Positions 1 through 64,000 of a stretch of DNA of 64,000 nucleotides are shown piece by piece (within the stretch, counting starts at the first letter, position 1; each line of letters begins with the position of its first letter). The DNA comes from Candidatus Bathyarchaeum sp. (GTDB lineage Archaea; Thermoproteota; Bathyarchaeia; Bathyarchaeales; Bathyarchaeaceae). Below the pieces are notes generated by a model. It was not told the DNA's origin. It saw nothing but the letters and a program-made list of their open reading frames with translations, and made no database searches. Location of the stretch: positions 404,256 to 468,255 of the forward strand of contig CP070820.1 in NCBI GenBank assembly GCA_020344315.1. Reading direction: 5' to 3'. Both the position numbers and the translations under genes were made by a program.

Positions 1-2
1 CG

Positions 3-428
3 GTGGACATGTCCACCGTAAAAACACCGTGTGTTTACCCAATTCCAGAATTGAAAGCCAATACGGATAAACACCGTTTTGGCGACGTGTCTCTTGTAAA
101 ACTTAATCCAGAATCTTTCCGTGTTTTTCGTTGTGATATTATGGATTACTTGATGGGCGGGGATATAGTGCGGTTACTTTCACCTTTAACATCCATCTCT
201 GAGGACCCTAGATGCTTGGGGTATCCCATATCGCTGTATTTAGCTCATAATTTTGCCAAAGTGGATTCCGATGCAAAACTATTGCATCATCGAGATTTGG
301 TAGAAAAAGCGTTGGATGAGGAAGGCTTATTACATTTTCTCAAAATGGAAGAGTCACTTAGTAATTTTAGAAGTGACTTATATGGGCGGAAATATCCATG
401 GGAATTGGAGGAGCACAGGCTTGTCTGA
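3..428 (+). CDS. nurA: NurA nuclease, C-terminal part (5' end outside window)
   Basis: The frame is open from the window edge to a TGA at 426-428, so this is the last ~140 residues of a longer protein. The segment RCLGYPISLYLAHNFAKVD (about residues 70-88) resembles the closing region of NurA 5'-3' nucleases, where a GYP..L..AH pattern precedes the end of the domain. The stop overlaps the TTG start of the following HerA-like gene by 8 nt, the arrangement expected for a co-translated NurA-HerA pair. In archaea this pair resects DNA ends with Mre11-Rad50. The catalytic N-terminal aspartate is not in the window, so activity cannot be judged. The assignment rests on the C-terminal pattern plus the HerA neighbour. 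Confidence 0.72.
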   Translation: MDMSTVKTPCVYPIPELKANTDKHRFGDVSLVKLNPESFRVFRCDIMDYLMGGDIVRLLSPLTSISEDPRCLGYPISLYLAHNFAKVDSDAKLLHHRDLVEKALDEEGLLHFLKMEESLSNFRSDLYGRKYPWELEEHRLV

Positions 429-1983
429 ACCTGTAGGTTTTGTATGCGGAACTGAAGGAGATAAAATCTCCTTTTTTTTGAATAATAGGGTTAAACTTTC
501 TTTTGGGCAGATCGTCCGAATAGATTCGGGTGAAAGAGGTTTCTATGCGAGAGTGTTTAATGCCAAAAGTAGCTCTACCCTGAGGACAATTGAACAGCTC
601 CGTGAGGCTGAGGGTAAAGAGGCTTTTGGGCCCTATTCTAGCTTCCGAAGCGTTGAAGCTATTTTGTTTTTGGAAAAAATCGGGAATAGAGTTCACTCCC
701 CCACTTTTAATCCTAATTACCGAGACACCGTGCATACCGCCAGTAAGGAAGACTGTTCAGTTTTGAGGCTTGCGGGAGATTTGGAAATAGGTCATTTGCG
801 TTCAGGAGAAGAAATTCTAAGTGGGGTGGGCATAAGTGTTAAGGCTATCCCAAAAATGATGGGCATGTTTGGAATGACAGGGTCAGGAAAGACTAACACT
901 GAACTTATTCTCAACGCTCGTATTATTGACAGCAGTCCTAAAACTGTTGGTCTTATTTTCGATTTTGCTGGTCAGTTGCTGACAGGTAAAGATATAGGGT
1001 CTCATACTGGTCTACGGAATCATCCACTTTTTCACACGAAGATTCGTTACTACTCAGCCAGAGATGGCAAGTTGTGCATAGGTTTACATACGCTTACTCC
1101 TGGAAGATTGCGAACGATTTTCCCTGAAATCGGGAGGCCCCAAGTAAGAGTCGCCAGAAGATTATATGAGCAATTGGGCGGCTGTTGGATAGAGCAATCC
1201 CTCGAAACCTATAGTCTAGAAGGATATTCGGGTATTGGGAAAATTATCAACTACCAGCAAAGAAATGTGATTAACGCTCTGATGAGTAGACTTTCTGATC
1301 TTCCACAGCATCTCTTCCCACCTTCAAACTATAACTTCATTGATGATGTGGTCAAAAATATAAGCAAAGGAATCACCTGTCTCATTGATATATCAGGCTT
1401 AAATTCTGAAGAGCAGCTCAATGTCACCTGTCTAACCGCGACCAATGTTGCACGCCATTATAAACGATTGTGGGAAAGCAATTTCCAAGAGTGGGAAAAA
1501 CTTCCAACTCTTTTGATCACTCTTGAGGAGGCACATGAGTTTCTTAATCCCGAAATACGTAAAACCATCTTTTCTGACATTGCCCTCACATACCGAAAGT
1601 ATCGCGTCGGACTAAATGCCGTGACTCCAAGACCTTCCAAAATAAATCGTGACGTCTTCGCTGAGCTTTGGACCAAAGTTATTATGAAGACAGAATTGCG
1701 ACAAGATAGAGACTATCTCACCCAAAATACTCCTTACCTCGAATACAGTGACACCGAGATAAAGATGCTTGACATTGGTGAAGCGTTGCTCATTTCAGAA
1801 CCGCAGATTCGGTTTGCCGTTCCTATAAAGGTTATTCACTACCCTGACTATCTAAATGAACAGGGAAAAGCTGAGTATAATTTGCCGCCGTCAAAGCCTC
1901 TCTCTGAAATGGATGAAAAAATTAGACGAGTAAAGGCAGCAGGAAAATCTCTTGTGGCTGGAGAAAAATCTACGAAATCTTAG
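421..1983 (+). CDS. herA: HerA-type DNA translocase ATPase
   Basis: A 520-residue hexameric FtsK/HerA-superfamily ATPase, which pumps DNA into the NurA nuclease during double-strand-break resection. The start is taken as TTG 421. It follows a GGAGGAG stretch at about 405-411, and the residues after it (VGFVCG..GDKISFFLNN) look like the HAS-barrel that begins HerA. An in-frame ATG at 316 would place the start inside nurA. Walker A is GMTGSGKT at residues ~151-158; Walker B with the acidic pair is LLITLEEAHEF, with E369/E370. HerA normally has a DEAH-like box; here it reads EEAH. The C-terminal 30 residues are charged and probably disordered. The 3' end overlaps the convergent winged-helix gene by 14 nt. 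Confidence 0.9.
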   Translation: MSEPVGFVCGTEGDKISFFLNNRVKLSFGQIVRIDSGERGFYARVFNAKSSSTLRTIEQLREAEGKEAFGPYSSFRSVEAILFLEKIGNRVHSPTFNPNYRDTVHTASKEDCSVLRLAGDLEIGHLRSGEEILSGVGISVKAIPKMMGMFGMTGSGKTNTELILNARIIDSSPKTVGLIFDFAGQLLTGKDIGSHTGLRNHPLFHTKIRYYSARDGKLCIGLHTLTPGRLRTIFPEIGRPQVRVARRLYEQLGGCWIEQSLETYSLEGYSGIGKIINYQQRNVINALMSRLSDLPQHLFPPSNYNFIDDVVKNISKGITCLIDISGLNSEEQLNVTCLTATNVARHYKRLWESNFQEWEKLPTLLITLEEAHEFLNPEIRKTIFSDIALTYRKYRVGLNAVTPRPSKINRDVFAELWTKVIMKTELRQDRDYLTQNTPYLEYSDTEIKMLDIGEALLISEPQIRFAVPIKVIHYPDYLNEQGKAEYNLPPSKPLSEMDEKIRRVKAAGKSLVAGEKSTKS

Positions 1984-2683
1984 CTTCCCTTCGCTTCAAT
2001 ATCTTCTTCATTTCTTCCTTTAGTCGATAGACATAAGGCATCTTATGGGTGTCTCTCTCCAGATAGCCGTCTTTATAGAGTTTATTCATTAGGCGAGCAG
2101 TGTGCTCCCTGGTGAGTTTAATCTTTTCTCTGATCTCCGGCGCCGTTCTTTCCCCCTCTTTACCAATTGTCTCAAGAACCAGTAATTCGGTTTCAGTCAG
2201 TGGAGCCAAGGCCTTTTCCTTTCTTATAGGAATAGCAGCCTCTATCTTCGCTTCAGGAACATAACCTTCTTGCTTGAATTTCTCGATCTCATCAATCTTT
2301 TGCATCACTTTGTTTTGGGCCGCTTTTATGCCCTCAACTTCGTTTTTCATCTCCTTAAGCTGCCCAGAAATTTTCTCTTCAATCTGGGGAACATCCCCCA
2401 TCACGTTAGCAAGGTCCGTTAATCGGCTTTCATACTCTTCTAACTTCTTCGCAACTTGTTTGTTCTCCATTGCTGCGCCCTCAATTTTCTGAGCGATAGA
2501 ATGAACAACATTCTCTTGCCTCCGAAATTGGCTGTCAACACTCACAACGATATCATCTACAACTCCCCTTGCCCGCTCATACTCCTGGCGAAGCGTCCTT
2601 ATTCGGCGATAATAAAGAAACAGCGCTGAGATTGTACCAAGCAGCAAAACAGCTGTGACTAGAAAGAGAATATCTGAAATCAC
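1970..2683 (-). CDS. Membrane-tethered coiled-coil winged-helix protein
   Basis: This 237-residue protein has a three-part build. An N-terminal hydrophobic helix lies at residues ~3-25 (ILFLVTAVLLLGTISALFLYY). A long charged, heptad-rich stretch (~27-150) is likely coiled coil. A C-terminal winged helix (~165-230, LTETELLVLETIGKEGERTAPEIREKI..LTREHTARLMNKLYKDGYLERD) resembles MarR/TrmB-type DNA readers. It is probably a membrane-anchored transcription regulator; I do not recognise a named family. The start is GTG 2683. That codon lies inside one arm of an 11-bp inverted repeat, and five TGTGAT-type boxes fill the promoter, so autoregulation is a reasonable inference. It is convergent with herA, overlapping it by 14 nt. 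Confidence 0.75.
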   Translation of the reverse strand: MISDILFLVTAVLLLGTISALFLYYRRIRTLRQEYERARGVVDDIVVSVDSQFRRQENVVHSIAQKIEGAAMENKQVAKKLEEYESRLTDLANVMGDVPQIEEKISGQLKEMKNEVEGIKAAQNKVMQKIDEIEKFKQEGYVPEAKIEAAIPIRKEKALAPLTETELLVLETIGKEGERTAPEIREKIKLTREHTARLMNKLYKDGYLERDTHKMPYVYRLKEEMKKILKRREAKIS

Positions 2684-2817
2684 AAAAACGCCCCCGAAGT
2701 AACTGTGATTTCAGTGTGATCATATGTGATCTGCATGTGTGATCACATATCACAATAGTATATAAGTAAACTTAAGTCTTTTGTTAAACTGGGCTTCGTG
2801 ACATCACACGTCACAAC
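2674..2817 (-). promoter_or_regulatory. Promoter and TGTGAT operator array of the tethered regulator
   Basis: Read on the minus strand, a TATA-like CTTATATACT lies at 2766-2757, putting transcription start near 2735. Over and downstream of it are TGTGAT hexamers at 2704, 2715, 2725 and 2738 on the plus strand, plus an ATCACA at 2749-2754. The starts are 11, 10 and 13 bp apart, close to one helical turn. TGTGATCACA (2738-2747) is a perfect palindrome. CTGAAATCACA (2674-2684) and TGTGATTTCAG (2704-2714) form a perfect 11-bp inverted repeat around a 19-nt spacer and cover the GTG start. Another box pair, GTGACATCACACGTCACA, is at 2798-2815. Repressor binding is inferred from position and symmetry. 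Confidence 0.7.
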
Positions 2818-3069
2818 TTGTGTTGAGCAGATACTATGAGGATATCATGTAAACACACAAGTCCTTTATTGTTTTTCTCCCTTTGCTGTTTTCACCCTAT
2901 CCTTTGAAAAATCTAAAAAACGGTTTATTTAAAAAATAAAGCTGTAAAATCGCTTTAAATTGTGGGTAAGGATTCCTGCTTTTGGTACTCCGGTGCTGCC
3001 TCTTCCGTCCCGTCTTTTGTTTGCCTTGGGGTTGGTTTTTCTATTGAATCATAGCTGTGATTTGTGATG
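2818..3069. other. Intergenic, AT-rich, no gene seen
   Basis: No supported ORF or RNA lies here. The stretch around 2905-2955 is very A/T-rich, with poly-A and poly-T runs. Close to the 3' end of the next gene are TGTGAT at 3056-3061 and 3063-3068, followed by GTCACA (3069-3074), so a third box cluster overlaps the stop codon of the 161-aa gene. Confidence 0.5.
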
Positions 3070-3555
3070 TCACACCTTTCCCACAATGTTTCGTGGTTTG
3101 GAGAGTTCTTCTAGGCTCCTTTTTAGCTCTTCATGGAGGCGTGTCACCATCTTTATGTGTTCTTCTTTTGGTGTCTTTTTAGCAAGTTTTCGTTGAGTGT
3201 TTATATATGTTTTTAGCTTGTTTGCAGCCTCTATATACGGTTCTAAGCTTATTTCTTCGAGGATTCCCAAGTATCCGAGTAGAAGAATGGTATAGATTGA
3301 TTGGATGACGTTCCGTCTGGCTTGCCTGAGACTTCTATTAAAAGCGCCGCGACTTACGGCTAAAAGCCTTAATCTGGCTTTTTCGTCGTATTTTAATGAT
3401 TTATCGGATATATTTTCTGCTAAAATGTCTATTAATATCGTTTCTAGCTGTATTTTGGTTAAATTACTGTTTTTTGAGAGTATTTTTACCATCGGGTCAT
3501 TTAATGAATATTTTAGCCAATTTTGAGCTTTTTCCTTCAAGTAAAATTTCTCCAC
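3070..3555 (-). CDS. Orphan 161-aa helical protein
   Basis: I do not recognise a family. The protein is predicted to be mostly alpha-helical and basic. The central part (residues ~65-105) combines an arginine-rich segment (RGAFNRSLRQARRNVIQ) with a short hydrophobic stretch (SIYTILLLGYLGIL), and the last 50 residues are charged and helical. The start is GTG 3555; the alternatives are not better. It is flanked on both sides by TGTGAT/ATCACA clusters, one overlapping its stop codon (3056-3074) and one 390 bp upstream (3945-4020). That suggests it belongs with the tethered winged-helix gene. Codon use looks ordinary. A DNA- or RNA-binding role is possible from the basic helix but is not shown. 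Confidence 0.6.
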   Translation of the reverse strand: MEKFYLKEKAQNWLKYSLNDPMVKILSKNSNLTKIQLETILIDILAENISDKSLKYDEKARLRLLAVSRGAFNRSLRQARRNVIQSIYTILLLGYLGILEEISLEPYIEAANKLKTYINTQRKLAKKTPKEEHIKMVTRLHEELKRSLEELSKPRNIVGKV

Positions 3556-3944
3556 CCCAAAGCCCTGTTTAAAGGATACGTTTTTGTATACGGCACCCCC
3601 TGATACAAAAGTTTTACGGCACTCCCCCCGAAAACAGGCATATACAATTTAAATCCATCTACGTGCTAAAACAGCAAAACCTATGATTGAAACGACAATA
3701 ACTAAACTAAATTAAACAATAAATAAATTTTTTAGCCACTCAACAAAACAGACATCTACCTTACATTAAACTTTCACTAACTTTAATCTAGGAACTCCGC
3801 TCCCACAATTGAATTTGTTTAGAAACGTAAAATTTAGGAATATCTAGATTCTCCTCTAGAAATGGTAAAGCTTTCTTCCGAAGTTCAAATTATTGAACTT
3901 CATGCTGTTCCTCTAATTGTTTTTTAATCTCTATTTTGTGACCT
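3556..3944. other. Long intergenic region with a short direct repeat
   Basis: There is no credible gene in this roughly 390-nt stretch. Just upstream of the 161-aa gene is an imperfect direct repeat, TACGGCACCCCC at 3589-3600 and TACGGCACTCCCCCC at 3615-3629. On the minus strand it reads as two GTGCCGTA boxes 26 nt apart, placed where a promoter operator would sit. The remainder is AT-rich and unstructured by eye. Confidence 0.45.
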
Positions 3945-4020
3945 TGTGATTTGTGGTTTGTGTGATTTCTGATCACAGGAAGATCACGTGTGATTATCAC
4001 AACATCACGTGTGACGTCAC
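3945..4020. promoter_or_regulatory. Second large TGTGAT/ATCACA box cluster
   Basis: In 76 bp there is TGTGAT at 3945 and 3961, ATCACA at 3972-3977, ATCACGTGTGAT at 3983-3994, the perfect inverted repeat TGTGAT-T-ATCACA at 3989-4001, ATCACGTGTGAC at 4004-4015, and the perfect palindrome GTGACGTCAC at 4011-4020. The consensus matches the cluster at the promoter of the tethered winged-helix gene. It lies between the 3' end of nadE and the 161-aa gene, both on the minus strand, so it could serve a distal promoter of the latter or act as an architectural site. Confidence 0.6.
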
Positions 4021-4058
4021 TCACCGCTTCTTTCTTTTTTTGGCGTTTCAAGTCGTCA

Positions 4059-4880
4059 CTATAGAGTACAGTCGTCCTTTTGGTGTTTCGATGAGATCGT
4101 TGAGGGCATCTGTCGCTTATGTTCCGTAGATTGCCAGCGCCTCTTGATGGTCTCCACGAGTTTTACGGGTATGTTCAGTTGTTCAGCGATTTCTTTCGGC
4201 TTCATGGCTTGTTCCAAGCCGAACAATATTACGTCCAGAGTCTCATATGTGGTGCCTAACTCTTTTTCTGCTAGTTGATTTGGCCAGAGTCTGGGAGATG
4301 GAGGTTTTTCCACGATCTCCGGGGGAACGCCTATGTGTCGGGCGAGCTGTTTCACTTGGGTCTTGTAAAGGTCTATAATCGGTGCGAGGTCTGTTGCTCC
4401 GTCCCCCCACTTTGTGAAATATCCCATCATGGTTTCTGACTTGTCTGAGGTTCCACAGACAAGCCTGTTAAGTCTGTTGGCGTAATAGTAGAGGTAGACC
4501 ATCCTGATTCTTGCCTTTACGTTACCCTTGCTAACTTTGTCCATCGCATTATAGATTGGAAGAGATTGGAAACATGCCCTCAGGGTAGAAGAGATGTCAA
4601 TTACCTGAAAATTAAACCCGAATTTTTTTGCCACAAGTTCTGCATGTCTGATATCGGTGACATTATATGTTTCCTCTTCGGGCATTGCGATACCAAGTAC
4701 CTTTTTGCCGCCTAAAGAAAGGGCGGCTAGAGCCGCTGTTGTAGAGCTGTCAAGTCCACCTGAAAGCCCTAAAACCACGCCCTCGGACTTGCAATTATCA
4801 ACGTAATTTTTGATAAATCGTTTGATTCTGGTTTCAACCATTGGCAAGTCCAATCTCAAAGTCTCAATCGCCAATTTCAC
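4059..4880 (-). CDS. nadE: NH3-dependent NAD+ synthetase
   Basis: This enzyme adenylates nicotinic acid adenine dinucleotide and amidates it with ammonia to give NAD+, the last step of NAD synthesis. The 273-residue length fits the archaeal single-domain form without a glutaminase. The ATP-PPase loop SGGLDSS is at residues 40-46, followed by the typical CGTSDKSE and FTKWGDGATDLAPI segments that bind the substrate. The tail after residue ~230 (a helix-turn-helix-like segment with KPKEIAEQLNIPVKLVETIKRR) is common in archaeal NadE. The start is GTG 4880, preceded by a GGG-rich leader. It is transcribed divergently from elf1. Confidence 0.95.
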   Translation of the reverse strand: MKLAIETLRLDLPMVETRIKRFIKNYVDNCKSEGVVLGLSGGLDSSTTAALAALSLGGKKVLGIAMPEEETYNVTDIRHAELVAKKFGFNFQVIDISSTLRACFQSLPIYNAMDKVSKGNVKARIRMVYLYYYANRLNRLVCGTSDKSETMMGYFTKWGDGATDLAPIIDLYKTQVKQLARHIGVPPEIVEKPPSPRLWPNQLAEKELGTTYETLDVILFGLEQAMKPKEIAEQLNIPVKLVETIKRRWQSTEHKRQMPSTISSKHQKDDCTL

Positions 4881-4971
4881 TTTGCTGCCCTCTCATCTCT
4901 ATCATGAAGTTCTATTTTTTTATTACAAATATTTCTCTTAATTTGGCGCCTTCAATTATGCCTTTAGGACA

Positions 4972-4981
4972 AATATTTAAG
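4972..4981 (+). promoter_or_regulatory. TATA box of elf1
   Basis: AATATTTAAG lies ~40 nt before the elf1 ATG. Transcription start would fall near 5000-5005, leaving a short leader with a TGAGG Shine-Dalgarno-like element. Confidence 0.5.
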
Positions 4982-5017
4982 CCATTGCTTATACACATTT
5001 GCATCTGAGGATTTGGT

Positions 5018-5260
5018 ATGGGCAGAAGGAGAAGAAAAGTAGTTCGTATCCCTAAGAAGAGGTTGCCTACAGTTTACCTCTGCCCTAAATGTGGGAAAGA
5101 AGCAATCAGTGTGGAGATATTTCCGGGGGGTAAACAAGCTAGAGTGCGGTGTGGGAGCTGTAACTTAACTGAGGAATTGGCCATAAGACCCGCTTTTGTA
5201 GAAATCGACGTATATTGCCAATTCACAGACAAGTTTTATTCAAAGGCAACTGGAGTCTAA
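5018..5260 (+). CDS. Transcription elongation factor Elf1-like zinc protein
   Basis: An 80-residue protein with a basic N-terminus ([17 protein letters not shown]) and a four-cysteine zinc ribbon (C22, C25, C45, C48; CPKC..CGSC). This is the layout of the eukaryotic/archaeal Elf1 family, which binds the elongating RNA polymerase. The C-terminal [13 protein letters not shown] segment also fits the family. It is followed after 14 nt by the GGGP synthase gene, apparently in the same transcript. The family assignment is firm by pattern; the role here is inferred from homologues. Confidence 0.85.
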
Positions 5261-5274
5261 GAAGGGGATAAAGC

Positions 5275-6033
5275 ATGGTTGGTCTAGTGGAGAAATATCT
5301 CTTAGAGAAGATTGAAAAAGAAGGGCCTATTCACATAACTCTTATTGATCCAGAAAAGGTTACTCCATCGTCTGCCTCTCGTGTTGTCAAGGAGGCTGAA
5401 GCTTGCAACACAGCGGCTATAATGGTGGGTGGTTCAACATCTGTTTTCACTTCTCATTTGGACAAGATTGTAAAAGCTATGAAAGAATCTGTGGAAATCC
5501 CTGTAATTCTTTTTCCCAACAACATCACTGGAATTAGCAGATATGCCGATGCTATATGGTTCATGTCCCTTCTTAATTCCTCAGATCCATACTTTCTAAT
5601 GGGCGCCCAAGTTCTAGGCGCCCCCATCATCAAGAACTTCGGTTTAGAACCCATCCCTCTTGGCTACATCGTTGTAGGTGAAGGAGGTGCAGTTAGTGTC
5701 GTGGGAAAAGCCGTTCCTATTCCATATAACAAACCTGAACTTGCAGCTGCCCATGCTTTAGCCGCCGAATATTTCGGTATGCGCTTCGTTTACTTAGAGG
5801 CAGGGTCCGGAGTCGGAAAACCGGTTCCGGCTGAGATGGCAAGAGCAGTGAAGAATGTAATTAGTCTTCCTCTAATTGTAGGCGGCGGTATAAGAACCGT
5901 TGAACAGATGAAAGAAATAGTGAAAGCTGGAGCCGACATCGTTGTAACAGGTACGGTTGTGGAAGAAAACAAAGACAGTAACAAGATAAGAGAACTGGTA
6001 GATAACATGAAAACCAATAAAAAACCGCGGTAA
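5275..6033 (+). CDS. Geranylgeranylglyceryl phosphate synthase
   Basis: This enzyme joins geranylgeranyl diphosphate to sn-glycerol 1-phosphate, the first committed step of archaeal ether lipids. The 252-residue TIM barrel begins with the HITLIDPEK motif (D25 in the metal/pyrophosphate site), then IMVGGST, the PVILFPNN strand, and ends with the phosphate-binding LIVGGGIRT (~residues 199-208) and ADIVVTGT. These match the PcrB/GGGPS family, archaeal group, with the YLEAGSG signature before the second phosphate loop. Its substrates come from the prenyl pathway encoded at 56-63 kb in this window. It is downstream of elf1 and about 130 nt ahead of the polymerase gene. Confidence 0.93.
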   Translation: MVGLVEKYLLEKIEKEGPIHITLIDPEKVTPSSASRVVKEAEACNTAAIMVGGSTSVFTSHLDKIVKAMKESVEIPVILFPNNITGISRYADAIWFMSLLNSSDPYFLMGAQVLGAPIIKNFGLEPIPLGYIVVGEGGAVSVVGKAVPIPYNKPELAAAHALAAEYFGMRFVYLEAGSGVGKPVPAEMARAVKNVISLPLIVGGGIRTVEQMKEIVKAGADIVVTGTVVEENKDSNKIRELVDNMKTNKKPR

Positions 6034-6163
6034 ACTAAATTTCCAGTTAAATCCTTGTAGACTTTCAGTTCCAGACAAGTTCCGTTTTATCGGTTTTCTG
6101 TTAGAAAGACTCAATACTTCGCTTATTGAAATCTAGGGAAGGAGGACGATCTGGACGATCCGG

Positions 6164-9100
6164 ATGAGCAAAGAGTATAAGCAATATGCTGCAGTTTTAG
6201 AGAAAAGCCTTGAGAGCATATATGCTATCGCGAGAAAAGCTAGGGAAAAAGGACTAGACCCTGCCCTCGTTCCCGAGCCTGAAGTTGCGAAAGATTTAGC
6301 CGAACTAGTTGAGGGGCTCGTTGGGCCTTACGGGGTCGCTGAAGGCATACGAGATTTGAGTAAGAAGATGTCTCGAGAGGCGCTTGCCTTCAAAATTGCT
6401 GAGCAGATTGTTAAGGGAAAATTTGGGCATATGGACGCTCGTGAAGCAGCTGAACAGGCTATAAGAACGGCTCTTGCTATACTAACCGAAGGGATAACAG
6501 CAGCTCCGGTACAAGGTGTGGCTCGGATAGAAATCAAATCTAATCCTGATCGAACACGGTATCTGGCAATATATTATGCTGGTCCAATACGCTCGGCAGG
6601 TGGCACGGAACAAGCCTTAACGTTAGTGATAGGAGATTTTATTCGTCGTCTGCTCGGATTGGATCGTTATAAACCAACAGAAGAGGAGATTGCGCGTTTC
6701 ATAGAGGAAGTTCGGCTATTCGAACGGGCAGTAGCTAGGTTTCAGTATCATATCTCAGACGAAGAGTTGAGAAGAGCTATCCAACATATTCCGGTGGAGG
6801 TGACCGGCACCGAATCCGATCCTGTTGAGGTTTCGTCTTTCCGTAACCTTCCTCGAATTGAGACAAATCGTGTTAGAGGCGGGGCTATCAGAGTCGTAAA
6901 TGACGGGATTGTAGGGCGATCCGCGAAAGTATGGACAATCATCGAGAAACTCGAAATCGAAGGATGGGATTGGCTTAGAGAAATACGAGAAATCTCTCAA
7001 AAAAAGAATGCCGGATTTATGGCAGATGTAATCGCAGGTCGTCCAATTTTCTCGTTTCCGTCTAGAACCGGAGGTTTCAGGCTTCGCTACGGAAGAGCTA
7101 GGAACACGGGCCTCACTGCAGTCGGCATCCATCCCGCAACCATGATGGTTGTTCAAAATTTTCTCGCCGCGGGAACACAGCTTCGTTTAGAGGGACCTGG
7201 AAAAGCCGGTGTTGTCGTTCCTGTGGACACCATCGAACCACCTGTTGTGCGATTAAAAAATGGATTCGTTGTCCGTGTTACTCTTCAAAATTATAAGCAA
7301 ATTAAAAGGATGATTGACAAGATTCTGTTTCTTGGGGATATCCTCATAGGTTTCGGCGACTTTTTATATACAAACAAACCTCTCCGTCCGTCAGGCTTCA
7401 CCGAAGAATGGTGGCGTGAAGAGCTTCTGGCAGCCATTGAACAAAAATTTGATAGCAACCTAAAAGAAGCCGCCAAAGCCGGCAGTATATCTGTCTCACG
7501 TCTTGAAGCATTAGTAGCTGACCCATTCAAAAATAAGCCGAACGCCAAAGAAGCCATCGCCCTCTCCTCAACTTATAGGATTCCTCTTCATCCCTTCTTC
7601 ACCTTCTTCTGGTCAAATATTTCCCCTGAGGAGTTTGGAGCCTTAAGAGAGTGGTTATTGACCTCTAAAAGCCAAGTTGAAAATGCGATAGTCCAAGAGA
7701 TTGTTGGTGTGAAAGACAAAACGATAAAAGGTCTCCTTGAGAAACTCTGCATTCCCCATGAAGTCGTTGCAGGCAAGATAAAAATAAGAAACGAAGAGGC
7801 ACACATCTTCGGGTTCTGCCTCGGACTGCACGCCCCAAAAAGCCAGATAGACTCTTCAAAAAACGTCTTCGAGTCCATGCAGAAACTCACGGGTATTCCG
7901 ATTAGAAAAAAGGCTCCCAGCCTTCTGGGTGCCAGAATGGGGCGGCCAGAAAAGGCTAAGAGGCGAGAAATGAGGCCACTCGTGCACGCCCTCTTTCCTG
8001 TTGGACTTGCTGGAGGTTCCCGACGAAACTTGGCAGAGGCTGCAAATAAAGGTGCCATCGAAATTGATCTTGTGAGGCGTCGCTGTTTAGAGTGTAACGA
8101 ATTAACTTCCCTAATTAGATGTCCTCAATGTGGTTCCGAGACTCGTTTGGAGAAGTTTTGTCCCCAATGCGGGAGATGTTTAAAAGAAGATGTTTGTCCT
8201 GTCTGCAAGGTTTCAACGAGAAGCTACGAGAAACAACAAATTAACATAAGGGATTTGATGAATGCGGCTTGCAGAAAACTTCGCCTTCCTCACCTTAACC
8301 TTGTGAAAGGCATAAAAGGCTTAACAAATGAAACAAAGACAGCAGAGATTTTAGAAAAAGGGGTTCTGCGGGCGAAATACGGTCTATCAGTCTTCAAAGA
8401 CGGGACAATCCGCTTCGACGTTACGAATGCTCCCCTGACTCATTTTAAACCGAAAGAGATTGGCGTCTCCGTTGAGAAGCTCAGAAAGTATGGTTACCTA
8501 TATGACCATGAAGGAAAGAGTCTAACCGAACCTAAACAGATCTGTGAACTTAAGGTTCAGGACGTAGTCATCCCGAGGAAATGCGCCAAATATTTTGTTC
8601 GCGTTGCCAACTTTCTGGACGAGCTACTTGCGAAGGTGTACGAGCTTCCTCCATACTACAACGTTAAAAAAGTTGATGACCTAGTTGGACGTCTCGTTGT
8701 GGGTTTGGCACCTCATACTTCAGTTGGCATCATCGGAAGGATTATCGGTTTTACTCCCCTGAATGTTTGTTACGCTCATCCTTTGTGGCATTCGGCTAAG
8801 CGTAGGGATTGCGACGGCGACGAAGATACGTTGATGCTGGCTTTGGATACAATCTTGAATTTCTCCAAAGTCTATCTACCATCTCAGATAGGGGGGATAA
8901 TGGATGCCCCTATTCTGATTATTCCTTTGGTGAATCCGGTGGAAGTGCAGCGGCAAGCTCACGAAGTGGATGTTGCAGAAAAATATCCCGCCTTGTTTTA
9001 TGAAAAAACTTTGCAGAAAACAGGACCCAGAGAGTTAAGTGAGCTCATAGACCTTATTGAGCATCGATTGAACACTGCGGCGCAGTTTGAGGGCTTCAAG

Positions 9101-9565
9101 TACACCATTCCTGTTTCAGATATTAACATGGGCAACCCCGAGAGTGCATACAAAAAGTTGGGAAAGATGACCGACAAGTTGCACAGCCAGCTCATGTTGG
9201 CAGAAAGGATCGAGGCTGTCGACGCTGAGATCGTGGCTAAGAAGGTTCTGACTACACATTTTGTCCGCGACATAGCTGGCAACCTCAGGGCATTCACCAC
9301 TCAAAAATTCCGTTGCAAAGCCTGTAACAAGAAATTCAGAAGAATGCCGCTCCTCGGCAAGTGTCCCGCCTGCAAAGGCGAATTAACTCTTACGGTCTAT
9401 CGTGGAGGGATCGAAAAATATTTGCCAGCGGCGCTCCAACTCATCAAAAAGTATGGTCTCTCTGAATATTATGCTCAAAGGCTCTCAATTGTGGAAGACG
9501 AAATCAGGACTTTATTTGAAGGCAAGAAACCTAGGCAAATCAGTCTCACAGCTTTCGTGGCTTAG
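6164..9565 (+). CDS. polC: DNA polymerase D large (catalytic) subunit DP2
   Basis: This is the polymerising subunit of the archaeal replicative polymerase PolD, a double-psi-beta-barrel enzyme that works with the DP1 exonuclease and PCNA. The 1133-residue length is that of an intein-free DP2. The catalytic aspartate motif RRDCDGDED is at residues 880-888 (D882, D884, D886), preceded by the HPLWHSAKRR segment. Zinc modules are visible at ~640-685 (CLEC..CPQC..CPQC..CPVC) and ~1050-1072 (CKAC..CPAC). The ATG at 6164 is the only start in the upstream frame, but the best Shine-Dalgarno (GGAGG, 6141-6145) is 18 nt away. The intervening DNA holds a GACGATC direct repeat. The DP1 gene is not in the window. 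Confidence 0.96.
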   Translation: MSKEYKQYAAVLEKSLESIYAIARKAREKGLDPALVPEPEVAKDLAELVEGLVGPYGVAEGIRDLSKKMSREALAFKIAEQIVKGKFGHMDAREAAEQAIRTALAILTEGITAAPVQGVARIEIKSNPDRTRYLAIYYAGPIRSAGGTEQALTLVIGDFIRRLLGLDRYKPTEEEIARFIEEVRLFERAVARFQYHISDEELRRAIQHIPVEVTGTESDPVEVSSFRNLPRIETNRVRGGAIRVVNDGIVGRSAKVWTIIEKLEIEGWDWLREIREISQKKNAGFMADVIAGRPIFSFPSRTGGFRLRYGRARNTGLTAVGIHPATMMVVQNFLAAGTQLRLEGPGKAGVVVPVDTIEPPVVRLKNGFVVRVTLQNYKQIKRMIDKILFLGDILIGFGDFLYTNKPLRPSGFTEEWWREELLAAIEQKFDSNLKEAAKAGSISVSRLEALVADPFKNKPNAKEAIALSSTYRIPLHPFFTFFWSNISPEEFGALREWLLTSKSQVENAIVQEIVGVKDKTIKGLLEKLCIPHEVVAGKIKIRNEEAHIFGFCLGLHAPKSQIDSSKNVFESMQKLTGIPIRKKAPSLLGARMGRPEKAKRREMRPLVHALFPVGLAGGSRRNLAEAANKGAIEIDLVRRRCLECNELTSLIRCPQCGSETRLEKFCPQCGRCLKEDVCPVCKVSTRSYEKQQINIRDLMNAACRKLRLPHLNLVKGIKGLTNETKTAEILEKGVLRAKYGLSVFKDGTIRFDVTNAPLTHFKPKEIGVSVEKLRKYGYLYDHEGKSLTEPKQICELKVQDVVIPRKCAKYFVRVANFLDELLAKVYELPPYYNVKKVDDLVGRLVVGLAPHTSVGIIGRIIGFTPLNVCYAHPLWHSAKRRDCDGDEDTLMLALDTILNFSKVYLPSQIGGIMDAPILIIPLVNPVEVQRQAHEVDVAEKYPALFYEKTLQKTGPRELSELIDLIEHRLNTAAQFEGFKYTIPVSDINMGNPESAYKKLGKMTDKLHSQLMLAERIEAVDAEIVAKKVLTTHFVRDIAGNLRAFTTQKFRCKACNKKFRRMPLLGKCPACKGELTLTVYRGGIEKYLPAALQLIKKYGLSEYYAQRLSIVEDEIRTLFEGKKPRQISLTAFVA

Positions 9566-9618
9566 CGGCGCCATTGGAAAGCTTTTTTGTCTCAAAGACG
9601 AACATATCTTGAGGACCT

Positions 9619-9897
9619 ATGTTCAAGCTGGCACATCACCCCAAGGCTTTCCTGACCCTTAAAAGAAACGTCCAACCAGGCTTGTCGGCTCGGACACAAA
9701 TAATCTCTGTTCTTGAGAAGAGAGCATGCAACACTAAAAAAATTTCTAGAGAAACGGGACTTAGCTATGCGTCTGTTCTTCATCACCTTCATCTTCTTGA
9801 AGCAGAAAACATTCTAAGCCGCAGAGGCAGAAGAACCTATGTTTGGGAATTGACTGGTGCAGGACAACAGAGACTAATAACAGGGAAGGAAAGCTAA
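9619..9897 (+). CDS. Small winged-helix DNA-binding protein
   Basis: A 92-residue protein built almost entirely of one winged helix: a basic start, then TQIISVLEKRACNTKKISRETGLSYASVLHHLHLLEAENILSRRGRRTYVWELTGAGQQRL. Helix 2 / recognition helix 3 (SRETGLSYASVLHHLHLLE) and the beta wing (SRRGRRTYVWEL) resemble ArsR/TrmB-type archaeal regulators. No metal-binding cysteine pair is evident. It follows the PolD gene by 53 nt on the same strand and overlaps the convergent MazG gene by 4 nt. The target is unknown. Confidence 0.75.
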   Translation: MFKLAHHPKAFLTLKRNVQPGLSARTQIISVLEKRACNTKKISRETGLSYASVLHHLHLLEAENILSRRGRRTYVWELTGAGQQRLITGKES

Positions 9898-10181
9898 AAG
9901 GGGCATTCGCATGGTGTTAGCTCACACTTAGGACACCTGTTATCATACTTTGAAATTGCTGCTTTCTCTAAGTCGATGTTGACAACGTTTGCTAGAGAAG
10001 CCAGCCAGGCTAAAACATCAGCGAATTCGTTCTCTATAGCCTTTTTGTCCCCTTCTTTTATGGCTTCTTTCAGCTCCTCCACTTCCTCCACAAGCCAGTT
10101 GAATGTTCCCACGGGTCCTCGCTCAGAGTCCCTGTGAAAATAAATCTGCCTCATCATATTCTGAAATTCAAGGATATGCAA
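9894..10181 (-). CDS. MazG-like nucleotide pyrophosphohydrolase
   Basis: A 95-residue single-domain all-alpha NTP pyrophosphatase. The metal-binding pattern E33xxE36 ... E52xxD55 is present (WLVEEVEELKEAI and ENEFADVLAWL). Such enzymes remove non-canonical or excess NTPs. The tail ends in CPKCELTPCECPF (cysteines 83, 86, 91, 93), an apparent zinc-binding addition seen in some archaeal members. The start is ATG 10181. It overlaps the convergent winged-helix gene by 4 nt. Confidence 0.85.
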   Translation of the reverse strand: MHILEFQNMMRQIYFHRDSERGPVGTFNWLVEEVEELKEAIKEGDKKAIENEFADVLAWLASLANVVNIDLEKAAISKYDNRCPKCELTPCECPF

Positions 10182-10253
10182 ATTCTAACCTTCCTCACAA
10201 TCAATTCGTAAAGCTATAAGCCGCTTCCCAGCGGTAAGCCAGTTTTGGTTGTT

Positions 10254-11033
10254 TTACTCATCTCGCTTTAATCTCCTTTCATAATATCTATCATGGGCAA
10301 AAACTATGTCTAGGAATTCATCGTTCAAGAGCTCTAGATTGGGGAGAATGCAATGTCCACCAATTCCTTCCCCTGAATACATTTTTGGGCGATTCCCGAG
10401 GATTTCATGTATCTCCTCTGTGAACTCCCACACTACATCTTCGTCTATCCCATGTCTATCGCAGACATGTTTAACGTGTTGAGCAAATATGATTAGCCAG
10501 CCGTAATAGGTGGTGTCCATAAGAATTTTCGCTAACTCCAAGGCGTCGGGAACGGTTTTCCACATTTTTGTTTTTACGCCACACTGCTTCATCTCTTGAG
10601 GAAAAATCTTTACCTGCTCTCGGATACTTGGCGAAGGATGCGTGGCCCAACATTTTGTATATCTCTTTAGGTCCGTAAGCATCCTTGAGTGAACGCCTCT
10701 AACCGGACTGAAAACAACGGGGGTCTGCATTTTTTGCTGAAGTTTCATAGTTGTGCCCGGCTTAACCGTGCTGTGGATGACCAACTCTTTGCATGGATAT
10801 TTTTTTGTCCAGTCCATCACGCTGTTCATGAAGGCTTCGTCGTTGACGCATGGAAAACAGATATGCAACACGTCAACAGGTTGGTCTTTGCTGCTAGGAA
10901 ATCTGAGGAGCCTGTTCTTTTCGGCGTCAAGGTCTTGACCAATCAATCCTATGTCCGTGCCTTCCGCTAATAGCTGAAAAATGGCTGAACCAACTTCGCC
11001 CATACTTATTACTGCATCTACTCTCCGCCGCAT
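10254..11033 (-). CDS. Short UDP-glucose/GDP-mannose dehydrogenase-like protein
   Basis: A 259-residue protein with an N-terminal Rossmann-like segment (AVISMGEVGSAIFQLL) and a late GEGIGGHCILPN. The latter recalls the GPGIGGHCIP motif of UDP-glucose/GDP-mannose dehydrogenases. Family members usually have ~420-450 residues; this one lacks the C-terminal UDP-binding domain. The first glycine of the GxGxxG dinucleotide motif is replaced by serine (S-M-G-E-V-G), and the catalytic cysteine of the family is not obvious. It may be a divergent NAD-binding enzyme of unknown substrate. It is downstream of trpA by ~150 nt and may be read through from the trp operon. Confidence 0.6.
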   Translation of the reverse strand: MRRRVDAVISMGEVGSAIFQLLAEGTDIGLIGQDLDAEKNRLLRFPSSKDQPVDVLHICFPCVNDEAFMNSVMDWTKKYPCKELVIHSTVKPGTTMKLQQKMQTPVVFSPVRGVHSRMLTDLKRYTKCWATHPSPSIREQVKIFPQEMKQCGVKTKMWKTVPDALELAKILMDTTYYGWLIIFAQHVKHVCDRHGIDEDVVWEFTEEIHEILGNRPKMYSGEGIGGHCILPNLELLNDEFLDIVFAHDRYYERRLKRDE

Positions 11034-11180
11034 CTATTCATCCCCAATATTATCCACTAATCTCTTTGCTCATTTTTCTTCGTTATGGTAGTATCTGACA
11101 AATTTCTGTGCTTGCAGAGGTTTCTTTCGTGAACACGCGCATTGAATTTGTTCTATTCACGTTGCACGCTAAGTGTCGGG

Positions 11181-12008
11181 CTAGTTTCCCTGTCGCCGTC
11201 TGTATCCTTCTATGCATCCCTGTTTTATTTGTGCTGCCAATCGAGCGATCTCCGGCAATGTCTCTTCAGGTTTTTCTAGGTTCTTCTCGTAAACCTTAGC
11301 GTAGGCGCTTCCGGCTATTACTCCGTCTGCTCCGGTTGCAACTACAGCTGAAGCTTGCTGCCTGTTTGAGATGCCGAAGCCTGCTAACAGGGGCATGTTT
11401 GTGTGTCTTCTGACTCTTTGGACTAATTTTAGGGTGGAGTCAGCTAAACTTTCTCTTGCTCCTGTAACGCCTTCAACATTTATGATGTAAAGAAAGCCTG
11501 ATGCAATGTCTGCGATCTTCTTCAATCTGTCTTCGGTTGTTGTTGGAGCTATCTGAAATATGGTGTGTATACCGCTTTTTTTCCCTTCAGCCAATAGAAC
11601 ATCTGCTTCTTCAACTGGAACGTTGGGCACGATTATCGCTTGGGCACCTGCTTCCTTTATTTCATTCAAGAAGGCGCCTATTCCCATAACATAAGGGATG
11701 TTGTAGTAAGTCGTTACCACAATAGGATTTTCTATACCCTTCTCTCTTACCTTCCTTATGCCTTGGATGCACTTGGGTGGGGTCACGCCGTTTTCCAAAG
11801 CCCTTTCACATACTGCTTGAAAGGTTGGTCCATCAGCAGTTGGGTCCGAGAAAGGAATTCCGAACTCTATGATGTCTGCGCCGTTCGCAGTCAATGTTTC
11901 TATTAGTTTAAGGGAGAAATCTTCGTTTGGGTCCCCATAGTAAACGTGGGGCATGTGAGCGCCCTCTCTTTTCATTTTTAATTCTTGGAATTTCTCTTCA
12001 AGCTCCAT
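11181..12008 (-). CDS. trpA: Tryptophan synthase alpha chain
   Basis: It cleaves indole-3-glycerol phosphate to indole and glyceraldehyde 3-phosphate, passing indole to TrpB. The 275-residue TIM barrel shows the catalytic glutamate strand IIEFGIPFSDPTADGPTFQ near residues 45-60, and the phosphate-binding LLAGFGISNRQQ and DGVIAGSAYAK loops near the end. The start is ATG 12008, inside the end of trpB (11-nt overlap). Last gene of the trpEGDCFBA operon. Confidence 0.96.
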   Translation of the reverse strand: MELEEKFQELKMKREGAHMPHVYYGDPNEDFSLKLIETLTANGADIIEFGIPFSDPTADGPTFQAVCERALENGVTPPKCIQGIRKVREKGIENPIVVTTYYNIPYVMGIGAFLNEIKEAGAQAIIVPNVPVEEADVLLAEGKKSGIHTIFQIAPTTTEDRLKKIADIASGFLYIINVEGVTGARESLADSTLKLVQRVRRHTNMPLLAGFGISNRQQASAVVATGADGVIAGSAYAKVYEKNLEKPEETLPEIARLAAQIKQGCIEGYRRRQGN

Positions 12009-13188
12009 GGAAATACCTCATAATGGCGTCGAGGTCCTTGTCGCCTCTTCCAGAATAGTTCAGGACAACAAGTTCCCCTTTCTCAAATTCTTCCTTGTGT
12101 TTTATCATATAGGAGATAGCGTGGGCTGTTTCAAGGGCGGGTATCAAGCCTTCAGTCCTGCACATGACTTTTACGGCTTCAAAGACCTCTTTGTCAAAAG
12201 CGTAGTATGCCTTCACCCTTCCGCTTTCACATAGAGCTGATATTTCGGGTCCTCTTCCAGGATAGTTGAGACCTGCGGCTCTTGTCTTTGAAGGTTTTAT
12301 TTGTCCGTGCTCATCTTGCAGAACTTGCATTACGGCACCATGAAGAATTCCGGGCTTCCCTACCTGAAAAGCAGCAGCGCTGTTATCGGCTTCTAGGCTT
12401 TCTCCTCCACCCTCAACGAAGACGAGCTTTACATCTTCATTGTCGATGAAAGCTCTGAATGCCCCCAGAGCATTGCTTCCTCCACTGCCACAAGCAACTA
12501 TCTTGTCTGGTGGTCTGTCTTCTTTCTTGAGTATCTGCTCTTTGATTTCCGTTCCAATTACGCTCTGAAATGTCGCGACAATCTCTGGGTATGGGTGAGG
12601 TCCCACGGTTGATCCCATAAGGTAATGGGTGGTTTGTGAGCAGGCGGTCCATTTTCTCAAAGTGTCAGAAACTGCATCTTTTAGAACGCCCATGCCGATG
12701 TCGACAGGAGTTACTTTTGCTCCTAGCAATTTCATTCTTTTTACGTTACTTGCCTGTCTCTTCATGTCCTTCACGCCCATGAAGACCTCTGTCTCTAATC
12801 CGCAGACATTCCCTGCCATCACTGTAGCGAGTCCATGCTGCCCCGCTGCAGTCTCTGTGATTAACCGTGACTTCCCCATCTCTTTCGTCAAGAGAGCCTG
12901 CCCTAGAGCATTGTTGAGTTTATGCGAGCCTCCACACACCAAATCTTCCCTTTTGAGGTAGACTTGGCATCCGACTAATTTGCTGAAGTTCCTCGCGTAA
13001 TAGAGGGGCGTTGGTCTTCCAGCATAATCTCGCAGTAATCCTCCAAGCTTCTCTTGGAATTCACTGGTTGGGTAATGTTTTTCAAAAGCTGCTTCCAGTT
13101 CGATTAGAATGGGCATCAAGATTTCGTTTACAAATTGCCCGCCATACTTTCCGAACTTTCCTTTTTTCACCTTAGCACACCTGTTCAA
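11998..13188 (-). CDS. trpB: Tryptophan synthase beta chain (TrpB1 type)
   Basis: PLP enzyme that condenses indole with serine. The 396-residue length and the contiguous KREDLVCGGSHKLNN segment (PLP lysine K90) fit the TrpB1 form that pairs with TrpA, rather than the longer TrpB2. The usual EDLNHTGSHKINN reads EDLVCGGSHKLNN here. The cofactor phosphate loop is CGSGGSNALG. The chosen TTG start at 13188 forms a TTGA overlap with the trpF stop; an in-frame GTG five codons later is an alternative. Confidence 0.95.
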   Translation of the reverse strand: MNRCAKVKKGKFGKYGGQFVNEILMPILIELEAAFEKHYPTSEFQEKLGGLLRDYAGRPTPLYYARNFSKLVGCQVYLKREDLVCGGSHKLNNALGQALLTKEMGKSRLITETAAGQHGLATVMAGNVCGLETEVFMGVKDMKRQASNVKRMKLLGAKVTPVDIGMGVLKDAVSDTLRKWTACSQTTHYLMGSTVGPHPYPEIVATFQSVIGTEIKEQILKKEDRPPDKIVACGSGGSNALGAFRAFIDNEDVKLVFVEGGGESLEADNSAAAFQVGKPGILHGAVMQVLQDEHGQIKPSKTRAAGLNYPGRGPEISALCESGRVKAYYAFDKEVFEAVKVMCRTEGLIPALETAHAISYMIKHKEEFEKGELVVLNYSGRGDKDLDAIMRYFHGA

Positions 13189-13847
13189 TTGTTGGGTATC
13201 TTAATCTCCTTTGCATTTTCAACAAAAGCCCGAACCTTATCAGGATCCTTAATTCCCGGTCTGAGTTCAACACCGCTGGCAACGTCGACCGCATAGGGTT
13301 GGACCTTGAGAATTGCTTCTTTAACATTTTCGGGTTTCAGCCCTCCAGCGAGAATCACCGGTGTATGTGCAACAGCTTCCTTTATTTGCCTGCTTAATGT
13401 CCAGTCATGAACCCTGCCTGTTCCACCGAGTTGATTCTTGGTAAAGGAGTCCAAAAGAATAGCGTCAAAAATCTTTGAATCTTCTATTATTGCCTCGCTC
13501 AGACTCGCTGTTTTCACGTAAATGGTCTTTATCAGACGGGTATCCTTTATTCTCTCGCGGATTTCTGAGGCGTCGAGATGCTTTTTTCCGTGGATCTGGA
13601 TGGCTGTCGGTTTCAATCTCTCACAGATTTTGACTAGGTCATTGATGTTCTGGGGAGCTGTAACTACTACGCTGTCAACGAAGATTGGCACTTGCCTCAG
13701 CAATCTCTCAGCCCTTTCTAGGGTCAGATTTCTAGGTGATGAGGGGACCCCTACGAGAAAGCCGAGGGCGTCTGCTCCGGCAGCCACTGCGATGGCTAGG
13801 TCCTCTTCTCTGGTTATTCCGCAGATTTTTACTCTGACGCTTCTCAA
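13185..13847 (-). CDS. trpF: Phosphoribosylanthranilate isomerase
   Basis: It catalyses the Amadori rearrangement of phosphoribosylanthranilate to CdRP. The 220-residue barrel opens with VKICGITREEDL (catalytic Cys9) and carries the general-acid region AILLDSF, then LAGGLKPENV and YAVDVASGVE near the end, all standard for TrpF. The start is TTG 13847, overlapping the trpC stop as TTGA, and the stop overlaps trpB in the same way. This points to tight translational coupling along the operon. Confidence 0.95.
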   Translation of the reverse strand: MRSVRVKICGITREEDLAIAVAAGADALGFLVGVPSSPRNLTLERAERLLRQVPIFVDSVVVTAPQNINDLVKICERLKPTAIQIHGKKHLDASEIRERIKDTRLIKTIYVKTASLSEAIIEDSKIFDAILLDSFTKNQLGGTGRVHDWTLSRQIKEAVAHTPVILAGGLKPENVKEAILKVQPYAVDVASGVELRPGIKDPDKVRAFVENAKEIKIPNN

Positions 13848-14623
13848 TGTGCAGTAACGAACTCCTTGACCTTTTTTTCGATGTTGTCAGCCATCATGAT
13901 TGCTGATCCAATTAAAAAAGCTTGAGCGCCACATTTGCGAAGAAAAAGCAGGTCTGCAGGAGTCATTACTCCGCTTTCGCTAACAACGATTTTTCCGTGG
14001 CTGTCACACTTATTCAAGATTCGTTCTGTTATTCCCAGATTTACTTTAAGTGTTCTCAGGTCTCGATTGTTAATTCCGATCAAATCAGCATCGGTTTCTA
14101 TTGCTGATTGGAACTCGTTTTCGCTGTGAGTTTCCAGCAGAACTTCAAGATTTTTTTCATGTGCTTGTGAGATCATCTCTGCGAGACTACTTTCGCAGTA
14201 TTCCCGTTCGAAAAGGGCGTCTATCATAAGAACAGTGTTGGCGCCGATTTTTGATGCGGTTTCAAGCTGCACTGGATTGATGATTATGTCTTTCATGAGG
14301 ATTGGAAGCTTTACAGCTTTTCGAATCTTTGCTAGGTAAGTAAGAGAGCCGTTGAAATGTTTTGGCTCTGTCAGAACTGATATTCCTGTTGCCCCGCCTT
14401 TCTCCATGGCTCTTGCAATTTCTGCTGGATCGAAATTGCTTTTGATTGTTCCTCTGGAGGGTGATGCAGCTTTAACCTCTGTGATTACTGCATTTTTCTT
14501 GCTTTCAGTAATCGCCTTTCTGAGGCTAACGGAAGGAACTGCGAGTTGAGTGGAAACTTCGTAGTAAGCTTTATCGATGGTTTCTTTAGCATCCCGCGCT
14601 AAGACATCAAGATAATCAGCCAT
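13844..14623 (-). CDS. trpC: Indole-3-glycerol phosphate synthase
   Basis: It closes the indole ring from CdRP with loss of CO2 and water. The start is set at ATG 14623 (MADYLDVLARDAK), 8 nt before the end of trpD, giving 259 residues. A longer frame to 14713 would run ~100 nt into trpD and has no family-like sequence there. Motifs: VITEVKAASPSRG (catalytic Lys and substrate loop), PILMKDIIINP, LLETHSENE, LIGINNRDLRTL and VVSESGVMTPAD. Standalone enzyme, not fused to TrpF. Confidence 0.96.
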   Translation of the reverse strand: MADYLDVLARDAKETIDKAYYEVSTQLAVPSVSLRKAITESKKNAVITEVKAASPSRGTIKSNFDPAEIARAMEKGGATGISVLTEPKHFNGSLTYLAKIRKAVKLPILMKDIIINPVQLETASKIGANTVLMIDALFEREYCESSLAEMISQAHEKNLEVLLETHSENEFQSAIETDADLIGINNRDLRTLKVNLGITERILNKCDSHGKIVVSESGVMTPADLLFLRKCGAQAFLIGSAIMMADNIEKKVKEFVTAH

Positions 14624-15677
14624 GTTTGGTCTCCAACTGTTCAAGCTTCGAAAGGTCTCCGCCAGAGAATTTAACCAGTTCCTTGAGTTTCCTGTAGGCA
14701 GCACCGCTCGCAATTGATTCGTGGGCTAATTCCATTCCATAACCAAACTCTTCAGCCTTGCCCGCCACAATAATGGCAGCAGCACCATTGACTTGGACAA
14801 TTTCCCTCTTTGGATCAGCCACATCAAAGCAACCATACAAGATTTTGAAGGTAATCTCAGCGCTTTCTTCTGGTGTGGTTCCCTTGATCTCTTCAATCTT
14901 AGCCCGTTTGACGCCGAAATCTTTTGGAACCATTTCCTTTGTTGTTACTTTGTCATTTCTTAACCACGAAATACGAGTCTTTCCGATGGTGGATATTTCA
15001 TCTAATCCATCTAAGCCATGGACGACCATGGCTTCTTCGCAACCAAGATTCTTCAGGGAATAGGCTAGAGGCTCTGTTAATCCCCCATCATAAACTCCCA
15101 GCAGTTGGGCATTGGCATCCGCCGGGTTCGTCAAGGGACCAAGAACATTGAAAACGGTTCTAATGCCCACTTCTCTTCTTGGGCCAATAGCATATTTCAT
15201 GGCTGGATGAAATGCAGGAGCGAACATGAAACCTACCCCGACCTTCTGGATGGCTCTCTCAACAGCCTCAGGGTCCATTTTGAGGTCAAGTCCAAGTCTC
15301 TCAAGGACATCGGCGCTGCCACTCTTGCTGGTAACTGATTTGTTTCCATGCTTTGCCACTGCTACTTCCGCTCCGGCACCGACAAAAGCCGCGGTTGTGC
15401 TGATGTTGAATGTTTTAATCTTGTCTCCTCCAGTTCCGCAAGTGTCAACAAGTCGTCCCTTTACGCCTGGATGAATTCGGTGGCAACATTCTTTCATAAC
15501 CGTGGTGAAAGCCGTGATTTCATTAGCAGTCTCACCTTTCATCCTCAAGGCTGTCAAAAAGGCACCTATTTGAGCGTTTGTGGCTGCGCCCGACATGATC
15601 TCTTTCATGCTTGCTGTAGACTCTTCGTCAGTTAAGTCGGCTCCATTAACCAGTTTATTTATGCTTTCTTTGATCAT
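14616..15677 (-). CDS. trpD: Anthranilate phosphoribosyltransferase
   Basis: It transfers the phosphoribosyl group of PRPP to anthranilate. The 353-residue length is normal for a standalone TrpD. The PRPP/Mg site is visible as DTCGTGGDKIKTFNIST, followed by KHGNKSVTSKSGSADVLE and the FAPAFHPAMKY segment that binds anthranilate. It starts 6 nt after trpG and ends overlapping trpC. Confidence 0.96.
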   Translation of the reverse strand: MIKESINKLVNGADLTDEESTASMKEIMSGAATNAQIGAFLTALRMKGETANEITAFTTVMKECCHRIHPGVKGRLVDTCGTGGDKIKTFNISTTAAFVGAGAEVAVAKHGNKSVTSKSGSADVLERLGLDLKMDPEAVERAIQKVGVGFMFAPAFHPAMKYAIGPRREVGIRTVFNVLGPLTNPADANAQLLGVYDGGLTEPLAYSLKNLGCEEAMVVHGLDGLDEISTIGKTRISWLRNDKVTTKEMVPKDFGVKRAKIEEIKGTTPEESAEITFKILYGCFDVADPKREIVQVNGAAAIIVAGKAEEFGYGMELAHESIASGAAYRKLKELVKFSGGDLSKLEQLETKHG

Positions 15678-15683
15678 GATTCG

Positions 15684-16265
15684 TCACCTGCCTTCAAGAA
15701 AATTTTTAATTATCTTTTTTCCATCCTCACATAATATGGATTCAGGGTGAAATTGTATTCCTGTAATTGGATAGTTTATGTGACGAACTCCCATGACTTC
15801 ACCATCATCCATAGATTCAGCAGTTATCTCAAGACATGAAGGAATAGAGCTTCTATCCCCAACAAGAGAATGATAACGTGTTCCTATGAATGGATTTTTC
15901 ACACCCTCAAAAATCCCTTTGCCATCATGTTTTATTCGGCTAGTTTTTCCATGCATCAGCCGCTTTGCCTGCACAATTTTTCCCCCGAAAGCATAAATTA
16001 TCCCCTGATTTCCAAGGCAAACACCTAATGTAGGAATCTTGGAACTCATCTGTTGCAGAATTGCAGAGCAAACTCCGAAATAGTGCGGTTCTTCGGGTGT
16101 GCCGGGTCCTGGAGAAATTACTATTCGCTGGGGGTTGAGTGCCATAGCCTGTTGGAGAGTTATCTTGTCATTTCTGAAAACAACAGGTTCTCCTCCAAGT
16201 TCTCCGATATATTGGACAAGGTTGTAGACGAAGGAGTCATAATTGTCGATAACTAGAACTTTCAC
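15684..16265 (-). CDS. trpG: Anthranilate synthase glutamine amidotransferase subunit
   Basis: It hydrolyses glutamine and channels ammonia to TrpE. A class I amidotransferase of 193 residues with VLVIDNYDSFVYNL at the start, the nucleophile loop PTLGVCLGNQGI (usually GVCLGHQ; the His is Asn here, as in some TrpG), and the GIQFHPESI His-Glu pair near the end. The start is GTG 16265, forming a GTGA overlap with the trpE stop. Confidence 0.95.
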   Translation of the reverse strand: MKVLVIDNYDSFVYNLVQYIGELGGEPVVFRNDKITLQQAMALNPQRIVISPGPGTPEEPHYFGVCSAILQQMSSKIPTLGVCLGNQGIIYAFGGKIVQAKRLMHGKTSRIKHDGKGIFEGVKNPFIGTRYHSLVGDRSSIPSCLEITAESMDDGEVMGVRHINYPITGIQFHPESILCEDGKKIIKNFLEGR

Positions 16266-17620
16266 TCTTTTCCACTTCCTGAAGATTCTAAAGCTTTAAT
16301 TAATGCTCTGGCTTTGTGCTCTGTTTCGAACCATTCTCTTTCAGGATCAGAGTCTGCTACTATGCCAGCTCCCACCTGAATGTAGGCTTTGTTTCCATTG
16401 GCAACAAGGGTTCTGATGGTGATTGCGAAATCTGCATTGCCGTTGTAGGAGAAATATCCTACAGCTCCAGCATATGGTCCCCTTCTTGTCGGCTCAAGTT
16501 CTTCGATTATCTCCATGGCTCTAACTTTGGGGGCTCCTGAGACTGTGCCGGCTGGAAAAACGGCTCTTAACGCGTCGTAACAGTCACATTCATCCCTAAG
16601 GTTGCCAACAACTCGTGAAACGATGTGCTGTACGTGGCTATATTGGTGCACCTTCATGAATTCTGGAAGGTGAACGCTTCCAAACTTTGAGACTTTTCCA
16701 ATGTCGTTTCTGCCCAAGTCTACCAGCATCACGTGTTCAGCGCGCTCCTTGGGATCTGCCAAGAGCTCCTCGGTGAGTCGTCTGTTCTCGATTGCGCTTT
16801 TGACATGCGGTCTTGTGCCTGCTATTGGAAAAGTTTCAACAACCCTGTTTTCAACTCTCACCAGCATCTCAGGGCTTGATCCAACTATCTGGCGTTCACC
16901 AGCTTTCAGAAAGTACATGTACGGTGATGGATTTATCTTTCTAAGGTTGCGATAGAAGTCAATTAGGTCGCCTCTAATTCTAAAATCGTAACGTTTGGAG
17001 AGAACAACCTGAAAAATGTCGCCAGCGGTTACATATTCTTTCGCTTTCTCTACAGCTCTCTCAAAGCGCTCCTTAGATATGTTGACTTTTAGTTGTTTAT
17101 GTGACAAAGTTTCGTAATCGTCCGGTTCTTGTACTAGTTTATCGATTTCTGCTAGTCGATTTTCGCTTAAGTAATAGTAGAATGCCTGTTCTTTTCTGTG
17201 GTCATAGATGATACCGTCATCAAAAACCCCCACCTCAACATCAGGGAATTTTTGGTCGTCAAGTGCCTTCTCAGGCAGTCTTTCCCAGCATCGAACGTCA
17301 TCGTAAGAGATGTATCCCACAGCCCCGCCGACGAACCTCTGTTCCATGAACCCTACTCTGTTATTGAGTGTCTTCTCAATAACACCCAATGGCTCGCTAA
17401 CTTTTTCTCTCTCTTCTTCACCGGTTATTTCGTTACGGGTTACTGCTTCTCCGTTCTTAATCTTGATTGTTAAAGCTGGGTCAAATCCTATAAAGGAATA
17501 CTGTGACAGCTTCTTTGGGCCTTCAATTGATTCAAGCATGTATATGTTTTCATAGTGGCTATAGAGTTTCGAGAAGATTTCGAGAGGAGACTTTCTGAAG
17601 GAGAGTTTTCTAATTTTCAA
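16262..17620 (-). CDS. trpE: Anthranilate synthase component I
   Basis: It converts chorismate plus ammonia to anthranilate with TrpG. The 452-residue chorismate-binding enzyme shows the [18 protein letters not shown]-like allosteric region at the N-terminus (seen as [20 protein letters not shown]), then [22 protein letters not shown], the PIAGTRPH segment, [10 protein letters not shown] and the ending [14 protein letters not shown]. The LLES-type tryptophan-binding motif suggests feedback inhibition. The start is TTG 17620; the frame is open upstream but has no other start codon. First gene of the operon. Confidence 0.95.
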
Positions 17621-17722
17621 CTGGTGAGTGGGTGCAGACGGCTTTGGGGTGATGGCTTTCTGAGCGCCAAAAACTATCCCTCATATTGCAACTCTCCTAA
17701 GGATCATGGTTAGACTATAACG

Positions 17723-17738
17723 TTATATTTAAACCTTT
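17723..17738 (-). promoter_or_regulatory. Promoter of the trp operon (BRE plus TATA)
   Basis: On the minus strand the sequence reads AAAGGTTTAAATATAA, a BRE-like AAAGG followed by a strong archaeal TATA box. Transcription start would be near 17703, giving a leader of ~80 nt. No tryptophan-rich leader peptide or obvious attenuator hairpin is seen. Confidence 0.65.
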
Positions 17739-17742
17739 TGAG

Positions 17743-17751
17743 TATAAAAAT
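17743..17751 (+). promoter_or_regulatory. Possible TATA box of the Sec61-beta gene
   Basis: TATAAAAAT on the plus strand sits immediately beside the divergent trp TATA box. Transcription start would be near 17775, ~70 nt ahead of the gene. A second AT-rich element (TTTAATTAAC, ~17811) is an alternative. Confidence 0.4.
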
Positions 17752-17847
17752 ACACTCTGATATTTTTCAAGCGCGGACAAGTTCAATTCTGAAATCAGAT
17801 GCGTAACTTTAATTAACATCCCATGAAATTGTATGAAAGGAATCGCT

Positions 17848-18021
17848 ATGAGCATGAAGAGGAAAAAAAAGGGAGAAGGGGCACGTATGCCCGCTCAAAG
17901 CGCTGGGCTTCTGAGATTTTTTGAAGAGGAAACTAGGGGTGTTAAGGTTAGACCTGAGTTAGCTGTTATTTTTGCGATAACTCTTGTAGTAGCCAGCATT
18001 TTGGCGCAGGTCTTTTTCTGA
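17848..18021 (+). CDS. Preprotein translocase Sec61-beta subunit
   Basis: Small tail-anchored subunit of the SecYE-beta protein-conducting channel. About 57 residues: a basic start (MSMKRKKKGEGARMP), the family motif SAGLLRFFEEETRGVKVRP, and one C-terminal membrane helix (AVIFAITLVVASILAQVFF). The start is put at ATG 17848, preceded by AAAGGA with 6-nt spacing; an in-frame ATG at 17833 lacks a ribosome site. It is convergent with the LSm-like gene 6 nt away. Confidence 0.88.
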   Translation: MSMKRKKKGEGARMPAQSAGLLRFFEEETRGVKVRPELAVIFAITLVVASILAQVFF

Positions 18022-18027
18022 TCGATT

Positions 18028-18306
18028 CTAGTCTTCGTGCAGAACTTCGATACGTTGAACAGAACGTAGGTTGACAAAGACCTCGCTTCTATCTTCTCTA
18101 CTCACGATCTGCGGCACAGGCTGGGCTATCGTTGACCGCAACGTCACAACCTCAGCGTCAGAAAGCCAGATGCCTGGAGGTTCTCGAGTTACAGCGGCTA
18201 AAGTTCCTTCAAATCCGTAAGAAGGGTCCAAAATAGCAACCATTCTTCGACCAACATGCTGCTCAAGAATCTGGAATACCGACGGAGGAATACCGGCTTT
18301 TGACAT
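18028..18306 (-). CDS. LSm/Sm-like RNA-binding protein
   Basis: A 92-residue protein with a likely Sm fold. HVGRRMVAILDPSYGFEGTLAAVTREPPGIWLSDAEVV corresponds to the Sm1 strands (small N-terminal helix, bent beta sheet), and EVFVNLRSVQRIEVL to the Sm2 end. It is more divergent than canonical archaeal SmAP1/2, so it could be the SmAP3-like or another LSm subfamily. The partner RNAs are unknown. It is convergent with Sec61-beta. Confidence 0.6.
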   Translation of the reverse strand: MSKAGIPPSVFQILEQHVGRRMVAILDPSYGFEGTLAAVTREPPGIWLSDAEVVTLRSTIAQPVPQIVSREDRSEVFVNLRSVQRIEVLHED

Positions 18307-18586
18307 AACCTTCTAATTTAACCTAAACTCCCCATAAAAGCTTTTACACCCGAATTCAGTTAGTTTAACCATCATTTTTGTTGCCGCTCTCAATACCTGC
18401 ACCCACTTTTTTCAATACTTTTTCACAAAAATGTTGGCAGCATTTTCCAGATATAATCCATTTTATGTAAAAATGGGTCTTCACCTCCTCTAAACACCAT
18501 ATTTAAGTGGCGCTAAAGTCGGGGGGATGGTATAACATTAATATTTTTGAGCGTTTCCTAGAAGGATATGGACGAGGGACAACCTA
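18307..18586. other. Divergent intergenic region
   Basis: About 280 nt between the LSm-like gene (minus) and the DUF2070 gene (plus). A TATA-like CATATTTAAG near 18498-18507 and TTAATATTTTT near 18538-18548 are candidate promoters for the plus-strand gene. I see no RNA gene. Confidence 0.4.
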
Positions 18587-20410
18587 TTGACTAACGATTC
18601 AACGGACGAATACATTGACAAGGTAGTAAAGCGCTATTCCAAACTCTTTGGGCTTCCTTCCCAAAGAAAAATCACCCTTTTCATTGGAGTCCTGTCTCTG
18701 CACGGCGGAATCTTATCAATCCTACCATTAGGTCTCTCCTATGAAAATTTTGCTCTTGGTTTAGGCTTCGGCGGAATCTTTTTCTTCCTAACCCTGCTCT
18801 CAGACTTTTTAATCAGCCGCAGTTCCATGAAGCGTGACCTTATTTTCAATTTGAGACGTTGTTCAGCTCTCTCTTTCTTCTCCTCCCTCGTATGGTTTGG
18901 AGTGCTTCTTCTCGGCGGCTTAACAATTACCCTTCTCGGAGTTCCAGAACTTTGGATCAGATTCTTCTTCTTGGGTTTCAGTGGAGCTCTGATACTGCGT
19001 CTGCTGGTTCTTTCTGTTACCTCCTTCGCAGGCTTTGGAGACACTTTGTTCTCTTCTCTCTTACAGCCAGCTTTAGTTGCGTTGTCACTCTTTTTTATTG
19101 GCCCTACAATTGGTTACAACTTGGATGGGCAGCTTCTATTTTTTGTGTTAACTTCAGTTTCTGTGGCTCTCTTAACCGTGTTTGCTTTCAAATATTTCAT
19201 GGATCGAGTAGGCAAGGGAACTCTTGGAATAGCTTCTTCCGTCCTGTTTAAAGCCTTTTTAGCCAATTGGACAGAGGACCTGATTGCTCCCTTGGAAACT
19301 TTCTTTGAGAAGCTTGGCAATGATCAGGACATCAAGGTCTCTCTGTTGACTTTTAGAGCTGGCAAAAGGATAAAGGCAGTCATTATTGTTCCAGCCCTGC
19401 ATCCGGGTCCCTTCAAGAACCTTGGAAGCAGCCTCCTCCCGTCTTTGATTCAAAAGACCCTAGAAGACAAGTTTAACTGTGTGGTTTCTGTTCCCCACGG
19501 ATTAGTGGGGCATGAATTAGATCTCTCCTCCCAGTTTCAAAATCAGAAGGTTGTAAAGAGCATAGTTAATTTCGTCGACTTCCCATCCAGTCATTCTGAA
19601 GCCACCCCTTTTGTGCGAATTGGAAAGGAAGATGCAAAGGCTAGTTGCCAGATATTCGGAGACTGTGCTCTACTTACGTTAACCACCGCACCGAAAACTA
19701 TGGAAGACCTCCCCCAAGAATTGAATTCATTCATTGTCGGGGAAGCTGAAAAACGGGGGATTTCTTCTCTTGCAATCGATGCCCACAACAGCATGGATGG
19801 TCCCTTCGACTTGGATAATGCCGTCACGTCCCTCAGTGAAGCTGCTGTGGATGGTCTAGAAAAAGCACTAGACCAAAACAGTTCATCCTTCAAAGTGGGA
19901 GCGGCAACTGTTGTACCCCACGAATTCACAGTTCAGGATGGCATGGGTCCTGGCGGAATAAGTGTGATTGTAACCGAAGTAGGCAAGCAGAAAGCAGCCT
20001 ATGTAACCATCGACGGAAACAACATGGTATCGGGATTGAGAGAGAAAATCCTCTCGGCGCTAAAAGAATTGGGATTAGTCGACGGAGAGGTTCTCACCAC
20101 TGACACTCACTCAGTATGCGGCATGATACGCAGCCGCAGGGGCTACAATCTGGTGGGCGAAGCCATAGATCAAACTAAACTGATTAGTTACATCAAACAG
20201 GCAACTAAGAATGCTTTAGACAACATAGAACCTGTAGAAGTGTCGTGGCGCACAGAAACTATCCCTGACATCCGAGTCATTGGGGAGCAGCAGATATCAG
20301 AGATAACCATCATGGCTGACAAGACCACGCAACGAGCTCGAAGGCTTGCCATATCCCTCTTCCCATTGGCTGCTTTCTTCCTGACTCTACTTCTCCTGTT
20401 TCTCATTTAG
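18587..20410 (+). CDS. DUF2070-family archaeal membrane protein
   Basis: A 607-residue protein of an archaea-specific family without an assigned function. The N-terminal ~220 residues carry about six or seven hydrophobic helices. A long soluble region (~225-580) includes VIIVPALHPGPFKNLGSS, SHSEATPF, AIDAHNSMDGP, DTHSVCGMIRSRRGYN and other His/Asp-rich segments that could bind metal. A final membrane helix (SLFPLAAFFLTLLLLFL) closes the protein. The conserved acidic and His residues suggest a hydrolase-like domain facing one side of the membrane, but this is inference. The start is TTG 18587 (MTNDSTDEY). Confidence 0.8.
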   Translation: MTNDSTDEYIDKVVKRYSKLFGLPSQRKITLFIGVLSLHGGILSILPLGLSYENFALGLGFGGIFFFLTLLSDFLISRSSMKRDLIFNLRRCSALSFFSSLVWFGVLLLGGLTITLLGVPELWIRFFFLGFSGALILRLLVLSVTSFAGFGDTLFSSLLQPALVALSLFFIGPTIGYNLDGQLLFFVLTSVSVALLTVFAFKYFMDRVGKGTLGIASSVLFKAFLANWTEDLIAPLETFFEKLGNDQDIKVSLLTFRAGKRIKAVIIVPALHPGPFKNLGSSLLPSLIQKTLEDKFNCVVSVPHGLVGHELDLSSQFQNQKVVKSIVNFVDFPSSHSEATPFVRIGKEDAKASCQIFGDCALLTLTTAPKTMEDLPQELNSFIVGEAEKRGISSLAIDAHNSMDGPFDLDNAVTSLSEAAVDGLEKALDQNSSSFKVGAATVVPHEFTVQDGMGPGGISVIVTEVGKQKAAYVTIDGNNMVSGLREKILSALKELGLVDGEVLTTDTHSVCGMIRSRRGYNLVGEAIDQTKLISYIKQATKNALDNIEPVEVSWRTETIPDIRVIGEQQISEITIMADKTTQRARRLAISLFPLAAFFLTLLLLFLI

Positions 20411-20521
20411 AAGCTTAATCATATCGAATTCAGCACACATGATTTTGCACATATACTCTCTGAAATTTTCCGAAACCCTTATTCTTAGAGCTTGTGCTTT
20501 CTCAAGGCAGGAGGCATTGCC

Positions 20522-21001
20522 TTGAGTTCAGAAGACGAGCTTGTGAAGCTTCTTAAAGATCAGATTAAAATTGAAAAAAATATTGTGGACTCGGTGAAAA
20601 AGGGGGTAGTCGGGATTGAGAATCCTGCTGTCAAGGGAGTTCTGAAAGGTATTTCTTTGGATTCCCTGAAGCACGCGGAAATGTATTCCTCCGCGATTAA
20701 TCTGTTAACCAGTGTTCCACAGGCTCTTACAGAGGGAAATCTTGACAAACAGAGAGAACTTGTGGAGAAACACATCCGCATCGAGGCAGAGATTATGGAG
20801 AAGCTTAATGTAGCAATTCCTTCCATCCAGAACGAGAAGGTTAAGCTCCTCTTGAATGCAATATTATCCGATGAGAAGAGACATCACGCACTCCTGAAGA
20901 AAGTCTTGGAAATTCTCGTTAGAGGAGAAACTATAACAGACAAAGAATGGTGGGACGTCCTCTGGGAAAACGTTCCGTTCCACGGAGCCCCAGGAGGATA
21001 G
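20522..21001 (+). CDS. Ferritin-like / rubrerythrin-like four-helix protein
   Basis: About 159 residues. The start is TTG 20522, 7 nt after an AGGAGG ribosome site at 20509-20514; the frame is open further up but those residues look untranslated. Four helices are predicted. Di-iron type residues are spaced as in the ferritin-like superfamily: E near KIEKNIVD, H in SLKHAEM, E in RIEAEIMEK, and E/H in SDEKRHHALLKKVL. It is likely an iron-binding or oxidative-stress protein, but the substrate is unknown. There is no rubredoxin domain. Confidence 0.65.
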   Translation: MSSEDELVKLLKDQIKIEKNIVDSVKKGVVGIENPAVKGVLKGISLDSLKHAEMYSSAINLLTSVPQALTEGNLDKQRELVEKHIRIEAEIMEKLNVAIPSIQNEKVKLLLNAILSDEKRHHALLKKVLEILVRGETITDKEWWDVLWENVPFHGAPGG

Positions 21002-21076
21002 AAGTAACCTAAGAAGAAACCTTGGTAACTGAAAGAATCAGGGCGAACTAACTATCGCCCTTCTCGATAAGGAAAA

Positions 21077-22045
21077 TTAAGCTATTCCGCACGATTTTAG
21101 AAGTTTTTGCCAGCGCCTGTCAACTTCTTTCTGGATGGCTTCTCGAACATGCTTGTTCTCGGGCTTGAATAGGTGCCTGAATCTTCCCTGAGTCTTCAGG
21201 TATCCCTCCACCGGCTTCTTCCTCTCCGGCTTCAACGCTATAACCTTGCTCTGGGGTGAGAGCTTGTATTCACCGTCTTCAGCTTCCCAGTTTGGGAAGA
21301 CACATGTTTCAACGGCCAGACGGGAGATTTCGACGGATTTAGCTGTCTCGCTTCTCCAGCCTCTTGGGCATGGAGCAAAGACATGGAGAAAAGCTGGTCC
21401 GTTTACTTCCATTCCTTTCCTTGCCTTTAAGACCAAGTCTTTCCAGTGGGCTATGTTAGCTGTAGCGACATAGGGTATCTCATGGGCAACCATTATGTCT
21501 GATATGGGTTTTTTGCGCTCAAGTTTTCCTGGAATAACTTTTCCAGCGGGCGAAGTTGTTGTCCATGCTCCCATTGGGGTGCCGCCGCTCCTTTGTATGC
21601 CCGTGTTCATGTAGGCTTCGTTGTCGTAGAGCACGTATAGAAAGTCGTGTCCTCTCTCCACGGCGCCGGATAAAGCTTGGATGCCTATATCAAAGGTTCC
21701 GCCGTCTCCGGAGAAAGCTACAACGTCCACATGCTCGTTCTTTATGCGTCCCTTCTTCTTCAGCACCTTTAGTGCAGTCTCTATGCCAGATGCGTTGGCG
21801 GCTGCAGTCTCGAAGGCGGTGTGTATCCATGGTATATTCCAGGAGGTGTAAGGGTAGATTGTAGAGACTACCTCCATGCATCCTGTAGAGTTGGTGGCTA
21901 TGATTGGGCCTCTTGCAGCCTTCATTATCAATCGGAGAGCTACCGCCGGACCACATCCAGCACATGCTCTGTGGCCAGAGGCGAAGAGCTCAGGTGTTTG
22001 AGCGAATTCTTTTGCTGTAAATTTCCATTCTGTCATTTCTTTCAC
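21077..22045 (-). CDS. porB: Pyruvate:ferredoxin oxidoreductase beta subunit
   Basis: Thiamine-diphosphate subunit of the four-subunit POR, which interconverts pyruvate and acetyl-CoA with reduced ferredoxin. In 322 residues it shows HRACAGCGPAVALR at the start (cluster cysteines), ATNSTGCMEV, the ThDP/Mg motif AFSGDGGTFDIG ... YDNEAYMNTGIQRSG, and the HVFAPCPRGW segment. These fit PorB rather than a 2-oxoglutarate enzyme. It starts 4 nt after porA. Confidence 0.94.
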   Translation of the reverse strand: MKEMTEWKFTAKEFAQTPELFASGHRACAGCGPAVALRLIMKAARGPIIATNSTGCMEVVSTIYPYTSWNIPWIHTAFETAAANASGIETALKVLKKKGRIKNEHVDVVAFSGDGGTFDIGIQALSGAVERGHDFLYVLYDNEAYMNTGIQRSGGTPMGAWTTTSPAGKVIPGKLERKKPISDIMVAHEIPYVATANIAHWKDLVLKARKGMEVNGPAFLHVFAPCPRGWRSETAKSVEISRLAVETCVFPNWEAEDGEYKLSPQSKVIALKPERKKPVEGYLKTQGRFRHLFKPENKHVREAIQKEVDRRWQKLLKSCGIA

Positions 22046-22049
22046 CTCA

Positions 22050-23279
22050 TTACTCCCTTAATCCAATGAATTGAACTCCTTCCTTGATTTGTCTTGTTTC
22101 CGCAATCTTCTGTAGATCTCGGTAGATGCCGTCGATCATATAGGGTGACGTATCCCTTCCTCCCAAACCGTAGATGTAATTCGCCAGAGGCGGCTTGTTG
22201 GGCACGTCATAGAGGGCATGGCGTATTTCATGGAACAGTGGACCCCCATTCCCGCCAAAACTGCATGCTCGATCCATTACAGCAACCGCCTTCTTGCCTG
22301 AGAGGCAGCGGATTATGTCTTGGACTGGGAGTGGCCTGAAAGCCCTCATTCTCAGCAGTCCAGCTTTGATTCCATTATCGCGCAGCTCATCAACAACCGT
22401 TTTCACGGTGCCCGCGGTTGAGCCTATACATACTGTGGCTATCTCTGCGTCGTCAAGCCTGTAGGGTTCAACCAAACCGTTTCCGTAACTGCGTCCGCTC
22501 TGTTCAGCATACGCGTCATGAACCTGCTTGATAACCTCAAGCGCTCTTCTCATGGCTTCTTCCTGCTGTCTCTTATGCTCAAAATAGTAGTCGTAAAGGT
22601 CAAGCGGTCCAATCGTTAAGGGGTTTTCTGGGTCAAGCTTGAAAGGAACCATCTCCCCACGATGATTCATTACTAAGGGAACGCCTCGGATTCCAACAAA
22701 TTCTCTGACAGCTTCGGTTGGAAGAACCTTTACATTTTCTAATGTGTGGCTTAGAACGAAACCGTCGAGACCGACAATTATAGGAAGCAGTATCTCTGGG
22801 TTCTCAGCTATCCTGAAGGCTTGAATTATCGAGTCATAGGCTTCTTGGCTGTTTTCGGCGTAGATCTGTATCCATCCCAAGTCTCTTTGAGCCATGCTGT
22901 CCGAGTGGTCGCAGTGAATGTTGATCGGAGCTGATAATGCCCGGTTTACAACTGACATGACGACAGGCGCTCTACAGCCTGAAGTTACGGCCAACATTTC
23001 ATGCATCAACGCCAAACCCGCTGAAGCTGTGGCAGTGAATGTTCTGGCGCCCGTTGCGGCTGCTGTTAGGCAGCATGTCATGGCGCTATGTTCTGATTCT
23101 ACACAGACGAATTCTGTTTCTACCTCGCCGTTGGCCACGTATTCGCTGAACTTTTCAACGATTATGGTCTGTGGTGTAATCGGATAGGCAGCTACCACAT
23201 CCACATCGCACTGTTTTACGGCAAAGGCAACTGCAGTGTCTCCGTTCAGGGGCACAGTTTTCTGTTCAACTTTAGCCAT
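22050..23279 (-). CDS. porA: Pyruvate:ferredoxin oxidoreductase alpha subunit
   Basis: The 409-residue subunit carries the pyrimidine-binding part of the ThDP site and the substrate pocket: AAYPITPQTIIVE near residue 35, CVESEHSAMTCCLTAAATGARTFTATAS, then the DSMAQRDLGWIQIYAENSQEAYD segment characteristic of pyruvate-specific members. The C-terminal third (GLLRMRAFRPLPVQDI..KKAVAVMDRACSFG) fits the domain II swap region. It lies 7 nt after porD. Confidence 0.94.
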   Translation of the reverse strand: MAKVEQKTVPLNGDTAVAFAVKQCDVDVVAAYPITPQTIIVEKFSEYVANGEVETEFVCVESEHSAMTCCLTAAATGARTFTATASAGLALMHEMLAVTSGCRAPVVMSVVNRALSAPINIHCDHSDSMAQRDLGWIQIYAENSQEAYDSIIQAFRIAENPEILLPIIVGLDGFVLSHTLENVKVLPTEAVREFVGIRGVPLVMNHRGEMVPFKLDPENPLTIGPLDLYDYYFEHKRQQEEAMRRALEVIKQVHDAYAEQSGRSYGNGLVEPYRLDDAEIATVCIGSTAGTVKTVVDELRDNGIKAGLLRMRAFRPLPVQDIIRCLSGKKAVAVMDRACSFGGNGGPLFHEIRHALYDVPNKPPLANYIYGLGGRDTSPYMIDGIYRDLQKIAETRQIKEGVQFIGLRE

Positions 23280-23286
23280 TTTCAGT

Positions 23287-23574
23287 TCACTCCTTTCCTT
23301 CCATGACCATTTCTATGGCGTCTGCGGGGCATTCGACAGCGCATATTCCGCAGCCTTTACAGAAGTCATAGTCAATTATCATCTTGTTTGTCTCCGGATC
23401 ATGTTTTACGGAGCCCTCTGGGCAGTATATGTGGCAGAACATGCAGCGGGTGCACTTTTCCGAGTTCCAAAGTGGTTTGTAAGAGCGCCAGTCTCCGGTT
23501 TTGTAGTCTGTGCTAGAGACCCAGCATACGCCAGCTAAAGGAAGGTCTTTCCAGCCTTTCTTTTTTTGGCTCAT
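23287..23574 (-). CDS. porD: Pyruvate:ferredoxin oxidoreductase delta subunit (2[4Fe-4S])
   Basis: A 95-residue ferredoxin-like subunit with two cluster motifs, CTRCMFCHIYCPEG and CKGCGICAVECP, that pass electrons from the ThDP cluster to external ferredoxin. It overlaps porC by 4 nt (ATGA-type), so the two are translated together. Confidence 0.94.
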   Translation of the reverse strand: MSQKKKGWKDLPLAGVCWVSSTDYKTGDWRSYKPLWNSEKCTRCMFCHIYCPEGSVKHDPETNKMIIDYDFCKGCGICAVECPADAIEMVMEGKE

Positions 23575-24128
23575 TCAGACTTCGCCTCCTTGTAAGCTTC
23601 TCTTATTACTCCCATGTTTTTTTCTGCAAGTGGACCTGGAAAACGGGCTTTCACGGCTTTTTCTACGCTTTCCATTTTAACTACTCCTGTTGCACGGGCG
23701 ACTGCTCCCAGCATGGCTGTATTAGTGATTAATCTTCCGAGAATCCGCATAGCAATATCAGTAGCGGGAACTGTCCAAAGACTTCCCTTCGTCATTTTCA
23801 GCTCTTCCTTCAACTTCTTCGGTTCTTTGGGTGAATTCACTATGAGAATTCCCTTTTCATCTAATCCCTCAGTGACTGGAACGGTTGCCAAGAGGGTTGG
23901 ATCCATAACTATCGCGAGGTCTGGATTATAGACTGCACAATGTAGCCTTATCGGTTCGTCGCTGATACGCGTGTAAGCTTTTACCGGTGCGCCCATTCTT
24001 TCGGGACCGAATTCCGGAAAGGATTGGATGTATTTTCCTTCTTTGATTGCAGCACGTGCCAGTAGCTCGCTTGCTGTCCATGCTCCTTGACCGCCACGCC
24101 CGTGCCATCTGAACTCCTTGAGGACCAA
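23571..24128 (-). CDS. porC: Pyruvate:ferredoxin oxidoreductase gamma subunit
   Basis: A subunit of ~185 residues with the family start FRWHGRGGQGAWTASELLARAA and FPEFGPERMGAPVKAYTRIS. The start is set at TTG 24128, because GGAGGA lies 6-7 nt upstream. An in-frame ATG at 24149 would lie upstream of that ribosome site. First gene of the porCDAB operon. Confidence 0.92.
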   Translation of the reverse strand: MVLKEFRWHGRGGQGAWTASELLARAAIKEGKYIQSFPEFGPERMGAPVKAYTRISDEPIRLHCAVYNPDLAIVMDPTLLATVPVTEGLDEKGILIVNSPKEPKKLKEELKMTKGSLWTVPATDIAMRILGRLITNTAMLGAVARATGVVKMESVEKAVKARFPGPLAEKNMGVIREAYKEAKSE

Positions 24129-24191
24129 TAAACTTCCTCCAAACAGCATCTCACGTATTCGTATGAAAAAGAACTACATGTTGCAGCCTCT

Positions 24192-24204
24192 CTTATATTT
24201 TTGG
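24192..24204 (-). promoter_or_regulatory. TATA box of the por operon
   Basis: On the minus strand CCAAAAATATAAG lies ~65 nt before the porC start. The core AAAAATATAAGAG also appears on the opposite strand at the alba promoter (24353-24370). Confidence 0.55.
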
Positions 24205-24352
24205 GGAAAATAGCCTTTCTACAGGAGTTTCCTGATTCTTGATGTTAACTGCCAAATTAAGGAAGGGAATCTTTCGGTTTGTAGTTCGAGCAGAATCGAA
24301 TATTGTGTGAGCTATCTTTTTTGAGCAAGCAGATGTGGGAACAAGCTGATGT

Positions 24353-24370
24353 GGAAAAAATATAAGAGGC
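24353..24370 (+). promoter_or_regulatory. TATA box of alba
   Basis: GGAAAAAATATAAGAGGC gives a BRE/TATA-like element with transcription start near 24390 and a leader of ~45 nt carrying GAGGT before the TTG start. The remainder of 24205-24352 shows nothing else recognisable. Confidence 0.55.
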
Positions 24371-24433
24371 TATAGGTCAATCTAAAGTTTAATCCATGAC
24401 GATGTTGTTTTTTAATAAATGAGGTAATGAGCT

Positions 24434-24769
24434 TTGGTCGATGAAGAAGCAGAACCTAATGAGACAACCAACGCAGAGAACGTTGTCTTTATCGGAAAAA
24501 AACCAATAATGAACTATGTGGTTGCTTGTATAACTTCTTTTAACAGGGGCGAAAAGCAGGTGGTTGTTAAGGCGAGGGGAAGGGCAATTAGTAGGGCAGT
24601 TGATACTGTGGAGTTGCTTCGCCGCGCCTTTGTTAAAGACTTGGAAATAAAACATATTGATATAAGCACAGAAGAACTGTTTAGAGCCGAAGGCCAAAAA
24701 TCAAACGTCTCAACAATCGAAATAACTGCCATCAAAGCCGGAACCAAAAAACCGCAAGAAGAGAAATAG
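24434..24769 (+). CDS. albA: Alba DNA/RNA-binding chromatin protein
   Basis: A 111-residue Alba-fold protein. The core starts with [21 protein letters not shown] (the lysine pair normally contacts DNA and can be acetylated), then [22 protein letters not shown], and the hairpin [16 protein letters not shown]. An acidic N-terminal arm of ~14 residues precedes it. The start is TTG 24434 after GAGGT. Alba dimers coat DNA and RNA in archaea. Confidence 0.93.
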
Positions 24770-24860
24770 ACCCTCCAATATACCTAACCACCAACATTGT
24801 GCGATATTATTTCTTACTTTAGACTATTGCGAGAAATTGTTTCAGGCGGTCTCAGATATC

Positions 24861-24868
24861 TATAAAAA
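24861..24868 (+). promoter_or_regulatory. TATA box of the aminotransferase gene
   Basis: TATAAAAA places transcription start near 24890, downstream of the first in-frame ATG (24886). That supports the TTG at 24904 as the real start. Confidence 0.5.
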
Positions 24869-24903
24869 TACTATTCTTTAATGGAATGTTGTTGGTGAGT
24901 TAC

Positions 24904-26241
24904 TTGCCTGATTATCCTAAGATTATTGTTCGTCCTCCTGGTCCGAAGGCTAGAGCTCTCGTCAAAAGAGACTCGGCTACGATGTCTCCCTCGTATACTC
25001 GCTATTACCCGCTTGTAGTAGATTCTGGGAATAACTGTATCGTGAAAGATGTAGACGGAAACGAATACATCGACTTCAACTCCGGACTGGTATGCCTAAA
25101 CGTGGGACACAACCACCCCAAAGTTGTCAAGGCAATAAAAAATCAATGCGACAAATTTCTCCACTACTCCAACACCGACTTCTACTATCAACAAACCATC
25201 AGCCTAGCTGAAAAATTGCTTAAAATAACTCCTGGCAAATTTCAGAAACGAGTCTACTTTGGTAACAGCGGCACAGAAGCCGTGGAGACCGCCCTCAAAC
25301 TCTCCAAGTGGCACACTCGGAAACACCAATTCATAGCCTTTATCGGCGCCTTTCATGGAAGAACATTCGGTTCCATGTCCCTTACAGGCAGCAAACCCAT
25401 TCAAAGAAGACACTACTTCCCCATGCTTCCGGGAGTGACCCATGTGCCTTACCCCAACTGCTACCGCTGTCCCTTCAACCTCTCTTGTCCAGAATGCGGT
25501 TACAGGTGCGTAGACTTCATAGACGAGCAGGTTCTGCAAAAATACGTGCCTCCAGAAGAGGTTGCCGGCATCGTCTTTGAACCCATCCAAGGCGAAGGCG
25601 GATACATAGTGCCCCCTCCCGAATACTTCCCGCGCCTCAAGAAACTGGCGGACAAGTACGGATTACTTCTGATCGCCGATGAGGTTCAATCGGGCATCGG
25701 GAGAACAGGCAAATGGTTCGCCATCGAGCACTGGAAGATCGAACCTGACATCAACTGCGTAGCCAAAGCCCTTGCCTCAGGATTGCCCTTAAGCGCAACC
25801 GTGGCTAGAGCCCGACTGATGGACTGGGAGTCCGGTTCCCACGCCAGCACATTCGGCGGAAATCCCGTGGCTTGTGCAGCGTCGCTGGTGGTGATTGACG
25901 TAATCAAAGAGGAGAAGCTCCTTGAAAACGCCGAGAAACAGGGCAACTATATTATGAAATGGCTACAGGACATGAAAAAAGAACACAAAATCGTTGGTGA
26001 TGTTCGGGGGAAGGGATTGATGATTGGTGTTGAGTTTGTGGAAGATAAAGAGACCAAAAAGCCTGGGGTGGATCAGGCTAGAGAGATGATGCTGAAATGC
26101 TGGAGGAGAGGAATAGCAACCGTAACTTGCGGCGTTTCCACCCTCAGATTGGTTCCGCCCTTAAACATAACCAGAGAACTGGTCGATGCCAGCCTAGAAA
26201 TAATTGAAGACGTTATCAAAGAAGTTGAAAGAGAGAAATAA
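24904..26241 (+). CDS. Class III aminotransferase / amino-acid racemase family
   Basis: A PLP enzyme of ~445 residues, starting at TTG 24904 (GGTGAG 4 nt upstream). It begins LPDYPKIIVRPPGPKARALVKRD, like archaeal 4-aminobutyrate aminotransferases and the Pyrococcus broad-specificity amino-acid racemase group. Visible features: EYIDFNSGLVCLNVGHNHP, FGNSGTEAVETALK, GAFHGRTFGSMSLTGS, the D-E-V-Q segment ADEVQSGIGRTGKW, and the PLP lysine in NCVAKALASGLPLSA. A cysteine-rich insertion (YPNCYRCPFNLSCPECGYRC) is typical of a GABA-aminotransferase subset. The exact substrate cannot be read from sequence. Confidence 0.82.
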   Translation: MPDYPKIIVRPPGPKARALVKRDSATMSPSYTRYYPLVVDSGNNCIVKDVDGNEYIDFNSGLVCLNVGHNHPKVVKAIKNQCDKFLHYSNTDFYYQQTISLAEKLLKITPGKFQKRVYFGNSGTEAVETALKLSKWHTRKHQFIAFIGAFHGRTFGSMSLTGSKPIQRRHYFPMLPGVTHVPYPNCYRCPFNLSCPECGYRCVDFIDEQVLQKYVPPEEVAGIVFEPIQGEGGYIVPPPEYFPRLKKLADKYGLLLIADEVQSGIGRTGKWFAIEHWKIEPDINCVAKALASGLPLSATVARARLMDWESGSHASTFGGNPVACAASLVVIDVIKEEKLLENAEKQGNYIMKWLQDMKKEHKIVGDVRGKGLMIGVEFVEDKETKKPGVDQAREMMLKCWRRGIATVTCGVSTLRLVPPLNITRELVDASLEIIEDVIKEVEREK

Positions 26242-26261
26242 CTCCCGTGCTGGTAAAGGGC

Positions 26262-26768
26262 TCATTTTTCTGTTTCTGCAAGAACTTCTACGCTTCCTCT
26301 TTTCCCCACATGCAACTCCAGACCACCGCTCCACCCCTCGCGCACGTATCCATGCGAGATCCTGACGGTTTGTTCCCGCTGAATCCTCCCGCTCTCCACC
26401 AAGTCTGCTTTGTCGTCCCACAAAACCACCCTCAAAGTTCCACTCTTATCTGAAACAAGCAGGCTAGCAAGCTTTCCCTCAGTCCAGTCTCGGCGAGTGA
26501 AAATTTTTGGGGGATAAACGGCAACGACCTGTCCGGCAACAGTTACATCATTCAATCCAGAAACAAGATCTTGAATCTGAATTTCTAGCCGAAGAGGCTT
26601 CTGAACGCTTTCCATCCCCAACTCCGAAGCGACAATCCGCGCCGCGGTTTCATTCGTTAAAAAATTTCCTGCGTCCCTCTTTTTCTTCTCAATCATTTCT
26701 AGAACTTCTGTACGTTTAAGGTCGGAACGAGATGACAGAATTCGTTCAACGATTTCCTCTAAATTCAT
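26262..26768 (-). CDS. Single OB-fold (RPA/SSB-like) nucleic-acid-binding protein
   Basis: A 168-residue protein. The N-terminal helical part (~1-60) is followed by one OB fold (~65-165): IQIQDLVSGLNDVTVAGQVVAVYPPKIFTRRDW, ASLLVSDKSGTLRVVLWDDKADL, and EQTVRISHGYVREGWSGGLELHVGKRGSVEVL. This pattern is that of archaeal RPA-type single-stranded DNA-binding proteins and short RPA41-like factors. There is no zinc finger. Confidence 0.8.
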   Translation of the reverse strand: MNLEEIVERILSSRSDLKRTEVLEMIEKKKRDAGNFLTNETAARIVASELGMESVQKPLRLEIQIQDLVSGLNDVTVAGQVVAVYPPKIFTRRDWTEGKLASLLVSDKSGTLRVVLWDDKADLVESGRIQREQTVRISHGYVREGWSGGLELHVGKRGSVEVLAETEK

Positions 26769-26810
26769 CTTTCTTTCCCTAAATCGGCGAAATCAGTGGT
26801 TAAGGAAAAC

Positions 26811-26933
26811 CTAGGTCTCTTCGGTTCTTTTCTCTCTGCCATATATCATATACAAAAAGCCTAGAACCAAAGCTATGAAGATCAAAGCTACTAGGATATT
26901 GAGCATGACGGCAAAGTAGGCTTCCGGATTCAT
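26811..26933 (-). CDS. 40-aa single-span membrane peptide
   Basis: A short gene of 41 codons: M-N-P-E-A-Y-F-A-V-M then a hydrophobic helix (LNILVALIFIALVLGFLYMIY) and a charged tail (GREKRTEET). It has a GGAG ribosome site 9 nt before the ATG, and a TATA-like TTAAATATC lies further upstream on the same strand (~26966-26974). It follows the pattern of a real small membrane protein: N-terminal acidic residue, one span, basic tail on the cytoplasmic side. I do not recognise a family. It lies 42 nt upstream of the OB-fold gene on the same strand. Confidence 0.6.
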   Translation of the reverse strand: MNPEAYFAVMLNILVALIFIALVLGFLYMIYGREKRTEET

Positions 26934-27497
26934 CAAAGGCACTCCTTCATCTAATATTTGAAGGTGAGATATTTAATAGTTGGCTCAATTGGTTACCTAT
27001 TAACTTTTCTTCTTCCTCACAGCATTTTCTGGTTCCTTATTAGGTATTTTAATTTGTCCATTTCATTGATGCTCTCTGCGAAGACAACACTGGATTAACT
27101 CACTTCATGAAAAGAAACTAACTAAAAAAGCCATATTAATGAGCAAGGTTGCTTTAACTATTAACCCGCTTTTTTAGCCGCTCAACTCAATTTTTTTCTG
27201 CGGTGGATGATATTTTGCATTCTTTTATGATGTCTGTCAGTTTTGGGCGTGCGCCATTTATTAATGCCTTAAGAATTTTGGCGTCGGCTTCGTCGATTTT
27301 CATCATTGATTTTATCCACCGTTATATCGATACTTGTAGAAATAGACATCCTTTAGTTTGTCACGGTCTGTTATTAAAAAAATCAAATATAATTAACCTG
27401 AGAATTAGTTTTTTTGGTTTTTATACGGTTTCTATAAAAATTGTTAAATAGACGTATAGTAATATCGAAGCCTTAAAAAAATACGAGATGAAAAAAA
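26934..27497. other. Intergenic region before the secreted beta-propeller gene
   Basis: It holds the promoter of the 40-aa gene and, at 27433-27440, TATAAAAA for the plus-strand gene (start near 27463). An 82-codon frame at 27203-27451 has an implausible composition and no ribosome site. Nothing else is recognised. Confidence 0.45.
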
Positions 27498-30155
27498 ATG
27501 CGAATTCTAAACAACAAAACAAAATTGACAACAGCCATAGCTTTAGTGTTTGTTCTAATGACTTCTGCAATGTTGATGATGATTCCAACACAAGCTCAAA
27601 CATATGAAAATCAGTACATCAATAAAGGTTCAGAACCACTTCCTCCAGGAGTTACTCCTGACTTAACGCTTGAAACAAAAGCATACATTAGCTTCAGACC
27701 TAACCCTGTTGGACAAGGACAGACTTTCCTAGTCAACTTTTGGCTCCACCCACCACTTCATAACACTCGACAATGGACAGATATGACAGTGACAATCAAC
27801 AAGCCTGGCGGAGCAGAACATGTCATAAAAATGGACTCCTATCCTGGCGACGGGACAGGTTGGTTCGAATGGATCGCTGACGAGCTAGGCACATGGACAC
27901 TCAAATTCGACTTTCCAGGAGGCTACTTCCCACCAGGGAACTATACACGAAGACGCGTAGGATACGCTGATAGAGTTACCGAATTTGAAGAATCTGTCTA
28001 CTATCTGCCCAGCAGTGATGGACCATACGAACTTGAGGTCACAGAAGACATAGTCTATTCCTGGCCTGAGACCCCACTACCAACAGACTACTGGACACGA
28101 CCCGCACCTCTAGAAAAAAGAGGATGGTGGCCAATCTTAGGAAACTATCCTTGGCGTGGTATAGGAGGAGGTGCCAAGTGGGATGAACTCTATCCTGACA
28201 CGAACACATACGGAAACCCGGATTATAACTTTGTACCATGGGTTCAAGGACCAAACAGTGCACACGTAGTATGGAAACGACAAGAATCACTAAAAGGCAT
28301 CATCGGAGGAGACTTGGGACAGATGTCTCACTATGATGCATCTGGCTTCTATCCGAACATTCCAGACATAGTCTATGAAGGAAGAGCCTACCAGACTATC
28401 ACCAAAGTCGTAGATGGCGAGATTGCTGACGTTTGGCAATGCTATGACATACGTACAGGCGAAATTTATTGGGAACAATATAATCCTACACGAGTACCCT
28501 CATACATAACTTACCTTGAAAGAGACTCTGAAGCAGTAGCCGGCGAAACAGCTCATTTGCGTGGTCAGAGTGTAGACCTTCTTTATGTAGGGGGCGGGCG
28601 GTACATAAAATATGATCCATTTACCGGGGAAGTGACTCTTAACGCTTCAATTGCTCCACTGAGTTCAGGTACATTTTATGCTGATCCATATCTCTTGACC
28701 GTTCAGAACCTTGGTGGCGGGAACCGACGACTGATAAATTGGACTGTAGCCAGAGGCGCAGAAACAGGCATCACAGAATTTACGGTATTAAACAACATAA
28801 CGTGGCCTTGGAGAAATCTAGGTGACTCACAAGATTTTGAAGCAGGCATAGCAGTTGACGCATATTCCATAAGCGATGATGCTACGCGTGTAGCCATAGG
28901 AATGGGATTGAGGGCTGCGAGTCTAGAGACAGGCGAAGTATTATGGGATGTAACAACCGATTTAAGCAGTGGTCTAGAGACCGCCTTCAGCACAGGTAGT
29001 ACAGTTGCTGATCACGGAAAAGTTGCTGTGCGAATGAATACAGGTGAACTGAAATGCTGGAATCTGCTTACTGGAGAAGAAGAGTGGGAAACTCCGATAA
29101 CAAATCACCCGTGGGGCTGTTTTGGTGCATACCATAGACAATCAGCCTACGGCTACTATTACCTGAGTGGTTACACTGGTGTTCATGCAATTGACTGGGA
29201 GACTGGTGAGATAGCCTGGTCCTTCCAATCACCGACTCAATACGCATATGAGACACCCTATCAGGTAGACGGCACAGAAGTACATGTGTTCCATGGTGGT
29301 GGTTTGGTTGCTGACGGAAAGATTTACGTTGGTGCTACAGAGCATACTCCCAGTATGCCTCTGACCAGAGGATGGAAACTTCACTGTCTCGATGCTTTAA
29401 CAGGTGAGGAATTATGGAACTTCACGGCATCTCCGGTATATTATTCTCGATCATTCTCGGGTGTGGTAGCAGATGGCTATCTTACATTCAGCAGCGAGAA
29501 TGACGGGTACATGTATGTCTTCGGAAAAGGCAAAAGCACTACAACAGTTTCTGCACCACAGACTGGAGTACAAAAAGGAGTAACAATGATGATCACCGGT
29601 TCAGTATTGGATATGTCTCCTGCTCAACCTGGTATCGCATGTGTTGCTGACGAAAGCATGAACGTATGGATGGATCACATACACCATCAGAACCCAATAC
29701 CCCAAGACGTAGAAGGAGTCAAAGTTGTGTTGACTGCCACCGATTCAAATGGTGACACACAAACTATAGGCGAAGCTACAACCGACGTAGCAGGCAACTT
29801 TGGAAAAAGCTGGACCCCATCAGCTGAAGGCGATTACAAGATAACGGCTACTTTCTCAGGAACTGAGTCTTATGGTAGCTCTTATGATACAGCCTACATT
29901 GCAGTAGGTCCAGCACCTACACCGGGTGGCGAACCTGAGACTGAGGAGCCAACAACTGAAGAACCCACAACCGAAGAGCCAACAACTGAGGAGCCAACAA
30001 CCGAAGAGCCAACAACTGAAGAACCCACAACCGAAGAGCCTGAGACTGAAGAGCCAACACCTCTCATCACCACTGAAGTAGCCATCATACTAGCTGTTGC
30101 CATAGCCAGCATCATAGGCATAGGCGCCTTCTGGGCACTCAAAAGACGAAAATAA
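27498..30155 (+). CDS. Large secreted PQQ-like beta-propeller surface protein
   Basis: An 885-residue exported protein. The signal peptide is residues ~1-34 (MRILNNKTKLTTAIALVFVL..., cleavage after TQAQ). The body has many aromatic-rich beta strands and tryptophan-docking repeats like PQQ-type propellers: TGEIYWEQY, TGEVLWDVTTD, TGELKCWNLLTGEEEWETPI, ETGEIAWSFQSP, TGEELWNFTAS. A small Ig-like/CnaB-type domain follows (~690-800; GVKVVLTATDSNGDTQTIGEATTDVAGNFGKSWTP). Then come a TEEP-rich stalk and a C-terminal membrane helix ending in KRRK. It is likely anchored to the outer face of the membrane or S-layer; the ligand is unknown. No PQQ enzyme residues are evident. Confidence 0.85.
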   Translation: MRILNNKTKLTTAIALVFVLMTSAMLMMIPTQAQTYENQYINKGSEPLPPGVTPDLTLETKAYISFRPNPVGQGQTFLVNFWLHPPLHNTRQWTDMTVTINKPGGAEHVIKMDSYPGDGTGWFEWIADELGTWTLKFDFPGGYFPPGNYTRRRVGYADRVTEFEESVYYLPSSDGPYELEVTEDIVYSWPETPLPTDYWTRPAPLEKRGWWPILGNYPWRGIGGGAKWDELYPDTNTYGNPDYNFVPWVQGPNSAHVVWKRQESLKGIIGGDLGQMSHYDASGFYPNIPDIVYEGRAYQTITKVVDGEIADVWQCYDIRTGEIYWEQYNPTRVPSYITYLERDSEAVAGETAHLRGQSVDLLYVGGGRYIKYDPFTGEVTLNASIAPLSSGTFYADPYLLTVQNLGGGNRRLINWTVARGAETGITEFTVLNNITWPWRNLGDSQDFEAGIAVDAYSISDDATRVAIGMGLRAASLETGEVLWDVTTDLSSGLETAFSTGSTVADHGKVAVRMNTGELKCWNLLTGEEEWETPITNHPWGCFGAYHRQSAYGYYYLSGYTGVHAIDWETGEIAWSFQSPTQYAYETPYQVDGTEVHVFHGGGLVADGKIYVGATEHTPSMPLTRGWKLHCLDALTGEELWNFTASPVYYSRSFSGVVADGYLTFSSENDGYMYVFGKGKSTTTVSAPQTGVQKGVTMMITGSVLDMSPAQPGIACVADESMNVWMDHIHHQNPIPQDVEGVKVVLTATDSNGDTQTIGEATTDVAGNFGKSWTPSAEGDYKITATFSGTESYGSSYDTAYIAVGPAPTPGGEPETEEPTTEEPTTEEPTTEEPTTEEPTTEEPTTEEPETEEPTPLITTEVAIILAVAIASIIGIGAFWALKRRK
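29936..30062 (+). repeat. Tandem 15-nt repeat coding for EEPTT units
   Basis: About eight EEPTT/EEPET units in the surface-protein stalk, with two alternating codon versions (GAAGAACCCACAACC and GAGGAGCCAACAACT types) giving a longer ~30-nt period. It is likely length-variable by slippage or recombination. Confidence 0.9.
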
Positions 30156-30169
30156 AAGCCCAGAATTTC

Positions 30170-30184
30170 CCTCCCTTTTTTTAT
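30170..30184 (+). terminator. T-rich terminator of the surface-protein gene
   Basis: An uninterrupted T run (about 30176-30182) preceded by C-rich sequence lies ~20 nt after the stop at 30155, as for archaeal intrinsic termination. The convergent SWIM gene ends at 30333. Confidence 0.5.
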
Positions 30185-30332
30185 TGGGGAGTAAAACATT
30201 GGAAGAATAAGGGACTGAAAAGGCGTCACCACGGGAAAAGATGAAAATCACCCTAAGCGATTGCAGCTAATTGGGATTCCCATCTTTTAATCTCCCTTGA
30301 ATTGCCCCGTGATACGCCTCAGCAAACCCCAT

Positions 30333-30743
30333 TTAAGGTGAAACCTTCTTCCACTCTTCCATGAGGAAGTCGTAGGCCTCGTCGTCCTCCTCAATCTTGT
30401 CAAACCATCCTAAAGCATCCGCAATCTTCTGGGCGATGAGGTGATAACAGATGTGTACTTCTCTATCCATTACGCGGAAGTAGAAATCGTCGCAAGAACA
30501 GAAACCTGCGGCTGGCATAATTTGGTATTCCCGCTCTCTGCCTACAACTATCCAAACGATTCTGCCGCTGGGGCTAAAAACGTATTTCTTAACTCTCTCC
30601 TCATTCAGGGTCTCCCATGCTTTAGTGAACCGTGAACCAAGAGCTTCTGAAAGCTGGGCTAGCTGCTTCCCTGTAACCTCCCCCTTGGTCTTTGTTTCCT
30701 CGCAAACCTTTTTGAGTACCTTGATTTCTTTGGGTGTTTTCAT
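30333..30743 (-). CDS. SWIM zinc-finger protein
   Basis: About 136 residues from ATG 30743, which follows a strong GGGAGGGAG site by 7 nt; the open frame above it is probably not translated. The C-terminal half carries the SWIM pattern CxCx(n)CxH: FCSCDDFYFRVMDREVHICYHLIAQKIA. A helical N-terminal half (KEIKVLKKVCEET..QLAQLSEALG) precedes it. SWIM domains bind nucleic acid or proteins and often accompany recombination factors (Shu2-like); the role here is unknown. Confidence 0.75.
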   Translation of the reverse strand: MKTPKEIKVLKKVCEETKTKGEVTGKQLAQLSEALGSRFTKAWETLNEERVKKYVFSPSGRIVWIVVGREREYQIMPAAGFCSCDDFYFRVMDREVHICYHLIAQKIADALGWFDKIEEDDEAYDFLMEEWKKVSP

Positions 30744-30837
30744 GGGTTTTCTCCCTCCCCTTGAAAGAGTGTTAGGGCATTCTATGAAGAAGCGATTGTG
30801 TTCCAATATCGGAATATGTTGGCATCTTTTTGCTGGT

Positions 30838-31464
30838 CTATTCGATTTCTATCCGTTCTCCACCAGGCTTCGTTTTCCCTTTGATTTTGGGCACTGTAAC
30901 CTCTAGTACTCCATTTTTGTATGATGATTTAGCTTTCTTGGGTTCAATTTTCGTCGGCATTTCAATTTCTTTGAAGTATCTCCGTTCGGAGGTGTCAACC
31001 GATATGGTTAATGTGTCCTCTGTTCCCTGCAATTTGATGTCGTCTTTTTCAACCCCGGGCAATTCTACTATGACCTTTATTTCCCCGTTTGTATTGATAA
31101 CGTCCACCAACGGTTCTCGTTCTTCCTTCACGTCAAGGATTGGTTTGGTGAACCCGAAGGCTTCGGGTTTGCTTGAGGGCTTGACGTTGCCGAATTCCCT
31201 TATTTTCGGCTTTCCATCTGGTCCTATGGTCATGCTGTACCCGTAGACGAAGGGTCCCCACTCAGGTATAGTTGAGCCGTCAGGGAGCTTGCGTTCACGT
31301 TTCAAATCTTTTGGGATGCGGGTTCTAAATTCTCTGAATTCCTTCTCCATCATCTCCTCTATGTTATTCATCATCTCTTGGATGTCTCCGAAGAACCAGT
31401 TTCCAAAAAACCGGTTGCGTTTCTTTCTTTTTTTGAACCATTCCGGTATGTCATCCTCTGACAT
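30838..31464 (-). CDS. Small heat shock protein, Hsp20/alpha-crystallin family
   Basis: ATP-independent chaperone that holds unfolding proteins. In 208 residues, a long charged N-terminal arm (MSEDDIPEWFKKRKKRN..., ~110 residues) is followed by the alpha-crystallin domain (EPLVDVINTNGEIKVIVELPGVEKDDIKLQGTEDTLTISVD ... YKNGVLEVTVPK) and a C-terminal IEI (I-x-I type) motif for oligomer contacts. The N-terminal arm is longer than in bacterial IbpA. Confidence 0.93.
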   Translation of the reverse strand: MSEDDIPEWFKKRKKRNRFFGNWFFGDIQEMMNNIEEMMEKEFREFRTRIPKDLKRERKLPDGSTIPEWGPFVYGYSMTIGPDGKPKIREFGNVKPSSKPEAFGFTKPILDVKEEREPLVDVINTNGEIKVIVELPGVEKDDIKLQGTEDTLTISVDTSERRYFKEIEMPTKIEPKKAKSSYKNGVLEVTVPKIKGKTKPGGERIEIE

Positions 31465-31558
31465 CCTTTTTCACCTTCATAATCAAGTACGTCCTGAATT
31501 TCATTAAAACTTTTCTGAACTAGCATTCTGGCCAGTGATAGTTGGGTTCTTTTCGTCT

Positions 31559-32407
31559 TTAACTCAGCGCTTTCAGCTGATCCACTGTTCCTAGAAAGGT
31601 TCCGTCCAGAAGATATATCTCGGCATCGTTTAGGTTGACACTTCCTGAACGTAATATTGGACCAATAAACGCTATAGTCTTCTTTTTTCCTCTTTTTCTT
31701 TCGTTGATTGGTCTTCCTCCGAGGAATTGGTTGAAGGAAGGCATTATGAAAAGCTGTGAAACCTTAAGCTTCCCTTTAACTTTGCTATTCAGTATGGAAA
31801 GACTATTGCTGTTTATTTTGGCGCTTAAATGTTTGAGGAGCGATTTTGCTAACTTTTCTCCGTCGCATGGTGCCTTAACCCAAACCTGTCTTGTCATCCT
31901 GAAACCCATGGGGTCGCGGATGGCTACTGTGGGATGGACGTGACCTGTAACTAGGCTGCTGCATCCAAGAAGTTCCGGTGCCGGCCATGCGTGTCCATGG
32001 AAGAGTCCGACATCTCCGAAAATGGCGCCTGTTGGAGGGATAATCTTTATGGTTTCAGGAAGGAGAGGCTCAAGGTTTCCATCGTGGTTTCCTAGAACAA
32101 CTTGAATGTCTGAAACTTTTTCGTTTATTGTTTCGAAAAAGTCTGGGATGTCCCGCCACTCCTCAATCTCTACCTTTGCTATGGCGTCCTTTATGTCTCC
32201 CAGAAATATTAGGCGTGTTGGTTTGCACTCTTTGACGAGTCGCAACATCATGTTCTTGATTTTTGGAGTTTGAGAGGGAACGTGGACTCCTCTTTGGCTT
32301 AGCAGTCTCTCCCAGCCTATGTGAAGGTCGGAGACCACTAAGGCTCGGTCAGAATCCTTCTGCAGAAGCAGGGCTGGATATGGCTGCACTGGCTCTATCT
32401 GCGTCAA
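31559..32407 (-). CDS. Calcineurin-like metallophosphoesterase
   Basis: A 282-residue two-metal phosphoesterase. The canonical metal ligands are in order: SDLHIG, LIFLGDIKD, VVLGNHDGNL, LFHGHAWP and TGHVHPT. It resembles archaeal/bacterial Lhr- or helicase-associated ICC-type phosphoesterases of the YPTxx family. The substrate is unknown (nucleic acid or nucleotide). The start is TTG 32407 (MTQIEP). It is separated by ~70 nt from the inositol-phosphatase-family gene upstream on the same strand. Confidence 0.82.
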   Translation of the reverse strand: MTQIEPVQPYPALLLQKDSDRALVVSDLHIGWERLLSQRGVHVPSQTPKIKNMMLRLVKECKPTRLIFLGDIKDAIAKVEIEEWRDIPDFFETINEKVSDIQVVLGNHDGNLEPLLPETIKIIPPTGAIFGDVGLFHGHAWPAPELLGCSSLVTGHVHPTVAIRDPMGFRMTRQVWVKAPCDGEKLAKSLLKHLSAKINSNSLSILNSKVKGKLKVSQLFIMPSFNQFLGGRPINERKRGKKKTIAFIGPILRSGSVNLNDAEIYLLDGTFLGTVDQLKALS

Positions 32408-32474
32408 GGCACCACGTTCTCCTTAATCTAAATACAGCTTCCCCTGTTAAAAACTGGAATGCTGCAAGTTCATG

Positions 32475-33290
32475 TTAGGTTAGAGACTCTTTGATGGCTT
32501 CGTAGATTGTTTTGTTTGAGGCTGCTATGAAGGAGAGTCGTTGTGTAGGGGCTAAGGGAACGTTTGGTTCGTCTCCTTCTGGTGTGAGCATGATTCCTCC
32601 TGCTTCGCGAAGTATAAGGTAGGAGGCGACGAGGTCTGTTACTCGCAGTTTTCCTCGGATGTCAATGAAGGCGTCTGTGGAGCCGTCTGCAACGTAGCAG
32701 ATTTCTAGGGCGTTGGCTCCAAAGTGGCGGAAATGTTTCGCTGTCTTGAAGAGTCCTTCCAGTTTAGTTACCAGTTCTTTAAATTTGAATGTGTTATAGT
32801 CGATTCCGATGACTGCTTTTTGTAGGGAGACTGTTTCGGAAGGCTTGATTTTTTCTTCGTTTCTTAAGGCGCCCCTGTTCTTCTGTGCCGTGTAGGTTAT
32901 GTTGTGGAAGAGGTCGGAGACGAGGGCTGTTTCCACATCTTGGAGGTAAGGTCCCTTTGAGACTGCTATGACATTTGCACTGAAGGGTAGCCCTCGAACG
33001 GCATTCGTTGTGCCGTCCACAGGGTCTGTTGTAACATAATATTCGGAAGGTTGAGACCCAATCTTCTTTGTTCCAGACTCTTCGCTGACAAGAGTGCAGG
33101 AGATTTCGTGTTCGGTTAAGCAATCTATGAGGGCTTTTTCGGCGGCTAAATCGATTTTTTTCATTGGGTCGCCGCCGGCTCCAACGCCGAAGCTGATGGC
33201 TGCTTCTGGGGAGCCGTAGAAGGTGAGGGCTTCTTTTCCCATTCTGGTTGAGCATTCTTGTATTATTTCTAGCCAATCCATGACTCTCAC
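32475..33290 (-). CDS. Inositol monophosphatase-family phosphatase
   Basis: A 271-residue Mg2+-dependent, lithium-sensitive phosphatase fold. Metal-site motifs: LVSEESGTK (E) and YVTTDPVDGTTNAVRG (DPVDGTTN), with the late FIDIRGKLRVTDLVASYLILREAGG. In archaea such enzymes hydrolyse inositol-1-phosphate and often fructose-1,6-bisphosphate. The presence of inositol-1-phosphate synthase in the same window (37.1 kb) makes inositol-1-phosphate a sensible substrate, by inference. GTG 33290 is used; ATG 33281 is an alternative. It shares a divergent promoter region with the tRNA gene. Confidence 0.85.
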   Translation of the reverse strand: MRVMDWLEIIQECSTRMGKEALTFYGSPEAAISFGVGAGGDPMKKIDLAAEKALIDCLTEHEISCTLVSEESGTKKIGSQPSEYYVTTDPVDGTTNAVRGLPFSANVIAVSKGPYLQDVETALVSDLFHNITYTAQKNRGALRNEEKIKPSETVSLQKAVIGIDYNTFKFKELVTKLEGLFKTAKHFRHFGANALEICYVADGSTDAFIDIRGKLRVTDLVASYLILREAGGIMLTPEGDEPNVPLAPTQRLSFIAASNKTIYEAIKESLT

Positions 33291-33329
33291 GCCTAATCTG
33301 GCTTTAGTGTACTGGGAGTTTATTCAAGC

Positions 33330-33336
33330 TTTTAAA
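33330..33336. promoter_or_regulatory. Bidirectional TATA element
   Basis: TTTTAAA (33330-33336) reads as a TATA-like box on both strands and lies midway between the phosphatase start (33290, minus) and the tRNA-Leu 5' end (33393, plus). The tRNA would have a leader of ~35 nt. Confidence 0.4.
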
Positions 33337-33392
33337 CTTCAGTGTAAGCGAAAAGACACTTAAGGAAGAATTATGCCTTGAAAACAAATGGG

Positions 33393-33480
33393 GCGGGGGT
33401 CGCCGAGCCAGGTCAAAGGCGCAGGCTTCAGGAGCCTGTCCCGTAGGGGTTCGTGGGTTCGAATCCCACTCCCCGCACCA
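33393..33480 (+). tRNA. tRNA-Leu (anticodon CAG)
   Basis: Cloverleaf read by eye: acceptor GCGGGGG (33393-33399) pairs with TCCCCGC (33470-33476), and discriminator A 33477 is followed by an encoded CCA (33478-33480). The anticodon stem is CAGGC/GCCTG around loop TTCAGGA, giving CAG. A class II long variable arm (CCCGTAGGGG) precedes the T arm GTGGG-TTCGAAT-CCCAC. There is no intron. Confidence 0.96.
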
Positions 33481-33498
33481 TTTAAAGCAGGTTTTTGA

Positions 33499-34059
33499 TT
33501 ATTTTCTCAACTTTAGGAGATAGTTCTTTTTCTTGGCTGCTGAATCTAGCAAAGAGTGTAGAACTTTGGATTTCTCCTTTATCCCTAACCCCTTCGATTG
33601 CTCTATTCCCCCATTCAATAGCTTTCGTAACTCATCAATCTCAAAGACTGTCGCTGCAATACAATAGTGTCTTTTTGAACGTCCCTCATTGAAGTCCTGC
33701 AACATCTCCTTCAGCAGCTTCTCTCTCATTTTCTGCAACCTCTCAAACTCGCTAATCCCATTCTCTTGAATGAAAGAGATGTTATCTTCAAGTTTCTGAT
33801 AGCACTTGAAGGAATCATGTTCTTTTCCAGCTTCCCTGTGTTTCCTCCATTTCCCACAAATTTTATGTTCTGTACAATCCCAGCAAAACTCGATTTCTTT
33901 TCTCTTAATTGCACAAGTAATAAAGGGACAACCAGCAGCCATCCTGAATTCACTCTTACATCCCCCGCATTTGCTTTTACCCTCTATATGATACATGGGA
34001 CAAAGCCGGCAAGAGAGTCCACAAATACCAATTTCAGGATACAAAATCCTCATAACCAT
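33499..34059 (-). CDS. DUF3795-like cysteine-rich protein
   Basis: About 187 residues if started at ATG 34059 (a TATA-like GATTTAAACT lies ~35 nt upstream; ATG 34053 is an alternative). The N-terminal 90 residues hold many cysteines: GICGLSCRLCPMY, KCGGCKSEF, GCPFITCAIK and EFCWDCTEHKICGKW. This matches the DUF3795 zinc or cluster-binding family, common in anaerobes and of unknown function. The rest is helical. Transcribed towards the tRNA. Confidence 0.7.
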   Translation of the reverse strand: MVMRILYPEIGICGLSCRLCPMYHIEGKSKCGGCKSEFRMAAGCPFITCAIKRKEIEFCWDCTEHKICGKWRKHREAGKEHDSFKCYQKLEDNISFIQENGISEFERLQKMREKLLKEMLQDFNEGRSKRHYCIAATVFEIDELRKLLNGGIEQSKGLGIKEKSKVLHSLLDSAAKKKNYLLKLRK

Positions 34060-34199
34060 TCCCTGCGTCACATACAAATCTGCTTTATCATAGTTTAAAT
34101 CTTTGATTCCTTCCCTGAGCAAAAGCCACAATCATATTTGGAGCCTAATAACAGAACTATGTTGAAAACAGCGTTTTTCGGTTTTTAGCTCGATTAAAC

Positions 34200-34389
34200 G
34201 CGAAAAGAAGCGCCGTTTCTAGTTATGCTTATAAAAATTCTCAGACCCCAAGTTTCCGTAAAGAAGACAAGATGATAAAGAATTATTGCTGCATTCTTTG
34301 TACAAAAAAATCCCGCCAAAAGTGGCGGAGGGTCTAGGAAAACGTGTCTCCTATGGCATGTTTTCGTTCGAGTGATGCTTAGGGCAGTA
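34200..34389 (+). other. Intergenic region with TATA box and hairpin; possible small RNA
   Basis: A plus-strand TTATAAAAATTC (~34229-34240) is followed by a hairpin CCGCCA-AAAG-TGGCGG (~34313-34328), a poly-A run before it and no long ORF. A transcript from ~34257 would run toward, and antisense to, the 3' end of ftsZ. The only frame is ~21 codons. A small RNA is possible but unproven. Confidence 0.3.
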
Positions 34390-35439
34390 TTAGAATGGGA
34401 GTCTGACTGGGCCTAAGTGTTTTTGTCGTTTGGTGAGGAATGCGCTTTCTACGCCTGTGAGGACTGCCATAACGCTGGCGGTTCCCCTAAGTCCCCTGGT
34501 CACTCTTGCTCCCCAGATTATTTTTGCTTTTGGTGGGATCGAACGTTTCATGAATTCGCCCGCATGATGGACCTCTTCTAATGTCATGTCGTCTCCGCCT
34601 GAAACGTGTATCAGCATTCCCTTGGCTTTCGTTACGTCTTCTATGTCGAGGAGGCGGCCGTTCAAAGCTCTCTCTGCAGCTTGTTCGACTTTACCTTCTC
34701 CTTTTCCTTCTCCGATTCCTATCGAGGCGATTCCAGCACCTGCCATGACACTGCGCATGTCCGCGTAGTCTAGGTTGATCAGGCTTGCAGTGGTGATTGT
34801 TTCAGTTATCCCTTTAACGAATTTTCCCACGGTTGTATTGGCGACTCCCAAAGCCTCTGTCATTGGTAGGTTTCCAAAAAGTTTGATGAGCCTATTGTTG
34901 TCGATTACAACAACGGTGTCACATGCTGATTTGAGTCGCTGAATCCCTTTTTTCGCTATCTTCATTCTGGCTGTTTCGATTTCGAAGGGGAGGGTTACTA
35001 CGCCTATAATCAGGTGTGGAGACTTCTTTGCAGCAAATTGTGTACGGAGGTTCTCTGCTAGAGCCATGATGCCGCCAGTTCCAGTGCCCCCTCCCAAACC
35101 GGCTAAGAGAAATATAATGTTTGCATCATCAATTTCCTCCATGATCTCGCCCATGCTTTCGTTCACTGCTTTTTCTCCTAATTTCGGATATCCTCCGCAT
35201 CCGACTCCTCTGGTAACTTTTTCGCCTATCAGAATCATGCTGTCAGCTTTGCTTATGGTTAGATGGTTTGCGTCTGTGTTCATTGAAACGAGTCTTCCTC
35301 CTGATACACCTCGTTCTTTTACCCATGATATGATGTTGCATCCGGCTCCACCGATGCCCACCGCCAGGACAGAGGGCTTGGCAGCTCGTGCGTACGACTC
35401 GATTTTTTCTTTGTTACTTGCGAATCTTTGTTTTGCCAT
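34390..35439 (-). CDS. ftsZ: Cell division GTPase FtsZ
   Basis: The 349-residue tubulin-family GTPase that forms the division ring. GTP-binding motifs are intact: GIGGAGCN at 28-35, the tubulin signature GGGTGTG at 116-122, the T3/T5-type TLPFEIE ... VVIDNNRL, and NLDYADM with D as the catalytic T7 residue region (L..NLDYADMRSVM). After the C-terminal domain the tail is short (KRQKHLGPVRLPF); it lacks a long linker but ends in a hydrophobic/basic peptide that could contact a membrane anchor such as SepF. The start is ATG 35439. Divergent from a 126-aa lineage-specific gene. Confidence 0.94.
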   Translation of the reverse strand: MAKQRFASNKEKIESYARAAKPSVLAVGIGGAGCNIISWVKERGVSGGRLVSMNTDANHLTISKADSMILIGEKVTRGVGCGGYPKLGEKAVNESMGEIMEEIDDANIIFLLAGLGGGTGTGGIMALAENLRTQFAAKKSPHLIIGVVTLPFEIETARMKIAKKGIQRLKSACDTVVVIDNNRLIKLFGNLPMTEALGVANTTVGKFVKGITETITTASLINLDYADMRSVMAGAGIASIGIGEGKGEGKVEQAAERALNGRLLDIEDVTKAKGMLIHVSGGDDMTLEEVHHAGEFMKRSIPPKAKIIWGARVTRGLRGTASVMAVLTGVESAFLTKRQKHLGPVRLPF

Positions 35440-35628
35440 TTTTTTATCATTCCTGCTTTTGGTATGTATTTATGTCGAACTTAGATATAAGTATTATGTC
35501 TTAAGACTCTCGATATATGCTAAGCTACATATTATTTCTCACGACTCTTGACATATATCTTCTTTCAGAATATCCTTTATATCCTCACAGAACGCGTAAA
35601 TTCATACCGACCCAGAGGTGTGCCTTAC

Positions 35629-36009
35629 TTGAAAAAAAATCTGATGAAAAAATTCATGAACGCTTATGTGGGAAACGGCGTACACTTAACAATCAGGGAC
35701 GGAGGAAGCCATTTTAGAGTTCACACGATTCAGGTTATGGAAAAAACGGATGAGTCCTGCCCCGTCAAACAACTCCAGATAGGAGACTATTTCCTCCGCC
35801 TCTTAGTGAGAGATAAAAACAACGATGAAGCAGCCATCTTATGTAACTGGAGCGAGCAGCTCTTTCAAAAGTTGCTAGAGAATTACGCTGACGCCAAAGA
35901 AGCTGGAGCCACCGAGGTTACGATGGTCAAAGGGAATCCCAATCCAGACGACTGGTTTCTACTGTGGAGACCCGAATACCAAGAAAGACCCACAACATAC
36001 ATTGATTAG
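35629..36009 (+). CDS. Conserved-looking 126-aa protein of unknown function
   Basis: The start is TTG 35629, preceded by AGAGGTG; the frame extends upstream but no better ribosome site exists. No recognised family. A basic N-terminus (LKKNLMKKFMNAY) leads into a compact alpha/beta protein with strands GVHLTIRDGGSHFRVHTIQVM and helices EQLFQKLLENYADAKEAGATEV, ending WFLLWRPEY. It looks like a small cytosolic protein under selection (balanced composition). It is divergent from ftsZ across ~190 nt, so the two may be coordinated. Confidence 0.6.
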   Translation: MKKNLMKKFMNAYVGNGVHLTIRDGGSHFRVHTIQVMEKTDESCPVKQLQIGDYFLRLLVRDKNNDEAAILCNWSEQLFQKLLENYADAKEAGATEVTMVKGNPNPDDWFLLWRPEYQERPTTYID

Positions 36010-36281
36010 AGAGCAACTGCCACGACAATCAACTAATGGCAGACTCTGCGTAACGCGCTAATTAATCAACAGAGTTAGTTAGGTTAAAATTTAAATCCAA
36101 AAAATTGGTTTTACTTCAAATGTGAGATTTCCATTTTTGTTTGCTTGCATCCACCTCCTAATTAGAAAGAGAAATAGAGAAAAACCGATTAAATTTAGTT
36201 CGCGAAGGTTAAATCGTTAATAGTTATGTTTATCTTTTGTTGACTCCCTTTGTATTATCATCCAGCTAGGCGTGAAGTTCT
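36010..36281. other. Intergenic region, no gene seen
   Basis: 272 nt, AT-rich, with scattered TTTAAAT-like elements (~36087-36095) that may be promoters for the zinc-finger gene. I see no RNA structure. Confidence 0.4.
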
Positions 36282-36974
36282 GTGCGAGATGTTATTTATC
36301 CCATAGGCGGACCTCGCCCTCCAAGTTCAGAGGAAAAATGTAGCCTATGCAAACGAACCATACCTTACTCGAAACTCATGCGTTGTTTCCGCTGTAAACG
36401 GCTATTCTGCAAAAGCTGCGTAACCGAAGACCTTGTTGAAGGTAAATATCTGGTCTGCCTCAATTGCGCCAGAAGATTTGTGTCACCTAAGGGAACGTTC
36501 AAGAGCAAATACACTCCCCTCACCCTCTATCTGTCACGAAAAGCCAACTGGACAAGATGGGTTAAACTCCAGTTCTCTAGAATTGAAGGGATAATCGGTA
36601 AAGACCTTCCAGCATCCGCCCATCGAACTTCAGAGTGGTGGACGAACACTACGTCATCTCAGGGCAAAGCTTGGCTCAGCGTAGGATGGAAAGTAAAGGA
36701 AGTAAACTTGGAAGAAGGAACCGTGATTTTCACTCGTCCCGAAGTTTTGACACGCGAAAAGAAACATAGGCGCAAGAGAGCCTCCGCCCTTGTCTCCCTT
36801 CCAGAGTATAAACCAAGAAAAACCAGGAAACCGTCATTGACTCGCATAGCCATTGCTCAAGCTAGACTTCAAAACATCTCCCGGAGAAAAGCCTCCATCC
36901 GTAAATATCGCGGAAAATTTCGTCCAAAATCAGCCTATGAAAAACGCCTCTGGAAATCAGAGGAGAAACCCTAA
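36282..36974 (+). CDS. Zinc-finger protein with DUF7662-like domain
   Basis: A 230-residue protein in three parts. A treble-clef/FYVE- or B-box-like zinc module spans ~15-65 (CSLCKRTIPYSKLMRCFRCKRLFCKSC ... LVCLNCARRF). A middle domain (~75-155) has SAHRTSEWWTNTTSSQGKAWLSVGWKVKEVNLEEGTVIFTRP, which recalls the DUF7662 pattern (WW.N ... A.aWl..GW.v..v ... V.F.R), possibly nucleic-acid related. The C-terminal ~75 residues are very basic and probably disordered. The start is GTG 36282. Function unknown; nucleic acid binding is likely. Confidence 0.65.
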   Translation: MRDVIYPIGGPRPPSSEEKCSLCKRTIPYSKLMRCFRCKRLFCKSCVTEDLVEGKYLVCLNCARRFVSPKGTFKSKYTPLTLYLSRKANWTRWVKLQFSRIEGIIGKDLPASAHRTSEWWTNTTSSQGKAWLSVGWKVKEVNLEEGTVIFTRPEVLTREKKHRRKRASALVSLPEYKPRKTRKPSLTRIAIAQARLQNISRRKASIRKYRGKFRPKSAYEKRLWKSEEKP

Positions 36975-37065
36975 GCTAACCAGAAGCTTAGTTTTGGGTT
37001 AACTAGAACGATAAGAAGAGTTTCAACTTCATCTACTTGCTCCTTTGGTCCGAAACAAATAAAGC

Positions 37066-37072
37066 TATAAAT
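37066..37072 (+). promoter_or_regulatory. TATA box of the inositol-1-phosphate synthase gene
   Basis: TATAAAT lies 51 nt upstream of the ATG at 37117, giving a start near 37095 and a ~20-nt leader. Confidence 0.5.
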
Positions 37073-37116
37073 CCAACTTTTCAAATTGCTAAAAGGTACA
37101 AAAAGAATGTGGTTCC

Positions 37117-38214
37117 ATGGGAAGAATTAGAGTTGGTGTAGTTGGTGTAGGCAACTGTTTCGCTGGTCTCGCTCAAGGAATAGAATACTACAAGCGAAAC
37201 AAAACTCAGAATCTGGGGCTGATGCATGAGACGATCGGCGGCTACAGCATAGAAGATATAGACTTTGTTTCTGCCTTCGATGTCGGCGAAAACAAAGTAG
37301 GTAAGCCCCTAAGCGAGGCTATTTTCTCAGACCCAAACTACGTTAAATGGGTTGACACGATCTCCTGCTGTAACAACACCAAAGTGGGGGAGAGCCCCAT
37401 CCTTGACGGCATAGGCGTCTACGTGGCAAGCATGATCAAACCAATCAAACAGACAAAAAAACTGGAAGCCCTTGAGAAAGAAGCTGTAGAAGAGATAGAA
37501 CGCACAGAGACAAAAATATTGATTAATTATCTGCCTGTGGGAAGCCAGAAAGCCACGGAATTTTGGGCAAATATTGCCCTTAAGACGGGCTGCGCCTTCA
37601 TTAACTGCATGCCTGTCTTCATTGCATCAAACAAGGTGTGGCTGAGAAAGTTCGAAGAGAAGGGTCTTCCTGTTGTGGGAGACGACATCAAAGGAGTAAT
37701 CGGAGCAACAATAACCCACAGAACTCTTGCCAAACTCTGCTTGGATCGAGGGGCGGTGATAGACAGAACATATCAGATTAACGTCGGCGGCAACACAGAC
37801 TTCGCCAACATGCTTGAACGGGAGCGGTTGGAGAGCAAAAAAATATCGAAAACAGAAGCCGTGCAAAGTTTGATTCCGAAGAAACGACGCTTGGCTGATA
37901 AGGACATCTACATAGGACCAAGCGATTTCATTCCCTTCCTAGGCAACACCAAACTGGCTTTCATCCGAATAGAGGGAAGAATGTTCGCGAATGTGCCCTT
38001 CAACATGGAAGTCAGGTTAGATGTGGATGACAAAGCCAATTCTGGAGGAATAGCAGTAGACGCAATAAGATGCGCACAACTAGCTCTGGACAAAGGAGTC
38101 AGCGGCAACTTAACTTACGCTTCCGCTTATCTGATGAAACACCCCTTAATACAAATGGGCGATGAAGAAGCCAGACAAAACCTGGATGAGTGGATTTCTG
38201 AACTGGAAAAATAG
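37117..38214 (+). CDS. myo-Inositol-1-phosphate synthase
   Basis: NAD-dependent enzyme that isomerises glucose 6-phosphate to L-myo-inositol 1-phosphate, precursor of archaeal inositol ether lipids and of di-myo-inositol phosphate. The 365-residue length fits the archaeal/bacterial form. It opens with VGVVGVGNCFAGLAQGIEYYK (Rossmann GxGNC), then VSAFDVGENKVGK, INYLPVGSQKATEFWA, FINCMPVFIAS, VVGDDIKGVIGATITHRTL (catalytic lysine region) and NVGGNTDFANM. It is followed after 14 nt by the DUF1638 gene. Confidence 0.93.
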   Translation: MGRIRVGVVGVGNCFAGLAQGIEYYKRNKTQNLGLMHETIGGYSIEDIDFVSAFDVGENKVGKPLSEAIFSDPNYVKWVDTISCCNNTKVGESPILDGIGVYVASMIKPIKQTKKLEALEKEAVEEIERTETKILINYLPVGSQKATEFWANIALKTGCAFINCMPVFIASNKVWLRKFEEKGLPVVGDDIKGVIGATITHRTLAKLCLDRGAVIDRTYQINVGGNTDFANMLERERLESKKISKTEAVQSLIPKKRRLADKDIYIGPSDFIPFLGNTKLAFIRIEGRMFANVPFNMEVRLDVDDKANSGGIAVDAIRCAQLALDKGVSGNLTYASAYLMKHPLIQMGDEEARQNLDEWISELEK

Positions 38215-38228
38215 AGAGAATCAGAAAG

Positions 38229-38852
38229 TTGTGCAATCATAATAGACCTTACCTTATTTCTTGCGGTATCTTAAGGAAAGAGATCGAAAAACTTGTAGAG
38301 GAAAGGTCAATTTGCGTTGAACCGTATTTTTTGGACGCAGGTCTCCATGTAGACTATAACCAGTTGGAGAAAGAGCTGACATCCGCAATCGAAGAATGCT
38401 CAAAACACGGGTCAAACGGAATAGTGGTTGTTTACGGTGATCTGTGCCATCCGAGAATCAAAAAGATCGTTGAGAAGCATAGTAACTCTGTGAAAGTTGA
38501 TGCCTTGAACTGCATCGATTGTCTGCTTGGCGGTCATGGAAGACTTTTGCAAATCGATCCAGACAACGATCACTTCTATCTTTCTCCCGGATGGATGCCC
38601 TCAAACTTGGAAAAGAACGTACATTTCCGTCAAGTCTTCGATTGGAGTGAAGACGAAATAAAAACCCTGTTTAGAGACCTCAAGGGCGTTATTTTAATTG
38701 ATTCTCTTGGAAATTTAGACGAGTTCAAAAGTGACACTGAAAAATTCAGTTCTAATACCGGAATTCCCGTCAAAAACACGGAAGATGTGGGCACTCACGG
38801 ACTCAAAGCTGTTATTCTTGAAGCTATCAAAAAACTTAAGCCGCAGCCTTGA
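38229..38852 (+). CDS. DUF1638-family protein
   Basis: A 207-residue protein of a family found in archaea and anaerobic bacteria. Signature parts: YLISCGILRKEIEKLVEER at the start, the GIVVVYGDLCHPRI strand, DALNCIDCLLGGHGRLLQIDPDNDHFYLSPGWM in the middle. Cysteines in SCGIL, DLCHP and NCIDCL are family-conserved and could bind metal. Homologues in methanogens often neighbour corrinoid methyltransferases, but no methyltransferase is seen here. The start is TTG 38229. It lies directly behind the inositol-1-phosphate synthase gene, probably in one transcript. Confidence 0.72.
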   Translation: MCNHNRPYLISCGILRKEIEKLVEERSICVEPYFLDAGLHVDYNQLEKELTSAIEECSKHGSNGIVVVYGDLCHPRIKKIVEKHSNSVKVDALNCIDCLLGGHGRLLQIDPDNDHFYLSPGWMPSNLEKNVHFRQVFDWSEDEIKTLFRDLKGVILIDSLGNLDEFKSDTEKFSSNTGIPVKNTEDVGTHGLKAVILEAIKKLKPQP

Positions 38853-38995
38853 GAAAACCATTAGTTTCCAACCAAAATCTGCACTGAATTACAAAAAGCC
38901 TTATCATTAATTATTAAAATCGCTCGAACAAGTTCTGGAAAGCAATAAATGTAATTGTTAATCATATAGTGAGTTCATCAGGGGAATAATTTGAA

Positions 38996-39529
38996 TTGCA
39001 GAAACCTGAGTTTTTCTCAAGTAGGAGAAACTTGGTAATTAGTGCAATTGTTCTTGTGTTGGTTATTCCCAGTACAATTTATCTCTTATTTTTCAATTTT
39101 GGCGAAAAGGACATTTCTTGGATAGATGATGTCAACGGGTTTATTGAAGAAGCGAAACCTTTTCCTGAACCTGATCTACCCGGGATGTCAATGTACCGCT
39201 TCTATTTGTATGAAAACGGAAGTGATCAATTAATCTACTGTACTAGCCTTAAGACCAATTTTGTCGCTTACATTAGAGGTCTTCTAAATCAAGTAAATTC
39301 TGTTATCAACAGTTCAATCAGCGAGGATTTCTTGGATGAAATTAGAGGAGCAAACAAAATCTTGATGTTTTTCTTTCGGAGATACGAAGATTTTTGGTCA
39401 ATTAAAAACGTAGAGAGAGCATATTTCATTTTAGAGTATAATATAAACAAAGATTTGGAAGGAACAATAATTATACAACGTGCCTTCACGGAGGAAGGAG
39501 AATATAGCCTAAGAGAGATTAGGAAATAA
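38996..39529 (+). CDS. Single-span membrane-anchored protein of unknown function
   Basis: A 177-residue protein with one N-terminal membrane helix (~13-33, LVISAIVLVLVIPSTIYLLFF) and an extracellular-type domain rich in Phe, Tyr and acidic residues. No recognisable motif. The start is TTG 38996. Upstream (38853-38995) is AT-rich. It could be a membrane-proximal lipoprotein-like factor, but no family is recognised. Confidence 0.55.
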   Translation: MQKPEFFSSRRNLVISAIVLVLVIPSTIYLLFFNFGEKDISWIDDVNGFIEEAKPFPEPDLPGMSMYRFYLYENGSDQLIYCTSLKTNFVAYIRGLLNQVNSVINSSISEDFLDEIRGANKILMFFFRRYEDFWSIKNVERAYFILEYNINKDLEGTIIIQRAFTEEGEYSLREIRK

Positions 39530-39742
39530 TCACTCCTTGTTTACTCGGCTCGTCAATGTTAATTGACCAAACCAGAAAAAAGAGAAAATTTTGGACTTAG
39601 GAACTAAAATTTAGTATCAAATGTGCGCGTTAGATTGTCAGTGTTTTAGCTGTTGTTCGTGGAAATAAGCCCCTTTTAGTTTTAACTAGAAACAAGTTGA
39701 ACGCAAGTAAATCCTATCATCCAAAATCCCCGTCACGGCTCT

Positions 39743-40636
39743 TCAAATTGTTAGGGAGTGCTTACGATATTTGAAGAGGCCAGGGAATATATAATAGGTA
39801 GCTCCTTTTATCGCATAACCGAGAGACTTGGCGATATCATAACCGTCACTCACTCTATTCCGTGTTCTCGTGAAAACTCCAGCCCCCTGTTCATAAGAAA
39901 TCCTTCCAAACCTCGACATTAACCTAGAAATTTTTTGATCTTCAGCTATTCCCAGCTCTGGATCATAAGGGCCATGTCCGTTACAGGACATCCTGCTGGC
40001 AACGTTATGCAACAGGGCTATGCTACATCCGGGAACGCTAGCTCCAATTACCGCAATTCCACCTATTCTAACAGTTGGAAACTTCAGGGAAAGACGGGTC
40101 ACAAAGTTTGCTCCCATGATTCCAAATCTTCTTCCTAGCTTAAGGCTGTCTCTGGGTCTCAAAGACGGAACGCTGGCAACGATATCCTTCCTTTTGAAGG
40201 CGGAATACATCACTTCGAAATAGTTTTCGTATTTGTCCAATTCAGAAAATATGTAGGCATCGTCATTCTGGGTCCCCGTAGAGAAGAGGGAGTCAATGTC
40301 ATGAAAAACGATTATCTTTCCCTTCGCATGCCTGAATCCCAAATTCCTTCCTATGGCGGGAGAATCCCACCATGAATACTTAACTATCCCAGATTTCCAG
40401 AGTTTCTCCCTATACTCTCCGTATTCTCTTGGAGAAATTATTGTGGAGTCCTCAATTTCGGGAAACTCCGCATTTTCTCCTGCATCAACAACTAAAAATT
40501 CGATTGCTTTTTTGTTTCCTCTTTTTTCTTCAAAAACTTGCTTCGCTATCTCCCAGTTGTTGAAAGTCTCTTTGATGGCTCTTGTATCTTTTTCGCCTCT
40601 TCCTGTTGTTATCACCGAGAATACTGGGTGTGACAT
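39743..40636 (-). CDS. Family 2-like glycosyltransferase
   Basis: About 298 residues from ATG 40636 (MSHPVFSVITTGRGEKD); an ATG at 40654 is an alternative. The GT-A fold pattern: FSVITTGRG, IEFLVVDAGENAEF, PAIGRNLGFRHAKGKIIVFHDIDSLFS (the DxD metal site D-I-D), and a late EDQKISRLMSRFGRI. It probably moves a sugar from an activated donor onto lipid or protein; the donor is unknown. The C-terminal YDIAKSLGYAIKGATYYIFPGLF may be a membrane-associating helix. Confidence 0.72.
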   Translation of the reverse strand: MSHPVFSVITTGRGEKDTRAIKETFNNWEIAKQVFEEKRGNKKAIEFLVVDAGENAEFPEIEDSTIISPREYGEYREKLWKSGIVKYSWWDSPAIGRNLGFRHAKGKIIVFHDIDSLFSTGTQNDDAYIFSELDKYENYFEVMYSAFKRKDIVASVPSLRPRDSLKLGRRFGIMGANFVTRLSLKFPTVRIGGIAVIGASVPGCSIALLHNVASRMSCNGHGPYDPELGIAEDQKISRLMSRFGRISYEQGAGVFTRTRNRVSDGYDIAKSLGYAIKGATYYIFPGLFKYRKHSLTI

Positions 40637-40704
40637 AACCTTTCTTAGAAGCATAATGGGTTTTTATCACTTTTGCTTACGTTTCTGATGAAAACCGTGG
40701 TTAC

Positions 40705-41556
40705 CTATTTCCTGATACGATATGTCTTGGAGAAATATTTGCCATAGGCTAACGCAGAAAGGGCTGAAACCCACGCAGCTGCATTCTGACAGAAAACATA
40801 TCTCCACAAGAGGTCCCCCCCGGTTAAGGACGGGGGGCTTGATGTCACGAGACCTCCAAACGCGTTTCTGAAACCAGGAGCTATGGCACGCAAGCCGCCG
40901 TCTATGGCTGATACTATGGGAGCCAATGCGTTAGCTATCCCCTGCAATACCTCGACTATTTTCAAAACAAACCCGTGGAGAGCCGAGTTTCCGCTGTAAA
41001 GTTCAATCGCGAAGTCGTTAATCAGATGAGGGTACACCAAAACAGACAACAGAATAATTGACAACAGAAAGATCGTTAAGACAGTTACAGTGCTTTCAAA
41101 GGTTAATCTGCCGAAAGAGAGCCTCCGCTGCACAAATGAAACGCCGCGAGACCGAAGAAAAAAGCTGCCAATTTGACTGAAAAGATTTTCAATAGCCCCA
41201 AAGATCCTTCGAAGGAAGCTTAATCGTGCTTTTCTTCTTCTTGGGTGCCTTCTACGGATTTGTGAGACCTTGGGTTGAGATTTTCTACGTGCCCCTTTGG
41301 CTAAATGTTTTGTTAGGTATATCCAGCTTGAGACTAGGACAATTACGACGCCAAGGGGAAGAAGATGAAAGAGAGGGCTGATAGTTATGGTGAAAAATTT
41401 GAATGCAAAAGCTTCTGTTAGCCCTGCAACCGTGAAAATTGAGACCATGAAGAGCTCGGAAATAAGCGCTAGGGCAAGAAAAAAGGCTATTGTTAACAAT
41501 CCCTTTGGTGCAGTCCAGCTGAAAGTTAAGCGGTTCCTTTGTCCTTTAGATGACAT
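40705..41556 (-). CDS. Multi-span membrane protein with a basic loop
   Basis: A 283-residue protein. Likely helices at ~20-42, ~53-80 and ~155-178, and a less certain one at ~250-272. Between the second and third spans is an arginine-rich cytoplasmic loop of ~70 residues (SQIRRRHPRRRKARLSFLRR). The segment between the third and last spans is glycine/alanine rich. No known family is recognised. It is divergent from the TackOD1 gene, so a functional pairing is possible. The start is ATG 41556. Confidence 0.55.
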   Translation of the reverse strand: MSSKGQRNRLTFSWTAPKGLLTIAFFLALALISELFMVSIFTVAGLTEAFAFKFFTITISPLFHLLPLGVVIVLVSSWIYLTKHLAKGARRKSQPKVSQIRRRHPRRRKARLSFLRRIFGAIENLFSQIGSFFLRSRGVSFVQRRLSFGRLTFESTVTVLTIFLLSIILLSVLVYPHLINDFAIELYSGNSALHGFVLKIVEVLQGIANALAPIVSAIDGGLRAIAPGFRNAFGGLVTSSPPSLTGGDLLWRYVFCQNAAAWVSALSALAYGKYFSKTYRIRK

Positions 41557-41965
41557 TATTGGTTCCCTCGGTGATGTTATGTCTTCTCCACTTTACTTGC
41601 CTTAGGTGTATTATTTAGGATAATAATCTTCTTATTTAATTTTGACTTGCTCTCGTTCACCCTACAATATTGCTGCCCATTGGTCTTGAAGCGTATTCTT
41701 GTAATAATCGGAATTTGCTCTTCTCTGTGAAATGGCAAGGAAAAACGTTTGTTCGATTGCAATTCATTTTTCTGGAATGTAAAACATATGTGATTGTTAT
41801 GAATTGTTTTACACAGGAAGACGTCATCGATGCTGTGTAATGAAAAGATGAATGCGAAGTATGAATTGCTCCTCCATAAGATTTTAAATGCTTTAAAGCA
41901 TAGCATACATCCTAGAAGCGGTTGAGAGGACCGCCTACGCCGCAGGCCAGAAAAGGAGACAGTAA
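41557..41965. other. Divergent intergenic region with 5' UTR hairpin
   Basis: About 410 nt. A minus-strand 109-codon frame (41577-41906) looks spurious: low-complexity composition and no start site. A plus-strand TATA (ATTTTAAATG, 41881-41890) serves the TackOD1 gene. Downstream, GCGGT-TGAGAGG-ACCGC (41918-41934) makes a 5-bp hairpin in the leader, then GGAG before the ATG at 41966. Confidence 0.4.
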
Positions 41966-42946
41966 ATGCCGAAAGTTTCGAAAAAAGAACTGCAAAAGCT
42001 GTACAAAAACAATAAAGTGCAGCTTCTTATCAGCAAATTTATGAGCGATACGCCTGACAACTTAAATCCGATTTACGAGCCGAAACACGGTTTCAGGTAT
42101 CCGATTGTGGATGAGATTGTGGGAGGCACCTCCAGCGCAGAGGAATTTTTGGAGAAACTATTTGAAGGCGGCGTTCTGGAGAGGAAACTTTACGACAAAA
42201 TCATCTATTGTCCATCTTGTAGTTCAGCAAACGTTTCTATACATTATACCTGTCCCCACTGCAAATCTTTTGACGTCAAGAAGAGTGCCTTGGTTGAACA
42301 CATAAAATGTGGATATATCGATACCGAAGACCACTTTCAGGAAGAAGGCAAACTGGTGTGTCCTAGATGCCGCAAAGAATTAGTGAATCCTGATCTGGAC
42401 TATCACAGAGCAGGAATATGGTGTACCTGTAATCAATGTAGCAAGAGCTTTGACATTCCGGTTCCAGCCCACTTTTGCCGTGAATGCCAAAACAAATTCA
42501 CTTTTGACGAAGCCATTTACAAAGACATATACTCCTACAATTTAACCTCAGATGCTAAAAAAGAAGCGACGCTTGGTTGGATTCTTATCGCGCCTATGAT
42601 GGAATTTTTGGATAATCTCGGATTCGAAGTAGAGAGTCCCGGTTTCTTGAATGGAAAATCTGGGACCAGTCACATGTTTGACCTAACCGCCGTCTCTGCT
42701 GGGAAGAAACGAAACACAACCGCGATTGATCTTGCAACTTCCACGGAGGGTACTGTATCTGAGCAGTCGGTAATCGCTATGTTCGCTAAGATTTTCGATG
42801 CTACACCAGACAAGGCATGTCTTGTGGCGATTCCAAAGATGAGTGAGAGCGGAAGAAAATTGGCAGCACTTTACAAGATAAATCTGATTGAGGCCGAAGA
42901 TCAGGATGCAGCACTAGAAGCATTAAAGGCTTGCGTAGAGAAATAA
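41966..42946 (+). CDS. TackOD1-type zinc protein with endonuclease-like C-terminus
   Basis: A 326-residue protein. The N-terminal ~75 residues look like a winged-helix-like segment. Then a chain of zinc ribbons (~80-165) carries CPSC, CPHC, EHIKCGYID, CPRC, CTCNQCSK and CRECQNKF, matching the TackOD1 domain known from Thaumarchaeota and relatives. The C-terminal ~130 residues (LGFEVESPGFLNGKSGTSHMFDLTAVSAGKKRNTTAIDLATS) resemble a restriction-endonuclease-like (PD-(D/E)xK) fold, with D..A-I-D residues in the right order. A defence, signalling or DNA repair role is possible; no direct evidence. Good SD (GGAGACAGTAA ATG). Confidence 0.65.
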   Translation: MPKVSKKELQKLYKNNKVQLLISKFMSDTPDNLNPIYEPKHGFRYPIVDEIVGGTSSAEEFLEKLFEGGVLERKLYDKIIYCPSCSSANVSIHYTCPHCKSFDVKKSALVEHIKCGYIDTEDHFQEEGKLVCPRCRKELVNPDLDYHRAGIWCTCNQCSKSFDIPVPAHFCRECQNKFTFDEAIYKDIYSYNLTSDAKKEATLGWILIAPMMEFLDNLGFEVESPGFLNGKSGTSHMFDLTAVSAGKKRNTTAIDLATSTEGTVSEQSVIAMFAKIFDATPDKACLVAIPKMSESGRKLAALYKINLIEAEDQDAALEALKACVEK

Positions 42947-42947
42947 A

Positions 42948-45809
42948 TTAACTTCCGGAATAGACTGCAGTATTTCCTCGCTCGGTCACAACTTTTACGC
43001 TGTAACTGCCTGTTGGTAAGGAGATGTCGGTGCGAAGGTAATTTTTGGTATCTGCCGAATTTACGAAGATACTTATGTCATAGCGCTGGTGGTCTGTCGA
43101 GTTGGTTATCCATAGTGAGACCAAATGGATGGTTAGGGCTCCGTCGTTTCTGAAGGTGAATTGAGTTCCGTTGACTTCTACTCTGACTCCCAGAAAATCT
43201 ATATCTACAGATGTTTGGTCGCTATCGGCGCCCGAGTCCACTAATTTGACGTTTATTGTACCGTTGCTGTGAACGTAGCTTTGCCATACATCTGTAAGAT
43301 TCACGGAATAGTAGTCCCACCCTGTTGTCGGTGTGTGGCCTGCGGTGGAGTTGAAGCCGTTGTCGCTGTAGGTGGAGGCTGTCCAGTTGTAGGCTTTCAG
43401 ATACCAGTTCTCTGCCGAGTCATCAGCTCTATACCTCAACTGCATCTCGACTCCTTGAATATCTTCCAACTGGTATGTGGACATATCTATTGTGAAGGGT
43501 CCGTTCATGTCAAGCTGGTAGTTTTCGGGGCTTAGTTCTACAAGGTCAGCTTTAAGGTAGAAGCTTGTGTCAGTTGTTTTTACTCCTCTGATTTTCACCT
43601 TCCAGTGGCCTGTGGCGTTTCTGAACTGGGTGGGATTCTGTGTTATGGTTTGGCTTTGGGTCTCATCCGTGTCTGCTGTGGCGCTTGACAGGTAATTCAT
43701 GTATCCGTCTCCGCTTGTTGGATAAGCCCCAAGAGTGAAATTATAAAGTTGCATTGTAACATCCACTGAACCGGTTGTCCATGCGCTGTCGACCGTCCAA
43801 GTTAGCTGACTCCAATCTTCTAAGTCGCTTGAACCCGTGAATTCAACTTCCACAGTATATTGACTGGACCAGACGTGTAACAAAGTAGCATCTATACCCC
43901 AGCTATCCTGAGTTGTGTCACTTGATTCTGTATCTCCATTGAATCTGATCGTAAACGTTGATGAATCTAGGTATGAGGAGACTGATGCATTGTTCCATCC
44001 GTTTGTGAGGTCTGCGAAAACGTTTTGCCATTCAGTGCCAGTCCAAATGTATACCCGAAGGTTTTCGGTAGGGGGGGCGTCAAAAGGGACCTCGGAGACG
44101 AAGGAGTAGCTTCCGGAACCGGAACCATCGTTATTGTCTGGTCCCATATCGTCGAAATTGTTGTTTAGCTTGAAGTATGATCTTAGGTTGGTTTCGGAGC
44201 CAGCGAGTTCGGTGTAGTAGTCGCTCTGTATCTCCGGTAAGCTTCGATCAGTATTCCAGTATCTCAGGTCTTCTCCATGTCCATCTGTTGGGTCTACTCC
44301 TCCTCTAGAGGCCATGAAATTGTTTTGTGTGAACCCTAAGGTTGAGACTGTAGATGTCCAGGCGCTATTGTAGGCGTCCTGTGCTGGAGAAGTGTCTTGG
44401 TCTCCAACATATAGGTATAGGTCATCAGTGTTTTCATCCCACACTATAGCTATGAAGTACCATTCTCCAGCTGTGAAACTGGTGCTGCTTGTAAGAGAAC
44501 TTGTACCTCCCCAGTCAAGAACCAGATTTGTACCAGAAACTCTAGCTTCCATATCATTGTGTTGACCCCACGGTCTATCAGCAATTGTGTCCCATTGAAT
44601 CCAGAATGAGATTGTTCCTGTTGTGGAGCCCCAATCAGGGCTACCATCACCAACTATCATGTATCCGCCTGTTGCGTCCAGAGAATGTGTGTTGTTTCCC
44701 GTGTTTACATAGATTGCTAACTCTTCGTTAGTTTCATCATAATCAGCGTTAGTCCATTGAACTTCCAAATCTAACTCGTAATTAGTTTGGTCCACTTCTT
44801 TTGTTATTAAAACATCGTCAATCCATACGTTTTCTCCGAAATCTAAAGTTGCGTCAAAGCGTATTCTAAAGTTTGACACGAAATACTGGTTGTCAGTTAT
44901 CTCAGCGGTGTAATGCAACCACGTGTCATCGAAGCCATTGTCGTCTAGTTCATCGATCAGATCATAACTGCTTCCATCATAGTAGTATAGGGTAAAATCG
45001 AAGGATTCTGTGTCATCCTTTCTGAACCAGAAATCAACGTAAATAGTAGTGGCACCACTTGCATCTAAGTTGTCACAAGTGAAGTAGCCTTCATAAAAGT
45101 CAGCTGCCCAAGCTGAAGCAAAGCCGCTGTGTACAGGAAAGTTATTTTCCCTCCAATTGCTAGGTATAGAATCCCAATTAGCATCCCAGATAAAATCTTC
45201 AAAACCATCATCCAGCAAAGTAGAATTCGAAGAAGCTCCACTACTTCCCTCAGTTAATGTGTCATAAACTGAGTCTGGACCAGTTTGTTGCGCTGAGAAA
45301 TTGCCATGGGTTCCTTTGTCCGCGGAGGAGTCTATATTAGACGTGTTATTATCTACGAAATCTGATGTATCAGTTCCCGTGGAATAGCTTCTGAAAGTCA
45401 TGTAGACCTCGTCATTTGACTCCAAATCTGCAACACTTCCGGAAATCCAGCTCGTTGACCCACCAAGACTATACGCAGAAGGACTGTAAGGCAGAACTGA
45501 AGCTTCCCTGAACCTCTCGAAAACGCCGTCAGCGATTTGGGTATTCACATAAGTACCATTTACGAGGATGCCTGTGTTCACGGTATATTCGCTTTGAGCT
45601 CCAACCCAGGAAGAGCAAGTGACACACTCAACACTGGTGATTCTGGCCTCCTCTTTCAGTTTCTCCCAGTCATGCTGGTTCATCTCGTAACTCCACAAAA
45701 TAATATTCGAAACTATGGCCAGAATAATCACTAGGCTAAGGACAATAACTATTACGTTGCTGATGCCCCTACGGTTCCCTTTAAGACGGCGACGTGTAAT
45801 AGTCAACAA
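42948..45809 (-). CDS. Giant type IV pilin-like adhesin with LamG-like region
   Basis: About 953 residues from TTG 45809 (SD-like GGAGAGGAACAAAGG just upstream); the open frame runs 69 nt further into the small pilin gene. A class III prepilin signal is clear: basic RRRLKGNRRG, probable cleavage before ISNV, then a hydrophobic helix (VIVIVLSLVIILAIVSNIILW). The long exported part is Ser/Thr/Gly/Asn-rich beta structure. A LamG/concanavalin-like section (~400-560) includes GDGSPDWGSTTGTISFWIQWDT, WYFIAIVWDENTDDLYLYVG and SYFKLNNNFDDMGPDNNDGSG. Further repeats containing VWIDDVLITKE-like and WTGTEWQNVFADLTNGW segments occur. It is likely a pilus tip or surface adhesin. Last gene of the pilus operon. 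Confidence 0.78.
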   Translation of the reverse strand: MLTITRRRLKGNRRGISNVIVIVLSLVIILAIVSNIILWSYEMNQHDWEKLKEEARITSVECVTCSSWVGAQSEYTVNTGILVNGTYVNTQIADGVFERFREASVLPYSPSAYSLGGSTSWISGSVADLESNDEVYMTFRSYSTGTDTSDFVDNNTSNIDSSADKGTHGNFSAQQTGPDSVYDTLTEGSSGASSNSTLLDDGFEDFIWDANWDSIPSNWRENNFPVHSGFASAWAADFYEGYFTCDNLDASGATTIYVDFWFRKDDTESFDFTLYYYDGSSYDLIDELDDNGFDDTWLHYTAEITDNQYFVSNFRIRFDATLDFGENVWIDDVLITKEVDQTNYELDLEVQWTNADYDETNEELAIYVNTGNNTHSLDATGGYMIVGDGSPDWGSTTGTISFWIQWDTIADRPWGQHNDMEARVSGTNLVLDWGGTSSLTSSTSFTAGEWYFIAIVWDENTDDLYLYVGDQDTSPAQDAYNSAWTSTVSTLGFTQNNFMASRGGVDPTDGHGEDLRYWNTDRSLPEIQSDYYTELAGSETNLRSYFKLNNNFDDMGPDNNDGSGSGSYSFVSEVPFDAPPTENLRVYIWTGTEWQNVFADLTNGWNNASVSSYLDSSTFTIRFNGDTESSDTTQDSWGIDATLLHVWSSQYTVEVEFTGSSDLEDWSQLTWTVDSAWTTGSVDVTMQLYNFTLGAYPTSGDGYMNYLSSATADTDETQSQTITQNPTQFRNATGHWKVKIRGVKTTDTSFYLKADLVELSPENYQLDMNGPFTIDMSTYQLEDIQGVEMQLRYRADDSAENWYLKAYNWTASTYSDNGFNSTAGHTPTTGWDYYSVNLTDVWQSYVHSNGTINVKLVDSGADSDQTSVDIDFLGVRVEVNGTQFTFRNDGALTIHLVSLWITNSTDHQRYDISIFVNSADTKNYLRTDISLPTGSYSVKVVTERGNTAVYSGS

Positions 45810-46194
45810 CCTTTGTTCCTCTCCGTGTAACAACTTTGATTTCGTAAGCGGAGTCTGAGCTCCAGCTATACGTGACATTCAACCAACCATGCTTGTCCTC
45901 TTCCAATTCAAGAGGTGTAAAAGACTGGGGTATACGGTCAATGTATACAGCGGCTATCTTGGCTGATACCTTGCCCACGTTGCGAATATATAATGAAACC
46001 TGATTTGTTGTAAACCAAACATCCTCAACAATGAGGCGTTCACCCATGTTGTCGTGAAGATTTTCGGTGATAACATAGGTAGCTGTAACAGCGATCGACA
46101 TGGCTGCCACTGCGATGACCGTCAGTAAGAGATTGCTCAAGACAGGGGTTATTCCCCTCTTGTTCCGCAGTAGTTTTCTCACATCTTTCACCAT
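45781..46194 (-). CDS. Small type IV pilin / archaeal pseudopilin
   Basis: 137 residues from ATG 46194, which overlaps the TAA of the preceding gene as TAATG. A class III signal: MVKDVRKLLRNKRG, cleavage probably before ITPV, then LSNLLLTVIAVAAMSIAVTATYVI. The mature domain is short, mostly beta, with no cysteine. It resembles archaeal adhesion pilins of the DUF1628/flagellin-like group. It is probably the major subunit, with the giant downstream protein as a minor tip pilin. Confidence 0.75.
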   Translation of the reverse strand: MVKDVRKLLRNKRGITPVLSNLLLTVIAVAAMSIAVTATYVITENLHDNMGERLIVEDVWFTTNQVSLYIRNVGKVSAKIAAVYIDRIPQSFTPLELEEDKHGWLNVTYSWSSDSAYEIKVVTRRGTKVVDYYTSPS

Positions 46195-47015
46195 TACACG
46201 ACAAATTTGAAGGTCAGATATCCGCAAACCAAGAGAATGACACTGTGTTTCAGTCCGCCGCCAATTGTTCCTTCACCCATTTTTCCAGCGACGAGACCTC
46301 CGAAGAAGGCTTGGATGGCACTCATATGAAAGAAAACCCTTCTTGCTTCATCAGGGGCCATTAGTGCAAACTGGGTGGTGGCGAAATCCGCCACGTCCAC
46401 AAAGAAGGATTTAAAGAGCATGATAATGGTGAAGAGGAAGACGAAGAACGCCACGTAGATGATCGCAAGGTAAGGTCTAATCTGAGTTTTGCGCTCTGTA
46501 TCAAATGTCAAGATTGTCTGCACAAATTTCTCCAGCGGATCAAAAACTTCTTCAACCTTTCCTCCTGACCTGTGAGCTTCGAGAATCAACGGAATCGTTC
46601 TTCCCATAAGAGCGGTGTCAACACGCTTGCCCAAGGATTGAAGCGCTTCCTCGAAGGGCACTCCCCAGCTCATCTGGGCTACCATCTTCTTCAGTTCCTT
46701 AGTCAAAGGTCCATAATTCCTCTTAGATGCTTCCTCCAACGCCTGCGGCAAAGTCATTCCCGTTTTTTGAGCCTGAACTATACTTCGAAAGAGGTCGGGA
46801 AGACGTTTGTCGATAGATCTCTTCCAACGATAATCCGCATAATCGAGTACGGCTGGAGGAAAAACGGTGATCACCACTGCCAATAGGAAATATTCATCGA
46901 AGAGAGGGCTATCTCTGAGGAGGAGAATTGCGGTTACACATATCATTATCCCTAGTGCACCAGAGACAATCCAAGCGATTTTCTTCTCAGATTTTTTAAC
47001 TTTAGGCATAGTCAT
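46194..47015 (-). CDS. TadC-like type II/IV pilus membrane platform protein (second copy)
   Basis: A 273-residue T2SSF-domain protein. The cytoplasmic helical domain (~55-165) includes RSIVQAQKTGMTLPQALEEASKRNYGPLTKELKKMVAQMSWGVPFEEALQSLGKR and RTIPLILEAHRSGGKVEEVF; it is flanked by membrane helices at ~14-52 and by three more in the C-terminal third. Archaeal pilus operons commonly carry two such proteins in tandem. It overlaps the first copy by an ATGA and the pilin by one base. Confidence 0.85.
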   Translation of the reverse strand: MTMPKVKKSEKKIAWIVSGALGIMICVTAILLLRDSPLFDEYFLLAVVITVFPPAVLDYADYRWKRSIDKRLPDLFRSIVQAQKTGMTLPQALEEASKRNYGPLTKELKKMVAQMSWGVPFEEALQSLGKRVDTALMGRTIPLILEAHRSGGKVEEVFDPLEKFVQTILTFDTERKTQIRPYLAIIYVAFFVFLFTIIMLFKSFFVDVADFATTQFALMAPDEARRVFFHMSAIQAFFGGLVAGKMGEGTIGGGLKHSVILLVCGYLTFKFVV

Positions 47016-47902
47016 CTCTTCGGCGAAAGCACATCTAAGATTACCAGAAAAATCATTGACCCAATCGGCAAACCAATGTAGGTCAAAAGTTGCAATAACA
47101 AGCGAGAGTCCAACGGACTAAATCCCCCACTGCCCAGCATCGCCATAACCGCAAGCATCACCACAAAGATGAGGGATCCTGCCACCATCAACGTGACGTA
47201 AAATTCCGCCAAAACTCCAAGAGTATCAGAGAAACGACGCAAAGCGATCTTCTTTAACTTCAGATATTGCTGCGATCGGTCTCCAAGATATTTTTCTAGG
47301 CTTCCTCCAGAGTGAACAACGGAAATGAACCCTTCAAGCAACTCTTTGAACCTTTCAGAAGGTGTTCGGCGAGAGGTAGTCTCCAATGCTGAGATGGCGT
47401 CATAGCCGAAAAGCTCTACATCCCGAACTACGGTTCTTGCCACGGTAGAGACTGCCAATGATTCGTCAACTTGGGCCAAGGAACGCCATATAAAGTCTGG
47501 AGGCACACCGGCACCGGCTAAAATCGACATATACCCTGTAGTGAAAGGCAACTCATCTTCTAGGGCTCTCTTCAAACTGTCTGCCCGATAGGTTGGATAA
47601 GAATAGAAAACTATGACGGTTAAAGCTCCAGCAAATAGACTTGCTCCCACTCCAAAGAGAAGCGATTGAAGGAGAGTAAGTTCAAAGATGAAGAATAAAA
47701 GCGCTGGAACTGCAATCATGATTGAGATAGACAGTAACACACTCGCAAGAATGACCGCGCTGACGTACGCTTTGAAATTAACCCTCATCCCCGACTTCTT
47801 TAGACTCACATCCAAATCTCTGAACAATGGCAAGAATCTTGTTGCCCCTCCAACAATACGATAGGCTCTTTTGAGCCCACTTCTCTCTTTGTTTGGAGTC
47901 AT
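47012..47902 (-). CDS. TadC-like type II/IV pilus membrane platform protein (first copy)
   Basis: A 296-residue T2SSF family protein. Membrane helices at ~45-72 and ~80-105, a cytoplasmic T2SSF helical domain (~110-225: YMSILAGAGVPPDFIWRSLAQ..., FKELLEGFISVVHSGGSLEKYL), and C-terminal helices (~230-295). It anchors the assembly ATPase. ATGA overlaps on both sides with the ATPase and the second platform gene show a tight operon. Confidence 0.85.
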   Translation of the reverse strand: MTPNKERSGLKRAYRIVGGATRFLPLFRDLDVSLKKSGMRVNFKAYVSAVILASVLLSISIMIAVPALLFFIFELTLLQSLLFGVGASLFAGALTVIVFYSYPTYRADSLKRALEDELPFTTGYMSILAGAGVPPDFIWRSLAQVDESLAVSTVARTVVRDVELFGYDAISALETTSRRTPSERFKELLEGFISVVHSGGSLEKYLGDRSQQYLKLKKIALRRFSDTLGVLAEFYVTLMVAGSLIFVVMLAVMAMLGSGGFSPLDSRLLLQLLTYIGLPIGSMIFLVILDVLSPKR

Positions 47903-49416
47903 GATGGTCCCAACCTAGCCTTTCGAAAGACGCGGGTTGGATCAGCATAGTATTCTCTGATAACGGAAACTACATCGGGATATTTGCGAATCCCCTTCTT
48001 CACCATCCAGTCTAGCACAGTTTTTCTTCTATTAAGCTCCTCAAGAACCTCCTTTTCATCAAGCCCTTTACGTTTCCTCTTTTCCTCCAAGATGTGGCTA
48101 TGGCCAGAATACACGAAGGTGTCATGTTTTGCGTCCCACCTGAACACCTCGTTGGTTATCAGTTCCCTTGTCTTTGGGTCTAATCCAACGATTTCTGTCA
48201 CTGTGCGTGTTCTTCGGGCGGGCTTTCCATTAACTTCGGTTCGTAACTGAACTGTTATGGCATCGATCATTGTTAGGAGAGGTCTCGGAATGTTCATTGG
48301 TTCAGATTCCAAACGGTGAATAACTGAACTTGCGGATTCGCCGTGGATTGTTCCCATTCCCAAATGACCTGTTGCCATGGCTTGGAAGAGGGTGTAAGCT
48401 TCTTCTCCCCGAACCTCACCCACAAGTAGGTAATCCGGTCTCTGCCGGACAGCCGCCTTTAAAAGATCAAACAGCGTGACAGTTCTAGCTCCCTTCTCAT
48501 CGTGTCCGAAGCCCATTCTGGCAACCGATGGAATCCAGTTTTCATGGGGCAAGTTTAATTCGGCAGTATCTTCTACGCTGACTACCTTTAATCCAGGTTT
48601 GATGAACATCGAAAAGCAGTTGAGCGCGGTCGTTTTTCCCGCGGCAACACCTCCGGATACAAGAATGGATGCCCTGTTTTCGATGGCATACCAGAAGTAT
48701 GCAGCCATCTCGGATGAGAGGGTGCCGAAGGAGATTAAGTCAGAAATGGTCAGGGGATCGACACGGAAGCGCCGTATCGTAAAAGTTGAGCCTCTACGGG
48801 TAATTTCGTCTCCGTAGGTCATTTGTATTCGACTACCGTCAGGTAGGGACGCGTCAAGTATTGGCATTGCAAGGGAGATGTTTTTCTTCGCCAAATAGGC
48901 TAGCCTTACTATGAAGGAGTTTAGTTCTTCACTGTTTTTGAAGAGAATGTTTGTAGGAAGAGATTCATAGTTGCGATGCCAAATGTAGATTGGGATGTCA
49001 ACTCCGTCTGCTGAGATGTCCTCGATCAGCGGGTCTTTCATGAGAGGATCTATTTTTCCGTAGCCTAGAAAGTCGCGTATGATGAAGTACATTAGCTTGT
49101 CCACGGCTTCTTCGTCGATTTTGAGGCGGTAGTCCTTGATGATTTCACGAATCTTTGTTTTAAGATACTCTTCAGCCTTGTCTCGTGTTCCGATTTCTTT
49201 GAGGTTGACGTCGATTTCTTCAACCAGTATATCCTTGATTTCTCTAAGTTGATTTTCCTCTTCTTCGAGGAGGGTGGGTTCGATCAATTCATATCTTATT
49301 CGTTGGGTGTTGGGTTCGGTAACGACTGCGGCGTAGACGTAGGGTTCATAAATGGGGTATACCTCTCGGAAAACGGAGGCTTTTTTTTCAGGTATGGATT
49401 TTGATTTAGTTTTCAT
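47899..49416 (-). CDS. Type IV pilus / Tad-like secretion ATPase (GspE/VirB11 family)
   Basis: A 505-residue hexameric ATPase powering pilus assembly. N-terminal domain (~1-170), then the catalytic half: Walker A SGGVAAGKTTAL near residues 254-265, VVSVEDTAELNLPHENWIP (Asp box), Walker B LLVGEVRGEEAYTLFQAMATGHLGMGTIHGES with the His box. The C-terminus is the 2HCT-like ~60 residues. First gene of the operon. It belongs to the archaeal pilus/archaellum FlaI-TadA branch; the absence of other archaellum genes nearby favours an adhesive pilus. Confidence 0.93.
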   Translation of the reverse strand: MKTKSKSIPEKKASVFREVYPIYEPYVYAAVVTEPNTQRIRYELIEPTLLEEEENQLREIKDILVEEIDVNLKEIGTRDKAEEYLKTKIREIIKDYRLKIDEEAVDKLMYFIIRDFLGYGKIDPLMKDPLIEDISADGVDIPIYIWHRNYESLPTNILFKNSEELNSFIVRLAYLAKKNISLAMPILDASLPDGSRIQMTYGDEITRRGSTFTIRRFRVDPLTISDLISFGTLSSEMAAYFWYAIENRASILVSGGVAAGKTTALNCFSMFIKPGLKVVSVEDTAELNLPHENWIPSVARMGFGHDEKGARTVTLFDLLKAAVRQRPDYLLVGEVRGEEAYTLFQAMATGHLGMGTIHGESASSVIHRLESEPMNIPRPLLTMIDAITVQLRTEVNGKPARRTRTVTEIVGLDPKTRELITNEVFRWDAKHDTFVYSGHSHILEEKRKRKGLDEKEVLEELNRRKTVLDWMVKKGIRKYPDVVSVIREYYADPTRVFRKARLGPS

Positions 49417-49572
49417 TAGCCCTCACGTTTACTCCGTTTTTCAGTTCTTTCGATAGGGAATTGGCTGATGGTGCCAGTTTCTGGCTCTTCCATGGCGAAA
49501 TATAGTATATATTAAGACTTAATAAAATCTATGGAGTGAGAATCACTTAGCTTTAGAACACCCGAACAAAAA

Positions 49573-51351
49573 CTAAGCCGCCCAAAAAGGGGACTCGACC
49601 CTCATGATCTCTATAAACTTATTCAATGCTTCAAGCTCTTCAGGAGTCAAACGGATTTGAAATTTTGTCAACAAAACCTTTGCGTGAGCTTCGGGCACTC
49701 TAACATAGAAGACCTCTCCCTCGTGGATGTGGCGACCCACGACGGATTTATTTATAGAAAAGGCGACCTGCATCCCGACATTAGCTTCCGATACCGCTTG
49801 TCCGCGGTCCTGAATCTGTAGGATTTCCCCGACGTTCCGCCCATCTTCCTTAACAAGAACATATTTCGGTTTGATTCGTCCTGCCAAAATTTCGACACCA
49901 ATAACTGCGGGTTTTGCTTTCCTGAAGATGTAACCTGGGAGAAACTTCACTTTACCCGGTTTCACTAATGTGTCGAATTCTTCTTTCAATCGGGTCTCTT
50001 CCTCCTTTTTCACCCACTGTATGTAGTCGTCGATGAGGTGGTAGATGATTTTGTTCCTAAAAATAGGAACGTTACGATTTTTTGCCTCCTCCTCGGCGTC
50101 TGGCAACACCTTAACATTGAAAGCTAAAATAACTCCATTAAGGGGTTCACGTTCTTTAACCACTACCGCTTCAGTGACGTCACGTCTGGAGACATCTCCG
50201 ACATCCGCCATTTTTATCTGAACGTTGTTGCGTTTCAAACTCTCGGCAATCGCTTCAAGAGACCCTAAGGCGTCGGTTTTCAAAACTACGCCGTCCATTT
50301 TAGTGGCAATCTTGATTTTCTCAACCTCTTCAGAAACCAAATCAACATACTCTTCAAGACGATCTTCAGAAGGAACAACATACAAAGGCGCACCAGCCAA
50401 GGCTTCCTCCAGATTTGGCGCTGCGATTTTTATTCCAGCCGCAGCCGAAACAGAATCAACCGAAGAAAATTTGTCTCGCGGGTCTCTGATCTCATCCAGA
50501 GGCTTAGGCAGGAGTATTGCGCGAATGTTGGTTACAATAGGTTTTTCTTTTGCACCAACCACTATGAGGTCGCCCTTCTGAAGTATGCCATCGTAAATAA
50601 TCACGTTAATGGTAATGCCTAGGCCGGGTTCCTCTTTAACTTCCAAAACAGTTCCTTTCGCCGGCCCCTCTGTTGTCTTGAGTCTGGACCGCAAATACTG
50701 TTGGGTCAAACCTACAAGAACCGCTAAGAGTTCGGGTATACCCTCCCCAGTTTTGGCACTTGTAGGGACTATGGCAATGGTCTTGGTGAAATCGGATACA
50801 TTGTTGAATCGATCAGTTCTGAAACCCAGTCTAGAAAAAGTTCCCATGATTCTGTATAGGTTTTCATCTAACTCTTGTCGAACAAATGGGTCCTGATTGC
50901 GATAAGCCGCTGAAAAAGTTTCTTCAGGCTTGGATTTCCATCCGGGTACGCGATCAATTTTGTTTGCCGCAACAAGGAAGGGGGTTTTCCTCTCTTTCAA
51001 AATGTCGATACACTCATAAGTCTGAGCCTCAAATCCCCTGAGAACATCAACTACAAGAATTGCAATATCCGCTGTTGCTCCCCCTCTCTTTCTCAAGTTG
51101 GCGAAGGCTTCGTGACCTGGCGTATCGATGACAAGCAGTCCTGAGATTTTTACATCTGTTTTTAATCCTTTCAGGAGAGGTCCACAGATTTTGGTGAGGG
51201 TCTTGACGGGAAAGTAACTTGCGCCGATGTGTTGGGTGATGCCTCCGACTTCGCGGGCTTGAACAGTACTTTTTCTGATCTTATCGAGCAGCAGAGTCTT
51301 TCCAGTGTCTATGTGACCTAGTACAGAGACGATGGGTTGTCTTATGGGCAT
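49573..51351 (-). CDS. infB: Translation initiation factor aIF5B (IF-2 homologue)
   Basis: A GTPase that joins the ribosomal subunits and positions initiator tRNA. The start is ATG 51351 (MPIRQPIVSVLGHIDTGKT), after a GTGGAGG site; the frame above adds ~29 implausible residues. The protein then has ~592 residues. G1 GHIDTGKT, G2 GGITQHIGA, G3 DTPGHEAF, G4 ANKID and G5-type SAKTGEG are intact. C-terminal domains include the KPAVIGVEILAGRIKPKYVLV core. There is no intein. Downstream of adk. Confidence 0.95.
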   Translation of the reverse strand: MPIRQPIVSVLGHIDTGKTLLLDKIRKSTVQAREVGGITQHIGASYFPVKTLTKICGPLLKGLKTDVKISGLLVIDTPGHEAFANLRKRGGATADIAILVVDVLRGFEAQTYECIDILKERKTPFLVAANKIDRVPGWKSKPEETFSAAYRNQDPFVRQELDENLYRIMGTFSRLGFRTDRFNNVSDFTKTIAIVPTSAKTGEGIPELLAVLVGLTQQYLRSRLKTTEGPAKGTVLEVKEEPGLGITINVIIYDGILQKGDLIVVGAKEKPIVTNIRAILLPKPLDEIRDPRDKFSSVDSVSAAAGIKIAAPNLEEALAGAPLYVVPSEDRLEEYVDLVSEEVEKIKIATKMDGVVLKTDALGSLEAIAESLKRNNVQIKMADVGDVSRRDVTEAVVVKEREPLNGVILAFNVKVLPDAEEEAKNRNVPIFRNKIIYHLIDDYIQWVKKEEETRLKEEFDTLVKPGKVKFLPGYIFRKAKPAVIGVEILAGRIKPKYVLVKEDGRNVGEILQIQDRGQAVSEANVGMQVAFSINKSVVGRHIHEGEVFYVRVPEAHAKVLLTKFQIRLTPEELEALNKFIEIMRVESPFWAA

Positions 51352-51454
51352 GAGGCTTCCTCCACGATAATTGGGTAAACCGCTGCTTTTAGGTTCTACC
51401 CTGATTTGTGGACGAAGAGAATATGGGTCTGTTGTCACAGATTAATTTATTGAA

Positions 51455-52099
51455 TTAGCTTAGAGCCTCAAGATGTTTCTCGCATTGAGAGATTATTTTG
51501 TCAATTTCTTCAATATCATAATGTGCATCAACATCAGCTAGCGATCCCTTTTTTCGGATATAGTCAACAACGGGCTTCGTTTTTTCTCGATACACCACTA
51601 ACCTATTCTTGATGACCTGAGGCTTCTCATCTGAGCGTTGAATAAGGCTTCCGCCGCAACGGTCACATACACCCTCAACCTTTGGAGGCACATTCTTTAT
51701 GTGGTATATGGCTCCGCATTTACTGCAAGTTCTTCGACCACCAATCCTGGACATTATAACCTCGTCAGGAGCAACAAAATTCAAGGCAACATCAATTTTT
51801 TTGAATTTTCCCATGGCTTCTGCTTGAGCAACCGTTCTAGGATAACCGTCAAGGAGAAAACCCCCTTTGCAGTCATCCTCTTGGAGTCTATTCTTCACCA
51901 ATTCAATAACTATTTCATCGGGAACAAGGTCGCCGCTGGATACGTAACCTTTTATTTTTTTTCCCAGTTCAGTTTCATCCTTTATTGCCCTGCGGAACAG
52001 GTCTCCTACCCCAATTTTTGGGATATTGTATTTGTCTGAAAGAAATCCCGCGTAGGTTCCCTTGCCTACTCCCGGGGGGCCGAGTATAACGATGTTCAT
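51455..52099 (-). CDS. adk: Adenylate kinase (zinc-containing)
   Basis: It balances ATP, AMP and ADP. The 214-residue length is that of the bacterial-type AK with a LID domain, rather than the ~190-residue archaeal AK. The P-loop GPPGVGKGT lies at 7-15. The GFLLDGYPRTVAQAEAM and RLVVYREKTKPV segments fit the AMP/LID motion. LID cysteines CSKC...CDRC form a zinc site. It sits between L24e and aIF5B, with ~57 and ~103-nt gaps. Confidence 0.95.
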   Translation of the reverse strand: MNIVILGPPGVGKGTYAGFLSDKYNIPKIGVGDLFRRAIKDETELGKKIKGYVSSGDLVPDEIVIELVKNRLQEDDCKGGFLLDGYPRTVAQAEAMGKFKKIDVALNFVAPDEVIMSRIGGRRTCSKCGAIYHIKNVPPKVEGVCDRCGGSLIQRSDEKPQVIKNRLVVYREKTKPVVDYIRKKGSLADVDAHYDIEEIDKIISQCEKHLEALS

Positions 52100-52156
52100 G
52101 GTTATTCACCAAGCCTTCATGGCTCTTCTATCTTATAAAAGAGATATATTTGTCAG

Positions 52157-52354
52157 TTAGGCTTTTCCTTTCTCTTCCTTTCCGAAATATTTTGTCCACC
52201 TAATCTTTCGGGAGTCACGCTTTAAGGCGAGGGAACTTTTTCTGCACTTGCTGGAACAGAAATACAGAATGGTTCCGTCGTTTCTTACGTACATCATGCC
52301 GGTGCCTGATGAAAACTCGTCTCCGCAAAAAGAACAGTTTCTGGACTTTGGCAC
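52157..52354 (-). CDS. rpl24e: Ribosomal protein L24e
   Basis: A 65-residue protein of the large subunit with an N-terminal zinc finger ([31 protein letters not shown]), then a basic helix ending [11 protein letters not shown]. The start is GTG 52354, after an AAGGAGG site. Part of the L7Ae-S28e-L24e run. Confidence 0.94.
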
Positions 52355-52366
52355 TGGCTATCCTCC

Positions 52367-52588
52367 TTATCTTCTGAGTTTTTTGGCTTCCCGTTCAGTT
52401 TCTCTTAGAACTAGAATATCGTTGGTTCGCACTGGACCTTTCACGTTCCTTGTTATGATGCGCCCTTTGTCTCTTCCTTCGAGGACTCGGACTCTGACTT
52501 GGGTAATCTCGCCAGTGAGTCCTGTTCGACCAACGACTTGGATGACTTCGGCAGGAACTAGGCCATCCTCTGCCTCTTTCTTGCTCAT
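52367..52588 (-). CDS. rps28e: Ribosomal protein S28e
   Basis: A 73-residue small-subunit OB-fold protein: [57 protein letters not shown]. Its ATG overlaps the L7Ae stop (ATGA). Confidence 0.95.
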
Positions 52589-52971
52589 TCACTGGAGACC
52601 TTCTTTTTCAGTTCCTCGATTCGGCTGGAGATTTCCTTTATCAGAGACACTGCTTCGCCAACCACTGTGATGGCGGCTGAAGCCGAGGGGACGTCTATCC
52701 CTGAGGAAACGCCGAGTTTTTCTCTGCTGGGCACAAATATGTAGGGAATTTTGCGTTCCTCGCAGAGAAGAGGGAGATGAGCTACAACTTCTGGGGGATC
52801 CACGTCTTCTGCTATAACTACGAGTTTTGCTTGTCCCCTTTCCACAGCTTTTGTTGTTTCGTTGGTGCCTATTCTAACAGATCCGGTTCGATTGGCTATT
52901 TGCAGGGCTTCATAGGCTGCATCTGCCACCTCTTTGGGAACCTCAAATTTTGCGTAAAATGGTTTTGACAT
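52585..52971 (-). CDS. rpl7ae: Ribosomal protein L7Ae
   Basis: A 128-residue kink-turn RNA-binding protein used in the ribosome, in box C/D and H/ACA RNPs and in RNase P. The start is ATG 52971 (MSKPFYAKF), with GGTGAGG 3 nt upstream; a GTG at 52980 is an alternative. Key segment: [53 protein letters not shown]. First gene of the operon. Confidence 0.95.
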
Positions 52972-53432
52972 ACGCCTCACCCTTTTTTTAAGTGCAGAGT
53001 TTATCAGCGAAAGGGTTTATGAATGTTTCGACCTGAAAGCCTTCTGCAAACATTTACCCGCAAGTTTCGCTATGTTCGTTACAAGCGTAAAAGTGCTCTC
53101 ACCACAGCCTGTACCACGCTTCCCAGGAAAGATCGAATTTTGGATATCTCATTATGAGATGTGTAGTTATGGGATTTACGCGTGCAGAGCAGGCTTCATC
53201 TCGGTGAGAGCAAACACGGATACCGTTAATGCGGTAATAAATCTTATGAAGCCAGAAACTCTGAATTGGCACACATATTCTAAACGCGGTTACGACATCC
53301 CGCTTTTGTATGTCTTACGCTTAGCAACCAATGATATGACATGAGTATCGTATTAGACACTGTTTCGAATGCGCGCGCAAATGCAGATAGAAACGATTAA
53401 GTTGTGCGTTTGGTTGGATAAGGGTGGGTAGA
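52972..53432. other. Region upstream of L7Ae, with a doubtful 90-codon frame
   Basis: This region is transcribed from neither known operon. It contains a plus-strand frame 53072-53344 (MFVTSVKVLSPQPVPRFP...) with no ribosome site, no recognised domain, and ordinary composition. I treat it as undecided, possibly a decayed gene. The minus-strand promoter of the L7Ae operon lies in the part next to 52972. Confidence 0.35.
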
Positions 53433-53612
53433 ATGATGGATGTGGAAAAGGCTAAGCCTCTTGTTGAAGAATTCATTCGAAGTTACCTCATGGAGAATGA
53501 ATGTGTCTATCCTAGCGATGTTGCTGACGGACTTGGGCTTGAATACGAGCTAGTTAGGCAAGTGTTTGCTGTTCTGGAGAAAGAAGAAAAACTCTGTAAG
53601 CAGTGTGAATAA
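53433..53612 (+). CDS. Small winged-helix-like protein
   Basis: About 59 residues from ATG 53433 (MMDVEKAKPLVEEFIRSYLM), with a GGGTGGG ribosome site. A helix-turn-helix pattern NECVYPSDVADGLGLEYELVRQVFAVLEKEEKL suggests a mini winged helix, and it ends CKQCE. Its stop (TAA 53610) abuts the next gene. No family is recognised. Confidence 0.55.
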   Translation: MMDVEKAKPLVEEFIRSYLMENECVYPSDVADGLGLEYELVRQVFAVLEKEEKLCKQCE

Positions 53613-53613
53613 C

Positions 53614-53811
53614 ATGCCAAAAACATTCTTGAAATACTATAACAACGAAAGCGACGCCATTCGAGGAAAAAGAATCGTCATTGAAGCACGCAAATTTGGA
53701 AAACTGAGGGTTTTTGGTGATAGAACTTCACGCCATAAAGGACAGAGATTAACCGCGGACAACGCAATTGCATGGATTGAACGAGGCTACGTTGCGGGCA
53801 AGAAACTCTAG
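53614..53811 (+). CDS. Small basic protein of unknown function
   Basis: 65 residues from ATG 53614, directly after the preceding stop (2 nt apart), so the two are likely co-translated. Sequence features: FLKYYNNESDAIRGKRIVIEARKFGKLRVFGDRTSRHKGQRLTADNAIAWIERGYVAGKKL. It is rich in Lys/Arg and Gly, and a nucleic-acid-binding role is possible. No named family. Confidence 0.55.
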   Translation: MPKTFLKYYNNESDAIRGKRIVIEARKFGKLRVFGDRTSRHKGQRLTADNAIAWIERGYVAGKKL

Positions 53812-53927
53812 TCTGCTTTGAAGTTAAACTAACCCTTTTTTACTTGTTCCTTGGGCTAGTCGTTGCTCTAGCTACCTAAATCAATAAATCCATACTTCGA
53901 CCTAACTTCTATGTATCGGTGATTTAG

Positions 53928-54173
53928 TTGGACTTGTTGAGCATTTACCTGCTAAACCTCGTAGTTACCATTGCCATGTTCATTGTGCTGGTATTTCGAG
54001 CATGGGTAGAACACAAAAACTACAGAATAATGTGGAAAGAGCTAGAGTGGAGAAGAACCTGCGAAACGGTTGGAAAGATTCTGAAAGCCGAAAAGAGTCT
54101 CTTCACCAAAGTCGAGGGCGGAGAAGAACTCTACGATATGCTTTGTGAACTCTTCCAATGCAAAATAGAATAA
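53928..54173 (+). CDS. Small membrane-anchored protein
   Basis: 81 residues from TTG 53928 with one N-terminal membrane helix (LLSIYLLNLVVTIAMFIVLVFRAW), followed by a charged cytoplasmic part (EHKNYRIMWKELEWRRTCETVGKILKAEKSLF). Third member of the small-gene run. No family recognised; orientation is inferred from the charge rule. Confidence 0.5.
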   Translation: MDLLSIYLLNLVVTIAMFIVLVFRAWVEHKNYRIMWKELEWRRTCETVGKILKAEKSLFTKVEGGEELYDMLCELFQCKIE

Positions 54174-54302
54174 ATTTCCCATTATCATTCCTTAAGGATA
54201 AATACTCTACCCTAACCTGCTCTACTCTATTAGTCTCCTAATAACAGAAGATTGTTGAAAACAGCTTTTTTGCTGAAAAATGTAAGCAAAAAAGATGAAA
54301 GG

Positions 54303-56051
54303 CTAACGATGCGCAAAATATACAATTAGCTTCTCATTAACCTCGTCAACTCGGACGAAACCAAAACGCTCAAACTGGATGATTTCATCTGGGTTCAATG
54401 CCCTGCAAGCCTCTTCTGCCACTCCTTTAGCCACAGAAGCATCAGGCAATGTAACCTCGCATGGAACGCCTCTGTCATGAGGAATCCAGTGGATCAAAGG
54501 AGCTCCAAGTTTCTTAGCTTCTTCATAAGACTCGCTGAGAAAAGTGGCTTGAACCAAGGTCTCTTCAGCTTTTTTCACTTGAAAATTAAAGAGCTCCATA
54601 AAGCGAATCACCAGCTTGCTTTCCATAATGTTTAGATCGTCTTTTGAAACCAGAAAAGTCGCTTCTCCATTATCCGGCTTGACATCAAAAGAGCGATAGC
54701 CCCTTTCAGGATAATCTGGATGCAAAGGAATCTGCGCCGTAAAGACACGGGGAACATTATTGACTATCAGCCTTATGGGGTCGCGCACAAAGAAGTAGCG
54801 GTTTGCGATTGGATCAATTATTTTTCTGTTGTGCGCATACAAATTTTTCCAGCTTAAAACCACATCCGCCGGCTTGGGACCAACATCAATCATCAAACTA
54901 TGGATTGCCTCAGATGTTATTCCTCGTTTTCTCAGAGCTGCAAGCGTGGCAAGCCGTGGATCGTCCCAATGTTTGTATTCTCCGCTATTAATGCCCTTCA
55001 CGATCTCTGACTTGCTAAGGGATGCTCCGGTTATCTTCAGTCTACCGTAGTGAATGGTTTCAGGATAGTCCCATCCAAAATACTGATACATATACTCTTG
55101 TCTAGCCTGATTGGTGAGGTGCTCCTTTCCCCTTATGATGTGAGTTATACCCATCAGATGGTCGTCTATACCGGTTGAGAAATTGTAGAGAGGCCAAACT
55201 CGGTATTTGGTACCTACTCTAGGATGGGGATACTTCTCAGTATCGATTATTCTCAGCGCCGGCCAGTCTCGAACAGCTGGATTAGAATGGTTCACCTCTG
55301 TCTTAATTCGCACCACAGCCTCTCCTTCACCATACGTTCCATCCAACATGCGATTCCAGCGAAGGAGATTTTCGTCCGCCGACAATTCCCGACATGGGCA
55401 GGATTGGCTAGCCTTCACCTTTTCCTGAAAATCTTCACGTTTACAGATGCAGACATAAGCGTTGCCATTCCTGAGGATTTCTTCAGCGTGTTCGTAATAG
55501 ATTTGAAGCCTGTCGCTTTGAATGAATTCAGCATCCCAATCACAACCGAGCCATTCTAGGTCATCCCGGACGGCATCATAAAACTCCAACTTCGGTTTCT
55601 TAGTTTTAGAGTCCGTGTCCTCAAAGCGGAGATAAAAGAGACCGTTATACATCTTGGCGTAATCGTAACAGAGAATTATCGCCCTAGCCGAACCTAAATG
55701 AAGAACAAAGTCCGGATTTGGGGAGAAACGGGTAACAACCTTTGGGTATTTTTCAGCGTTTGGCAACGGTGGAAGCAGCCGCTTCTCCTCAGCCTTTTCT
55801 TCAGTTAAAGCCTCAGGCCACTTCTCCGCAACAATTTCTTTCTGTCTTTCTAAGGGAAGCTCGTTAACCTCTTGCACAATCTCGTTGACGATGGGAGCGA
55901 TCTCTTTTATTCTTCGCCTAAACTGAGGCTGTTCACCGAGCAGTTTACCGAGAACAGGTTTCTGTGCAGCTTTTCCTCCGTAACGAAGTGCATTTAGGAG
56001 CACAACTTTTTTGATAAGCTCTCTCGCTTCTTTTTCTTCGTTTGATTTCAA
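54303..56051 (-). CDS. gltX: Glutamyl-tRNA synthetase (archaeal, non-discriminating type family)
   Basis: It charges tRNA-Glu. 582 residues, as in the archaeal GluRS, with a distinctive N-terminal helical domain (1-100). The HIGH-like segment RFSPNPDFVLHLGSARA lies at ~110-125, RFEDTDSK follows, and the KMSKS-type ASLSKSEIVKGI is at ~340. The catalytic-domain sequence is of the GlnRS/archaeal GluRS group. Whether it also charges tRNA-Gln cannot be told from sequence. Last gene of the prenyl cluster (~25 nt behind idsA). Confidence 0.94.
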   Translation of the reverse strand: MKSNEEKEARELIKKVVLLNALRYGGKAAQKPVLGKLLGEQPQFRRRIKEIAPIVNEIVQEVNELPLERQKEIVAEKWPEALTEEKAEEKRLLPPLPNAEKYPKVVTRFSPNPDFVLHLGSARAIILCYDYAKMYNGLFYLRFEDTDSKTKKPKLEFYDAVRDDLEWLGCDWDAEFIQSDRLQIYYEHAEEILRNGNAYVCICKREDFQEKVKASQSCPCRELSADENLLRWNRMLDGTYGEGEAVVRIKTEVNHSNPAVRDWPALRIIDTEKYPHPRVGTKYRVWPLYNFSTGIDDHLMGITHIIRGKEHLTNQARQEYMYQYFGWDYPETIHYGRLKITGASLSKSEIVKGINSGEYKHWDDPRLATLAALRKRGITSEAIHSLMIDVGPKPADVVLSWKNLYAHNRKIIDPIANRYFFVRDPIRLIVNNVPRVFTAQIPLHPDYPERGYRSFDVKPDNGEATFLVSKDDLNIMESKLVIRFMELFNFQVKKAEETLVQATFLSESYEEAKKLGAPLIHWIPHDRGVPCEVTLPDASVAKGVAEEACRALNPDEIIQFERFGFVRVDEVNEKLIVYFAHR

Positions 56052-56075
56052 GGTTAGCCACTTATTTTTTGAGCT

Positions 56076-57077
56076 TTAATGTTGCCTAGCGAAAATGAGG
56101 TCTGAGAGACTTATGAGGTCTTCTCTATCTTCGGAGGCAGGAAAACCAGCCAACGCCTCTCTGGCTCTTACGATATATTTTTCTGCCACTTCTTTCGCGT
56201 GGTCAATTGCCCCCAAAGAATTAATCATTTCAACCGTCTCTCGTATCTGTTCAGGAGAGGCGGCTTGGTTTCCCAGCGTTTCAAGAATGGTTTTTCTTTG
56301 ATTCTTTGAAGCATTCTCGAGGGCGTGAACAACTATCAAGGTTCGTTTTCCTTCGCGAATGTCGCTTCCAACGGGTTTTTTAAGGACTTTTTCGTCTGCA
56401 ATCAAGCCCAAAACATCATCGATCACTTGAAACGCGATGCCAGCATAACGCCCAAACTCTCCGAGACGGTCAACCTGACTTTTCTTTGCACCCCCCAAGA
56501 TTCCACCACATCTCGCAGAGACTTTAAATAGAGCAGCAGTCTTGGCTTGGATCATTCTGAAGTATTCATTCTCAGAAACAGTTTCCTTGCTTTCAAACAT
56601 CATGTCTCGGGTCTGTCCTTCGCATATGTTTGTGGTTGCTTCGCTAATTTCCTTCAAAACCTGCAAGATCCGCTCTGGGGCTACATGTTTAGGGTCTGTG
56701 AACTTGGTGATTGCTTCGTAGACCTTGGCGAAGAGAAGGTCTCCTGCCACTATAGCAATTGGCACTCCCCATTGATTGTGAACCGTTGGGACTCCCCTCC
56801 TCTTTTCATCCTGGTCCATTATATCATCGTGAAGGAGAGTGAAAGTATGAAGTAACTCTAAAGCTGCCGCTGTTGGCATCGCGTCCTCTTCTCTTCCCCC
56901 CACCAGCCTGCAGCTCTTCAAAACAAGAAAAGGTCTCAGTCTCTTTCCTCCGGCATCGATTATGTGGCGAGCAGCTCTGTAAAGCAGTTCGGGTTCGCCC
57001 TCTAAATCAACAACTTTCTCAATGAATCTATTCACCTTTTCAGCCGATTCAGCTATTTGAGACGATAGGCGGCTCAT
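56076..57077 (-). CDS. idsA: Polyprenyl (geranylgeranyl/farnesyl) diphosphate synthase
   Basis: It condenses IPP with allylic diphosphates. 333 residues from ATG 57077 (MSRLSSQIA), which overlaps the fni stop as ATGA; the longer frame runs into fni. The first aspartate motif is LLHDDIMDQDEKRRG, the second QVIDDVLGLIADEK. Archaeal enzymes of this type yield C15-C20 chains; the exact length cannot be read directly. It supplies GGPP to GGGP synthase. Confidence 0.95.
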   Translation of the reverse strand: MSRLSSQIAESAEKVNRFIEKVVDLEGEPELLYRAARHIIDAGGKRLRPFLVLKSCRLVGGREEDAMPTAAALELLHTFTLLHDDIMDQDEKRRGVPTVHNQWGVPIAIVAGDLLFAKVYEAITKFTDPKHVAPERILQVLKEISEATTNICEGQTRDMMFESKETVSENEYFRMIQAKTAALFKVSARCGGILGGAKKSQVDRLGEFGRYAGIAFQVIDDVLGLIADEKVLKKPVGSDIREGKRTLIVVHALENASKNQRKTILETLGNQAASPEQIRETVEMINSLGAIDHAKEVAEKYIVRAREALAGFPASEDREDLISLSDLIFARQH

Positions 57078-58192
57078 GTACTTCTCCTCGAGTAAAGTTC
57101 GGGTTGAAAACCTCGCGCTCTTAACCATTTAGCCGTCTTTCCAGTCAACACTACAGGAACTTTCTGTAACTTTTGAATCGAGTCGGCTCCTACAAGGAAC
57201 ATCGCATTTCTAACCTCTCCAATCAACAATTGAAGCATCTTCTTAACCTCCTCCGGACTTTTTGTGGCGGGCTGTAATACCGGGTAAGCAACACTAACTA
57301 AACTTGCGCCTAGGGCTAACGCTTTAGTAGCGTCTGTTCCGTTGCGTATTCCGCCTGAAGCGATTGCGGGTATACTGACTGACTGGACCGTTTCTACAAG
57401 GCTTATGGCGGTGGGTATTCCCCAGTCCCAGAAGGTTTCCCCCAGCCTTTGATGGAACGAATCTTGCCGTTTTTTCGCTCGGTAATATTCTACAGCTGCC
57501 CAGCTTGTTCCTCCAACTCCAGCCACATCAATTCCTGCAACACCTGCCTCTTCAAGCATCTTCGCCTCCTCCGCTGCTATGCCTGCGCCAGTTTCCTTGA
57601 CTATAACCGGAACATCTAGGGCTTGGGCGATCTCTCCAATCTTTTTAAGGAGACCTGAAAATGTTGTTTCTCCCTCAGGTTGGACCGCCTCTTGTAAAGC
57701 ATTCAGGTGGATTGCTAAGGCGTCGGCTTTTATCATCTCCACTGCCTTCTTAGCCTCTTTTATTCCATATTTGCTCACGAGTTGTGGACCTCCAATGTTA
57801 GCTAAGATGAAGGCTGTTGGCGCCTTCTCCCTAACCACACTAAACGAACGTTCCAGTTTTTGGTTTTCAATTGCTGCTCTCTGGCTTCCGACACCCATCC
57901 CCAAGCTGAGCTCCTCAACTGCTTCAGCGATGGCAGCATTAATTTTCAAGGCTTTTGCGGTGCCCCCGGTCATGGCCCCCACGAAGATAGGAGCAGAAAA
58001 TTTATAGCCGAAAACGGTTGTGGAGAGGTCAATTTTTTCCCGTTCGATTTCAGGCAGAGCTTTATGCACAAGGGAAACAAGGGAAACGTCTTCAAAGCCC
58101 GTGGTTGCTTTCCGGGCTTGAACATTTTCTTCAAGACAGATTTCTATGTGATCGGCTTTTCTTTCTTCGATTGAATCATTCACTTCTTTCAC
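57074..58192 (-). CDS. fni: Isopentenyl-diphosphate delta-isomerase, type 2 (FMN)
   Basis: It interconverts IPP and DMAPP with reduced FMN. 372 residues; ADHIEICLEENVQA at the start, the FMN-phosphate segments GAMTGG and VGSQRAAIE, ANIGGPQ, LNALQEAVQPEGE, VIVKETGAG and GIDVAGVGGTSWAAVEYYRAKKR, then IASGGIRNGTDATKALALGA. Overlaps IPK by 4 nt (ATGA-type). Confidence 0.95.
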   Translation of the reverse strand: MKEVNDSIEERKADHIEICLEENVQARKATTGFEDVSLVSLVHKALPEIEREKIDLSTTVFGYKFSAPIFVGAMTGGTAKALKINAAIAEAVEELSLGMGVGSQRAAIENQKLERSFSVVREKAPTAFILANIGGPQLVSKYGIKEAKKAVEMIKADALAIHLNALQEAVQPEGETTFSGLLKKIGEIAQALDVPVIVKETGAGIAAEEAKMLEEAGVAGIDVAGVGGTSWAAVEYYRAKKRQDSFHQRLGETFWDWGIPTAISLVETVQSVSIPAIASGGIRNGTDATKALALGASLVSVAYPVLQPATKSPEEVKKMLQLLIGEVRNAMFLVGADSIQKLQKVPVVLTGKTAKWLRARGFQPELYSRRST

Positions 58193-59001
58193 CCTTTCTT
58201 AATAATTGTCCCGATGACTTTTTCTCCCTTAAGGGCTTTGTAGACCCTCTGGGATTTTGTGGCGTTTACGATTAATGTTTGAATATCCTGTTCGATGGCA
58301 AGTGTTAATTCAATTATCTTTCTGAGCATGCCTCCTGTCACGTCAGTTGCCTTTGACCCTTCAATTGTGTGTTTGAGGCTTTTCAATTCTTCCAAGGTAA
58401 TTTGGTCTATTAGATGTGCTGAAGGGTCTGTTTTAGGGTCTGCCGTGTAGAGACCGTCTTCATCTACACCCATTATGATGCGTTTTGCGTCAAGTGTTAT
58501 TGCTAGTGAAGAGACGAGTTGGTCTCCAGACAATATAGCGAAGCCTTTCTCCGAGTCGAGGACAGCGTCTCCGTAGAGAACCGGCACAAACCCCATCTTA
58601 AGCATTTTTTTCAAAGGGTTTAGTTCCATATTCGTGATTCGACCAGCCTTCGTAACCACACAGGAGGACGGCTGAACCTCTACTGCTGGAATATTATGGC
58701 TTATTAGAGCCTCCATAACCAAACTGTTGAGCTCGGTCATGGCTCGATGGGTCTCCGAAAAGCCCATAACCTGTGAACGGTCCCTGAACCCTTCAGCTAG
58801 ACTATATCGTTCTGCAACCGGATGACCAAAAGAGCCGCCTCCGTGAACCAAGATAAGGGACGAAATCTTGGCTTGAGAAATTTCGTTTGCCAACCGCTCA
58901 ATTGCCCGCAAGTTGGGAGTTGATGGTTTCTTCTTGTTTGTTATCACGGAACCTCCGAGCTTCAGAACAATTGGCTTACCATTCATTTCTCGCACCATCA
59001 T
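58189..59001 (-). CDS. Isopentenyl phosphate kinase
   Basis: It phosphorylates isopentenyl phosphate to IPP, the last step of the archaeal branch. A 270-residue amino-acid-kinase-fold enzyme: VLKLGGSVITNKKKPS (K), then LVHGGGSFGHPVAERYSL with the family-specific His (H after GGGSFG), GDAVLDSEKGFAILSGDQL, and IMGVDEDGLYTADPK. The start is ATG 59001, with later Met codons as alternatives. Downstream of the phosphomevalonate dehydratase genes. Confidence 0.94.
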   Translation of the reverse strand: MMVREMNGKPIVLKLGGSVITNKKKPSTPNLRAIERLANEISQAKISSLILVHGGGSFGHPVAERYSLAEGFRDRSQVMGFSETHRAMTELNSLVMEALISHNIPAVEVQPSSCVVTKAGRITNMELNPLKKMLKMGFVPVLYGDAVLDSEKGFAILSGDQLVSSLAITLDAKRIIMGVDEDGLYTADPKTDPSAHLIDQITLEELKSLKHTIEGSKATDVTGGMLRKIIELTLAIEQDIQTLIVNATKSQRVYKALKGEKVIGTIIKKG

Positions 59002-59043
59002 CAGTTTTTATTCATGAAAGCCAAAACGGGCCATCTCAATTAA

Positions 59044-59427
59044 CTACTTTATTGTTACTACACCGTTTTCTAATCGAACAGTATCTCCCGTTTTGATTTT
59101 TGAAATGTCAATCTCGTCAACGCACGGTATTTCCGAGATTATTGCGCCTACAGCTACTACAGTCTCGCACTCTCTATTTATGATTCCAGCCGGAGCCACT
59201 CCACCTTTCTTTAGTCTGTAAAGTGTGTAGGACCCAACTGTTGATCCCTTACCATTCGGGAAAACTAAGATTTTGTCTTTAACTTTCTTTCCTTGCAGTT
59301 CATGTCCTTTTTCGAGTATCTCGCTGGTTTCCGGGTCTACTCCACCATAGAATGAGATTGGCTGAGTGGTGGTTAATGCCTCTCCTTCTGCAATCCCCTT
59401 TGAGATTATTCTTCCTTTCAACTCCAT
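59044..59427 (-). CDS. Phosphomevalonate dehydratase small subunit
   Basis: About 127 residues from ATG 59427 (MELKGRIISKGIAEGEAL), overlapping the large subunit by 10 nt (ATGGAGTTGA). Aconitase-X-type swivel domain: PISFYGGVDPETSEILEKGHELQGKKVKDKILVFPNGKGSTVGSYTLYRL and AIISEIPCVDEIDI. With the large subunit it removes water from mevalonate 5-phosphate, giving trans-anhydromevalonate 5-phosphate. Confidence 0.94.
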   Translation of the reverse strand: MELKGRIISKGIAEGEALTTTQPISFYGGVDPETSEILEKGHELQGKKVKDKILVFPNGKGSTVGSYTLYRLKKGGVAPAGIINRECETVVAVGAIISEIPCVDEIDISKIKTGDTVRLENGVVTIK

Positions 59428-60614
59428 TTCCCTCTCACCGCAGCTTCTATGCACTCTTCTAAACTTCCCAGTTTTGTCTGTATACCGTGATGCCTTGAGT
59501 AGTAGCACCCTTTTGCCGAGGTTGTAGCAATGGACCTAAATCTTCCCTTCAATGGAGCCACTGCCATACAAGTGTCGCAAGCGAATTTTCCCCCAGCCTT
59601 CTCTATCACTTCGGTATAGCCTCTTTTGTCAGCAAGTTGCTTCATGGGTCTTGAGGTTGCGACCCAGAATTCAGTGTTCGGAGATATCTTCCTGTTTTTC
59701 AGCAGGTTTGCAATTTTTGCGATTTCTTTGATAGACGAGTGGGGACAGCCTATACACACGAAATCTATCTCTTCCACATCGTCGTTAATGCTTGCGTATG
59801 CTTCTCTTATGTCCCTGTCTTCAATGGTGACTTTATCTTTGGGCGGTTGATACCTTTCGGATGCCGGAGTTATTCCCTTCATGTAAAATATCGGTTTTGA
59901 GCCGAAAGTTACCACAGAGGCGCAGAACGATTTTATTTCATCAAGGTCTACATCATTTATGCCAGTTATGTAGGGAATTTTGTTTTGCACAGTCTTTCCA
60001 ATGCAATAGCCAAGAGCACCCCAATCCGAGAATTTATCCAACCTAGCTATCACGTTCACATGGATGTCTGGCACTCTGTTCTCTTCCAAATGAAGCCCAT
60101 AGCAGGGTGTTTTACCGACAAAGGCTGCTGCAAGGGCTGATGGACCGCCTTCACGGTTTGTCTTCGCTCCGATAACTGAATTGGCGAAAGTAACTGCTGA
60201 GGATTCGGACCAAGCTATGTGTTCCCCGTATCTTGGCAGGTTACCTATGAAGTAGGGCGTACAGGTGCAAGAGATGATTATGCCCATCTTCCTGAAAGCA
60301 CCTATAACCAAATTTTGTTTCCTTGCAAACTCCTTATCAATACCGAGTTTTCTCCAATCCTCCAAATCCATTCCAGCGGGATTTAAGGTTGTGAGCACCT
60401 TGACTTTCCCGTCTTCTGCCAGTTCGTTCAGAAATTCGAGGCCAGCATTTCCGAGGTTATGATATGATACGCCTGCAACTTGGACAGACCCAATTTTTAC
60501 GAGTTTTTCTGCGCCGTAAATGTTTCCGAGGGCAACGAGTATCTCCATTGATTTTTTTGCGGCGTATCCTTCTTCGCCATCAAGCATTCTTTCTTCGTTT
60601 TTTGTGAGGTACAT
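59418..60614 (-). CDS. Phosphomevalonate dehydratase large subunit
   Basis: A 398-residue aconitase-X family protein holding an iron-sulfur cluster. Cysteine-bearing segments: SCTCTPYFIGN (~115), CIGCPHSSI (~290) and ACDTCMAVAPLKG (~350). It acts with the small subunit in the archaeal mevalonate pathway. The start is ATG 60614 after ubiD-like; the 3' end overlaps the small-subunit start. Confidence 0.95.
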   Translation of the reverse strand: MYLTKNEERMLDGEEGYAAKKSMEILVALGNIYGAEKLVKIGSVQVAGVSYHNLGNAGLEFLNELAEDGKVKVLTTLNPAGMDLEDWRKLGIDKEFARKQNLVIGAFRKMGIIISCTCTPYFIGNLPRYGEHIAWSESSAVTFANSVIGAKTNREGGPSALAAAFVGKTPCYGLHLEENRVPDIHVNVIARLDKFSDWGALGYCIGKTVQNKIPYITGINDVDLDEIKSFCASVVTFGSKPIFYMKGITPASERYQPPKDKVTIEDRDIREAYASINDDVEEIDFVCIGCPHSSIKEIAKIANLLKNRKISPNTEFWVATSRPMKQLADKRGYTEVIEKAGGKFACDTCMAVAPLKGRFRSIATTSAKGCYYSRHHGIQTKLGSLEECIEAAVRGKWS

Positions 60615-60618
60615 AGAA

Positions 60619-61926
60619 TCACAGGTATTTGTTTAAGTCAACTTTTCGATAGTTTTCCTTTTTAAATCCTTTACCTGTCCCTCTGAGGGGGATTGTAGCA
60701 TCTAATCCCATCTTGCATGTTCTTGCTTTTCTTCCTTCAGTTAAATCTCCAGACGGATCAAGAGATGAGCCTCTCTGGTTTGGCATGATAACAGCGGCTT
60801 CATCTGCTTGGAATCTCGTTGCAATAGCCCACTCAACATCTTTGCTGTCATAGATGTTTACGTCGTCATCCACAATAACACAATGTTTCAATGACTTATG
60901 ACCCTCAAAAGCTGCTTCGATCGCTTTCTGTCCATCATCCGGATTCTGTTTTGTTATCTGAACTACCACATGAAGCCAGCTGCAGCCACCGGGAGTTATG
61001 TAAACGTCCTTGCATTCGCAGACTCTGTTAACTTCGTTGAAGATTGTGGGTTCTTTCGGCATTCCCATCAATGTTTTATGTTCATTTCTTCCTGCAAGTA
61101 TGGTTTGGTAGATGGGTTTTTCTCTGTGAGTTATACACTTGACTTCTATAACAGGCTGCTGTCTTACCTTATCCATAATTCCGGTGAGATCCAAGAATGG
61201 CCCTTCTGGCGCTTGTTCCTTTGTTATTCTTCCTTCCAACACAATTTCGCAATCTCTGGGAACCTCCACATCGATGGTCTTACAGTTCACCAATTCTGTC
61301 TTCTCTAATACGTTAGCCATTCCTAATTCGTCAACGCCCTTTGGCAGAGATGTGGAAGCAGCCAATAGAACAGCAGTTGAGTTACCTATACACATAGCTA
61401 TGTCAAGTTCGCCCCCAGATTTTTTGAGGGCAGTGTCCGTTCCTCTGTCTTCAACGATTCGAGCCACAAACTTGTTCTTATCTATCAACATCAACCGGTG
61501 GAAACACATGTTTCTGCCCAGTTCAGGGTCTTTCACTATGGAGATGGCCGACGGTATGTATTTTCCACCGTCCTTCTTGGTATACCTCATTATGGGCAGC
61601 TTTGTTAAGTCAACATCTCTCTCAACGATTTCTTGGCATTCTCCCTTCTCCACAACATCTGGGGGCAAAGGATTTTCTATAGCCTTAGATAACTTGTGCA
61701 AAATCTGTTTTATGTTAACGTTCAAAGCTTTGGCAACCAATTCCTTGGAAGAGACGAGACCCGCTACAACAGGGAGGTTAGACTCCTTAACTTTCTCAAA
61801 AAATACGGGTTTTTCACCGAGAGCCTCAATAATTCCAGCCATTTCAAGATCGGTTGACACTTCTTTTTGTATTCGCGTTAATCTTCCATCTCTTTCTAGT
61901 TGTTCTATGAATCCCCTAAAACCCAA
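60619..61926 (-). CDS. Anhydromevalonate phosphate decarboxylase (UbiD family)
   Basis: A 435-residue UbiD-like decarboxylase that, in the archaeal pathway, turns trans-anhydromevalonate 5-phosphate into isopentenyl phosphate using prenylated FMN. UbiD features: GVDELGMANVL, EGPFLDLTGIMDKVRQQPVIEVK (the conserved E-x-P-F), and VVVQITKQNPDDGQKAIEAAF. The prenyl-FMN maker UbiX is not in the window and must be elsewhere. The start is TTG 61926. The neighbours make the substrate assignment strong. Confidence 0.92.
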   Translation of the reverse strand: MGFRGFIEQLERDGRLTRIQKEVSTDLEMAGIIEALGEKPVFFEKVKESNLPVVAGLVSSKELVAKALNVNIKQILHKLSKAIENPLPPDVVEKGECQEIVERDVDLTKLPIMRYTKKDGGKYIPSAISIVKDPELGRNMCFHRLMLIDKNKFVARIVEDRGTDTALKKSGGELDIAMCIGNSTAVLLAASTSLPKGVDELGMANVLEKTELVNCKTIDVEVPRDCEIVLEGRITKEQAPEGPFLDLTGIMDKVRQQPVIEVKCITHREKPIYQTILAGRNEHKTLMGMPKEPTIFNEVNRVCECKDVYITPGGCSWLHVVVQITKQNPDDGQKAIEAAFEGHKSLKHCVIVDDDVNIYDSKDVEWAIATRFQADEAAVIMPNQRGSSLDPSGDLTEGRKARTCKMGLDATIPLRGTGKGFKKENYRKVDLNKYL

Positions 61927-61935
61927 ATTTTTCCC

Positions 61936-62880
61936 TCACAATTTCTGAATTCCAATCTTTGTTCTCAACACTTTAAACCCTTGCTGTTCCATGGCTGTCG
62001 CAACCGCTTCTTGCAACTCTTTTCTAGGGGTCAAAGCCACCATACAGCCTCCGCCGCCACCGCCAGTTAATTTTGCTCCAAACGCCCCCTGCTCCCGAGC
62101 CAAATTCACCAAATGATCTAGTTCTTTACAGGAGACTTCGATCTCTTGTAGTAAGCGATGATTCTCGTTCATTAACTTGCCAACTTTTCTTAGATCAAAC
62201 TCTTCCAAAGCCTTTCTTGCTGTGAACGCCAACTCTTCTGCCTGCTTGAACAACGCATTATATTTCTCTGGAAACTTTTTCTTTCTCTCCCCTACTCCAG
62301 CAACCATCGCCTTAGTATTAGCTACAATTCCCGTGTTGCCTATGACAATTTCAACTGGCTCCCTGATGCTTAGCCTCTCAATTGTGTTTGGACCACCGCT
62401 TAGATTCCTCTTGAACCAGATCAATCCTCCGAAGGTTGCTGCTGTATTGTCAATTCCGGAGGGAGTTCCAGCATAAGCTTTCTCAGCTTCATAGGCGATT
62501 TCATTAATTCTTTCATCGGGCAAATCCATTCGAAATTCATCCGCCATCGCTCTGGCAATTGCAACGCTACTTGCTGCAGAAGCTCCAATTCCGCTAAAAC
62601 CCGGGAGGTTTCCGCCCAACCAGATTCTCATAGTAACTTTTTCCGGGTCAATGTTTAGTGCTTTGAGCATTCTTTCGATTGACTCTTTCTGCTGAATCCG
62701 TTTCTTTTCAGCGTAGCCTTTTGCGCCTTTTCTCGTATCCTCTACAGCGATGCCTTTTCCATTTTTTTTCACTTCTGCGTCTGCTGCCGAATCAATTGCT
62801 GAAACAATTCCGGGTACGCCGTGGACAACGAAGTGTTCATTAAATAGAATGGTTTTTCCGAAGCCTGAACCTCTTCCCAT
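61936..62880 (-). CDS. mvk: Mevalonate kinase
   Basis: It phosphorylates mevalonate to mevalonate 5-phosphate. 314 residues from ATG 62880 (MGRGSGFGKTILFNEHFVVHG); upstream Met/Val codons are less likely. GHMP motifs: the ATP loop GNLPGFSGIGASAASSVAIARA, the Glu/His-rich start and the C-terminal GAKLTGGGGGGCMVAL. Entry enzyme of the clustered pathway. Confidence 0.95.
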   Translation of the reverse strand: MGRGSGFGKTILFNEHFVVHGVPGIVSAIDSAADAEVKKNGKGIAVEDTRKGAKGYAEKKRIQQKESIERMLKALNIDPEKVTMRIWLGGNLPGFSGIGASAASSVAIARAMADEFRMDLPDERINEIAYEAEKAYAGTPSGIDNTAATFGGLIWFKRNLSGGPNTIERLSIREPVEIVIGNTGIVANTKAMVAGVGERKKKFPEKYNALFKQAEELAFTARKALEEFDLRKVGKLMNENHRLLQEIEVSCKELDHLVNLAREQGAFGAKLTGGGGGGCMVALTPRKELQEAVATAMEQQGFKVLRTKIGIQKL

Positions 62881-63022
62881 TGGAACTAACCCAGAAAACA
62901 ATGTAGGAGATTAAATAAAAGCATTTTTTCCTTAACAAAACACTCGTTTTTGACTCTATGAAACGACCAACTAATGAACAAGAAATACCCTTTCAGAAAC
63001 GAAAATTCAAATGATGATTGCA

Positions 63023-63637
63023 TCACTTTTCCAATCTTGGTATTAACATTGGCACTTTTTTCTTATAATCTTCATATTCTTTGCCAAATTCTCTTATCAG
63101 TTCTTTCTCTTCTTTTCTCGATATAAGATAGATAAGTACAACCATTAAAGGAGTAAAAATCAAAGAATACCAAGCAGAAAACAGAAAGGAGATTCCCACA
63201 TGTGCCAATAATGCTCCAAAATACTGTGGATGCCTAACAATGGAATATGCCCCTGTGGTAACAACTCTATCGGTCCTATGCGTTTCTGCTACTTTTACGG
63301 TCACCTCTTTCACTCCCTTAATCGCAAGCCATGCACCCGGTATAAGGGAAATTGCACAAAACGTTAAATGGAGCAAAGGAATCGAGAAATTCACAACTGG
63401 AACCACAACTGACAGATTCTGAAGAAGTTGAATAGTAAATCTAGGTTGAGGTGAAACCCAGATTCCTATCCAAAAGAAGAAGAAACCCCATCCTGAAATG
63501 AGGCCGTAAATCTTACCGATCTTAATTCCCTTTTCCTTTCCGTATCTTTCTTGAAGTTTACGGTGCTCAACTGACAAAAAATGGAGTGGTATAATAGCAA
63601 TTACAACTGATACGCAAATGAAAAACCAAATATACAT
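63023..63637 (-). CDS. Isoprenylcysteine carboxyl methyltransferase-like membrane enzyme
   Basis: A 204-residue ICMT/PEMT-superfamily protein with ~5 membrane helices. The SAM-binding pattern is VTTGAYSIVRHPQYFGALLAHVGISF followed by RKEEKELIREFGKEYEDYKKKVPMLIP. Archaea lack prenylated proteins of the usual type, so the substrate is not clear; lipid or quinone-like methylation is possible. It sits inside the isoprenoid cluster. Confidence 0.8.
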   Translation of the reverse strand: MYIWFFICVSVVIAIIPLHFLSVEHRKLQERYGKEKGIKIGKIYGLISGWGFFFFWIGIWVSPQPRFTIQLLQNLSVVVPVVNFSIPLLHLTFCAISLIPGAWLAIKGVKEVTVKVAETHRTDRVVTTGAYSIVRHPQYFGALLAHVGISFLFSAWYSLIFTPLMVVLIYLISRKEEKELIREFGKEYEDYKKKVPMLIPRLEK

Positions 63638-63757
63638 TTCATAACCATTGAACTTAAACAGCTCATTAATTTAAATCATTTTATGCAGCAGTAGTTAAGC
63701 TAAAAAAATGCTTTTTCAAAACTGGTAAGTGTATTGGCTAGAATTTGTTTCCCTTAA

Positions 63758-64000
63758 TTAACTCTTCATGAATGCCATTGATGCGTAGCCAACTACTCCA
63801 GAATAGTCTCCAGTTATGTCGCCGCTTGTTTTGTAGCATAGTAACTGAGCGTTGTTGGCGCCTAACTCTTTTGTTGCTGTGATGGCGGCGATTGTGGGAC
63901 CGTAACCGCAGGAGGATATGGCTTGGGATTCTATAATTGAATAATATTTTTCCTCATCCATCTTGATGGCGGCTTCTAATGCCATTCTGTCTTTCTTTTC
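63758..64000 (-). CDS. Memo-family protein (5' end outside window)
   Basis: The frame is open to the window edge. The visible C-terminal ~80 residues carry the Memo pattern: MALEAAIKMDEEKYYSIIESQAISSCGYGPTIAAITATKELGANNAQLLCYKTSGDITGDYSGVVGYASMAF, in particular the CGYGP motif and SGD..GDYSGVVGYAS ending. Memo proteins (AmmeMemoRadiSam B type) are metal or redox-associated, of uncertain function. In many archaea they neighbour the mevalonate kinase gene, as here. Confidence 0.85.
   Translation of the reverse strand, partial: EKKDRMALEAAIKMDEEKYYSIIESQAISSCGYGPTIAAITATKELGANNAQLLCYKTSGDITGDYSGVVGYASMAFMKS

Follow-up and report, generated by a model that had tools for sequence, protein, structure and literature searches.

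The locus and its genes

The stretch of DNA analysed here, referred to below as the window, comprises 64 kb of the 1.56-Mb single-contig genome of Candidatus Bathyarchaeum sp. (G000). It harbors two adjacent genes on the same strand, one encoding a membrane-anchored winged-helix regulator and the other a protein that we call the orphan, and these are accompanied by clusters of short TGTGAT/ATCACA boxes as well as by a HerA/CedD-like neighbour gene (Table 1). The neighbour is kept between the regulator and the origin recognition boxes (ORBs, see below) in most of the family.

Table 1. Features of the locus (window coordinates) and the separate origin of the same genome
Feature	Position	Strand	Basis or remark
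HerA/CedD-like DUF87 ATPase, neighbour	316..1983	+	convergent with and overlapping the regulator
Regulator, 237 aa: membrane helix, coiled coil, MarR-like winged helix	1970..2683	-	Pfam, alignment, model
Box cluster 1 (E3), over the regulator start and the probable transcription start; contains TGTGATCACA and TGTGATATGTGAT (minus strand)	2674..2754	.	sequence, conserved in relatives
CTTAAG, conserved TATA-like element between E2 and E3, putative promoter	2771..2776	-	sequence
Element E2, TGTGACGTGTGATGTCACG on the minus strand	2797..2815	.	class-wide conservation
Element E1, TGTGATTTGTGATGTCACA, 3' end of the orphan gene	3056..3074	.	kept at almost every Bathyarchaeia locus
Orphan protein, 161 aa, all-helical, predicted helix-turn-helix	3070..3555	-	conserved beside the regulator
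Predicted orphan operator GTATACAAAAACGTATCC, imperfect palindrome directly upstream of the orphan	3574..3591	-	single genome copy
Box cluster 3, ~380-470 bp upstream of the orphan, intergenic in the window	3937..4020	.	conservation, synonymous-site constraint
ORB trio and cdc6 of G000	C1:1436983-1438788		partly in L053

By its score against the Pfam family MarR (PF01047; 28.6 bits, cut-off 24.6), the regulator is a MarR-type winged-helix protein. Its structural model (mean pLDDT 68; our models are of moderate to low confidence) shows a helix at residues 2-94, a further helix at 99-138 and a C-terminal winged helix. The membrane helix and the long coiled coil are kept across the regulators of the family, the hydrophobic N-terminus being present in 22/22 aligned orthologues, and the recognition helix (TREHTARLMKKL) is nearly invariant. 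The regulator is present in one copy in 24/27 family genomes; in these, which represent all 13 genera, orphan and regulator occur once per genome and are always adjacent. The membrane helix seems to be absent from the regulators of the loci L175, L181 and L187.

For the orphan, sequence searches of Pfam, NCBIfam and the PDB retrieved no relative, and no meaningful structural match was obtained with its all-helical model, which is of low confidence (mean pLDDT 66). The protein carries an invariant RGAFN motif, which we read as belonging to a putative helix-turn-helix, and it is present in 142/398 sampled genomes of the phylum. It is preceded by a palindrome, GTATACAAAAnYGTATCC, in 104/104 Bathyarchaeia loci, of which the genome contains no second copy within 2 mismatches. 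We predict that the orphan, too, binds DNA, and that this palindrome is the one operator belonging to it. The initial annotation had placed the orphan gene under the control of the TGTGAT boxes, and the presence of a different and unique palindrome at its promoter speaks against this. In one genome (G004; locus L057, oriented 6932-7399), the orphan reading frame contains an in-frame TAA near the N-terminus, and the gene there probably starts downstream of it.

A box array confined to a single locus

The hexamer TGTGAT was found on either strand at positions 2679, 2704, 2715, 2725, 2738, 2742, 2749, 2803, 3056, 3063, 3945, 3961, 3972, 3989 and 3996, i.e., 15 times within 1,347 bp, and 14 more times across the remaining ~62.6 kb of the window; TGTGAC boxes are found additionally at 2810, 3069, 3937 and 4010. 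This bears out the dense clusters that had been noticed in the initial annotation. With 29 TGTGAT in the whole window as compared to a shuffle expectation of 31.6, there is no overall excess, and since 15 of the 29 lie within 1,347 bp, the anomaly is one of clustering. The density at the locus is 11.1 per kb, and that in a 260-kb sample of the genome is 0.42 per kb; the richest other 1,347-bp stretch contains 5 boxes as compared to 15 here, such that no equally dense stretch exists elsewhere in this background. First-order Markov sequences modelled on the locus contained 0.8 boxes on average and 6 at most (2,000 simulations).

The paired forms of the box are even more restricted in their distribution. 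The palindrome GTGAYRTCACA has four matches in the genome, both strands taken together, and all of them are at the locus; the palindromes are as earlier described. TGTGATN{0,8}ATCACA has 3/5 of its genomic sites there, and TGTGAYNTGTGAY 3/4. In relatives, every copy of TGTGAYNTGTGAY is found at the corresponding locus in G007, G011, G017 and G024, as is one of the two copies in G016. This near-confinement of paired boxes and palindromes to one locus, which extends over six or seven genomes, argues for a single-locus system, and we therefore reject the notion of a regulon. The lone extra TGTGAYNTGTGAY of G000 lies at 177490-177502 inside an ORF for a MinD/ParA-like protein (177355-177894), and its presence there is probably due to chance.

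The perfect 11-bp inverted repeat that had been reported over the GTG start of the regulator is real (2674-2684 / 2704-2714), but the box over the start codon is not kept in relatives. The spacing of about one helical turn holds for the first cluster here (11, 10 and 13 bp), whereas the dominant spacing across the class is 7 bp.

Conservation of the boxes across Bathyarchaeia

Our wider comparison comprised 104 loci, namely the family set and eighty further Bathyarchaeia loci; some of the eighty stem from genomes of the family set, and the 104 are thus not all independent. In the alignment of the interval between orphan and regulator, hardly anything apart from the boxes is conserved, the spacer DNA having diverged. 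The eighty further loci share the same order of elements: E1 (consensus TGTGAYRTCACAaATCACA) at the orphan stop codon, E2 (TGTGAYnTGTGAYRTCA), a TATA-like TTAAA, and E3 (TGTGAYnTGTGAY...ATCACA). Among 93 loci, we counted 232 direct pairs of half-sites spaced 7 bp and 81 convergent pairs at 6 bp. The boxes thus are conserved upstream of orthologues of the regulator, a point on which the initial annotation had made its reading depend. They bracket the TATA-like element, with the arrangement E2-TTAAA-E3 intact, in 67/104 loci, which makes the proposed autoregulation of the tethered regulator plausible. Control of nadE, in contrast, which had also been considered, is rejected, because this gene is not consistently adjacent: it ends upstream of cluster 3 in the window, and in most relatives it lies 1.2-3.2 kb from the orphan or was not found in the sequence examined.

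The conservation also bears on the trivial explanation that the array is a chance cluster or a product of low-complexity sequence. While the unremarkable box count of the window as a whole would fit with this, the density far above background and the retention of position in about 100 loci, within spacer DNA that diverges, make it so improbable that we reject it.

Cluster 3 or a counterpart of it was found in 99/104 loci, and equal-sized control stretches reached its density in 0/98 and 0/92 cases. In many genera, this cluster sits within an aminotransferase ORF, on the opposite strand. Comparison of 27 non-redundant sequences of this aminotransferase showed that identical synonymous codons are in greatest excess exactly at the boxes (0.39 versus a mean of 0.08, window s.d. 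0.07), and 11 of the 12 windows with the best synonymous conservation fall at cluster 3 boxes. Furthermore, the boxes persist in lineages without an aminotransferase gene at this place, for instance in the genome of the window. Both observations indicate that it is the DNA, and not the protein, that is under selection there. Such selection on boxes inside a coding gene is unusual, and it adds, as does the origin linkage described below, to what the initial annotation had proposed.

The regulator as the likely binder of the boxes

The question which of the two proteins binds the boxes can be addressed in more distant Thermoproteota, where the orphan occurs with or without the regulator. In a sample of 40 such loci, enrichment of the boxes around the orphan reaches twofold or more in 21/22 loci with the regulator, but in only 4/18 without it (Mann-Whitney p = 6e-6, uncorrected for relatedness). 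Because the boxes co-occur with the regulator and its near-invariant recognition helix fits a conserved site, the regulator is the likely binder of the TGTGAY boxes, and the binding proposed in the initial annotation gains support from this pattern. One could argue that the orphan binds them instead, since it is better conserved than the regulator, is located inside the array and is a predicted helix-turn-helix protein. However, loci that have the orphan but not the regulator mostly lack the boxes as well, and the orphan promoter has a unique palindrome of its own, such that we disfavour this assignment and consider it improbable.

Proximity to the replication origin

In 75 of the 77 Bathyarchaeia loci with enough flanking sequence, at least two ORBs are found 1.1-4.7 kb past the orphan, and cdc6 lies within the examined flank in 66 of the 77. 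Where there are three ORBs, their order is +-+ in 61/64 loci. The ORB position matrix was built from ORBs seen in a few of these loci, which makes the result partly circular for those few and leaves it independent for the rest; at the same threshold, 260 kb of background contained none. The ORBs and the initiator gene adjoin the box array in the relatives and are not inside it. Also in distant lineages, the pair is found near genes for Orc1/Cdc6 and PolD, whose domains were confirmed.

The window itself departs from this picture. At 17 bits it contains no ORBs, and the idea that it holds an origin is therefore not borne out; GC skew, calculated from 13 samples, was uninformative. In G000, the ORB trio instead lies beside cdc6 at 1,437 kb, ~527 kb from the boxes round the circle, and the boxes have stayed with orphan and regulator, away from the trio. 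The separation may reflect either a rearrangement or an assembly error. A second Orc1/Cdc6 gene of this genome (C1:98188-98460; L054) has no recognisable ORBs in the examined flank.

Two further settings of the orphan were encountered in the phylum. In the family f39, which has neither regulator nor boxes, it stands beside a ParA ATPase in six loci (L192:7149-7985, L193, L194, L196:8458-9384, L198 and L186). The operon order there is ParA-family ATPase, a small gene of no recognised family and then the orphan, and ParB_N proteins are encoded nearby in L192 and L194. No ParA-like gene was found beside the pair in the Bathyarchaeia loci examined; MinD/ParA-like genes occur elsewhere in G000. In the families f24 and f28, the pair is arranged as a compact operon of these two genes, the boxes are few, and replication genes are absent from the surroundings. 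Some of the corresponding loci (L182-L185, L210, L211) have palindromic boxes upstream of the orphan.

A possible anchoring or centromere-like function

We propose, with a probability of about 0.45, that the array carries a self-regulated, membrane-anchored nucleoprotein complex linked to the origin, with an anchoring or centromere-like role. The winged-helix domain of the membrane-anchored protein would bind the TGTGAY boxes, such that a number of dimers, occupying the direct (7 bp) and convergent (6 bp) half-sites of three or four clusters, would build a single nucleoprotein complex across about 1.3 kb. From the clusters E2 and E3, which flank the promoter, the regulator would repress its own gene, and the complex would hold the origin-linked region at the membrane, which might serve chromosome segregation or the positioning of the origin. 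A job beyond self-control seems most likely to us because there is one site per genome, because some clusters are remote from any promoter or intragenic, and because oriC normally lies 1-5 kb away. It is for the same reasons (the single locus, the remote clusters, the intragenic selection and the origin linkage), and also because the regulator has a membrane helix and the orphan of f39 a neighbouring ParA ATPase, that we favour anchoring over autoregulation alone. In a more far-reaching and more tentative version, this would be an ancient system, centromere-like or membrane-anchoring, that is located close to the origin in many Thermoproteota, spanning Bathyarchaeia, Nitrososphaeria-like and other lineages, in which a tethered winged helix would act on TGTGAY heptads without a dedicated ParA partner.

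Several observations argue against an anchoring role. The operon forms of f24 and f28 have few boxes and lack replication genes in their vicinity, the membrane helix seems to have been lost in a few lineages, and the association with ParA is confined to a family that has neither regulator nor boxes. The origin linkage alone is weak evidence of function, because gene order near archaeal origins is kept anyway, and the distance between the array and ORBs plus cdc6 in G000 implies that a close linkage is not indispensable. The main rival, and a serious one that we nonetheless regard as somewhat doubtful, is that the boxes are the regulator's operators and nothing else, that distant clusters act by looping, that the origin linkage reflects gene order, and that the regulator possibly senses something at the membrane. 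That E2 and E3 bracket a conserved TATA-like element fits well with such local autoregulation, as do the tendency of the boxes to precede the orphan in families whose operon has the regulator in second place and the persistence of the pair without replication genes (f24, f28) or away from the origin (G000); one-target self-regulators do exist. It is harder to reconcile with cluster 3, which is found 0.4-0.7 kb upstream of the orphan and is selected inside a foreign coding sequence, and with the number of about 20 boxes, which far exceeds the needs of an operator. Moreover, a regulator that has only its own sites in the whole genome would need another purpose. The proximity of an ORB trio and cdc6 in nearly all Bathyarchaeia loci, and of Orc1/Cdc6 and PolD subunit genes in distant lineages, might alternatively mean that the box complex acts on the nearby origin, repressing it or setting its timing, possibly together with Orc1/Cdc6. 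We consider such a control of replication initiation unlikely, since in G000 no paired boxes went along with the ORB trio and cdc6 to their position ~527 kb away.

Comparison to known systems

The anchoring model invites comparison to the SegAB system of Sulfolobales. The sites of SegB, an archaea-specific DNA-binding protein (PMC12284271, PMC5120986), are grouped close to segAB and oriC1, and most of them lie within genes (PMC12284271), which resembles the situation described here. However, dozens of dispersed TCTAGASTCTAGA sites are bound by SegB, which has the ParA-like SegA as its partner, whereas the array here occupies one locus, has another motif, goes with another DNA-binding fold that carries a membrane helix, and has no ParA gene beside the pair in Bathyarchaeia. 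The orphan itself has no match in Pfam or NCBIfam. AspA of the plasmid pNOB8 is a winged-helix protein that binds a palindrome adjacent to the gene encoding it and, as a centromere complex, spreads along the DNA (PMC5120986). The likeness lies in the winged helix and in the palindromic site next to the own gene, but AspA is plasmid-borne, recognises a single 23-bp palindrome and has ParB and ParA as partners, while in our case the half-sites are short and numerous, the locus is chromosomal and the protein has a membrane anchor.

As to the sites, a parallel is provided by Omega and parS from pSM19035, where 7-bp WATCACW repeats in direct and inverted orientation overlap promoters (PMC9499535). 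Both the ATCAC core and the 7-bp step recur in our array. This likeness is one of sites only, since Omega is a ribbon-helix-helix protein that acts with a ParA (delta), whereas the regulator here is a winged-helix protein. More generally, the Walker-type ParA operon partner of ParABS systems is missing from the Bathyarchaeia loci. By the tests made, the system is a member of none of SegAB, AspA or omega/parS. With respect to the archaeal oriC, canonical ORBs and cdc6 are found 1-5 kb away in most Bathyarchaeia loci, but the boxes are not ORBs and do not follow them to a separate origin, and ORBs beside an initiator gene are seen in relatives, not at the locus of the window. The half-site TGTGA/TCACA is further reminiscent of CRP/FNR (TGTGA-N6-TCACA). 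This reading is rejected by the box spacing, the convergent boxes here being 6 bp apart from start to start as opposed to 11, and by domain content, as a Pfam scan of the regulator gave no match to a cyclic-nucleotide-binding family.

Searches of the open-licence literature turned up no paper that describes the pair or the boxes. Beyond a few model groups, we know of no account of how archaea place and separate their chromosomes. A review from 2016 counts among the open questions what archaeal centromeres are and where they lie (PMC5120986). Our finding points to a defined DNA array, to two proteins and to a place close to the origin, which are conserved throughout a large class of uncultured archaea and in part over a phylum to which culturable ammonia oxidisers appear to belong, and this makes the question of chromosome placement and separation directly testable. 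The array may represent an unrecognised means to control or anchor the origin-proximal region of the chromosome; should its function be self-regulation only, it would still be a strikingly conserved control element with a single target.

Lastly, a conserved gene of ~130 aa with a weak penicillinase-repressor-like match adjoins the pair in many distant lineages (L189:2871-3272, L190:9449-9844, L173:6833-7249, and others).
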